From Acidobacteriota bacterium (GTDB lineage: Bacteria > Acidobacteriota > Terriglobia > Acidiferrales > UBA7541), in contig QHYS01000332.1 of assembly GCA_003223325.1 (NCBI GenBank), positions 1 through 40,800 of the forward strand: a DNA stretch of 40,800 bases, read 5' to 3'. Below the pieces are notes generated by a model that saw nothing but the letters and a program-made list of their open reading frames with translations, did no database searches and had not been told where the DNA came from. This document shows, piece by piece, positions 1-40,800 of this stretch. How positions within the stretch are numbered: position 1 is the stretch's first letter; each line of letters begins with the position of its first letter. The position numbers and the translations under genes were made by a program.

Positions 1-225
1 CTAGGCGTGAGACGCCAACAGCAATCAATAACAGGTAGTACCTGGTCCATTCGCGCTGATACCGAGTCATCGGAATATTTTGCTCCCGGGCGACGGCAGA
101 GGGAAGAGGCGAATCACGGGTCCGAGTCGGCGGTCTTTGTTCTTTCAAGGGGCCTGAGTGCATGCTGGAAATGGTCGGGATCCTTGGTGGCAAGGAGCAG
201 ATCTGATCTGGTTTGGAAGTACGCC

Positions 226-240
226 TTGAGCAATGTTCAA
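226..240. promoter_or_regulatory. Possible Fnr/Crp-type operator upstream of the regulator gene
   Basis: TTGAGCAATGTTCAA is a near-perfect dyad (TTGA-N7-TCAA, 12 of 15 positions symmetric). It resembles an Fnr/Crp-family site but has one extra central base relative to TTGAT-N4-ATCAA. A possible -10 box TAAAAT lies at 284-289, which would put the dyad centre near -63, a usual class I activator position. Autoregulation by the gene starting at 319 is inference. Nothing else convincing was seen in bases 1-318. Confidence 0.35.
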
Positions 241-318
241 AACGCGCGGCGAGCGCCGAAATCGGCTCTTTCCAGCAGTTCGGTAAAATGCAGACGGGCT
301 TTATAGGAGCAGATACAG

Positions 319-1032
319 ATGAACCAAACCATAGGGGGCCTCGCGGATCACGATCCTGTAACTTTGCAGGCAGCTGTCTCCGGAGCGCTAGCGACCGTCT
401 TCCGAGGCAAATTCTGCGACATCGTGCTTCCAAACCGGAAAGCGGCCACCTTTACAAAAAATGCTGTCATCTACGATGTTGGAGATAGAGACCGGACCTT
501 TTTCTTCCTTCAGAGCGGCTTCGTCAAAATTGGAACAATTACTCCGGATGGGCACGAGGTAATCTACGACATACGCAAGGGCGGCGACGTGGTTGGAGAG
601 TTGTGCGCTTGCGAACATTCCCGCCCAGACCGGGCTGTTGCGCTGGAGCAAACGGAAGCCATTCCGGTTCCGCATCACGAAATGATAGAGCTCTTGCGGA
701 AAAGGCCCGACTTCCTATCCCTGTTGCTGGAAGTCTTCTGCAAAGCGCTTACCCAGGCGTACCAGCAGGTCAACACCCTGGCCATTGATGATACCCTCCA
801 CCGATTAGTTAAGGTTCTACTTGATCTCGCGGGAAAGCTCGGCTACCCCACCGGATCTGTAGTGGAGCTACCGACGCTTCTTACACAAGAAGACATTTCT
901 CAGATGGTCGCAGCTCGGCGAGAAAGGGTCTCGACCGCCCTCAACTCTCTGCGTCGGCAGGGGGCAATTCAATATTCGAGCCCTGGACGGCTCGTTCTGA
1001 ATCTTGAAGCCCTAAAAACATATGTTAGGTGA
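319..1032 (+). CDS. Crp/Fnr family transcriptional regulator
   Basis: A 237-residue cytoplasmic DNA-binding regulator. Residues about 35-125 have the pattern of a cyclic-nucleotide-binding beta-roll (FFFLQSGFVKIGTITPDGHE, then GDVVGELC). Residues about 187-215 form the Crp-type winged helix (LLTQEDISQMVAARRERVST, then LNSLRRQGAI). The ATG is preceded by TAGGAG at 304-309. There is no clear N-terminal four-cysteine cluster as in Fnr, although C96 and C98 are close together, so the effector cannot be named. The gene lies just upstream of a cytochrome c peroxidase-like gene on the same strand, so a redox or oxygen-related role is possible but inferred. The family call is firm; the ligand and regulon are unknown. 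Confidence 0.9.
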   Translation: MNQTIGGLADHDPVTLQAAVSGALATVFRGKFCDIVLPNRKAATFTKNAVIYDVGDRDRTFFFLQSGFVKIGTITPDGHEVIYDIRKGGDVVGELCACEHSRPDRAVALEQTEAIPVPHHEMIELLRKRPDFLSLLLEVFCKALTQAYQQVNTLAIDDTLHRLVKVLLDLAGKLGYPTGSVVELPTLLTQEDISQMVAARRERVSTALNSLRRQGAIQYSSPGRLVLNLEALKTYVR

Positions 1033-1039
1033 GCTGGCC

Positions 1040-1068
1040 TACAAATCTTTAGGCAATAGCCATTTGTA
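1040..1068 (+). terminator. Possible terminator after the Crp/Fnr gene
   Basis: TACAAAT (1040-1046) pairs with ATTTGTA (1062-1068), and an inner GGC/GCC pair closes an AATA loop. AAATTTT follows. It starts 7 bases after the stop at 1032. The stem is AT-rich and the T-run is short, so termination strength is uncertain. Confidence 0.35.
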
Positions 1069-1186
1069 AAATTTTGGTCTTATTTCATCCCTTTGTTACG
1101 CAGATAACAGCCTCGCCTCCTCATCGCCTGTAATCATGACGGGAATGCTGCGGTCGTAGTGACCCAGGGATAACGGAGGTTGTGTC

Positions 1187-2548
1187 ATGAAGACCCGTCT
1201 TTGCCTCTCGTTGCTATTTGTTTCTCTGTTGCTGTCTATGGCTATCGAGGCTCCCAGGAAAATGGCTGCGCAGGGCAAGGGAACAAATGAGACTGTGAAA
1301 GAAGATCGGCACGATGCTGGTTTCGACGAACAAATTCGTGACAATGCGGAAGCAATGGTTGAGCAGGGCCAGAGCATCTTTCGCTTCGATACGTTCGGCG
1401 ATGAGGCTTTTTGGGGCGACACACTGAACCTCCACCAGGCAATCGAAGGAGCAAAACTGGGCGGAGTAGGACCTGGAGTTAGTCCGGCAACCGCTCTCGC
1501 CGTCGGGCTGAAGGTGGATGTGAACGCGCTTCCCGCCAGCCTGATAGCGGCTCTTAAGGAAGGGAATGTCAATCTGAATGATCCCTCCACAACACTTGCG
1601 CTGCTCAAGCTGAACTCGGTTCTGGGTGTGACCGGTTTTTTCAATTCGCAAGGAACTCTGCAGTCGATTGGAATCCAGTGCGCGTTTTGCCATTCCACCG
1701 TGGACAACTCGTTGGCACCCGGCATCGGCCATCGCCTAGACGGGTGGGCGAACCAGGATTTAAACGTCGGGGCGATTGTTAGTCTGGCTCCAAACCTCCA
1801 ACCCGTCGCGAGCCTTCTGAGCACGGATGTGGCGACCGTGAGGAGGGTATTGGCGGCTTGGGGGCCAGGAAAATTCGATGCTGAACTCCTGATGGATGGC
1901 AAAGGTTTTCGGCCTGATGGCAAGACAGCGGCCACTCTCATTCCTCCTGCGTTCGGTCTTCCCGGAGTGAACTTGCATACCTGGACAGGATGGGGTTCGG
2001 TGACCTATTGGAATGCTTTCGTTGGGAATCTGGAGATGCATGGGAAGGGGACGTTCTTCGATCCTCGGCTTAACGATGCCACTCAATTCCCCGTCGCGGC
2101 TGCAGCGGGCTTCGGCAACGTCCGCAATGCTCCTGACCTGATCACCGCGAAGCTCGGCGCTTTGCATTTTTACCAACTGGCGATACCGGCCCCCAAGCCA
2201 CCCCAAGGAACCTTCGATGAGGACGCTGCAGCGCGTGGAAAGGAGATTTTCGAAGGCCAGGCAAAGTGTTCAACATGCCATGTGCCGCCGCTGTTCACCG
2301 AACCGGGGTGGAATCTGCACACGCCCGAAGAGATTGGAATCGACAATTTTCAGGCCAATCGCGCACCGGACAAGCGATATCGTACGGCTCCCCTGAAGGG
2401 GATCTGGACACACACGAAGCGCGGCTTTTTCCATGATGGACGTTTCGCGACGCTTGATGACCTCGTCCGGCATTACGACAACCTCTTTGGACTCGGTTTG
2501 AGTGATCAGCAGGTCCACGACCTAGTGGAATATCTCAAGTCTTTGTAA
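1187..2548 (+). CDS. Di-heme cytochrome c peroxidase-like protein (MauG/CcpA superfamily)
   Basis: A 453-residue exported protein. Residues 1-30 form a Sec signal peptide (basic start, then a hydrophobic LCLSLLFVSLLLSMAIEA stretch). Two c-type heme motifs are present: CAFCH at residues 165-169 and CSTCH at 361-365. The region after the second motif (APLKGIWTHTKRGFFHDGRF) is typical of this superfamily. Members act in the periplasm on hydrogen peroxide or as electron-transfer oxidases. The long insert before the first heme motif makes it longer than classical CcpA (about 320 residues), so the substrate is uncertain. A strong Shine-Dalgarno GGAGG lies 7 bases before the ATG. A DUF3179 selenoprotein candidate follows on the same strand about 240 bases later; the gap shows no other gene. 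Confidence 0.85.
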   Translation: MKTRLCLSLLFVSLLLSMAIEAPRKMAAQGKGTNETVKEDRHDAGFDEQIRDNAEAMVEQGQSIFRFDTFGDEAFWGDTLNLHQAIEGAKLGGVGPGVSPATALAVGLKVDVNALPASLIAALKEGNVNLNDPSTTLALLKLNSVLGVTGFFNSQGTLQSIGIQCAFCHSTVDNSLAPGIGHRLDGWANQDLNVGAIVSLAPNLQPVASLLSTDVATVRRVLAAWGPGKFDAELLMDGKGFRPDGKTAATLIPPAFGLPGVNLHTWTGWGSVTYWNAFVGNLEMHGKGTFFDPRLNDATQFPVAAAAGFGNVRNAPDLITAKLGALHFYQLAIPAPKPPQGTFDEDAAARGKEIFEGQAKCSTCHVPPLFTEPGWNLHTPEEIGIDNFQANRAPDKRYRTAPLKGIWTHTKRGFFHDGRFATLDDLVRHYDNLFGLGLSDQQVHDLVEYLKSL

Positions 2549-2788
2549 TCGTCACAACAGCTACTTGCTGGTTCATTGATGAGACGACTTACGAAAGTAA
2601 CGGGCCACGTGCGTAACCGGCCCTGATTCTTGGTATGGGTGCTGAGCATCGCTCGAACATTCTCGGCGTTTGTTGCGCTCTCCCAGCCCCGAAAGTTGTA
2701 GCTCACTTGGCAAAGTAGTGTTTTTCTTATTTTTGGCGGACAATGGCTCCAGAATGAGGCAGGATTCCCAAGTCAAAGAGGCGCGGCC

Positions 2789-3802
2789 ATGAAGAGCTTA
2801 CACTTCCTCCCGGTTTTATTTGTCGTCCTGGGCACAGGTGCGGCGGCGCAAAAGCAGGCCCAGGAGCGCTTGCCATATACTGCGATCCACGATCCGCAGT
2901 TTATTCCAGCTTCCTCGGCAACGTTTTTGCATGATGACGACCGCATCATTGGAATCACGGTTGGAAGGATAGCGAAGGCCTACCCCGCTGCCATCCTTTC
3001 ACAGCATGGCCTCGTTGAGGATCGGTCGCCTTCCGGGCCTATCGCCATCACTTGGTGAAGCTACTGCAACACGGCCCTCGTGTTCAGGGCCGCCGCAAAG
3101 GGGCGCGGTCTTCAGTTGGATAACGCAGGCGTGGTCGGCGGCAACGAGGTATTCAAAGATCGCGAAACCGGCAGCATCTGGCAACAGTCCAGCCTGCAGG
3201 CCACCTCGGGCCCTCTAGAAGGCGAGCATCTGCAACTCTATCCTTTTCTCCTCACGGATTGGGCTGAATGGCACCGCCTGCATCCGGGTACCCTGGTGCT
3301 GAAACCACTGCCTGGTTACGCGGATCGCATCCCCGAACGGAATAAAATGATCCGCGAAGGATTATCGGGGGAGGGTTCCGCGCCCCCAGGCGTGATCCGC
3401 GTTGACGATCGACTCAAGCCTAAGACAATGGTTCTGGGTCTTGCCCTTCGCGGCTTCGACGAGGCATTTTCACTCACTGACCTTCGGCAGGCGCGTGTGA
3501 TTAATCTGGAGATGGGCGGCCAGCCGGTTCTCGTTGTGCATCAACCCGGATCGGATACCACCACCGCTTTCATCACCAGCGCCAAAGGCAAGCGCCTGAA
3601 ATTCGCCGCTGCGAATGCGGAAGCCACCGAATTGGTGGATGATCAAACCAAATCACGCTGGAATCCTTATGGGGAATGCATTTCCGGCGCACTGAAGGGA
3701 ACGCAACTCGAATCACTCGTACTGGAGCCGGAATATTGGTTTGCCTGGTCGGAATTCCATCCAGCAACGAAGATCTACACGGTCGTGCAAACGAGACCCT
3801 AA
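2789..3802 (+). CDS. DUF3179 exported protein, candidate selenoprotein (in-frame TGA = Sec90)
   Basis: One frame of 338 codons is interrupted only by TGA at 3056-3058 (codon 90). Residues 1-20 are a signal peptide ending AAAQ. The DUF3179 pattern is present on both sides of the TGA: IGITVGRIAKAYPAAIL before it, and NTALVF, DRETGSIWQ, SGPLEG, RWNPYGECISGALKG and YWFAWSEFHP after it. The family normally reads TWCPLCNT or TYCPLCGT at this point; here the frame reads TW-TGA-SYCNT. The TGA therefore replaces the first Cys of a CxxC motif, giving UxxC, a classic selenocysteine context. A hairpin follows directly (3064-3087). The Shine-Dalgarno is AGAGG before 2789. The alternative is a single Cys-to-stop nonsense mutation, but no other lesion is seen across the remaining 247 codons. 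No sel genes lie in this window. The biochemical function of DUF3179 is not established; a periplasmic thiol/selenol redox role is inference. The 3' end overlaps the convergent cupin gene by 3 bases. Confidence 0.75.
3064..3087 (+). promoter_or_regulatory. Candidate bacterial SECIS hairpin
   Basis: CTG (3064-3066) pairs with CAG (3085-3087). C3067 is bulged. AACACG (3068-3073) pairs perfectly with CGTGTT (3079-3084) around the loop GCCCT (3074-3078). This gives 9 base pairs with one bulge and a G as the first loop base. The loop starts 16 bases after the TGA, close to the spacing of known bacterial SECIS elements such as that of E. coli fdhF. The element lies within the coding sequence, as expected for bacteria. 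Folding was done by eye only. Confidence 0.6.
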
Positions 3803-4233
3803 GCGGGCCCCGGCATGGTCAACGGGACGCCTTTTCTCGCGAAGATCATGGCCAGAAGCTTTGCCGGTTCGGTGGCGCTGGCATTGCTGGAAACTTCGTG
3901 CGTGCTTCTCGGCGGTTCAAAGAACATCTCTCCCGTTCGAAAGGTCCTTTCTTCCTGCCCGGAGATCTTGGTGACCACCGCGCCTTCGAGCACATAGGCA
4001 AGGACGAAGCCGGCGTGATGATGGGGCTGTCCGACCCTTCCCGGTGGGTAGTCCACGTAACTGACCGTCACCTCCCAGTCTTCCATGGTGATATTCGGCA
4101 GGTCGTGCTTGAAGACAGCCGCGTTTGCTCTTTGGGGTTGTTGACCGGTTGCGTCATTTCGCGTTTGGGCGTTTGCGCCTAATTCGCACAGCAAAGCGAT
4201 GGCAGCTGCGAGAGTACCTCGACGTGTGATCAT
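3799..4233 (-). CDS. Exported cupin-domain protein
   Basis: A 144-residue protein. Residues 1-23 form a signal peptide (ITRRGTLAAAIALLCELGANAQ; the twin Arg could fit Tat or Sec export). The cupin metal site appears as PPGRVGQPHHHAGFVLAYVLEG (first motif, with three His) followed by FRTGEMFFEPPRSTHEV (second motif). Single-domain cupins of this kind bind a metal or act as small dioxygenases or sensors; the substrate cannot be told. An upstream in-frame start at 4269 exists, but the ATG at 4233 begins right at the signal peptide. TATAAT lies at 4240-4245, six bases before this ATG, so the mRNA may be leaderless. The stop overlaps the end of the convergent DUF3179 gene. Confidence 0.8.
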   Translation of the reverse strand: MITRRGTLAAAIALLCELGANAQTRNDATGQQPQRANAAVFKHDLPNITMEDWEVTVSYVDYPPGRVGQPHHHAGFVLAYVLEGAVVTKISGQEERTFRTGEMFFEPPRSTHEVSSNASATEPAKLLAMIFARKGVPLTMPGPA

Positions 4234-4239
4234 GGACTG

Positions 4240-4245
4240 ATTATA
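4240..4245 (-). promoter_or_regulatory. -10 box of a possibly leaderless cupin mRNA
   Basis: On the minus strand TATAAT is followed by six bases and then the ATG at 4233. With normal -10 to start spacing, transcription would begin at or next to the A of the ATG. No Shine-Dalgarno is visible, and no good -35 box was found. Confidence 0.4.
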
Positions 4246-4406
4246 CTCGCGCCAAATAGGAACAATCACCCAGCGACACGCGGAAATGCCTCTTGCGACT
4301 CAGCTAAATTTTACAACTCCTGAAAAGTCGCGTTTTCGGCAACTGGCCTTTTGTGCTTCTAGGCTCCACTCATTGGCGTCGGCCTAGTCACACCGTTACC
4401 GGAAGC

Positions 4407-5666
4407 TTATTTGGTCGCGTTCGGTATTTTCGATCCGAGCGCTAGGTTTTCGAGCACTTTGCCGCTTTTCATTACGAACACCACCCGCCGCACGGCCGTT
4501 ATGTCTTTAAGTGGATTGCCATCCGTTGCGATGACGTCGGCCTCCATGCCCGGGGCGATCGTGCCAATTTGCTTCTCCAGGCCCAGTGATTCCGCTGAAA
4601 GCGAAGTCGCGGAGACGATTGCCTCCATCGGGTCCTGGCCGCCCTCACGAACGCGGCGCACAAATTCCTCATAGTTTCGGCCGTGCGCTCCGGCGTTCGC
4701 ATCGGTTCCATACACGATCTTCAGTCCCCTATGTGTCAGCGATTTTTTGAATGTGTCCAGTACGATCTGGATGCCCTTCTGCATAAACGCGAATCCTTGC
4801 TCGTTGTAGTTATCGATTCCCAGATACTTAGCCTTATTGTCGAAGTAATTCTGCAGCACGAGGCCGATATTGGGATCGTAGTAGGTTCCATGCTGGACCA
4901 TGAGATCGAAAACCGGATCGGTGAGGTATGCGCCGTGCTCGATGGATGTGCAGCCGGCCAGTACCGCCGCACGCGCTGACGAATCCGCGTGCGCGTGGAC
5001 GATCACGCGCATACCCTGCGCTTTGGCTTCGCCGCAGGCCGCCTGGATTTGCGCGTCGGTCATGGTCTGCTTACCGCCGTCGCGGATGCTCGCCGAAGCA
5101 AAGATCTTGATGAAGTCGGCGCCTTCCTGCTTTCTCTCGCGAACCAATTGCCGGATCTTCTCCGGCGGGCCGCTGGTGTCGACGAGAGCCTCGAGCGAAG
5201 TCAGAATGCGCGGACCAGGAATGAGCCCTCGCGCGATGGCCTCACGCAAATCCTTGTCTTCGGTTGCGCCGGGACTTTGGATAGTCGTAAAACCTGCGTC
5301 GAGCGTGGCCACCGCGTTATCCACGGCGCTTAGCATGGCATGCACGGGTGGCTCATCGCTTCCCGCGTAGCGATCGTGATAGAAGTGGTGGTAGATGTGC
5401 GAGTGCGTGTCAATCCAGCCGGGCATGACCGTGAGTCCGGTGAGATCGTAGGTGCTTGCCCCCGCCGACACTGGGCCTCCCAGTCGAACGATTTTCGATC
5501 CCTCGACCACGATCGTCGTATCGCGGATGATCTGGCCCTTGCCGTCGAGCACAGTGGCCGCTTTAAGAACGATAGGCCGGGTCTGCGCCGCGATGAGCGC
5601 AGGCGTTAGAAACAGCAGGGCAGAGCATAGAAAGCGCATTATTTTCGCCACAACAGTCCTCTCCAT
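4407..5666 (-). CDS. Exported amidohydrolase family protein (metal-dependent hydrolase)
   Basis: A 419-residue protein. A signal peptide (MRFLCSALLFLTPALIAAQ) sits at about residues 10-28. The amidohydrolase beta-sandwich and barrel follow: VMPGWIDTHSHIYHH carries the HxH metal ligands, VHAHADSSARAAVLAGCTSIEHG supplies further His ligands, and VYGTDANAGAHG supplies the catalytic Asp. The C-terminal part (IGTIAPGMEADVIATDGNPL) is typical of imidazolonepropionase/prolidase-like members. Such exported acidobacterial enzymes are probably peptidases or amidases, but the substrate is unknown. The frame is open upstream to 5813; the start at 5666 is chosen for its GGGAGG Shine-Dalgarno 6 bases upstream. 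TATACT around 5698-5703 could be a -10 box. Confidence 0.88.
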   Translation of the reverse strand: MERTVVAKIMRFLCSALLFLTPALIAAQTRPIVLKAATVLDGKGQIIRDTTIVVEGSKIVRLGGPVSAGASTYDLTGLTVMPGWIDTHSHIYHHFYHDRYAGSDEPPVHAMLSAVDNAVATLDAGFTTIQSPGATEDKDLREAIARGLIPGPRILTSLEALVDTSGPPEKIRQLVRERKQEGADFIKIFASASIRDGGKQTMTDAQIQAACGEAKAQGMRVIVHAHADSSARAAVLAGCTSIEHGAYLTDPVFDLMVQHGTYYDPNIGLVLQNYFDNKAKYLGIDNYNEQGFAFMQKGIQIVLDTFKKSLTHRGLKIVYGTDANAGAHGRNYEEFVRRVREGGQDPMEAIVSATSLSAESLGLEKQIGTIAPGMEADVIATDGNPLKDITAVRRVVFVMKSGKVLENLALGSKIPNATK

Positions 5667-5874
5667 TGGTCCTCCCACACCCATTGGCGCATCGAGAGTA
5701 TACATACGATGCTGGCCCCTGAGGGCCGTTCGCACATGCCAGGCCTTGAGTCCACAAGAGGTGGTCCGGGGGATTCCCGCCCAGGTCTCCATCCCAATAG
5801 CAGGAAGGCTCACATGCTGTAGAACATGAATTATCAGGATTTGAAAGAATTACCTTCTAACGTGAGATCTTCCT

Positions 5875-6057
5875 CTACCAAATGGCTAATGCTGTAAGGA
5901 CTAACAGAGCCGAGACGAAAAGAAGCCGAGTTGGCAAGATCAGAAAATATCGATCCCGTATATACAGATCCAGAGACTTCGTAGTGATTGCTAACAGACC
6001 AGCAAGAATGGTAAAGAGAATACCGCCTCCCAACAGGAAATAAACCATTCTCCGCAT
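5875..6057 (-). CDS. Small two-helix membrane protein
   Basis: About 60 residues with two hydrophobic segments, VYFLLGGGILFTILAGLLAI and LLFVSALLVLTALAIW, separated by a polar stretch DLYIRDRYFLILP. The second helix runs to the stop. The DLYIRDRYF stretch recalls short membrane proteins with an hDxYF motif, but no function can be assigned. The start is uncertain: the frame is open to 6114, and ATG codons at 6057 and 6048 both precede the first helix. Confidence 0.55.
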   Translation of the reverse strand: MRRMVYFLLGGGILFTILAGLLAITTKSLDLYIRDRYFLILPTRLLFVSALLVLTALAIW

Positions 6058-6106
6058 CCCTACCGCGATCCAACCCTTTCGGACAAGACTACACCAGGAC
6101 GTACAT

Positions 6107-6265
6107 GTGCTCAACTCCGGGGGAAGATTCCGCCGAATCGCAGTTTCTGAAAATCCGGGAGTTAGCGAGGGATGGAATGTTTACGTCCGGCAAGGTTCAG
6201 TCTTCATGTGGTACGACAAAGTGTCTTTCGCTGGATTTAGCTCCATCTTTGGTCGGCTTAAATAG
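6107..6265 (+). CDS. Short hypothetical protein or C-terminal gene fragment
   Basis: A 52-residue frame with a GTG start (AGGA 7 bases upstream) has protein-like composition, including RRIAVSENPGVSEGWNVYVR and SVFMWYDKVSFAGFSSIFG. The frame stays open upstream beyond the GTG, so it may be the tail of a lost gene. No family is recognised. The rest of 6266-6526 shows nothing I can support. Confidence 0.3.
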   Translation: MLNSGGRFRRIAVSENPGVSEGWNVYVRQGSVFMWYDKVSFAGFSSIFGRLK

Positions 6266-6526
6266 CCGCCATGCTTCACGCCGCGTGCCATTCGGAAAAA
6301 CCAAAAACTTGGCAGCTTGATTTCGCTCTAGACTACGCGATGTCGTGACAGTCTGACCACCCAGCGTTCGGAGAGTTCGTCTATGCCTAGTCTCGCGGAC
6401 GAGGTTCTATTTCTTGGGTAGGACAGGCAACCAGTCAATTTCTACAACGATGATTGGCTGTAACAACGCCACACTGAGGACGTTTCGCGTATTTCCATTC
6501 ACTTATGTCCGAAAGTAGCATAGCGC

Positions 6527-6715
6527 CTAATCGCCGAAACCAGAGCCGCTGGCTAGTTCCACATTACTTAAGTCTCCATTCTCGTCAATATCTGCGCGAA
6601 GAACAGGGGCACCGCCATACGACTCGCCAGGTTGTATTAGATTGTCATCAAAGTTGAATTCGGGTTGCCGTATGAGTTTGACTGCGCATTCCCCCGCCTG
6701 CCGTCGGAAGGGAGC
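6527..6715 (-). pseudogene. Possible TonB C-terminal-like gene fragment
   Basis: The frame ends with VLRADIDENGDLSNVELASG and then a stop. This resembles the start of a TonB C-terminal domain (V.IDENG.V..VEV..GSG), but the rest of the domain and the start are missing. It could be a chance resemblance. Confidence 0.22.
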
Positions 6716-6740
6716 CCCGATGGGTAACGAGGAGGTCCTG

Positions 6741-7195
6741 ATGAAAATCAAACTGTGGTGTTTTGGCGCCTCCGTCATATTTGCCGCGACCTGCCTGGCT
6801 CAAGACATTCCTTCGAAGTTGGAGATATTCCCGTAAGGCTGCGTCTTCTTGAGAACGTACAGAACGATCAAACTACACGCATTTTTCTGAAGTCCTTAGA
6901 GGACGAGATTCAAGGCTCCGGTAAGTTCTATTTGTCGCTCTCTTCTGACCTTCCACCAAATGGCATTCGGGTCACGATAAGATCCGTTCAGGTCAAACTC
7001 GCAGGAGGCGAGGAACTGGGCTCGGCGATTTTCATCGAAGCGGACCGCCCTATTGATAAAGAATCCGGCCAGTACACCTCTGCGCGGTCCAACAGATTTG
7101 CGGAGATGTCAGAACAAATGTGGATGCTACCGAAAGACGGCTCTGCAACCGATCAAATACGCGGCTTCTTGAGTGACTTGGACAAGGCACGCTAA
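6741..7195 (+). pseudogene. Exported hypothetical protein gene with a frameshift
   Basis: An ATG at 6741, behind GAGGAGG, starts a signal peptide (KIKLWCFGASVIFAATCLAQ), but the frame hits TAA at 6834-6836. A second frame takes over at VRLRLLENVQND and runs to 7195 with good protein character (FLKSLEDEIQGSGKFYLSLS, then IRVTIRSVQVKLAGGEELG). The second frame has no start of its own. One base appears to be missing around 6815-6836. The product would be a small periplasmic protein of unknown function. Either the gene is broken or the assembly lacks a base. Confidence 0.6.
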
Positions 7196-7494
7196 GTAGT
7201 TAGTCCAATAAACTATCTCGAAAACGCCGGACAGAGAAAACACCAAAACACCCACACCTTTAGCCGTGAAGCTGTGCACTTATCGCTGAGGCTTAAAAGC
7301 AATAGGTCCTGAGAAGTCAGGTTATCGGAATGTGCCCACAACCAATTTCCGGCGTTTGCGTCTCTGAGCCAGCTTCGCCCTTACTTTTTTTCTCCCAGGC
7401 TTGATGCCTGCCAGAACTTTCCGAGCTTTCTCAATGTCGCGGTGATCAACACCTCGCCGATCACCAACGTTGCAACCAAAAATCCAGTAAGCGA

Positions 7495-7989
7495 TTAGCT
7501 AGGCTTTACGTGATATACGGTAAATGTTTGACCCACTGGCGGGTACTTTTGAGAGTATTTTTTCGCTCTGACCTGGAGCACGGCTTCTCTTTCGGCCGGA
7601 TCAGTGACAACCAATAAGGTACGATCATACAATTGATCGCCTATCTTCAGACGCACATGGGGATCACGGGCCACATTTCGAGGCCATTGTCTGACTGCAG
7701 CCCCAGAAGTAGCCAGATAAAGCTGGCCATTATAGGCGATACACCAAGTTGTTACTGAGTGCGGAATTAGATACCAGGTGTTGGTCTGAACCTTCACGGT
7801 TTGAATGCTGTCAGTGAATGACCAGTCGGCAACCGGAGTCGTTACGAGATCCCCGCTGAGCCATAAACCGGGATAACTCCCGCGACCGGGCGTATCCCCG
7901 TGAGGATTAAGGCCGGTGAAGCGCAGCGTCACGAGCAGTAAGACCATGCAAATCACTATTGCTCCAACAATGTTTAATAGCGTTTTCAT
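7495..7989 (-). CDS. Membrane-anchored split-barrel (PPOX/F420-reductase-like) protein
   Basis: A 164-residue protein. Residues about 4-26 form one N-terminal hydrophobic helix (LNIVGAIVICMVLLLVTLRF). The rest resembles the flavin/F420-binding split beta-barrel fold: VKVQTNTWYLIPHSVTTWCI, YNGQLYLATSG, RQWPRNVARDPHVRLKIGDQ. The class is suggested by the order 'Y/L-ATSG', then 'W..N...DP.V.L.IG', then a YDR.L.VV.DP segment. The cofactor and substrate are unknown. The start is set by TAAGGAG before the ATG at 7989; an upstream in-frame start at 8037 lacks this. Bases 7196-7494 and 7990-8342 hold no gene I can support. Confidence 0.75.
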   Translation of the reverse strand: MKTLLNIVGAIVICMVLLLVTLRFTGLNPHGDTPGRGSYPGLWLSGDLVTTPVADWSFTDSIQTVKVQTNTWYLIPHSVTTWCIAYNGQLYLATSGAAVRQWPRNVARDPHVRLKIGDQLYDRTLLVVTDPAEREAVLQVRAKKYSQKYPPVGQTFTVYHVKPS

Positions 7990-8342
7990 AGCTGGCTCCT
8001 TAAAGTTGCACGTGAGCGGGCGTTCCCTCCTCGCCAACTATACAACTAAACTAGGAATCCTCGCGTGGAACTTCTTACCCCTCCGCCCGGGCGAGAGGCA
8101 TGTCCATGGGAGAGAAACTGGAACGAAACACGTTCAGGAAGACTGCTGAGACTGACAAATCGCCTGCGCAATGATGACCATGGTCTTCGGATCAGAGCCA
8201 AGTCTACTCGCTCGAAGGGAGCCGACGACGTTATCTAATCAAGAAGTCCGGTTCTTGATGTGGCTCTGGCTCCGAAAAACCAGCTATGCGCAATTCCGCA
8301 CGCTGCAACTCCTCGCGGCGCGATTCTCGCGTCGCGCTGGGC

Positions 8343-9713
8343 TCAATTGGGCTCTGCATCGTATTCGGTGATCTGCCCGAAGAGCCCGACCTGATCGGCA
8401 ATCTGCCTGCGGTCGCCCACAATAATGATCTGTGCATTTGCGGAATCAAAATACGCGCGCGCCGCGGCCAGCACGTCTGCGGCGGTGAGGGCGCGGACGC
8501 GCTGGCGAAGCGTCTCCACATAGTCCTCGGGAAGATCGTAGAGATATACGTTCGAGAGCTGCGACGCGAGGCCATCCTGGGTGGCGAGTCCGAGCGAGAA
8601 AACGCCGCTCATATAGGTGCGCGCGTCCGAAAGCTCATCTTCGGCGACGGCGAGCGAGCGCATGCGATCGAGTTCGTAGAAAATTTCCGTCAGCGTGGCG
8701 GCCACCACGTCATTGCGCACGGCGGCATTCACGGTGAAGTACCCGTACTGGCGCAAGGCATGTACGCTGCTGCGTGGACTGTACGTGTAACCCTTCTGCT
8801 CGCGGATATTCATGATCAGCCGTGAATTGAAGGCACCTCCATAGATGGAATTGGCCAGCGCCAGGCGCAGCCAATCCGGGTGCTTGCGCGTGATGGCGTG
8901 ATTCGCCACCAGGACTTGCGTCTGCACCGATTCCGCCAGATGCACCAGATGCACGTGCCGGCCGCGCAGTCTTGGCAAGGACACAGCCGGGACGCCGGGG
9001 ACCTCCGCCGGCTTCCACGAACCGAAAATGCGATCGATCTGCTCCATCATCTGCGGCGCAGCAAAATCGCCGACGGCAATGAGTACCGCGTTTCCGGGAC
9101 GGTAATGCGCGCGATAAAACTCGGCGAGTTGCGCGAGGCGATACTCCTTCACTTGCGACTCTGTTGCGGCGATGATGGCGTAGGGATGCGCGCCAAAGAG
9201 GACGCGGCACATGCGTTCGTTCGCCAGGAACGAAGGCGTGGTACGCGCGATGCGCAGCCCTTCGATCATCTGGCGGCGTTCGCGCTCGAACTCGTTTTCG
9301 CGAAAGGAAGCCCGCTGTGCCAGCTCGGCGACCAGCTTGAGTAGATCCAAAGAAAACTCCACGAGGCCGTTGAAGCCGATAGCGCTGGTATCCGCGCCGG
9401 CGCTCGTGCCGATATCCGCACCAATGCGCCGCAAATCTTCTTCGATTTGGCGGCTGGAACGCTCTTCGGTGCCCGTGCGCACCACCGTGGCCGTGATTTC
9501 CGCGAGGGCTGGCGCCTGTGCGACCGCAGACGCATTGCCGCTGCGAAAATAGAGTTCGCCGGTGAATTTGGGAATGGTGTGAGACTCGACGAGAACGATT
9601 TCGAGGCCATTGGCAAGCTTGCGGTGAGTGCGCGCGGGCCAGACCACCGGGCGCTCGGGACCGAGGGCCGGAACCTGCGCAAACGGATCGTTCATTGCAA
9701 TGGTAGCCATCAT
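8343..9713 (-). CDS. M16 family peptidase-like protein, non-catalytic partner
   Basis: A 456-residue protein with the M16 (pitrilysin/processing peptidase) fold: LANGLEIVLVESHTIPKFTG at the N-terminus, REQKGYTYSPRS in the second half. Where the active peptidase carries HxxEH, this protein reads APALAEITATVV, so the zinc site is absent. Bacterial M16 proteins of this size often work as heterodimers of one catalytic and one substrate-binding subunit. This fits the gene's position directly downstream of a catalytic paralogue. Its ATG overlaps the TGA of that gene (ATGA, 9713-9710), indicating translational coupling. No signal peptide is visible. Confidence 0.9.
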   Translation of the reverse strand: MMATIAMNDPFAQVPALGPERPVVWPARTHRKLANGLEIVLVESHTIPKFTGELYFRSGNASAVAQAPALAEITATVVRTGTEERSSRQIEEDLRRIGADIGTSAGADTSAIGFNGLVEFSLDLLKLVAELAQRASFRENEFERERRQMIEGLRIARTTPSFLANERMCRVLFGAHPYAIIAATESQVKEYRLAQLAEFYRAHYRPGNAVLIAVGDFAAPQMMEQIDRIFGSWKPAEVPGVPAVSLPRLRGRHVHLVHLAESVQTQVLVANHAITRKHPDWLRLALANSIYGGAFNSRLIMNIREQKGYTYSPRSSVHALRQYGYFTVNAAVRNDVVAATLTEIFYELDRMRSLAVAEDELSDARTYMSGVFSLGLATQDGLASQLSNVYLYDLPEDYVETLRQRVRALTAADVLAAARAYFDSANAQIIIVGDRRQIADQVGLFGQITEYDAEPN

Positions 9714-11029
9714 GCCGCCACTCCCGTTCTCGTTGGCTGGCGGAATACGATAGCGCGCCGCTTGGGGTCGAGGTAGCGCTGAGCGGCTTCGCGAACCTGC
9801 TCCCGAGTGACCTGGAGGAAGCCGCCCAGAATGGAATTCACGAGCGAGGGATCGTTATCGAATAGCGTGAAGCAGGCTAGATAATGCATCAAGCCGTAAC
9901 GCGGAATGGAGGCTCCCTGCCCGCCTTCGAGCGAGGACACATATTCGGAGCGAAACTTCACCTTCACCTGTTCGAGTTCGTCTTGCTCGATGCCCTGCTG
10001 GCAGACGGCGTCGATGACCGCATCGTAGGCCTCGAGCGCCTGATCGGAGCTGTATTCGGGCTTATGGAGCACGCGAGAGACGAGCAGCGTCGGGCCGTTG
10101 TAATCAAATAAATCGCCGACGGGATAATGAATCCCGCCGGCGGTATCGACGGCGATCTGTTGCTCCAGTACGAGCCGGCGATACACGCGCCCGGCACGCC
10201 CGCCATGCAGAGCATGGTCGAGCATGGCCAAAGCGTACCAGTCCGGCTTTCTGCGCTCGGGTGCGCGATAGCCTACAGCAAAAGCGGGTAGTGTGCCGAA
10301 TTTTTCTTCCACTTCGCCCCGACGCAAGCCCTCAAAGGACGCTTCGCTGACGTCGGCCGTCGGTGGCGGCGGACCGGCCGGAATGCTTCCGAAATAGCGC
10401 CGTGCCAGAGTGAAGCCCTCGTCGGGAGTGACGTCACCGATCATGAGCAGGACGGCATTCGAAGGCGAATAGTAGGTGTAGAAAAACTGCTGCACGTCAT
10501 CGAGCGTGGCGGCGTCGAGATCGGCGAAGTCGCCGTAAAAATTGTGAGCGTTGGGCCAGTTGCGGAACGCTACTGGCGGGAGGTCCAGCCAGGGAAACCC
10601 GCCGTAGGGCTGATTGAGGACGTTGACGCGGACTTCTTCCTTCACGACGTCGCGCTGATTGCGCAAATTTTCGTCGTCCACTTTCAACGCACGCATGCGA
10701 TCGGCTTCGAGCCACAGGACGCGTTCGAGGGCGTTGGAGGGGATCGATTCGTAATAATTGGTGACGTCGTAATGGGTCGAGCCGTTGAGAACGCCGCCGG
10801 AGGAATTGATCAGCTTGATATGCATCATCTTTCCAGCATGCTCGGAACCTTGGAACATCATGTGTTCAAAAAGGTGCGCGAATCCGCTACGGCCGCGCGG
10901 CTCTAGGCGAAAGCCAATGTTGTAGTACACGCCCAGGGTAGCCACCGGCGCCGTGCGATCTGGGGAGATGACCACGCGCAGACCGTTGTCGAGCTTCGTG
11001 CTTTCGAGGGGAATGTGCAGTTGGTTCAA
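9710..11029 (-). CDS. M16 family zinc metallopeptidase, catalytic subunit
   Basis: A 439-residue protein. The inverted zinc motif HLFEH is at residues 52-56 (GFAHLFEHMMFQG). The distal Glu region appears in NLRNQRDVVKEEVRVNVLNQ. The C-terminal half keeps the M16 pattern (RVYRRLVLEQQIAVDTAGG). The start codon is TTG at 11029, behind AAGGAG with about 6 bases spacing; no better ATG or GTG exists. There is no evident signal peptide. It is followed by a zinc-site-less partner with a 4-base overlap, so the two probably form a heterodimeric peptidase. Substrates are unknown. Confidence 0.93.
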   Translation of the reverse strand: MNQLHIPLESTKLDNGLRVVISPDRTAPVATLGVYYNIGFRLEPRGRSGFAHLFEHMMFQGSEHAGKMMHIKLINSSGGVLNGSTHYDVTNYYESIPSNALERVLWLEADRMRALKVDDENLRNQRDVVKEEVRVNVLNQPYGGFPWLDLPPVAFRNWPNAHNFYGDFADLDAATLDDVQQFFYTYYSPSNAVLLMIGDVTPDEGFTLARRYFGSIPAGPPPPTADVSEASFEGLRRGEVEEKFGTLPAFAVGYRAPERRKPDWYALAMLDHALHGGRAGRVYRRLVLEQQIAVDTAGGIHYPVGDLFDYNGPTLLVSRVLHKPEYSSDQALEAYDAVIDAVCQQGIEQDELEQVKVKFRSEYVSSLEGGQGASIPRYGLMHYLACFTLFDNDPSLVNSILGGFLQVTREQVREAAQRYLDPKRRAIVFRQPTRTGVAA

Positions 11030-11103
11030 TGGCGCTCCTTCGTTTATGCCGGGCGTTTATACCGTCGCTTGTCGCGCCGGGAAAATCAGATTCTGCGACT
11101 GTG

Positions 11104-12060
11104 CTATTTGATTCGCGCCAGCGTTTGCTCGAGTTGCCGTCTTTTCGAGCCGCCGCCACTTGCTAAGACGTTCAGGCCCAATCTAGAGAGCGCAGCATAG
11201 GCTTCCCGATATTCTCGTGGAAAGCGCCGCAAAGCCTCCAGGTGCCGTTCGATCACGCTGAAATCACCACGGCTCAACGGCCCCGTCCATGTGGCGCGAG
11301 CGCCCACGCGCTCATAATTCGCGAGCGTTTGTCGTGTGAGCGGCAGCAAGGCACGCGCAGCACGCTTGTGCGGAAAGCCCACAGTCACCAGGACGCGCAC
11401 CGCCGCCTCAAGCACGGCCAGAACGTGTCCCGAGGCCAAAGCCGCGGCAGCATGATACGCGGCTTTGTGGCCACGCGGGAGCGCCACAGCAACGCCGCCT
11501 AGTTCGATGCAAATCCGGCGCGACATGCGCAGCGCGGCGGCACTTCCCTCGATCGCGCAGGTCGAACCGGCGAGCGAAGGGACCGTTCGCCCGCTGAACG
11601 TCTGTAGCGGGTGCAGCGAACCGACCGCCGCCCCTCGAAGGGCCAGCGGCCTAAGGACATCGCTACCCACTGACCCGCTGGTATGTACAACGATTTTCCC
11701 GCGCCAAGCCTTACTGCCGATTCCTTTGGCACCGTGCGTCTGCCGTAGGCGACCGGAGCGCTTGCTACCAATTCGGGCCAGCGCTTCGGCCGTTTCGGCG
11801 AGGACTCGATCGGGCGTGGCGATCAGGATCAGATCGGCCGCAAGCACGGCTTCCGACAAGGCTGCCTGCGGTTGGCCGCTCCCGATACGACGCCGCGCAG
11901 CACGCGCGGTTTGCATCGAGCGCGTGATTACTGGCCCCATGTGCCAGCCCTGTTGATGCAAGCGCCTTCCCAGCGCACATCCTACCCGCCCGGCGCCGAC
12001 AATCGCCACAACGGGCGTCCAATTGCGCGCCACAATGGGCGGCCTGTTATACGATGGCAT
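11104..12060 (-). CDS. Rossmann-fold / DUF2520 domain protein
   Basis: A 318-residue protein. A Rossmann dinucleotide-binding motif VAIVGAGRVGCALGRRL lies near residues 18-34, followed by a conserved LILIATPDR and HTSGSVGSDVL. The segment AAVGSLHPLQTFSG and the helical C-terminal part (GHKAAYHAAAALASGHVLAV) are characteristic of the DUF2520 family. These proteins look like ketopantoate- or pyrroline-carboxylate-reductase-type NAD(P) oxidoreductases, but no reaction is established. The gene begins 20 bases after uvrB and has no clear Shine-Dalgarno at 12060; a GTG at 12033 is an alternative start. Confidence 0.85.
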   Translation of the reverse strand: MPSYNRPPIVARNWTPVVAIVGAGRVGCALGRRLHQQGWHMGPVITRSMQTARAARRRIGSGQPQAALSEAVLAADLILIATPDRVLAETAEALARIGSKRSGRLRQTHGAKGIGSKAWRGKIVVHTSGSVGSDVLRPLALRGAAVGSLHPLQTFSGRTVPSLAGSTCAIEGSAAALRMSRRICIELGGVAVALPRGHKAAYHAAAALASGHVLAVLEAAVRVLVTVGFPHKRAARALLPLTRQTLANYERVGARATWTGPLSRGDFSVIERHLEALRRFPREYREAYAALSRLGLNVLASGGGSKRRQLEQTLARIK

Positions 12061-12080
12061 GGATCAGAATGTCTGCGCCG

Positions 12081-14189
12081 CTAGCCGCGTTTTGATTTCG
12101 CAGACGCGGGCTCTGTCGCTGCCGGCCGAGTCTCAGGTTGCGGCGGCGCTGCCGGCGTTGCCACAGGCGGCACCGTGAGATCCACCGCTCGAAACAGTCC
12201 GCCAAGCTCGCGCTGCTGCAAACCGCGAATTCTGTCACGCAGGCTGGCGGCCCGCTCAAACTCGAACCTCTTGGCTGCTTCGCGCATCTGCGTTTCGAGT
12301 TGCGCGATCACCTGGCGCAATTCGTCTTCGCTATGAATCTTCTCGGGGAGCACATCGTCGGTGGGGACGGTCACGTAATCGGCTTCCACGATAGCGGCGA
12401 GCTTCATATCCACGCTCTTGACGATGCTTTGCGGCGTGATGTTGTTGGCTTCGTTGTAAGCGAGCTGCTTGGCGCGCCGCCGATTGGTCTCATCGATGGC
12501 CTGGCGCATGGAACCCGTCATGGTGTCCGCGTAGAGAATCGCTTGGCCGCTAATGTGGCGGGCGCAGCGGCCGATGGTCTGAATCAATGCCGTTGCGCTG
12601 CGCAGATAGCCTTCTTTATCCGCGTCGAGAACGGCCACGAGCGAAACTTCCGGCAAATCCAGCCCCTCGCGTAACAGGTTGATGCCAATCAGCACGTCGA
12701 ACACGCCGCGGCGCAGATCGCGAAGAATGCGCACGCGCTCGAGCGTCTCGATTTCAGAATGCAGATAACGGCAGCGCACGCCCACCTCGCCGAAATATTC
12801 GGCGAGGTCTTCGGCCATGCGTTTGGTGAGTGTGGTGACCAGGACGCGCTCGCCCTTCTCGGCGCGAGCGCGAATCTCCTCGAGCAAATCGTCCACCTGA
12901 CCCTTGACCGGGCGCACCTCGACTTGCGGATCGATCAAGCCAGTGGGACGGATCACCTGCTCCACCACCACGCCGGCCGAGCGCGTCAGTTCGTAGGGAC
13001 CGGGAGTGGCGGACACGTAGATCACCTGATTGGTGCGGTGCTCGAACTCCTCGAAATTAAGAGGGCGATTATCCAACGCCGAGGGCATGCGGAAACCGAA
13101 GTCAACCAGAGTTTGCTTTCGGGAGCGGTCGCCATGATACATTCCGCGCACCTGCGGAATGGTCTGGTGCGATTCGTCAACGAACAGCAAATAGTCCTGC
13201 GGCACATAATCGAGCAAAGTGGGCGGCGCTTCGCCGGGAAGGCGGCCCGACATGTGGCGGGAGTAGTTCTCGATGCCGTGGCAATATCCGATGGTACGCA
13301 TCATCTCCACATCGAACATGGTCCGTTGCCAGACGCGCTGCGCTTCGATGTATTTACCCTGCTTTTCCACTTCCGGTTTCCACCACGCCAGTTCTTCGAG
13401 AATGCCGCCGATGGCACGCTCTTTTTGTTCGGTGGGCAAGACATAGTGAGACTTCGGGTATATCGGCAGACGCGTCAGCGGCTCACCGCGGATTTCGCCC
13501 GTCAGCGGATCCATGGCGCGCAAACGATCGATTTGATCGCCCCACATCTCGATGCGAAAGGCCTGATCCTCGTAAGGAGGACGAATTTCGATCATGTCGC
13601 CGCGAACACGAAAGGTGCCCCGGCGCAGGTCCTCGCCGCGTTCGTACTGAATCTCTACGAAGCGTCGAAGAATCGCCTCCCGGGAAATTCTCTGTCCCGC
13701 TTCCAGCATCACCAGCATTCCGTAATAGGCCTCCGGCGAACCCAATCCGTAGATGCAAGAGACCGAAGCCACGATGACAACGTCGCGGCGCTCGAAAAGC
13801 GAGCGCGTCGCACTCATGCGCAGCTTGTCTAGTTCATCGTTGATGGTGGATTCCTTTTCGATGTAGGTGTCGGAAGCCGGTATGTAAGCTTCGGGCTGGT
13901 AGTAGTCGTAATAGCTGACGAAATATTCGACTGCATTCCTCGGGAAGAAATTGCGAAATTCATGGAAGAGCTGGGCGGCCAAAGTTTTGTTATGCGCGAG
14001 CACCAGCGCAGGCCTACCCACCTGCTCGATGATCTTGGCCATGGTAAAAGTCTTGCCGGAGCCGGTGACTCCCAACAACACCTGATGCTTTTCGCCGATT
14101 TCGATGCCGCGGACCAGTTCCCGAATCGCTTCTGGCTGGTCGCCGCAAGGCTGGTAATCGCTGGCAAGATGAAAGGCGTGAGAGTTCAT
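12081..14189 (-). CDS. uvrB: Excinuclease ABC subunit UvrB
   Basis: A 702-residue DNA damage-recognition helicase-like subunit of the UvrABC nucleotide excision repair complex. Walker A GVTGSGKT is near residues 40-47. The beta-hairpin region [20 protein letters not shown] and the DESH Walker B box are present, as are the motif V/VI segments ([32 protein letters not shown]). The C-terminal UVR motif, which contacts UvrC, reads [24 protein letters not shown] at 14231 extends the frame by 14 codons, but the ATG at 14189 matches the family start. A Pro/Ala-rich tail of about 35 residues follows the UVR motif. Confidence 0.98.
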
Positions 14190-14278
14190 CGTTCCCAGTA
14201 AGGACAGCGGAGAATCCGGGTTGGCGCTCAAATGAAGGATTATACCGCACAGCGCGGTGTGCTGCGTCGGACCGCCTG

Positions 14279-15364
14279 CTAGTGGAAATCGGCCGGCTCC
14301 GGCGGGAGGAGTGCGACGCGGGTATGCGTCTCGACAGTTCCGGCGTAGCGAATGGAACGGCCGGAGGAATTGGTTACCGTGAAATCGATCTGCTGGGAGC
14401 TGTCTTGCGTAACGCTTACGGCCGAACGGGTTTGAAGGGACACGTAGCTGAGGCCTTGCCCCGAACCGTTCCAGCGGCCCGAGGTGTGCAATCCATTGCG
14501 GCGATAGTCCTCCGGGGTTGAATCGCGCAGCTGTTTTTGAGGAACAACGGATTGGCGGGTCAGGATGACGGCGCAGAGTTCCCTGGGAGATCCGGCCACG
14601 ATGGTTTCAGCAGGCCGGCAAGGCTCGTTTCGCACGTAGCTAGAGTTGCTGTGCCACATCATGCCGGCGAGCGGCATGGAAGTTGCCGGCTGCGCGGAAT
14701 TCCAGGTTTGGCCAATGGCGACGCCTTGTGGAGGGATAGCCAGTCCGGAAACTTGCGCCATCCATTGCTCGGCGGCCTGCCGAACTTGATCGTCATCGAG
14801 CACGGCTTCTAGCCCGTGCACATCGGAAATGTGGCCATCCGTTCCCACCGTGAATTCGATCACTTGACCCTCGAGCCGGTTGTAGCTTTGCTCGATATCT
14901 TCGGCCTGCGGATCGGGGCTATCGCTCTTGACGCTGGCGGTGGAATGCTCATAGGTGGTGCGGATGCGCACGGGCACCCCGGAGGCATTCGACTCCGCGC
15001 CGGCTGCCCTACCGTCACTTCTTCTGGGAGCCTGGGAATTGGCCGCCGAAGGGCTGGCCTGGCCAAGGACGTCCAGTCTGACGGTGGCGTCCCAGGTAAC
15101 AGTCAATCGCGAAGGACCCTGCGGATCGGAAACGGCGCCGCTACGCTTTGTGTCCGTGACGGTCTGAAGCTGGACCTGATAGCGCAGCACTTCGCCGGCC
15201 ACGAGCTTGGGATGAAGGTCAATGCGGGGGTTTGAAGGCGGAGCTTTCGAGCCAGACTGCGCCCGCAAGAGGAAATGCGTGGGATGGGCGAGTATCGCCG
15301 CCACGAGTAGACATAGGTAAACCAAGTGGCGCAAACGAGGAGCCAGCAAAGAAGGTGCGCGCAT
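14279..15364 (-). CDS. Exported protein of unknown function
   Basis: A 361-residue protein. An N-terminal hydrophobic segment ([20 protein letters not shown]) acts as a signal peptide or anchor. The mature part begins [20 protein letters not shown] and is beta-rich with alternating polar and hydrophobic strands. The layout (early LxPGExLRYxV, later [16 protein letters not shown], then [13 protein letters not shown]) resembles exported acidobacterial proteins that build a two-domain beta structure. I cannot name the family. It lies between the AsmA-like gene (60-base gap) and uvrB in the same orientation. Confidence 0.75.
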
Positions 15365-15424
15365 TCAAGTCGCAAGAGCAAGCATGACAGTTCGATGCGA
15401 AAAGGCGAGGTGGTGCTGTCCGGT

Positions 15425-18076
15425 TCAGTGCCGGCCAGTTCGCACAATGGTTTGATTACCGGCCGAAACGCGCTCATCGCGAACGATCTGCGGCGCATCC
15501 AACGTGCCGCCAATCACCCAAAGGTCGTCGCCAGCAGGGGAGTCAGAAACCACACCCAACCGCTCCGAGTGGGAGAGGGACCGAACTTGTAAATCAAGAC
15601 GGCGGCCGAAATCAATGTCGCCAATGATCTCCAACTGTCTCTCGCGCCCTGAGAGTAACCAGGGATCGACGCGAATCTGCCCATTCTGGACGCGGAAGCT
15701 AACCGTGCTGCTTCGAAACCGAGTGCCCGCAATATCTTGAAAGCCGGCGTCGGTCCCGCCTAAAGGCAAATCCAAAAAGTCGATGGCGGCATCTTGAACC
15801 TGGAGAAAGCCCTCGCCTTCGAGGGAGGAAAGCAGAGCTTCGAGCCCCAGGCCGTGCGCGGCAAGTTCCACTTCGCCCGACCCAATTCCGCCGAAGCCAT
15901 TCCTAATTGAGGTGAGGGTGGCCAGTGCGGATAAGTCCGTGCGATCGACTTGTCCACGGAAGCTGTAGCGCAGCTCGTTTCCCAATTGCGCGCGGAATTC
16001 GCCGCGCAGACGACCGCCGTACAGGTCGCTCTGAGCCCGGCGCAGGGTAAGACGACCGTGTTCCAAATCCGCGGTTGCGTCAAGGTTTTCCAAACGCAAG
16101 GCCCCCAGCTCGATTTCGTCTATATGCATGTGGCCCTGCGCGGTGATCCGGGCAATTGCGGCTTCGGTTTCGGGCGCCAACTCCGAGGACGCGGCAAACG
16201 ACCCGTTAAAGCGAAAGAGGTGATACAGCAAACCCTGCCGGCTCCTCCCGAGTTCTCGACCGAGATCCTCGAAATCTAACCGGTCGGCAGAAAGATCGAA
16301 GGTCCAATCTCCGTCTGACGTCTTCCGTTCGAGCCGCCCGTTCCATCGCGTGCCCAATGCCTGCGCATTGCCGATCCTCACGCTGCGCTCACCCGGCGAG
16401 AACTCCACGCTCGCCGCCGAGACGAGCATCGGTTCATTGATGGCGCTGTTCGTCAGGCGCAGATCATGAAGATCGAGTCTCCCATGGACAAGCGCGGTGC
16501 CGGGCCGCAGCGCACCGGTACAGACAAGCTCGAGAGAAGCAGGTCCCTCGATGTTCCAGTGGGATGCAAATTGCCAGCCTAGAGCGGCCACCAGTGCTCT
16601 CAAATCCTGCAGCCTTGTTTGGCCGGAAATCGTCAACCTGTAAGGCCAAGCCCGCAAAGCATCACCGGCACGAATAGGCCCCAGAGCGCCGTCGATATGG
16701 AAGAGTCCCTCGGGAACGGCTCCTGCCTGCGCGCCGCCCCGGGCTCGGATTGGTACGCGGGCGGAGAGACGCACAGAAAGCGGCGCCAGAACAAGTGACG
16801 ATCGGCTCCAGAATCCCTCCATGGGACCGACGCGAATCGGAGCTAGGTTGCTGCTATCGCTCCGAACAGAAGCACCGTCCGAGCCCATACTCAAGTCTTC
16901 GACACGGAGCGGCCAACCGCCGAATTTTGCGTCGATACCGATGCTGCCGACGACATCCATTTCCTCAGCTCGGCCTTGGAAGAAAGCGCGGCTCCAATTG
17001 ACAACATCCGGGAACCCGATCTGGGACTCGAGTAGCCACACTTCGGGATTGAATCCGTGAGACCAGTCGATGCTGGCTTCGCCATCTAGGTTCGAGTGCG
17101 GCGCCTCGACGAGCCAATGCTCCATCTCTATCCGCGACTCAGCCGGAAGCCAAGCTGCCGTGAGCTCAACGTTTATAGCGGGATTATCGGGCCGCGCCGC
17201 AAGATCCCACCGGTGAATGGCTCTGAGACGAAGCCCTCCCTCGATTTTCCAGGGGCTCCTCATCCCATCGCCGGCTGCGTGGTCGACGTGAGCGGCGAAA
17301 TCGGCATCGAGGATGCCGCGCACTCCATAATCAGTTCCGCGAGCAAGACGCGCGGCATCTGCAAGGGATGCGCCGTCCCAACTCAGCCTGAGGTCGGCCG
17401 GTTGCAAGCGTGCCGAGGTCCCCCCGATGGTTCCCCGTACGCGCAGTGTGCCGGACCTCTGGAGGACGACTGCGGCACGCATAGGTTGCGCCTGAAGATC
17501 TAAGGACCAGCGACCGGCGCTTTGCAGGTTCAAACTGCCGGAAACGTCGATCAAAGCGAAGGAAAGCTTTTCCGTGCCTTTCTTGAAGTTGATTCTTCCT
17601 GCTTCAATGTCAATTCGGGAAGCGTGCGCCGGCAGGTTCGCTGGGGGGCGATAACTCTGCAGTGACGTTTGCAAGTTCGCCGGGGGGAGCCATGTTTCCA
17701 CATTCCATTGTCCGTCTGCGGACCGGACGAGATTCAGACTTGGCCGGCTAAGCGACAACCGGTCAAATTCCATCCGTCCGTGGAGCAAAGCCGCCCATCG
17801 CAGGCTCGCGGTCAGTCGGGCAGCGCGAAGGAAATATTCCTGGCCGAAGCGGGCATCCTCGCCAACCGTAACGGAATCAGCTTCGAATCTGGGGCCGCCC
17901 AAAATAGTGAACCCGAAATGCCCCACCTCGACCGGGCGTCCAAAGGTCGCCGCCAGCCTGGAGGACAGTGAGCGGCGTAACCAACCGCCTTCGAGGGCAA
18001 GCGAAAACGACCAGCTCGCGACAATGACGCAGAGGATCGGAAGGCCGGACCACCAGACGAGTCGGTTGCGATGCAT
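15425..18076 (-). CDS. AsmA family protein
   Basis: An 883-residue protein. One N-terminal transmembrane helix (LPILCVIVASWSFSLALEGG) is followed by the AsmA N-terminal pattern: LAATFGRPVEVGHFGFTILG, then EADSVTVGEDARFG and LSLSRPSLNLVR. The long middle is repetitive beta structure. The C-terminal AsmA-like region (RSDLYGGRLRGEFRAQLG, then FGRRLDLQVRSLS) ends at 15425. AsmA/TamB-like proteins bridge the inner and outer membrane and are linked to phospholipid or outer-membrane protein transport. Which role applies here is unknown. The start ATG at 18076 lacks a clear Shine-Dalgarno. It follows lepB with a 46-base gap. Confidence 0.9.
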   Translation of the reverse strand: MHRNRLVWWSGLPILCVIVASWSFSLALEGGWLRRSLSSRLAATFGRPVEVGHFGFTILGGPRFEADSVTVGEDARFGQEYFLRAARLTASLRWAALLHGRMEFDRLSLSRPSLNLVRSADGQWNVETWLPPANLQTSLQSYRPPANLPAHASRIDIEAGRINFKKGTEKLSFALIDVSGSLNLQSAGRWSLDLQAQPMRAAVVLQRSGTLRVRGTIGGTSARLQPADLRLSWDGASLADAARLARGTDYGVRGILDADFAAHVDHAAGDGMRSPWKIEGGLRLRAIHRWDLAARPDNPAINVELTAAWLPAESRIEMEHWLVEAPHSNLDGEASIDWSHGFNPEVWLLESQIGFPDVVNWSRAFFQGRAEEMDVVGSIGIDAKFGGWPLRVEDLSMGSDGASVRSDSSNLAPIRVGPMEGFWSRSSLVLAPLSVRLSARVPIRARGGAQAGAVPEGLFHIDGALGPIRAGDALRAWPYRLTISGQTRLQDLRALVAALGWQFASHWNIEGPASLELVCTGALRPGTALVHGRLDLHDLRLTNSAINEPMLVSAASVEFSPGERSVRIGNAQALGTRWNGRLERKTSDGDWTFDLSADRLDFEDLGRELGRSRQGLLYHLFRFNGSFAASSELAPETEAAIARITAQGHMHIDEIELGALRLENLDATADLEHGRLTLRRAQSDLYGGRLRGEFRAQLGNELRYSFRGQVDRTDLSALATLTSIRNGFGGIGSGEVELAAHGLGLEALLSSLEGEGFLQVQDAAIDFLDLPLGGTDAGFQDIAGTRFRSSTVSFRVQNGQIRVDPWLLSGRERQLEIIGDIDFGRRLDLQVRSLSHSERLGVVSDSPAGDDLWVIGGTLDAPQIVRDERVSAGNQTIVRTGRH

Positions 18077-18122
18077 GGCTCAGATTGTCGCAGATCAACA
18101 GCTTGAAGCAAAGACACCGCGA

Positions 18123-18947
18123 TCAGTGAACCGTGCGCAGCATGCGGTTCCAGCGTGTTCGCGTGGGTATCTCGATTAGGGTGCGCAGGATACTCACGAG
18201 ACCACCCCCGAAGGAGCGTTCGCTATAGTCCTGCTCAGAACTTCGGACCGACCAGTAGATCACCACGGGCCCGCCCATAATGGCCTCGCGATCAACAAAA
18301 CCCCAGTAGCGGCTGTCCCAGCTATTGTTGCGGTTATCTCCCATAGCGAAATAATTGCCGGGCGGCACCACGAGTTCCCCATTTTGGATGTACTTGAAAA
18401 TCTGGTCCGCCCATTCCGGCTGCATGCTGGAGATCAGTTCATCGTGGCTGGCCGGTGGGAAATTGTAGAGGAAGGCGTTATAAGAAGCCGCCGGGTCATG
18501 ATAGGCGTACGGTTCATTGAGCTGCTGGCCGTTGCGATAAACGTGCTGGTCAACGATCTTGATGCGATCGCCCGGCAATCCGATTACGCGCTTGACGTAG
18601 TGAGGATGATCCTGGAAAGGGAATTTGAATACGATGATGTCGCCCTGGCGAATAGGACGATACGGTAAAAGCTTGTCGTACCAGGATTCGCGGCCACCAA
18701 AGATAAATTTGTTTACGAGCAGATGATCGCCCACCAGCAGGGTGGGTTCCATGGATTGGGAAGGAATCTTAAAAGCCTGGACGACGAAGGTCGTCCCAAA
18801 AAGGGCCAGAATTACGGTTACCAGGAGCGATTCAATATACTCGCCCACCGAAGTATGCGCGCGCGCTTCCGCTCGCTCAACCTCGGTGCGGTGCTCAGCA
18901 ACTGGCGCTATTTCGGTCATATTCTGCACGACCTCGCGTTGTCTCAC
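18123..18947 (-). CDS. lepB: Signal peptidase I
   Basis: A 274-residue inner-membrane serine protease that removes Sec and Tat signal peptides. An N-terminal transmembrane helix spans about residues 38-56 (ESLLVTVILALFGTTFVV). Box B IPSQSMEPTL contains the catalytic Ser65, box D YVKRVIGLPGD contains the general-base Lys119, and box E reads GDNRNNSWDSRYWG. Two starts are possible. GTG at 18947 overlaps the rnc stop (GTGA). ATG at 18920 gives a protein 9 residues shorter. The overlap favours coupling to rnc. Confidence 0.96.
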   Translation of the reverse strand: MRQREVVQNMTEIAPVAEHRTEVERAEARAHTSVGEYIESLLVTVILALFGTTFVVQAFKIPSQSMEPTLLVGDHLLVNKFIFGGRESWYDKLLPYRPIRQGDIIVFKFPFQDHPHYVKRVIGLPGDRIKIVDQHVYRNGQQLNEPYAYHDPAASYNAFLYNFPPASHDELISSMQPEWADQIFKYIQNGELVVPPGNYFAMGDNRNNSWDSRYWGFVDREAIMGGPVVIYWSVRSSEQDYSERSFGGGLVSILRTLIEIPTRTRWNRMLRTVH

Positions 18948-19657
18948 TTTACTTCACCCGCGCGGAGCAGCTCGAGCGCCTGCGCCGCCGCGGATTGTTC
19001 GGCTTCCTTCTTATTGGAACCTATGCCGGTCGCGTTCACCAGCCCGGGCACATCCACTCGCATCCAGAAGGTCTTCTGATGATCAGGCCCGGCCTCACGG
19101 ACCACTGCATACCGGGCCGAAGGCAATCCTTTCGCCTGAAGAAATTCCTGTAGCGTGGACTTATGGTCGGCTAACTCCAGCCCGCTTCCTTCCACCCCAA
19201 TGGTCGCGTCCAGCAGGGCCCGCTTCACAAACTCCCGCGCCGCAGCAAGACCTGCGTCCAGATAAATCGCCGCCACCAGAGCCTCAAACGCGTCGGCGAG
19301 CAACGCGGGCTTCTCTCTCCCACCGGTTTTTTCCTCGCCTTTGCCGAGGCGGAGGTAATTGCCCAAGGCCAAACGACGCGCCGCAATACAGAGCGACGCC
19401 GCGCTTACCAATCGTGCGCGGCTCTTGGACAATTGTCCCTCGCTCCAGGTCGCAAAGGTGTCGACCAGATACTCGCTGACCAGCATCCCGAGCACGGAGT
19501 CTCCCAAATATTCGAGCTGCTCGTTATCGGGACGAATCCGAGCCGTAGCGCCTTCGGGCACAGCGGAGCGGTGAGTGAGCGCCCGCTCCAAGAGTTGCGG
19601 CTGGCGGAACCGGTAGCCAATAGCTTGCTCCAGTTCGTGCAGCCGATGTCCACCCAT
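18944..19657 (-). CDS. rnc: Ribonuclease III
   Basis: A 237-residue double-strand-specific endoribonuclease used in rRNA and mRNA processing. The signature NEQLEYLGDSVL is at residues 45-56 (catalytic Glu49 and Asp53 region). The second acidic pair is Asp122 and Glu125 in ADAFEALVAAIYLD. The C-terminal double-stranded RNA-binding domain starts near residue 162 (HKSTLQEFLQAKGLPSARYA) and ends with IGSNKKEAEQSAAAQALELL. Length is normal for the family. Linkage to lepB is common in bacteria. Confidence 0.97.
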   Translation of the reverse strand: MGGHRLHELEQAIGYRFRQPQLLERALTHRSAVPEGATARIRPDNEQLEYLGDSVLGMLVSEYLVDTFATWSEGQLSKSRARLVSAASLCIAARRLALGNYLRLGKGEEKTGGREKPALLADAFEALVAAIYLDAGLAAAREFVKRALLDATIGVEGSGLELADHKSTLQEFLQAKGLPSARYAVVREAGPDHQKTFWMRVDVPGLVNATGIGSNKKEAEQSAAAQALELLRAGEVK

Positions 19658-19671
19658 CGGCGCGACAGAAT

Positions 19672-20511
19672 TTATTTGGGCGCCTCCAGGCTATTCTGTG
19701 ACTTCTTCTTAACATCTTCGAGACCAGCCTTGCACTGCGCTTGCAGCGGACCCGCCGTGGAACACTTCGTAAATGAGGTGATCGCGTCAGTAAAATGACT
19801 GGTCAGTTGGTTGGCGACACCCAAAAGATAAAAATCAACGGGATCAGGAGTGGCCGACAGCTCTACCGATTGATTGAGCTCGCCGATAGCGTCATCGTAC
19901 TTACCGGTCTTTACCTCGGCAACGCCTATGCCATCGTGGCACATGGCTAACTTTTCGTTCTTGGCCTTAGTAAACGCGGCGTCGTCCATTTCCTCCGGCT
20001 TGGGCATGGTAGCCAGCAGTTGGATACCGTGCTTGGCGTAATCCTGAGCTTTCGCGAGTTGCTGGGCAGCGTCCGGCGTTTGGGCGGTCACCCGGCGAGG
20101 GATGGCCCAGGCGAGCAGCGGCAGAACGTCGACGTTGTCGGGATTGATTTCCACGGCCTTGGTCCCGGCGGTAACCATCTTATCGGCCTGATTGGTATTG
20201 AGATAAGCAGAAGCGAGCTCAGAATAGACTGCGCCAGCGTAAATACTCATCGGAAACTTGGCAAGAAAACCTTCGCCGACTTCGATCATTTTTGAAGGAT
20301 CCCCGGTGCGGGCGTCGTAGACCTCCTTGTAGGCCTTTAGTTCGTCTTTGCCCGCCGCCCCGCTCTGCTCGCCGGGCTTGGTCTGATCGAGCGAACTGTT
20401 GCCCTGATCTTTCTGATCTTTCTTATTTTTCTGATTCTGGGCCCAAGCGACAGACATCAAGGAAAAACTCAGCAGAACAAGTGCGCTCGCCTTCGCTATG
20501 GAATGCCTCAT
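19672..20511 (-). CDS. Exported TPR-like protein
   Basis: A 279-residue protein. A signal peptide (residues 1-25, ending SVAWAQ) is followed by a charged linker rich in K, Q and D. Helical repeats then resemble tetratricopeptide units (SIYAGAVYSELASAYLNTNQ, KYDDAIGELNQSVELS, HFTDAITSFTKCSTAG). It is probably a periplasmic or outer-membrane-associated interaction protein; partners are unknown. The start has a good Shine-Dalgarno, AGGAG 7 bases before the ATG. It ends 14 bases before rnc. Confidence 0.8.
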   Translation of the reverse strand: MRHSIAKASALVLLSFSLMSVAWAQNQKNKKDQKDQGNSSLDQTKPGEQSGAAGKDELKAYKEVYDARTGDPSKMIEVGEGFLAKFPMSIYAGAVYSELASAYLNTNQADKMVTAGTKAVEINPDNVDVLPLLAWAIPRRVTAQTPDAAQQLAKAQDYAKHGIQLLATMPKPEEMDDAAFTKAKNEKLAMCHDGIGVAEVKTGKYDDAIGELNQSVELSATPDPVDFYLLGVANQLTSHFTDAITSFTKCSTAGPLQAQCKAGLEDVKKKSQNSLEAPK

Positions 20512-20589
20512 TACAGCTCTCCTTCTTTGATTTTCCGGGGCCGCCGATAGGCGGACTCGGCCGTTCTACGATCATATAACTCCCGAGCT

Positions 20590-22164
20590 TCATTCCGGCG
20601 GCCGTTTGCTTACCGTCGGCTGGTATGCTTGCTCGATGCCGTGCCGAGCAGCCGAACGCGCCGTTTCCGACGCATTGTCAATGGCCAAAGCAGCACGATA
20701 CTCCTGTAGCGCCTGTTCGCGATCTTCTTCCAAATCGTGCATGCGCCCAAGATAGATGTGCGACCAGGCAAGGGTAGCAGGGTCGGGCCGCATCACCGCT
20801 GAATCTGCGTAAGCTGCGGCCACCACCTGCTCGAAGAGCGCTCTGGCATGTTCGGCGTCCCCCTGCAACACCGAAGCAACCGCCAATCCGTAGAGGGCAC
20901 GCGGCAGTCCGGGACTCTTCTCCAGGATTCGCTCGAACGCCTCCGCGGCCGCTACCGCATTTCGCTCTGCAATCATACGCTCAGCGGCGCTCAACTCCGC
21001 TTCCAAATTGAAAGCAGCATTTCCTGCATTCTGTTTTTTCGCTCCAAGGCCCTCAGCCCTTTCGCGGGCTGGTTCGGCGTCGGATGCCGGCGCAAATTTC
21101 ACGGTTTCGAGCCGCTGTTGCTCAGAAATCACATCAATAGAAGTGACCAGATCCGGAAAATAGAGGTCCATAGCTGGCTCGGAGCTCTCAAATTTGGCAA
21201 GCGCTTTGAGCAGTGGCCGGATCAAGACGTAACCATTGGCTTCGGCAAGGTTTACCTCATCGGCAAGCTGTGCGGGTGGCAACCGGCGCACTCGAAACTC
21301 CACGGCACGAACGAAGCATTCGTCAAAAAAAGATGTGAGATCGCTGCGGTATTCATAGGGAAGATTGGGAGCGCGGCCAGCGTAAAACAGCAGCCGTTGT
21401 TCGCCTACCAGCTTTTCGCGATAACGAATGGGCAGTGGGTCCAGCAAGTAATGCAAGAATGCATGGCGCATCAGGTCAAAAGAAGGCGACGCGGGATTGA
21501 TGACCACAACATAGCGGTCTCCGATGTTGCGCACATTCGTTTCGTTGCCGACCATGGGCTCTACATACACCCGGAAGGTTCGCACTCCTGGACGGATGAT
21601 TTCTCGAAGATAAGCGGTGGAGGCCAGGACGATTCGTCCGAGTGGCTCGCGGAAACCGGACGCAGCGCGCTCATAGGCGGGCTCGAATTGGCGCCAGAGC
21701 TGTTCAATTTGTGCTTCTTCGTAAAAATTTGCGAGCACCTCGCTAAAACCATCGAGGGTCAGCACACCTGGCGGCAATTGGTCGCGTTTAAGGGAGAGCT
21801 CGAATTTCGGCGCCGGCCCGGCGATCAAAGCAAAAGTTATGAAGCGGGAGAGAGTTGCCCCGGAGTCACCCAGGGCATGTTGGTGATAGTAATCGCGCAA
21901 TGCTTCAGTTGCAGGGCCGTGGAGCGAACGCAAGTGGGTTCGCAACTGCGCCAAATCCGGAGTCCCCGGAGCCGCATCGGCTCCGAAACCCACAGCGACG
22001 AGAGCGCACATGGTGGCAAAAACCTGAGGGTTGGCTTCGACGTCGATGGGGCCCGTCGACTCGCCCTGCGGGGAAGCCGCTTCGAGAGAAGCCGGAACCG
22101 CCCACAGGCAAGCCGCAAAAGAAAGCAGCAGGGCCCCGATCCAGCTCAATCGGGCCGACGCCAC
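20590..22164 (-). CDS. Exported TPR-containing protein of unknown function
   Basis: About 524 residues. From the GTG at 22164 the protein begins with a signal peptide (ASARLSWIGALLLSFAACLW). The middle part (LMRHAFLHYLLDPLPIRYRE) resembles a zinc-protease-like HxxxH arrangement but lacks a clear active site. Residues in the last third are TPR-like helices (AERMIAERNAVAAAEAFERI, LPRALYGLAVASVLQGDAEH, AWSHIYLGRMHDLEEDREQA). The frame is open upstream to a TTG at 22257, which would add a 31-residue basic stretch before the signal peptide, so the shorter start is preferred. It is the first gene of the minus-strand block. Confidence 0.75.
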   Translation of the reverse strand: MASARLSWIGALLLSFAACLWAVPASLEAASPQGESTGPIDVEANPQVFATMCALVAVGFGADAAPGTPDLAQLRTHLRSLHGPATEALRDYYHQHALGDSGATLSRFITFALIAGPAPKFELSLKRDQLPPGVLTLDGFSEVLANFYEEAQIEQLWRQFEPAYERAASGFREPLGRIVLASTAYLREIIRPGVRTFRVYVEPMVGNETNVRNIGDRYVVVINPASPSFDLMRHAFLHYLLDPLPIRYREKLVGEQRLLFYAGRAPNLPYEYRSDLTSFFDECFVRAVEFRVRRLPPAQLADEVNLAEANGYVLIRPLLKALAKFESSEPAMDLYFPDLVTSIDVISEQQRLETVKFAPASDAEPARERAEGLGAKKQNAGNAAFNLEAELSAAERMIAERNAVAAAEAFERILEKSPGLPRALYGLAVASVLQGDAEHARALFEQVVAAAYADSAVMRPDPATLAWSHIYLGRMHDLEEDREQALQEYRAALAIDNASETARSAARHGIEQAYQPTVSKRPPE

Positions 22165-22632
22165 ACGATAGCTGATCTTCGCGGGTATATCCGACCTCGT
22201 GCCGCCGACTTTTCTGTGGCTGAAGACCCATGACCAGAGTCTGCGGCGGACGGCCAAACCACGTCTGACCTCGGAATACGCAGCAGAGATCAGCGTATTC
22301 GCGTGCTTCCAATTTACAAGGCGACCCGCAGAAGGTCAAGAATTAGGGCGAAGCCGAATGATTCCTTTCCGGATTCGACCGGCATAGTCAGAAGGTCGGC
22401 ATAGTGCCGGAACATGTTCTCCGGCCATATATCAATCCCTTTATGCTCTGATCGTTCTTTCTGGGATTTTCATGTGACCGCTTATTTCCTCTCACACCTG
22501 CGCGCGCAGCCTTCCGCCGTCGCCTGCTCGCGCTGATGCTGATCGCCGCCAGTGTCCGCTCATCGTCCGTCAAATTCGCCAGAAATCCGAACCCTCTCAC
22601 GCAATCGGACGTGATTCTCTCGAGGTCAATGC

Positions 22633-22941
22633 TTGGTAGTGAAACATCTCTATCCCAGTCCTTATATAGCGTGGATACCGGCGCATGCAGGGCTTGTCCG
22701 GCGTGCCGCCCCCCTTTCGCAGACGCAGATTCGCATCTGGGCAGAAGTCGCGAAATTCAGCAGTTTCACCGAGGACGACATCCACGGCGAACACGATTTC
22801 GGAGTTTTCAGAACCGAAGGCGTACAGGAAAAGATTTTCTGGAAGATCGACTACTATGCCGACATCACGTCGGCCGCAGACAGGAAGGCTTGGTTTTCAC
22901 CACGAAGAATGAAACACTGTAGATCACCGACCTGCTGTTGA
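22633..22941 (+). pseudogene. DUF3768-like gene relic
   Basis: One frame reads KFSSFTEDDIHGEHDFGVFR and then IFWKIDYYADI, which matches the conserved core of DUF3768 (F.DFTEDNDPHGEHDFG...WKIDYYD). The family's N-terminal start and its C-terminal tail are missing. Near 22893 coding character passes to another frame (EGLVFTTKNETL, then a stop). DUF3768 is often found on plasmids and in accessory regions, so this is probably a remnant of transferred DNA. Bases 22258-22632 and 22942-23087 hold nothing else I can support. Confidence 0.5.
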
Positions 22942-23087
22942 AGAAGCACCTTCGCGAGAAGTTGAAAGTTGTGATTGTGAACGGCAATCTGCACAACCGG
23001 AGGTTTCGCGCAGGCTGAATTGGCCATGTTCCTACTCAGAACTATGATCTCGGGCAGGGTAACGAGGAATTGGGCCGGCCGATGGCC

Positions 23088-23804
23088 TCACCCGCGTACG
23101 CGGATTTGGCTGAAGCTCAGGATCACACGGCCACCGGAGGTAGGGCGGCCAAAGCTCATCTGCGGGCGAAATCGCGAGAAAAACAACACCTGTTCGAGCT
23201 CGCGCTGCGTGTTTTCATCCAGCTGACTGGAAATCACACGATAGCTTACCGCCTGACCACCGGCGTCTACCATGGCTTCGACGAGAAGCGGATGCTGTCC
23301 ACCGGTGCGGGTCATCTCTTCGAGTTCAGACATCTGAAATCCGGCCAACGCCTCCAGCCGAGCCGGCTGCAACAGGTTCGTCGGCGAATCGGGCGTCGCT
23401 GCTCCCACTGGCATGCCCGCGCCCAAAACCTGGTAAACCAAGGCAAAAACAAACAAAGCCACCACGATGCCACCGGTCGCGGGCAAAGCAAGCGGCTCAA
23501 ATATATTCTCCAGCATAAGCTCCAAGCGATCCTTGCTCCGACGCAGACGTCCTCCAAAACCGCCTAGTGCGCGTGCGCTCGATACCGCTGCGCGGATGCG
23601 CACTCCCAGTTCCGGCGGAGGCGCTGGTCGCGCCGTTAAGGACACCATCCGCTGTATGCGCCGATGCCGCTCCAGTTCGCGACGGCAGGAGGGGCAAGTT
23701 TCAAGATGCGAGCCAATACGGGCATGTCCCTCAGGACCCAGGGAGTCCGGCAGAGCGCCGTCAAGGTATCCGGGCAACAATCGCATCACTCGACCGCAGG
23801 TCAT
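23088..23804 (-). CDS. Anti-sigma factor with zinc-finger (zf-HC2) domain
   Basis: About 238 residues. The N-terminal zinc-binding anti-sigma domain reads MRLLPGYLDGALPDSLGPEG then HLETCPSCRRELERH, giving the HxxxCxxC signature, with an earlier Cys at residue 3. A single transmembrane helix (GGIVVALFVFALVYQVLGAG) is followed by a periplasmic domain. Such proteins hold their ECF sigma factor inactive until an envelope signal is received. The ATG at 23804 has GGAG inside the last codons of the sigma gene; a GTG at 23819 would overlap that gene by 11 bases. Pairing with the adjacent sigma gene is strong context evidence. Confidence 0.85.
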   Translation of the reverse strand: MTCGRVMRLLPGYLDGALPDSLGPEGHARIGSHLETCPSCRRELERHRRIQRMVSLTARPAPPPELGVRIRAAVSSARALGGFGGRLRRSKDRLELMLENIFEPLALPATGGIVVALFVFALVYQVLGAGMPVGAATPDSPTNLLQPARLEALAGFQMSELEEMTRTGGQHPLLVEAMVDAGGQAVSYRVISSQLDENTQRELEQVLFFSRFRPQMSFGRPTSGGRVILSFSQIRVRG

Positions 23805-23808
23805 ATTC

Positions 23809-24459
23809 TTAGTCTCCACACTTCATGCGGGTGACCGCCAAAAATCCCGCATGGGGAAGCGTTTTGCGGGGCACCAAAACCGGTTCGAGGATTTCCCGCA
23901 GCATCCGGCGTCCGCGCAAAATGCGAGACTTCACGGTACCCACAGAAACATCCAGGACCTCGGCTACCTCTTCATAGGAGAGGCCCTCCAAGTCACGTAG
24001 GATGACTGCCATGCGAAATACAGGAGGCACTTCTCCCAATGCGTGCTGAACCGCGTCCTGAATTTCACGACTGGCGACCTCATCGAACGGAGACGCGCCC
24101 GTACCCTCGAAATCGCCCGAGCCGTCGAGCTTCTCCTCGATCGAACTCTGGAATCGCAAATGACGCCAGAACCAACGCCGGTAATTCAAACTTTCGCGCA
24201 CCGCGATGCGGTACAGCCAAGTCTTGAGCGAGCTGCCCTGACGGAATGCCCGAATGCCGCGATATGCCTTTAGAAACACCTCTTGCGTCACGTCAGCAGC
24301 ATCGTTCGGATTGCGCAATATCCCCGCTATAACGGCGTAGACCGGGCCGTGATAGTAAGTCACAAGCCAATCGAAAGCCGCCTCGGAGCCGCTGCGCAAC
24401 TCCGTCATGATCTCGGCTTCGTCCTGAGGCCAGGCGAGGACGCGTGCCAAGTCAGACAC
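23809..24459 (-). CDS. ECF RNA polymerase sigma factor
   Basis: A 216-residue protein. The sigma-2 domain contains DAADVTQEVFLKAYRGI and the tail TWLYRIAVRESLNYRRWFWR. The sigma-4 helix-turn-helix is LEGLSYEEVAEVLDVSVGTV followed by KSRILRGRRML. It directs RNA polymerase to an alternative promoter set, probably for envelope or nutrient stress. GTG at 24459 is chosen because GAGAGG lies about 9 bases upstream; the longer TTG start at 24465 would crowd this site. It is followed at once by a zf-HC2 anti-sigma gene. Confidence 0.93.
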   Translation of the reverse strand: MSDLARVLAWPQDEAEIMTELRSGSEAAFDWLVTYYHGPVYAVIAGILRNPNDAADVTQEVFLKAYRGIRAFRQGSSLKTWLYRIAVRESLNYRRWFWRHLRFQSSIEEKLDGSGDFEGTGASPFDEVASREIQDAVQHALGEVPPVFRMAVILRDLEGLSYEEVAEVLDVSVGTVKSRILRGRRMLREILEPVLVPRKTLPHAGFLAVTRMKCGD

Positions 24460-24502
24460 GACCAACCACCTCTCCGTTCCCTCCCAACATCGAACCTCAA
24501 GA

Positions 24503-24521
24503 CGACCTGCCGTTCAGGTCG
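24503..24521. repeat. Short inverted repeat upstream of the sigma factor gene
   Basis: CGACCTG (24503-24509) and CAGGTCG (24515-24521) form a perfect 7-base stem around CCGTT. It lies 44 bases upstream of the sigma start. It could be an operator or a hairpin in the 5' leader; no T-run follows on either strand. Confidence 0.3.
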
Positions 24522-24683
24522 CGCCGCCTGGTTCGGATGCTGCGGAAACTCCTATAGCATTAGACACCAACTATGACAGCGATGTTCCCCCACCTCTTTG
24601 CATTCTCGCGCGTCCGTAGCCTATTTGCAAATGGAGCTCGAGGGGGCAAAGGTCGCCCCAACAGCTGTTCGATGCTCAGGCCG

Positions 24684-27600
24684 TCACCAGATCAGTTTGA
24701 GCGCAAGCTGGATTTGCCGGGAGGTGGTTTGCGTGGAGGTAATTAGGCCTGCGCTCGAAACAGGCAGCCCGCCCTGATCGAATACGGCCAGGTTTTGGGT
24801 TGGGGAGGCGAAATTGGCGCGGTTGAGAATGTTAAAGAACTCCGCCCGGAACTGAGCATTGAAATTTTCAGAAATGTGCTTCACGGGATTGTTCTTGAAG
24901 ATCGAGAAATCCAGATTCGATACCCCTGGCCCGATAAGACTATTCCGACCCAAGTTCCCCCAGCGGTTGGCGCCCGGAAACGCGAGACATTGAGTTTTGA
25001 TATAGGTGTCGGGGTTGCCGGGATCGGTCAGCGTGGTGCATCCCGGCCCTGCGGCAAAATTGGGCCGCTCGCTCGTCTCGTCTAATTTCATCCCCGCAGG
25101 ATCGCCGCCCAGAATGGGCGTAAAAGGCTGCCCGGTACTCGCCTTGTAGACGCCGCCGAACTGCCAGCCAGTCAGAGGCCATTTCAGAAGGCCCGAACTC
25201 GACGCCGGACTGGGCAGCTCCCAAGTGAAGCTCAGCACGAATGTCTGCGCAATGTTGAAGTCCGAGAGCCCGCGGGAAGTCCGCTGATCGAAGAACAATT
25301 GGTTGAAAAGTCCGTTCGGGAAAGCATCATCGGCTTCCGTAGCAGATAAAGTATCGATGCTCTTGCCCCAAGTGTAGGCGGCATGGAACTCAATTCCGTG
25401 GCCCACGCGCTTTGCAAGGTCTGCCTGGAGGGCATGGTAAAAAGAATCGCCCTGCCAAATGGTGGAATCGATGCGGCCGAAATTTGGGTTGAGCGTTTGG
25501 GTGGTCGCTGTTGACGGAAACACATACCCTGTCGGGGTGAGCGTGGGCAGCACCATATCGATATTATCCATGCGATAGGGCAGATGCACTCCCCGCGATC
25601 CCACGTAGCCGACCGTAAGCGCGAGCGTGGACGACAGCTCGCGTGCCACACTCAGATTCCATTGCATGACATAATTGCGCTTAGGTTTTTGCTCTATATA
25701 GGTACCCAGCCCAGAGCCTGGCTTCTGGCTGAATTGTGCATAAGCGCCCGTGGGGAACGTGCTTGCAGGCAGGACATTGGCGTAGACAGAATTTACAAAC
25801 GGCACCGCGCGCTGGAAGGAGAGATTGAATTCGTAGGGCAGCGGCAGCACGTCGAAAATACCGAAGCCACTGCGCACCAGAGTTTTTCCACCGCGCGGAT
25901 TCCAAGCGAACCCGATGCGCGGCTCGAGATTCCGAAGCGTCGGATTGTGAAAGAATGGCGCGCCCACGCGCGGCACCGCATCCGTCAGGTTCTGCAGGTT
26001 GGAAATGCGATTATGCGCCTCGGTAGGCACGGTCACCATTTCATAGCGCATGCCGGCATTGAAGATGAAATTCCTTCGCAGCCGAATATCGTCTTGGAAA
26101 TAAGCGCCGACGAGGGTTTCTCGCAATCCGACATCCGGCAGTGCGGGAGTATGGAGTCCTTGGAAGACTCGGGGCCGATTCGTCAGGAAATCCGAGAGTG
26201 AGTCGAATCGGAAGACGCCATTTACATTGCCGGTCGATAACTCATTACTCTGCATCCGTTCTACCACGCCTCCGAGACTTATCGCATGTACGCCGCGGGT
26301 AAGAAAAAAATCGTCACCACCCTGAAAGGAATTCCATGCCAACGACCTGTTAAAACCTTGCGGCGTAGGGCCTCCCGTGAAATCCGTCACCCCGGGTACC
26401 GCGCGCACTCCACCCACAAATTCTCCGGGCACGAAACCATAATTGGAATCAACTATCAGCGGATTTATCACGCTGGATACTCTCCCTACAGTTCCCACCG
26501 CGCGGCTAAAGCCGAAGCGGGCTGCATTCAGGGAATTCGCGCTGAATACGTGCTGTTCGTGAAGCGTTGCCACCTGGCGCGCCGAAGCTATGTCGGAGTG
26601 TAATTCATTGAACTCGTCGGGCTGCACGGTCTTGGAGCTGTCGCGCATGTACGTCGGCTGCCCGGCGAAGGTAAAGATTCCTGTATCACCGCCACCTAAT
26701 AGGGGGCCATTGGGGAAGGGGTAAAAGGCGTTCAGGAATCGCCTAACTGCCGGATCCACCGATACTGTCCCCGTGGAGAGTTGCCCAGTGCGCGCGGCCG
26801 GGGAAGGAACCGTGTCCACCGTGGTCAAACCCAGCGATTGGCGCAATCCTTCGTAGTCCCCAAAGATAAACGTGCGGTCCTTTTGTATAGGGCCGCCTGC
26901 CGAGCCGCCAAACTGGTTGCGTTTGAAAGGGGGAGTCGCTCCGTCAAAAAAGTTCCGCGCATCGAGAGCGCTGTTGCGAAGAAATTCGTATACGTCGCCA
27001 TGAAAAGCGTTCGTCCCCGAGCGGGTTACAGCATTGATGATGCCTCCCGAAGTCCTTCCATACTCCGCGGGATAATTGCTCCCCAGGACGGAGATCTGCT
27101 CCACGGCGTCGATGCCGAGATTGTCGCCTAGCACACTGCCCGGAGCCCCGTTCGCGTAGTCATTGATGCTGATTCCATCTAAACGGTAGCTGTTCTGATC
27201 CGGCCTGGCCCCAGAGATGCTCACCGGTGCGCCAAATCCGCGATCAACATTGCCGCCGCCGGTCGCGCTGCCCGTTTGAACGCCGGTTACTCCCGCCTGC
27301 AGCGTGACCAGTGCCGCCCAATCGCGCCCGTTCAGCGGACTTTCACGGACCGTAGACGCATTCACGTTATCCGCCGCGGAAGACTGGCTGATCGATGCGG
27401 GAGGGGCCGTTGTTTTGACGATCTTGTTCGGATCGCCGGGCCGCATCACGATATTGAGGACGCGCTCCGTCCCGACTCCAACGGTAATGGTCGTCCACAT
27501 CTGAGTGATGAAACCCGGGGCGGAAACCGTGATTTCATAAACGGCCGGCGGCAAGTCGGGGAGATTGTAGACGCCGTCGTTGTCCGTGGTGACTTTCCTG

Positions 27601-27809
27601 GAAACTGTTTCGGCTACGTCGCTCAGCAAGACACGAACCCCCGGCATCATTCCCCCAGCCTCCCGGGTTATCGTGCCGCTGATCGATCCTCCGGTCGCTT
27701 GCGCTGTGGCCATCCCAGGCACAGCACACGCAGACATGAGACAAAACCCGATCCCAGCGATCGTTGATTTTGTTAAGGAACTGGACACGCTTTTTGGCTC
27801 CACTTTCAT
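24684..27809 (-). CDS. TonB-dependent receptor, Oar-like, with carboxypeptidase regulatory domain
   Basis: A 1041-residue outer-membrane protein. A signal peptide of about 37 residues ends in GMATAQA. Residues about 40-122 form a carboxypeptidase-regulatory-like beta domain (GSISGTITREAGGMMPGVRV, then DGVYNLPDLPPAVYEITVSA). The plug follows (SPLNGRDWAALVTLQAGVTG, RLDGISINDYANG, EYGRTSGGIINAVTRSGTNA). The rest is a large beta-barrel ending in an aromatic residue (LALKLIW). Such receptors are abundant in Acidobacteriota and take up large substrates, often oligosaccharides. The ligand is not visible here. The ATG has only a weak Shine-Dalgarno. No SusD-like partner or carbohydrate enzyme lies next to it. 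Confidence 0.95.
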   Translation of the reverse strand: MKVEPKSVSSSLTKSTIAGIGFCLMSACAVPGMATAQATGGSISGTITREAGGMMPGVRVLLSDVAETVSRKVTTDNDGVYNLPDLPPAVYEITVSAPGFITQMWTTITVGVGTERVLNIVMRPGDPNKIVKTTAPPASISQSSAADNVNASTVRESPLNGRDWAALVTLQAGVTGVQTGSATGGGNVDRGFGAPVSISGARPDQNSYRLDGISINDYANGAPGSVLGDNLGIDAVEQISVLGSNYPAEYGRTSGGIINAVTRSGTNAFHGDVYEFLRNSALDARNFFDGATPPFKRNQFGGSAGGPIQKDRTFIFGDYEGLRQSLGLTTVDTVPSPAARTGQLSTGTVSVDPAVRRFLNAFYPFPNGPLLGGGDTGIFTFAGQPTYMRDSSKTVQPDEFNELHSDIASARQVATLHEQHVFSANSLNAARFGFSRAVGTVGRVSSVINPLIVDSNYGFVPGEFVGGVRAVPGVTDFTGGPTPQGFNRSLAWNSFQGGDDFFLTRGVHAISLGGVVERMQSNELSTGNVNGVFRFDSLSDFLTNRPRVFQGLHTPALPDVGLRETLVGAYFQDDIRLRRNFIFNAGMRYEMVTVPTEAHNRISNLQNLTDAVPRVGAPFFHNPTLRNLEPRIGFAWNPRGGKTLVRSGFGIFDVLPLPYEFNLSFQRAVPFVNSVYANVLPASTFPTGAYAQFSQKPGSGLGTYIEQKPKRNYVMQWNLSVARELSSTLALTVGYVGSRGVHLPYRMDNIDMVLPTLTPTGYVFPSTATTQTLNPNFGRIDSTIWQGDSFYHALQADLAKRVGHGIEFHAAYTWGKSIDTLSATEADDAFPNGLFNQLFFDQRTSRGLSDFNIAQTFVLSFTWELPSPASSSGLLKWPLTGWQFGGVYKASTGQPFTPILGGDPAGMKLDETSERPNFAAGPGCTTLTDPGNPDTYIKTQCLAFPGANRWGNLGRNSLIGPGVSNLDFSIFKNNPVKHISENFNAQFRAEFFNILNRANFASPTQNLAVFDQGGLPVSSAGLITSTQTTSRQIQLALKLIW

Positions 27810-28367
27810 CTTGATAGACGATCGGGGACAATCCCCCTCGGTCCTGCGCGACTGCCGACAAAGCTATCACGGAAGGCTTAATTGGACATTAGCCAGGCGG
27901 GGCCGTCCTGATCTTTTGAGACAACTGCCCTGCTGGCCCTCGTAGAAAACGAACCACCCATCTCCTTGTGGGGTTCTCTACGTGCACCCCAAATAACCAC
28001 ACAGCCGCGCGAACGCGAGTCTAGTCCCCGTCGCAAGTAAGAGTCAGCGTAAGGGGGGTAGTACACTTCGCGGAAAACTCGGCTACACCCCTGCGTTTGC
28101 GATGCAGCGTTGAGTCTGGTCCCATCACAATTAGCTATCCAATGCGGTGAGGGGTTATGGGAGCACCCCCTGAAATTGGCCCACCCACTGGCGAGTTAAT
28201 TAGTTAGTTAGCACATGCTAATTCGCACTTTCCGAGAATCCCGTTCGTTTTTTTTCGGGAACTGAGGTCTTACGGCGGCTTCTCGGAGTGTTCGGTTGCG
28301 GCCCTTTCTAGCCCGTTGTATCTTCCGAACCACGTAATTCCGGATAGCCTAGGTTAATGTACAGCGG
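27810..28367. other. Gene-free region between divergent genes
   Basis: The 558 bases between the minus-strand receptor and the plus-strand BrkB gene hold no convincing frame. A stretch at about 28160-28190 (CACCCCCTGAAATTGGCCCA) looks like an insertion-sequence end but has no visible partner. TAGTTAGTTAG repeats occur near 28199-28210. TCCCG/CGGGA arms flank a T8 run near 28240. Confidence 0.3.
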
Positions 28368-29291
28368 ATGACTCCCGACAAATCCAGGCCGTCAAGCCAA
28401 GACCAGTTTACATCCCTTTGGAAGCTCGGTGGATTGACTCCTTGCCTCCTTGCGCGCAATGTCGTCGGCGAGATTCGCTCGAATAACTTCTTAGGACGGG
28501 CATCTGAGCTGGCATTCGATTTCCTGTTCGCCCTGTTTCCATCGATTTTGTTCATGGTGACCATCTTTGGTCTGTTCGCTTCACGCAGTGCGGAACTCCT
28601 CGATGATTTCTTATCCTACTTCGCCGACTTCCTGCCGCCCTTGGCCTTTCAGCTCTTGAGAAAAACAACCGTTGAGTTAGCCGCAGACGCCAGCGGCGGA
28701 ATGCTGACCTTTGCGATCGTGACCGCGCTCTGGTTTGCTTCCGGCGGAGTGAATGCGATGATTTCCGCTCTGAATCTTGCATACCACGTCCAAGAGGCCC
28801 GCTCCTGGCTGAAAGTTCGCCTGATTGCACTTGGATTGACGTTTTCGATCTCGATTCTCCTCCTCACAGCCTTGCTCGCGGTGCTCGTGGGTAGCCACTT
28901 TGTTGATTGGGTAGGGATGAAGCTTCGATTACAGCCTTCCGTCGTCGCTCTATGGAAGATTCTTCAGTGGCCCGCTTCGGTTTTCTTTGTTCTTGTGTCG
29001 TATTCATTGATTTATTTTTTCGGGCCAGATCTGCACGAGCGTCGCTGGTTCTGGATTACTCCAGGCTCGGCATTTGGAGCGTTAGTTTGGCTGGTCGCAC
29101 CGGTGGGATTCAGAGCGTATCTGCATTTCTTCGATAGCTATAGCGCCTTGTATGGATCGCTTGGCGCCGCAATGGTCCTTTTGGCCTGGCTGTATGTAAC
29201 CGGATTGGCGTTTCTGATTGGCGCGGAAATCAACGCCGAGATCGAACGTGTGACTGCGAAAACGCCTTCAATTACTCAGACTGCGGGCTGA
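28368..29291 (+). CDS. YihY/virulence factor BrkB family membrane protein
   Basis: A 307-residue inner-membrane protein with six predicted helices: FDFLFALFPSILFMVTIFGL, LTFAIVTALWFASGGVNAMI, LIALGLTFSISILLLTALLA, FVLVSYSLIYFFG, GSAFGALVWLVAPVGFRAYL and GSLGAAMVLLAWLYVTGLAF. The conserved YSALYGSLGA and LIGAEINAEIER of the family are present. The family was once called RNase BN, a mistaken name; its real function is unknown, perhaps transport. The start ATG has a weak Shine-Dalgarno. After its stop the region holds an oppositely oriented small RNA unit. Confidence 0.93.
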   Translation: MTPDKSRPSSQDQFTSLWKLGGLTPCLLARNVVGEIRSNNFLGRASELAFDFLFALFPSILFMVTIFGLFASRSAELLDDFLSYFADFLPPLAFQLLRKTTVELAADASGGMLTFAIVTALWFASGGVNAMISALNLAYHVQEARSWLKVRLIALGLTFSISILLLTALLAVLVGSHFVDWVGMKLRLQPSVVALWKILQWPASVFFVLVSYSLIYFFGPDLHERRWFWITPGSAFGALVWLVAPVGFRAYLHFFDSYSALYGSLGAAMVLLAWLYVTGLAFLIGAEINAEIERVTAKTPSITQTAG

Positions 29292-29411
29292 GTGTGGATG
29301 AGCTTAGCGCAAAAACGATAGCTTCGTGCAAAGCGGCAAGTTCCGTCCAGCAGCTTGTTAGGGCTTGAGAGGCGCCAAATCACAGGAAATCTTGATATTT
29401 CGGGGCGGATG

Positions 29412-29456
29412 AAAAAAAAGGAGGGAGGCGCTCAGTAAAGGTTCACAAGCGCCTCC
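29412..29456 (-). terminator. Strong intrinsic terminator with U8 tract
   Basis: GGAGGCGCT (29448-29456 read on the minus strand) pairs with AGCGCCTCC (29424-29432) as a perfect 9-base GC-rich stem. It is followed after a few bases by eight T's on the minus strand (A's at 29412-29419). No T-run follows on the plus strand, so it serves minus-strand transcription. Confidence 0.75.
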
Positions 29457-29465
29457 TCTACTGCG

Positions 29466-29486
29466 TCAACGTAAACTGTACCTCAC
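29466..29486 (-). CDS. Six-codon ORF behind a full-length Shine-Dalgarno
   Basis: GTG AGG TAC AGT TTA CGT TGA encodes MRYSLR. The GTG begins one base after the 13-base 16S-complementary element; the core GGAGG is 7 bases upstream. It would be a leader-type peptide; no downstream gene is attached before the terminator. Translation is unproven. Confidence 0.3.
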   Translation of the reverse strand: MRYSLR

Positions 29487-29544
29487 TGGATCACCTCCTT
29501 CTCGGCAAGTACGCCGATGTCGACAGAACCTGTCGCATGAAACG

Positions 29545-29572
29545 ATTATAACGCCGCGATTATTGCGGGCAA
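29545..29572 (-). promoter_or_regulatory. Sigma-70-type promoter of the small RNA unit
   Basis: On the minus strand TTGCCC (29567-29572) and a perfect TATAAT (29545-29550) are separated by 16 bases. The predicted start is near 29538. It is the best consensus promoter I saw in the window. Confidence 0.6.
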
Positions 29573-29696
29573 ATAGGGGTAATCCATTTGAATCTTGATT
29601 TCCCGTTTGTCAGGCACTACCCTCACTTGCTTGGTAACAAGAGCCTAGTTTCAGGCTTCTGAACTGCACTCTCGGCCTGGTAGTAGAATTTCGAAA

Positions 29697-29924
29697 ATGC
29701 CTTATGAACTTAACGAATGGGAGCACGAACCGGAGACGCAAGCATCTTCGTCGCGTGGGGGCGGTCCGCCTCGAAAAATAACAGGAGCAGGGATACTCGA
29801 CCCATCGGTGCCGCCGACGAGACAAGGCCCACTTTCCCCAATCTCCGGAGCATTGCGCATTTTCGCAGCAATCATTCTGGTGGGCATAGTTGTTGCTTTT
29901 CTACTACTTTTGCCGCGACACTGA
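29697..29924 (+). CDS. Small single-helix membrane protein
   Basis: A 75-residue protein. A polar N-terminal region rich in Glu, Ser, Gly and Pro (MPYELNEWEHEPETQASSSR) is followed by a proline-rich linker and one C-terminal transmembrane helix (LRIFAAIILVGIVVAFLLLL) that ends near the stop. The layout suggests a cytoplasmic tail anchored in the inner membrane. No function is known to me. No strong Shine-Dalgarno is visible. Confidence 0.65.
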   Translation: MPYELNEWEHEPETQASSSRGGGPPRKITGAGILDPSVPPTRQGPLSPISGALRIFAAIILVGIVVAFLLLLPRH

Positions 29925-30031
29925 AATCCACAAGTTCGATTAACCCGTCTCTAGCGAGTTAGGGTATTAGCCACCTTTTGATAAGTCTCGTTTTCGGAAT
30001 GTGCGCCAGACACTCACATGAGAACACGGCC

Positions 30032-30535
30032 CTATGCGCTTCTGTAGCTGAACAGCCTTTGGCATTCTTTTCGGAGAAAACCGCCGGTGACAGGAATGGG
30101 GTGATTGCCCTTCTCGAAAACGAACCGGCAGGGGATAAGACAAGATCGCCACTTATAGTCCTCGGTGCCGCGCTTGCGACCGTAAGCGTCTATGTCTTCT
30201 TGGGAAACGCCGTAGACAACCGCGCCGATTCTAGACCACACGCAAGCACCGGCGCACATGGCGCAAGGCTCGTGCGTGGAGTAGAGGACGAAGTCGGGAA
30301 GGTAGCGGCCATAACCACTTGATACGTATTTGAGGGTTTCCAACTCTACGTGTTTGATGCTCGATCCCGAGGTTTTTACTCGGTTACCTGCACTGGCAAT
30401 GACCACCTCGCGCTTGCCCGTGAGGCGTGTAACGACCGCTCCAATGGGATAGTCGCCTCTGTCACCGGCGCGTTTGGCCTCCGCAATAGCCAGCTCCATA
30501 AACTTCTTTTTCGGTTTGTAGGAAGACGGAATCAT
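30032..30535 (-). CDS. Nucleoside/cytidine deaminase-like protein (CMP/dCMP deaminase superfamily)
   Basis: A 167-residue cytoplasmic zinc-dependent deaminase. The catalytic motif is HVE at residues 62-64 (usually HAE), and PCAMC at 90-94 supplies the two cysteine ligands, followed by AGACVWSRIGAVVYGVS. The fold matches the tRNA adenosine deaminase / guanine deaminase group. The substrate cannot be fixed: the C-terminal part (GGFLRKECQRLFSYR) is closer to free nucleoside or base deaminases. The His-Val-Glu variant keeps both catalytic residues. Confidence 0.87.
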   Translation of the reverse strand: MIPSSYKPKKKFMELAIAEAKRAGDRGDYPIGAVVTRLTGKREVVIASAGNRVKTSGSSIKHVELETLKYVSSGYGRYLPDFVLYSTHEPCAMCAGACVWSRIGAVVYGVSQEDIDAYGRKRGTEDYKWRSCLIPCRFVFEKGNHPIPVTGGFLRKECQRLFSYRSA

Positions 30536-30625
30536 TGTCGTTAGATTATATGCGCTCGTCGCGCCGAGATAGGAGTCCCCGTCGTCTTTCCGGAAAGTGG
30601 CGCTAGAATACTTTTGTATCCCCGC

Positions 30626-31096
30626 ATGCGCAGGGTGACCTCACTTGCGTTCTTAGCCTTGCTGGTTTTGGTAAGCCAACGAGGGTTGGCCCAAGAACCT
30701 CTACGAGTGGAAATTGTAACGAGCACTCCGCAACAGCGCGATCCAATTCTCGTCCGCGTTACGAATCTCACCGCAAAAACGCTGCAATTGGCTCTCCCGT
30801 TGTACTTCTACGGTCGAACAAGTTTATTCCGTCAAACTTTGGCTTCAGACCCGCTGGATATTGAGCAAAAGAAGGGACGGCACTGGGTTGAAATCCCACT
30901 GGGGCTCCCTAGTGCGGCGCCGAGCGCTTCGCCCCAAATCGAAGCAGGACAGACGAAGGAATATCGATTCGGCGTTGTTGGTGCTGGTGAATATCGTGTT
31001 CGCGTATGGTACGTCGTTTCACCGCCGCAAGCGGGGCCGCCGCCTCGTCCGGCCAAGTACGCGAGCGTTGTTTCTACTATTTTCAAAGTCAATTAA
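30626..31096 (+). CDS. Exported hypothetical protein
   Basis: A 156-residue protein with a signal peptide (RRVTSLAFLALLVLVSQRGL, then AQ). The mature part is a beta-sandwich-like sequence (ILVRVTNLTAKTLQLALPLY, then EIPLGLPSAAP and GEYRVRVWYVVSPPQAGPP). This resembles small Ig-like exported domains, but no named family is recognised. The start is the ATG at 30626 rather than the upstream TTG at 30614, because the signal peptide begins there. Confidence 0.65.
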   Translation: MRRVTSLAFLALLVLVSQRGLAQEPLRVEIVTSTPQQRDPILVRVTNLTAKTLQLALPLYFYGRTSLFRQTLASDPLDIEQKKGRHWVEIPLGLPSAAPSASPQIEAGQTKEYRFGVVGAGEYRVRVWYVVSPPQAGPPPRPAKYASVVSTIFKVN

Positions 31097-31326
31097 AGCG
31101 CCACTGGCCCCTGAAGCAATCTTCCTAATGGCTCTGAAACCCAAATAGAACCCGATCCGAAGCCAAGTCCCGTGAATCCGTTTCTCGGGATTTGAGAAGC
31201 GTCTGCGTCAGCTATTCCTCAGCTCCGTTTGGATTACAATACCTGCGTTCTTCGTCGGCATTTGGCCGCAGGCATCAAACCAACTGGTTAGCCCTGTGGC
31301 AACGCCACCGTTTATTGAGGATTCAA

Positions 31327-32097
31327 TTGAATCGCAAACTGCCTTTCCTGCCCATAATCGGTTTAGTGATAGGTTTATTGCCTTGCCTTATTGAGGCACA
31401 AGTCCCGCCCAATACGGTCGTATTTAAAGACATGATCGCTCGCTTTCGAGCCGGTGCCGAACCCGTGCGCATCGTTTTTTACTCTTATCCGCCGCGGCAG
31501 CAAGGCATTGGCTTCATCGTTGTTTCGCGTTCGGGCAAATTATTGGGAAAAACTGAAATGTCAGACGGGAACAGTGTCGGCCCAGCAACAGGCGTATACG
31601 ACACAAGGGCAGAGGGTATTCCTGATATCATCCTAGCCGCTGGAGTGGGAGCCAAGACCTACCAGGTTAGCGTGTATTCTTTCCAAAACGATCAGTTAAA
31701 AGAGATCTTCAACTGGTCCGGCTGGCATTTCGAAGTCGTGCGATTGAATGGGCAACCCGTGATCGCAGTTACGCCGACCGACTATGGCACACTACCGATG
31801 CTTTATAGGTGGAAGCGAGGTCAATTTGTGCAGTCCGATCAAGACTTCCCCGACTTTTTCGACAAAGCGATTAAAACCCAGCAAGATGGCTTTTCGGCCG
31901 ATTCCCAGTTTCCGGTGATGCCGTTTCTCGGGCGCTATAGGCTAAAACGGATATCATTCTTACGATCTAAGCTCTGTAGGGACAAGATGACTGAAAACAG
32001 ACGACCTCGCCGTAATGGAACTGAAGCTGACCTCGTCGCGATCCGCACATTCGATGACGAGCTTGAAGCAAACCTTGCGAAATCGGCGCACGCCTGA
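31327..32097 (+). CDS. Exported hypothetical protein (TTG start)
   Basis: About 256 residues. From the TTG at 31327 (GAGG 6 bases upstream) the protein begins with a signal peptide LPFLPIIGLVIGLLPCLIEA. The mature part reads VVFKDMIARFRAGAEPVRIV, then IPDIILAAGVGAKTYQVSVY and YGTLPMLYRWKRGQFVQ. It resembles beta-propeller or FG-GAP-like repeat segments that follow a measured quantity, but I cannot assign a family. The frame is open to a TTG at 31192, which lacks a signal peptide at the proper place. The C-terminal 40 residues are charged. Confidence 0.6.
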   Translation: MNRKLPFLPIIGLVIGLLPCLIEAQVPPNTVVFKDMIARFRAGAEPVRIVFYSYPPRQQGIGFIVVSRSGKLLGKTEMSDGNSVGPATGVYDTRAEGIPDIILAAGVGAKTYQVSVYSFQNDQLKEIFNWSGWHFEVVRLNGQPVIAVTPTDYGTLPMLYRWKRGQFVQSDQDFPDFFDKAIKTQQDGFSADSQFPVMPFLGRYRLKRISFLRSKLCRDKMTENRRPRRNGTEADLVAIRTFDDELEANLAKSAHA

Positions 32098-32182
32098 AAT
32101 GTGACATTCGCTGCGACGAAGCCGGTTGTAGCGCGGGCTTACAACTCCTCGCTGGGATATTTCGATCTTGGAGGGACCGAAA

Positions 32183-33073
32183 ATGCTAAATCGCTTTTGG
32201 GTTTTAATGGTTGGTCTGTCGGCTGCCGCGCTAACAATTTCCACTGGCACATCGGCCCAGAACAACTCTAAGCCGACTTGGCCTGAGGTGGATTGGCACA
32301 GGCCGCGGATAACACCACAGAATCGGAAACCAGCTCCACGGCGCAGCATCTCCGGGTCGTGGAGTACGGCCGGGGGGCCGGACGCAGGAACTCAGGCAGG
32401 CGGCGTGCAGTTAAAGCCAAACAATGGGAAACCGGAGAATGCGCTACCATACACGCCTCACGCACTGGAGGTGTACAAGACTCATAAGCCAACCGAGGGA
32501 ATCGACGCGGTCCCGCCGAACGAACACAATGATCCCAGGAATTTCTGCGAACCCCTAGGATTTCCGCGCTGGAATCATTACAGCCTCAGATTTGCCCAAA
32601 TCTTTCAGGACGAGGCGAAGATCGCGATTTTGTATCACTACGACAGCCGATGGCGCATCATTTGGATCGACGGTCGTCCCCTCCCCAAATTGATGGATGG
32701 CGGCGTGGAAATAGACGGCCAGTTGAGGGAACCGCGGTGGATGGGCTACTCCGTCGGCAAATGGCTCGACGATTACACCCTCGAGGTTCAAACGGTCGGA
32801 ACCATGCCTGAAGACCGGGTTTGGCTCGACAATACTGGCAGGCCCATTAGTGATCAGGCTCGCATAACGGAGACATTCCGGCGCCTGGACTATGACACTC
32901 TGGAATGGTCAGAGACGATCAATGATCCAATAATGTTTAGTAAACCCTTTGACGCCTTGAAGATGGCGTTTAGGCTGCAAGATGCCCATACCGAGGAAAA
33001 CGAAAACATATGCTCGGCAAAAAACTACCAGCTCTATCTCGACGCTTTTGGCGATGATGCCAGCAAAAAGTGA
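32183..33073 (+). CDS. Exported protein of a family common in Acidobacteriota
   Basis: A 296-residue protein with a signal peptide (FWVLMVGLSAAALTISTGTS, then AQ). The mature part has conserved-looking blocks: NFCEPLGFPRWNHYSLRFAQ, then ILYHYDSRWRIIWIDGRPLP, MGYSVGKWLDDYTLEVQTVG and ITETFRRLDYDTLEWSETIN. These blocks occur in exported proteins often encoded beside DUF6152 genes, as here. The biochemical role is unknown. GGAGG lies 8 bases before the ATG, so this start is firm. Confidence 0.8.
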   Translation: MLNRFWVLMVGLSAAALTISTGTSAQNNSKPTWPEVDWHRPRITPQNRKPAPRRSISGSWSTAGGPDAGTQAGGVQLKPNNGKPENALPYTPHALEVYKTHKPTEGIDAVPPNEHNDPRNFCEPLGFPRWNHYSLRFAQIFQDEAKIAILYHYDSRWRIIWIDGRPLPKLMDGGVEIDGQLREPRWMGYSVGKWLDDYTLEVQTVGTMPEDRVWLDNTGRPISDQARITETFRRLDYDTLEWSETINDPIMFSKPFDALKMAFRLQDAHTEENENICSAKNYQLYLDAFGDDASKK

Positions 33074-33162
33074 CAGTCGAGCGAGAGGGAAACTGTCTTT
33101 GACATTGTTTGCAGGGCCGGTCATAAAGGAGAGGATGGATTCGTAAAGACGGAGGATCCACT

Positions 33163-33558
33163 ATGAGTAAGAGGCTTGTCATGGCGATGACTATGACCCT
33201 GGGTCTTTTGGTTTCGGTTCCTCTGTTTGCACATCACGGCAGCGCTTCGTACGCGCTCGATAAGCGAGTTACCTTGAGGGGAACCGTCACGAGATGGCTT
33301 TACGCCAGCCCCCATCTTTTGCTGATGCTTGACGTGAAAGGTGAGAACGGCGAAGTCACGCACTGGGTTCTGGAGTCGCAATCTCCGACAGTCATGTACC
33401 CTAGTGGCTATCGTAAGGACTCTTTCAAACCCGGGGACGAAGTTACGGTCACTGCAAGCCAAGCCAGGAATGGCAAGCCAGTCGGGCGCATCATCGAGGC
33501 CACAACTGCTGACGGCACGAAGCTGGGACGTGGACCTGCCGGGCAAAATCAACAGTAA
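33163..33558 (+). CDS. DUF6152 family exported protein
   Basis: A 131-residue protein. The signal peptide ends VPLFAHHGS. The mature start HHGSASYALDKRVTLRGTVT and the following VTHWVLESQSP, SFKPGDEVTVTASQARNGKP and GRIIEATTADG match DUF6152, a small beta-barrel-like exported family. Function unknown. GGAGG lies 7 bases before the ATG. It follows the gene at 32183 by 89 bases and may be co-transcribed with it. Confidence 0.88.
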   Translation: MSKRLVMAMTMTLGLLVSVPLFAHHGSASYALDKRVTLRGTVTRWLYASPHLLLMLDVKGENGEVTHWVLESQSPTVMYPSGYRKDSFKPGDEVTVTASQARNGKPVGRIIEATTADGTKLGRGPAGQNQQ

Positions 33559-33637
33559 GCTTCTGTGCGCGCTCACCAATAAGCAGACCGGCTGCATTAC
33601 GAGTCTCGCTGACTCTAGTGACAGGTTGCGAAGATAA

Positions 33638-33660
33638 CTCCTGATCCCGTTTTTCAGGAG
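33638..33660. terminator. Hairpin after the DUF6152 gene
   Basis: CTCCTGA (33638-33644) and TCAGGAG (33654-33660) form a perfect 7-base stem. The loop carries CCCGTTTTT. It lies 80 bases past the DUF6152 stop and touches the decayed transposase. There is no T-run after the stem, so it is a weak terminator candidate. Confidence 0.3.
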
Positions 33661-34873
33661 CTGAGATTCAAAGCGTTCATTTCGTTCATTAAGGGGTGGG
33701 GCTTCAGCCGCAGCGTGCGCATTTCCTCGTCCGTGATCTTCTGACCAGGTTCGTATTCGCGAGTGTCAAGCACAGCCTTCACTCAGAGCCCGCTTTTGGT
33801 GGTCGTGGCCCCAATCAGATTGACCACGGCCTCGTAGCTGAGCAGCGGCCGGCCGCGCCAGTTCATACTAATGAACGAAAATAAGCGATGTTTCGACCTT
33901 GTTCCACTTGCTCGTGCCGGGCGGATAGTGACACACGGTTATGGCCATGCCGAGCCGATCGGCCAGGGCCTGCAGATGGATTTTCCAGGCGCGCAGCCGT
34001 GAGCCGTTGCTGCCGCCGGCATCCGCCGCGCAGATCAACAAGCGCCGAGCCTGCGGGTAGGCTTTCCGTCCCAGCAACTGCCACCAGCGGCGAATGCTTT
34101 CCACGGCAAATTCCGCCATCTCGTGCGTGATACCCACGTTGACGACCGCTTCGTTTCGCGTCAGGTCGTAGGTCCCGTAGGGGATTGCCTTGCCCACACC
34201 CGGGGCTGGAAAATCGTGGACGTTGACTGCCTCGGGGTGGCCCGCCGGCCGCCACCGACGGCCGCGATTGTCGAAAGATCCCACTAATTCCTTCTTTTTG
34301 GTCCACACTGACGACCGGGTCATGACCACGGACGAAGCGCCGGACTTGATCGTTGAGGTAGCGAAACTGCGCGTCGCGTTCCGGATGTTGCCTGCCCTCG
34401 ATCGTCTTCACGTTGGCCTGCAACGAGTAGCCCAGCTCCCGCAGACAGCGCGCCACGGTGACATGCGAGACCGTGTAGCCCTGACGCGCGGGCTCCTCGG
34501 CCAAGGTGCGACTCGACTTGTTCGTCCACAGCAAATAGCTCATCGGGTCACCGGCGGTGCTGGCTTCGACCAGCCGCGCCAGCACGCGCTTCACATGGGG
34601 ATCGGCATCCTCCAGCCTCTTGCGTCCACCGCCCACGGCCCGAATGCGACCTGTTTCCGGGCGCGAGGGCAAGCGTCCGGATTCTAACTCCGCCATGCCT
34701 TTTAAAATCGTAGGCCGCGACATGCTCGTCAGCCGGGCCAGGCGACTGACCGCCCCGCGTCCTTCTTCCAGCGCTTTCTGGGCGACAAAGACGCGCGCCT
34801 GCGCTTCATTCAACGTGCCCAGCACACGTAGCCAGTGCCGCTCTGCCTCCGGAATTCTCGCCTTCGTCGCCAT
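33654..34873 (-). pseudogene. ISAzo13-like transposase, decayed
   Basis: The N-terminal half (from ATKARIPEAERHWLRVLGTL to FVRGHDPVVSVD) is an ISAzo13-type transposase. Two bases appear lost near 34290, because VSVD continues in another frame as TKKKELVGSFDNRGRRWRPA. The DDE region follows (RRLLICADAGGSNGSR-like segment, then VCHYPPGTSKWNKVE). One extra A near 33890 moves the frame again to HRLFSFISMNWRGRPLLSYE. A nonsense codon then interrupts GATTTKSGL-stop-VKAVLD. The C-terminus ends ITDEEMRTLRLKPHPL and then diverges. Three lesions mean it cannot be active. No inverted repeats or target duplication could be identified, so the element's limits are unknown. Confidence 0.85.
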
Positions 34874-35203
34874 CGCCGTATAATCTCGCACTGCCAACAC
34901 AATAGCGAGCGACATTCATTGTGTAAATATTATTATTTTTTAACAATCCCTAACGTGTTGGAAGGAGTGACGCTGCCTAGTAGCATAGGTGCGGCACCCA
35001 ACCTCCAAAGCCATCCGTTGCCGAATGCTACGCTTCGCCTCGAAACGCTCCTCACTAAGTTTTGCGCCGCACTTCGACCGCGTGATTTATACTCTGTTCA
35101 GCTTAAGCGCGATTAACTCACCAAGATTGCGATCCCGGGTTGAAACGGGCTCCGCCTAAATTTCGGCGGTTCCCGATTGGCAATACAGAAAGAGAAGGTG
35201 TAT

Positions 35204-35956
35204 ATGCCGAGATTTATTCCAGCTGCATCCGTCTTGGGACTCTTGAGTCTGTGTTTGGCCGGATCTAATTGGTTGGCAGGCGAGCCTGCGCGGGCTGCGG
35301 GACAACAGGCGGCGCCACAAAAGCTCCAATACCCTCCCTTGTTTTTCCGGGAGGACTGGACGCTGGCCAGTGGCTTGCCCAATACCAATACTCCTCAGGA
35401 ACCGGAGCATACGATCGTCCAAGGGGACGTCGCGAACCCAAATCTGGAAGTGCACCTGTACGGCGACAAGGTTGGCCCTGTGACCGTCAAACAGACCTAC
35501 AACGATGACATCACCTATGTAATGACGCTACTTTGCACGTCAAGCTGCGCGATCACTCTCAGGGACAAAAACAACGATGTGGATTTGACCGGACTGGCTA
35601 CCATCCGCTGGCGCACCAAGATAAGTGGGTTTCATCAACTCCATCCCATTGTGAAGCTCGCGGACGGAACCTGGCTCGTAGGCGATCATGCGACCGGCTA
35701 CTCCACGGACTGGGTGGAGTCACAAATCCAAATGGTTGACGTCCGCTGGCGGAATCTCAATATCGAAAATGTGATCGAGGGCCGGGGCGATAACTGGGTG
35801 GAGCGTCCGAACCTGAGCAGGGTAGAGGAGGTTGGTTTCACGGACCTGATGAGGGGAGGCGGTCACGGAGCTCCAGGTTCGCGGATCGACTGGATCGAAG
35901 TTTACGGCAAGCCCGTTCCGCGAGTTGCATCGGGCAACACGAGCAGCAGGCGATAG
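35204..35956 (+). CDS. Exported hypothetical protein
   Basis: A 250-residue protein. A signal peptide (PRFIPAASVLGLLSLCLAGS) is followed by LQYPPLFFREDWTLASGLPN, a beta-rich body (TIVQGDVANPNLEVHLYGDK, ATIRWRTKISGFHQLHPIVK) and a C-terminal GSRIDWIEVYGKPVPR. The pattern suggests a jelly-roll or concanavalin-like fold, but I recognise no family. The Shine-Dalgarno is GAAGG before the ATG at 35204; the TTG at 35177 is less likely. Bases 34916-35203 hold only an AT-rich stretch near 34925. Confidence 0.65.
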   Translation: MPRFIPAASVLGLLSLCLAGSNWLAGEPARAAGQQAAPQKLQYPPLFFREDWTLASGLPNTNTPQEPEHTIVQGDVANPNLEVHLYGDKVGPVTVKQTYNDDITYVMTLLCTSSCAITLRDKNNDVDLTGLATIRWRTKISGFHQLHPIVKLADGTWLVGDHATGYSTDWVESQIQMVDVRWRNLNIENVIEGRGDNWVERPNLSRVEEVGFTDLMRGGGHGAPGSRIDWIEVYGKPVPRVASGNTSSRR

Positions 35957-35957
35957 A

Positions 35958-35980
35958 CTTACCAGTTTTAGACTGGCAAG
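35958..35980. terminator. Hairpin after the 35204 gene
   Basis: CTTACCAGT (35958-35966) and ACTGGCAAG (35972-35980) pair with 8 of 9 matches around TTTAG. It begins 2 bases after the stop at 35956. No T-run follows, so it is a possible factor-assisted terminator or mRNA end stabiliser. Confidence 0.35.
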
Positions 35981-36220
35981 TAACGAAGGCTGATGGATCC
36001 TCGTAGATCTTTAGAATTGCTGCGCCAAGTCCCGTGTTTAACGTCGTCGGCGTTGTCAAGAGTTTTCTTCAAGACACCTCCACCCCTGCGAGCCGGGAGC
36101 GAGGTCAAGGGTGCCCCGCGAAGCGGACGTTCCATCGAAGACCCTTACGCCGAGAACGGCTCGCCACCCAGACGAAGCTCCGCTTCGTCCCTCAAGTTTG
36201 GTCGACAATCATGACGAGCT

Positions 36221-36293
36221 GAGTCTGGAGCAGGTTATCGACGCCAATTCTTTTCGGCAGGTTCGGCAGCTCGGGCGGCTTGCCACGCTCCAA
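36221..36293 (+). repeat. Gene relic, copy 1 of a diverged direct repeat
   Basis: The frame reads SLEQVIDANSFRQVRQLGRL and resembles copy 2 at 37936-38008, which reads SLEQLIDGQSFRQIRQLCRF. Nucleotide identity by eye is about three quarters. Neither copy has a full gene around it. The protein family is not recognised. The surrounding 35981-36476 holds no intact gene. Confidence 0.5.
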
Positions 36294-36476
36294 CGCGGTG
36301 GGTGCGGGCTGCGGCAGGTCGTTGAGCATAGGACCTCGCTGAGCCTGTGCTATTTATCGCAATACGTGCGGCGGGTCAATTTTTTACGCCGCTTCCACTC
36401 CGCCCTCGCCTCCTGCAGCTGAACTACGAATGGCTCCCGTGGCGACTTGCCGAGATTCGCGACCGGGCTGATAGGT

Positions 36477-36908
36477 TCAGTTTCCGCTGTCTTCTACACG
36501 TTCCCACACCAGCGTGGATTCAACCACAGGTGGAGTGTTCTCGGTTGAGTCTATTCGCAGTATCAGCCGATTCGGACCCTCAAACTTAGACCATCGTTTC
36601 CAGGTCTTGCCGATATTGTTGGGATTTTTTGCGACCTCAACGTAGTGCAGAACGAATCCTTCCTTTGCATGGACTTCAACTCTCGAACAATAAGCTATGA
36701 AACTTTCCATGGTTGATTTCGCTTCTTCCCGTGTCGGTACGGTCGCCGATTTCCACTTCGGTTGGTTCGGGTTCATTATAGTGGCGCACATTCGGTTCGT
36801 ATCGGTATAAATCAGATAGCCAATACTCGCTTCCTGCCTCGTAGTTCCATCAGTGAGATGGTCTGTCCATGAGACAAACCGCCAGGCTCCGGGCGGGTCC
36901 GCGAGTGG
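36477..36908 (-). pseudogene. Lipocalin-like domain gene lacking its start
   Basis: The minus-strand frame from 36908 reads AWRFVSWTDHLTDGTTRQEA, then IGYLIYTDTNRMCATIMNPN, EEAKSTMESFIAYCSRVEVH and VLHYVEVAKNPNNIGKTWKR. This matches a whole lipocalin-like domain (GTWRLVSWE..DG....GYLIYT..GRM). It has no start codon before residue W; the first ATG (36791) falls inside the domain. The frame is the same as that of the upstream PilZ gene and follows its TAG stop directly. It could be a truncated gene fused by deletion, or a domain reached only by readthrough. Confidence 0.6.
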
Positions 36909-37742
36909 CTATTGATCATGCCATTTGTATTGCTGAACTGACTTTCCGGAAGCGGGTTCCTCGATATCCGCTGCTACCGCCGCTCCCGAGCTTTGCTCCA
37001 CCTGGAGCCCGATCTTAAGGAGATTGCGAACGTAATTGGAGACGGTGATCCCTTTGTCTTTCGCGCGGCCGATCACGTAATCGTATTGTGCCTTGCTGAC
37101 GGCTGTGCTGATGGTGTATCGCTTCGAGTGGCTTCGCTGGTCCCCGTTCATCGTGGGCTCCTTAACTTGGACAAACGCGATGCCCATCCCTTCATCGGGC
37201 AGGTTATAGGCCACATGACCTACAGCAGAGAAGTTTGCTTTAGAATTTGTAATTTTCAGTCTGACTCCTGTCCCTTTGGGGAAAGGAGCTTTGCTTGTAA
37301 CAAAGCAACCGTAGAGACTCAAGTCGCGAGTATGTGACGTGAGTTGCTTCTGTGATTCTACATGGATCACCTCGACGGCTCCTCCGAAGAGATGGCGGGT
37401 AGCACGACGCCGTTCGATCTGCATGGCGCTTTCGATGTTCAACTGGCTTTTTTCAGGGTCAGATTCTCCGGGGTTAGGATCGGCCTCATCACGAAATAGC
37501 GGATGTGGAGTGAACGACGCAGAAGGCTCATCTTCGACTCTTAGCACTTCCGCGGGTTTATAGACATACTCCTTCCCGCAGTCATCGCATCGGACCTTGA
37601 AGGGGCGGATGACAGGAGGGCGAGAGGTGAAGGCGTCTGTCTCCGCAAGTGGGATTCTATGTCTGAAAAATAAATTCTTCCGAGCGTGAAACCAATGGTT
37701 TTTGCAGAGCACCACCCAGAAATAAGAGCTATCTTCCCACAT
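36909..37742 (-). CDS. PilZ domain protein with N-terminal CxxC and possible ribbon-helix-helix tail
   Basis: A 277-residue protein. Residues 52-55 (CDDC) in VRCDDCGKEYVYKPAEVLRV look like half of a zinc ribbon. Residues about 111-193 form a PilZ domain: RRATR (112-116) and DLSLYG (140-145) match the c-di-GMP-binding RxxxR and D/NxSxxG motifs. Residues about 207-246 (KRYTISTAVSKAQYDYVIGR, then GITVSNYVRNLLKIGL) resemble a ribbon-helix-helix DNA-binding domain. This would make a protein that could link c-di-GMP to DNA binding; that role is inference. GGAGG lies 5 bases before the ATG. The stop TAG is followed in frame by a lipocalin-like sequence. Confidence 0.82.
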   Translation of the reverse strand: MWEDSSYFWVVLCKNHWFHARKNLFFRHRIPLAETDAFTSRPPVIRPFKVRCDDCGKEYVYKPAEVLRVEDEPSASFTPHPLFRDEADPNPGESDPEKSQLNIESAMQIERRRATRHLFGGAVEVIHVESQKQLTSHTRDLSLYGCFVTSKAPFPKGTGVRLKITNSKANFSAVGHVAYNLPDEGMGIAFVQVKEPTMNGDQRSHSKRYTISTAVSKAQYDYVIGRAKDKGITVSNYVRNLLKIGLQVEQSSGAAVAADIEEPASGKSVQQYKWHDQ

Positions 37743-37828
37743 ACGAGCCTCCGGGGGTCACAAGGCTGGGGGGACCTCAGTGAGGTGAATGATATCAATT
37801 CGATACCACTTGGGACAAGCGGACCCAT

Positions 37829-38090
37829 ATGCCCGAGGACAGGCTTGTACGAACGGGCGGCCGAGGCCGAAACGCGGACTACGAGCAGCTAGAGGCCGCA
37901 GCCAAGAAGGCACGAACGGAATTGCAGTGAGCGACGAGTCTGGAGCAGCTCATCGACGGACAGTCTTTTCGGCAGATTCGGCAGCTCTGCCGGTTTACCA
38001 CGTTCAACTGCGAAATGCGGCGGGCGCTTTTCATTCTATCTGAGGAGACCGCATGCTCGCAGATCGGCCCGAATCGCATCCGATTGAAAG
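37829..38090 (+). pseudogene. Gene relic, copy 2 of the diverged repeat
   Basis: An ATG at 37829 starts 33 codons (PEDRLVRTGGRGRNADYEQL, then EAAAKKARTELQ) that end in TGA at 37928. The same frame continues as SLEQLIDGQSFRQIRQLCRF, TTFNCEMRRALFILSEETAC. The part from 37936 to 38008 matches copy 1 at 36221-36293. The TGA does not replace a recognisable conserved residue, so this looks like decay. Family unknown. Confidence 0.35.
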
Positions 38091-38167
38091 TTCCCTGCCG
38101 TTCCCATTACCAAGTTGGTACGATTGGACGGGTTAATTCGAAGCGACCGGGAGGTGGAGGGAGAACA

Positions 38168-38803
38168 GTGAAGCCTTGGTCCAGAAGATCTCTCGGAATG
38201 CTCCTGATCTCATTGATTCCAGCGTCGGCTGCCGCCTACGATCACCCGCTGGACTCTTCTGCGATTCGCAACGCTTACTTCTTGGGAAGCAGCAACAGTG
38301 AGTCTGTCAAGTTCATCTCCAAATATAAAGAAACGCTGCCACCTCCGAAAACAGGCCCGTACATTGCCGAAATGGAGGTGCGAACTCCTTTTGCTCAAGT
38401 TGTCGTGAGCTCCCGCGAACATTCCATTGGCTACAGCCCTATGCAGGCTGAGCAGGACTACAAAAAAGATCCGGACACGCTTCAGGTGCGCATCCAGGTT
38501 CGCTACCCGGTGCCGTCGCCGCTTCTGCCCCCACTTGCTTGCCAAGGCGTAAACCGTATGATCTCCGTCCAGGATTGCTTCCACGACTTTGGGTTCCGCT
38601 TCAGTCAGAGTAAGGACATTCAGCCGATTCGCTCCTACGGTGTACCGATCCATTCCGGCAACGACAACTCTTGGCTGACCGCTGGCGACGTGTGGTTCAC
38701 ACTCCGGGCGGCGGAAGTCACCTCGGCTCCGTTGCGAGTCACGGTTTCCACGCCCGACGGCCACGAGATCTCCGCAACGTTCGATCTCGCGGCTTTGAGG
38801 TAA
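38168..38803 (+). CDS. Exported hypothetical protein (GTG start)
   Basis: A 211-residue protein. From the GTG at 38168 it begins with a signal peptide (KPWSRRSLGMLLISLIPASA, then AAY). Mature blocks include LDSSAIRNAYFLGSSNSESV, then FISKYKETLPPPKTGPYIAE and MEVRTPFAQVVVSSREHSIG. Similar exported proteins with an 'IR.AYFLG...' start occur in Acidobacteriota, but no function is known to me. GGAGG and GGAGGG lie just upstream of the GTG, and the longer frame to 38015 runs through the relic, so this start is preferred. Confidence 0.72.
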   Translation: MKPWSRRSLGMLLISLIPASAAAYDHPLDSSAIRNAYFLGSSNSESVKFISKYKETLPPPKTGPYIAEMEVRTPFAQVVVSSREHSIGYSPMQAEQDYKKDPDTLQVRIQVRYPVPSPLLPPLACQGVNRMISVQDCFHDFGFRFSQSKDIQPIRSYGVPIHSGNDNSWLTAGDVWFTLRAAEVTSAPLRVTVSTPDGHEISATFDLAALR

Positions 38804-38943
38804 CCTTAGATTGGGTTAGCCTTCCGGAACTCCAAACGCAATTTGCACGATGCGCCGGAACCACCGCCTGGGCAGCGCCGACAGGATCTCTGCCTCTGTT
38901 GGCAGCATGCGGCTGCTGTGCTCAGCCCGCCCCCTGCAGGCGG

Positions 38944-39250
38944 CTACTTGCGTCCAACCATCACGCTGAGGACTTCGTTCCCGGCCACCCCAGTAATATT
39001 GTAAATCGCCACTTTCCCTTCTTTTTGGTGTTAGAATCCGCCGCGCTCCTGATGGCAGAAACTTATCACCCAATTCGCTCGATGCTCTCGACGTTAGGTA
39101 AAGTGTGGGGTCAACCTCCAATTGAAGCGGGCCGTCGGTGAGATTCTCTATTGTTCCGGATATGACTGTTTCAGTGTTTCGATTCCATTGTGGCTGTTCC
39201 GTTTGGATTACACACTGAACGCCACGGAATGGCGTGGAGTCTAACGTTTA
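38944..39250 (-). pseudogene. Frameshifted relic of a small protein gene
   Basis: From about 39250 the minus frame reads VQCVIQTEQPQWNRNTETVI, then SGTIENLTDGPLQLEVDPTL and YLTSRASSELGDKFLPSG. Near 39030 coding character passes to another frame, KEGKVAIYNITGVAGNEVLS then VMVGRK and a stop. The first frame has no start codon. The pattern (exported Ig-like 'SGTIEN.T' domain) is protein-like, but the family is not recognised. Bases 38804-38943 and 39251-39320 show nothing else. Confidence 0.4.
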
Positions 39251-39320
39251 GCGGGAGTTGGGGAAACTAGATAGTATTGTGAGATTTGTATTGCATGTAA
39301 ACTTTCGAGCCGACCCTGGT

Positions 39321-39500
39321 CTACGTCGCCCGAGTCGTGGTTAGGTAATTGTCGAGTTGTGACTGCGCGATTGCGCGCTCCTCGTCGGTGAGATTCGGGT
39401 TGCGCAAGACTTCCCTCAGGCGGTTGATCTCACTGCGGACCTGCTCGAATTGCCAGTCCGTGTCCACCTTCGGTTCATGTGCTTTGGTGTCATTCAGCAT
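39321..39500 (-). CDS. Small alpha-helical protein, possibly coupled to the upstream gene
   Basis: A 59-residue frame: LNDTKAHEPKVDTDWQFEQV, then RSEINRLREVLRNPNLTDEE and RAIAQSQLDNYLTTTRAT. It looks like two charged amphipathic helices. Its ATG at 39500 overlaps the stop of the 39494 gene (ATGCTGA), which favours coupled translation. No Shine-Dalgarno of note is seen. It could also be the true C-terminus of the upstream gene after a frameshift. Confidence 0.45.
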   Translation of the reverse strand: MLNDTKAHEPKVDTDWQFEQVRSEINRLREVLRNPNLTDEERAIAQSQLDNYLTTTRAT

Positions 39501-39958
39501 CGCGTCTTTTCGATCGTCATTGTGCTTGATTTCTGGACAAAAGAGATGTTTTTCAAGGTTCGCATGCAGGTCGTTTGCCCGTGCAAGGGCGGGAAAGTTA
39601 TCGAGACGTTCGATTTCTGCCGGTGGCGGAGGTGTAACGTGACGTCGGTCTGATGCCCGGGCGAGACCCAAACGTTTTGGCGCCATTCGGAAACGCGCCC
39701 CTGATCGGAGGCGCGGACCGAGTATTGTCCTTCAGGCAGAGAGGGAAACCAGAAATGGCCCTGAGCATTGGTTTCCGTGGTTTGGAGTTGATCGCCGTCG
39801 GAGGCTTGCAGAGTTACGTGAGCACGAGGGACGGGTTTGCCTTTGAGGTCAAACACTTGGCCACCGACGGTGCCGAGGCCTGCGGGCGACGGCGCAGCAA
39901 CGCTGCCGATCGCTAGCGTAGCGCACAGCCATGCAGTTAGAAACCACTTGAGTCTCAT
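39494..39958 (-). CDS. Exported carboxypeptidase-regulatory-like domain protein
   Basis: A 154-residue protein. A signal peptide (KWFLTAWLCATLAIGSVAAP) is followed by one carboxypeptidase-regulatory-like beta domain, residues about 28-110: GTVGGQVFDLKGKPVPRAHV, TETNAQGHFWFPSLPEGQYS, VRASDQGRVSEW. The C-terminal 45 residues (from RHRQKSNVS) are basic and less protein-like, so a frameshift near 39640 is possible. The domain is the same type as the N-terminus of the TonB receptor. AAAGGA lies before the ATG. Confidence 0.75.
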   Translation of the reverse strand: MRLKWFLTAWLCATLAIGSVAAPSPAGLGTVGGQVFDLKGKPVPRAHVTLQASDGDQLQTTETNAQGHFWFPSLPEGQYSVRASDQGRVSEWRQNVWVSPGHQTDVTLHLRHRQKSNVSITFPPLHGQTTCMRTLKNISFVQKSSTMTIEKTRC

Positions 39959-40267
39959 TGGGTCGTCCTTTCGGGGCTGGTCATTCCCTCAAGGGTAGGT
40001 ATTCAGAGCGCGGAATTACAATCGGCTAACAAGACAGGTCAGCCACATTCAACACCTGGCCACTAGGTCAGTGGCGGTTGAAAAAGCTCAGTACGAGCAA
40101 GGAAATTCCAATTCGTCGTAGGTCTCGGTACAAACCCGATCAGTGAAGCCGTAAAAGTGATCGCCACCCGGCAAGCAGCCTCGCGCGCCGCCGTTAGGCT
40201 CGCGACGAATCGTGGCTTATTCGGCGAAGGACGGCATGGGTCGGACTGACGCAGTGCGCGCCGATGG

Positions 40268-40393
40268 CCGAAATGCAGAGCATTTTTACTTGAATACATT
40301 TTTAGCTTACCGGCACGGCTCCGATCACTCCCCCTCCCCGCTTACACCCTACTATCGCCGCGCCGCCAAGCTAAAAATGCTCTGCAATTTCGG
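40268..40393. repeat. Long imperfect palindrome with an internal 16-base duplication
   Basis: The left arm is CCGAAAT-GCAGAG (40268-40280) and CATTTTTAGCTTACCGGC (40297-40314). The right arm is GCCGCCAAGCTAAAAATG (40362-40379) and CTCTGC-AATTTCGG (40380-40393). The pairing is near perfect apart from one extra A and two mismatched bases. A 16-base stretch at 40281-40296 repeats part of the arm (CATTTTTA...) and would bulge out. The size and shape fit a small non-autonomous element or a REP-like hairpin. No target duplication was recognised. Bases 39959-40267 and 40394-40665 hold no supported gene. Confidence 0.7.
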
Positions 40394-40665
40394 AAACTAC
40401 GCATCCCGAATCGCAGTTAGCGAAAATTCCGTTTACCAGGACTTAGCAAACTTATCTCTGTCAAACGCGCGGGTTGGACTCGAAAAACCTTGAAAGGCGA
40501 GGCAAGGAATCCTACGCTACATAACGGCCTCATTGGCTACGGGAGAAGCCCCAGTGTGTATTTCTTCGTCTCCAATTCCTCCGAGACGCGAGCCAGGCCG
40601 CGAGCGGCACGCCGATTGCATCTCCTTGCTGCGGGAGAGAGAATGACACGTGGAGATAACGACCC

Positions 40666-40800
40666 ATGGTACACACAATAGTTGACGGAACGTTTCGGCA
40701 AACCAATTTGACCAACGAATCGTCCGAGTATCTAGCCAAGCGCGAGGAGCTTCGCCTCGCCGAAATCGAGCTCCTGCGCCAGCGCGAACGCGTCGCCGAG
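40666..40800 (+). CDS. DUF899 family protein, N-terminal part (runs off the window)
   Basis: The frame is open to the window end. The sequence reads ESSEYLAKREELRLAEIELL then RQRERVAE, typical of the start of DUF899, a thioredoxin-like cytoplasmic family. Only 45 residues are visible. GGAG lies about 11 bases before the ATG at 40666. The family's function is unsettled. Confidence 0.75.
   Translation, partial: MVHTIVDGTFRQTNLTNESSEYLAKREELRLAEIELLRQRERVAE

Follow-up and report, generated by a model that had tools for sequence, protein, structure and literature searches.

A probable selenoprotein gene of the DUF3179 family in an Acidobacteriota genome and the spread of its selenocysteine-containing relatives

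DUF3179 is listed as a selenoprotein family, with a UxxC/T motif, in the relevant sections of two reviews of prokaryotic selenoproteomes (PMC9312934, PMC13188914), the first of which assigns it to its reference 63 (PMC9312934), and one example accession is given in each (PMC9312934, PMC13188914). For the phylum of interest here, the corresponding section of PMC1794560 describes few known selenoproteins (Acidobacteria: three families, four proteins). The term ‘Acidobacteri-’ does not occur in the portion of the 2026 review text considered (PMC13188914), and our literature search found no paper on DUF3179 selenoproteins in Acidobacteriota; one may exist elsewhere. Cys-type DUF3179 proteins, such as those of Thiothrix subterranea and the Deinococcus deserti plasmid copies, share the domain but have CPLC at the position of selenocysteine (Sec), with TGC or TGT in place of TGA.

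The gene described here lies in a stretch of 40,800 nucleotides, the whole of which is referred to as the window. It has the Pfam family and the UxxC motif in common with the reviewed DUF3179 selenoproteins, as they appear in the sections cited (PMC9312934, PMC13188914), and, the family being already reported as one of selenoproteins, it is therefore not a first. What differs is the extent of the family, since the Sec form is found here across many Acidobacteriota families, with UxxA, UxxS and UxxV variants and with the downstream hairpin in several registers. As a further Sec-DUF3179 member the gene is well supported, and the Sec form extends further and takes more forms than we found described.

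The interrupted reading frame and its relatives

The frame at positions 2789–3802 of the forward strand comprises 338 codons and, as the original prediction had it, is intact apart from one TGA at codon 90 (3056–3058), the only internal stop, which is kept in all relatives of group A. The read-through product of 337 residues, with an N-terminal stretch that resembles a signal peptide by eye, matches PF11376 over residues 32–327 (E = 1.9e-60; 205.2 bits versus a gathering cut-off of 27) and covers the full length of the profile (6–292 of 292). No NCBIfam model and, by sequence, no solved structure matched the protein, and no phage homologue of it was found. Cys-type homologues, among them the Thiothrix and Deinococcus proteins, have Cys in the column of the TGA, so that its assignment to the first Cys of the DUF3179 motif was correct; in the window gene the motif itself reads TW-U-SYC rather than CPLC. 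Position 90 is Cys or Sec in all 28 rows of alignment A1, and His73 is conserved in 27 of them. Cys93 (3065–3067), the second position of the UxxC motif, is Cys in 25 of the 28 rows, with Ala, Ser, Thr or Val in some subgroups. As judged from sequence comparisons, 2789–3802 is almost certainly a functional selenoprotein gene, whose exported DUF3179 product would carry Sec at codon 90.

Under translation table 11 the frame falls into two open reading frames, 2789–3058 and 3080–3802, precisely the split that had been anticipated for standard gene callers. The same split would be seen in a pseudogene, or with an assembly error, in which a TGC or TGT has become a nonsense TGA in an otherwise intact gene, and a true relic of a second DUF3179 copy does occur in the same genome, on contig C47, where approximately 34 codons of the N terminus are left next to an intact cupin gene. 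This explanation is nevertheless very improbable, given that the same TGA is present, with no other lesion, in independently assembled relatives down to approximately 57% identity, and that synonymous constraint and covariation are detected directly downstream of it (see below). The C47 relic (L099, approx. 2805–3480), which retains the first 34 codons with 71% identity and adjoins the intact second cupin copy, shows what a decayed DUF3179 copy looks like. A further, very divergent DUF3179-like frame with a TGA is found on contig C129 (L132, approx. 1402–2148; AAF-U-PACNTGTSLVP, with the hairpin GGGACC-AGTTT-GGTCCC), where the part upstream of the TGA (the N-terminal half) appears to be missing relative to locus L170.

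In a tblastn scan of one genome per species, which yielded 16 loci with close relatives, all in Acidobacteriota metagenome-assembled genomes, TGA was found at the same codon in every one of the 16 (59–82% identity), with no other stop before the terminator, a recurrence well beyond chance expectation. Thus, to the question of whether close relatives carry TGA or TGC at codon 90 the answer is TGA throughout, and the predicted absence of other lesions extends to the relatives, none of which has scattered ones. A whole-genome search of 101 related genomes returned full-length matches of at least 42% identity that all contain one TGA. Across the phylum, PF11376 is present in 91 of the 297 genomes sampled, and, by a hand count, approximately 60 of approximately 135 matches have exactly one in-frame TGA and none has TAA or TAG. 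Among the TGA-bearing matches that were fetched (40 further stretches were added), a single one, a poorly aligned repeat in L171, has its TGA outside the Sec column. Two loci, L166 and L167, form a separate subfamily (F-U-ENC); TGA is at the same column there, but the common registers contain no clear hairpin.

When the motif columns were masked for tree building, the window gene fell inside a clade of 39 Sec sequences without a single Cys member, and the 97 DUF3179 sequences of the tree require six Sec/Cys changes, compared with a shuffled mean of 26.4. The second Cys is replaced in several Sec subgroups, giving UxxA, UxxS, UxxT and UxxV. These comparisons indicate that in Acidobacteriota the Sec form of DUF3179 is of old origin, widely distributed and conserved across many families.

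The downstream hairpin and the selenocysteine machinery

A SECIS-type hairpin, GGCCCT-CGTGTTC-AGGGCC, with a 6-bp stem, is located at 3073–3091 on the forward strand, and its assignment draws on folds, register, covariation and synonymous identity. It starts 14 nt after the UGA, its loop starts 20 nt after the UGA and a G occupies the second loop position. According to the section on bacterial SECIS (bSECIS) elements in PMC13188914, a G is expected within the first two loop positions, with 16–37 nt from UGA to loop and an energy below −7.5 kcal/mol; against these rules, the hairpin is within the limits for loop G, UGA–loop distance, stem and energy (PMC13188914). It differs from catalogued elements in matching no Rfam family, and the Rfam search of the window gave no SECIS or tRNA-Sec family match; most bacterial SECIS elements are described as unlike each other in sequence in the same section (PMC13188914).

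A 6-bp hairpin is found in the interval searched in 69 of 73 distinct Sec sequences versus 2 of 33 Cys sequences (in other registers), and the Acidobacteriota Cys homologues tested have no hairpin in the Sec registers. The register varies among Sec subgroups. Outside group A the largest subgroup, a set picked for its peptide motif regardless of pairing, has 14 distinct stems with two-sided changes at several pairs; its pairing is 0.914, whereas 5000 partner shuffles average 0.766 and do not exceed 0.824. Within group A, synonymous identity is 0.885 in codons 91–101 versus 0.44 elsewhere, a value reached in none of 20,000 permutations. Taken alone, the window hairpin is unexceptional in folding energy (z, −0.80; p approx. 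0.05 versus synonymous shuffles). Shuffling synonymous codons is a weak test of hairpin energy for a single sequence, in part since the codon frequencies are drawn from the hairpin region itself; the covariation and synonymous-identity tests are more informative.

The original prediction called for a search of the genome for selA, selB, selC and selD. In an assembly of 377 contigs that is 98.4% complete, three of them are present, namely selA (544.9 bits), selB (316.7 bits plus the C-terminal domain) and selD (367.9 bits), and selC is represented by a fragment at a contig end, detected by DNA similarity only: the fragment consists of the initial 30 nt of tRNA-Sec, identical to those of the congeners and preceded by a similar flank, and stops exactly where contig C156 ends. 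A complete tRNA-Sec was not found in the assembly, the RF01852 matches scanned being all other tRNAs; the whole tRNA-Sec, with a TCA anticodon, is present in three congeners. A match on contig C299 was considered as the missing half of selC and discarded because it is located inside its contig. The 3′ 24–45 nt of tRNA-Sec recur at C299, C81, C50, C370, C206 and C135, as attachment sites of selC-integrating elements would. By hand counts, selA exceeds its threshold in 39 of the 40 genomes that have a TGA-type DUF3179 versus 32 of the 40 that have Cys types only. Genome G143 has a TGA-type DUF3179 and no selA match, although it is rated complete.

Read-through of an in-frame TGA would also be expected if this codon were globally reassigned to an amino acid in the source organism, a reading that can practically be dismissed, since TGA is the commonest stop of the long open reading frames of the window (terminating 13 of 25), in several relatives the gene that has TGA at codon 90 also ends with it, and within the frame it is confined to one column. 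With TGA an ordinary stop elsewhere, the code is therefore not reassigned. Rather, UGA90 would be decoded as Sec by SelB and tRNA-Sec, guided by the hairpin 14 nt downstream in the coding sequence.

Predicted fold and gene neighbourhood

The AlphaFold2 model of the whole DUF3179 protein has a pLDDT of 89.4, and that of repeat 1 alone of 94.6. An internal duplication is predicted, with two Rieske-like β-barrel repeats, as deduced from the order of the secondary-structure elements together with the sequence. With both the full model and repeat 1, the matches listed by VIA-align are Rieske-fold proteins, repeat 1 aligning with Rieske-type ferredoxins over approximately 92 residues at 2.4–3.3 Å with Z approximately 8, a level at which the tool warns of chance; Foldseek gave no match below E 0.001. 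Because the matches are uniformly Rieske and the whole domain is covered, a Rieske-like fold is likely, though not certain.

The fold raises the question of whether the protein is a Rieske-type iron–sulfur electron carrier with Sec as a substitute for one of the cluster ligands, the more so as the Rieske fold accounts for nearly all the best structural hits, whether the full model or repeat 1 alone is the query, and the H73-x16-U90 spacing equals the His-x16-Cys of a Rieske protein of the same genome. The CxH-x15–17-CxxH cluster ligands are, however, absent, with Ser71/His73 and Sec90/Cys93 in their stead: the Cys of the first loop is missing (Ser71) and the His of the second loop is Cys93. 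In addition, a profile comparison with Rieske gave a probability of 0.3%, and the aligned ranges place residue 90 near ferredoxin residues 23–34, which are presumably away from the ferredoxin cluster loops. An electron-carrier role of this type is thus quite improbable, and the Rieske cluster suggested by spacing and fold was rejected on the basis of ligands, aligned ranges and profile comparison. With the ligands absent and the profile comparison empty, the DUF3179 protein would be Rieske-like in its predicted fold and not a Rieske protein. What it shares with Rieske-fold proteins, including the NirD type, is the predicted fold of repeat 1, whereas the CxH…CxxH cluster motif and sequence-profile similarity are lacking.

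The conserved neighbour of the gene is a convergent one for an exported cupin, at 3799–4269 on the reverse strand (Pfam Cupin_2, 5.2e-12, for the residues encoded by 3802–4269), which is found beside the DUF3179 gene in nearly all group-A loci with 33–87% identity; close relatives keep its orientation and some distant ones have it reversed. Attention had initially been drawn to a di-heme peroxidase, and a gene for a cytochrome c/MauG-like di-heme protein does lie upstream (1187–2548, forward strand; Pfam Cytochrom_C, with weak NCBIfam matches to MauG and CytoC_perox). It is, however, not a conserved neighbour, the conserved partner being the downstream cupin: neither the di-heme cytochrome peroxidase-like gene nor the Crp-type regulator nor the amidohydrolase is conserved beside DUF3179 in the flanks of the relatives, and an association with the peroxidase was therefore discarded. 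Two open reading frames of the window that are equal in length (301 residues) are unrelated to each other. On a Thiothrix subterranea plasmid (L177), the Cys-type DUF3179 gene adjoins that of a GDCCVxC (seleno)protein, near a thioredoxin-domain gene.

Proposed mechanism and significance

In the mechanism that we propose, the DUF3179 product would be exported and fold into two Rieske-like barrel repeats, with Sec90 and Cys93 placed at a strand end in repeat 1. Sec90 would act as the attacking residue, and Cys93, where present, would resolve the selenenylsulfide. From the motif and from family precedent, which are the bases of this assignment, the protein is somewhat more probably than otherwise an extracytoplasmic selenol/thiol oxidoreductase. 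Several Sec subgroups lack Cys93, so that residue 90, and not the pair, emerges as the essential element, and the mechanism of the family as a whole must involve more than a plain dithiol-type cycle at UxxC.

The main rival, which concerns the mechanism only, is a protein that handles metals or metalloids with His73, Sec/Cys90 and Cys93 as ligands. The near-invariance of residues 73 (27 of 28) and 90 (28 of 28) would suit such ligands, as would the conserved cupin neighbour, a fold that is often metal-binding, and a chromate transporter gene near a Deinococcus Cys homologue; yet several subgroups do without the second Cys, and we consider the proposal unlikely. A broader reading, put forward tentatively, is that Sec-DUF3179 may be an ancient exported selenoprotein present throughout the phylum and may form with the exported cupin a pair, not described before, for redox reactions or the handling of metal(loid)s, in which a selenol would replace the Fe-S cluster in a Rieske-like barrel and the variants without the second Cys may be single-selenol catalysts.

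Since the standard code splits these genes at their most conserved residue, both the family and its use of selenium readily escape notice in a phylum that is dominant in soil. The approximately 70 distinct Sec sequences, the several hairpin registers and the Cys controls make Sec/Cys exchange and SECIS evolution testable within one family, and the cupin partner and the predicted fold can guide experiments on what this domain of unknown function does.
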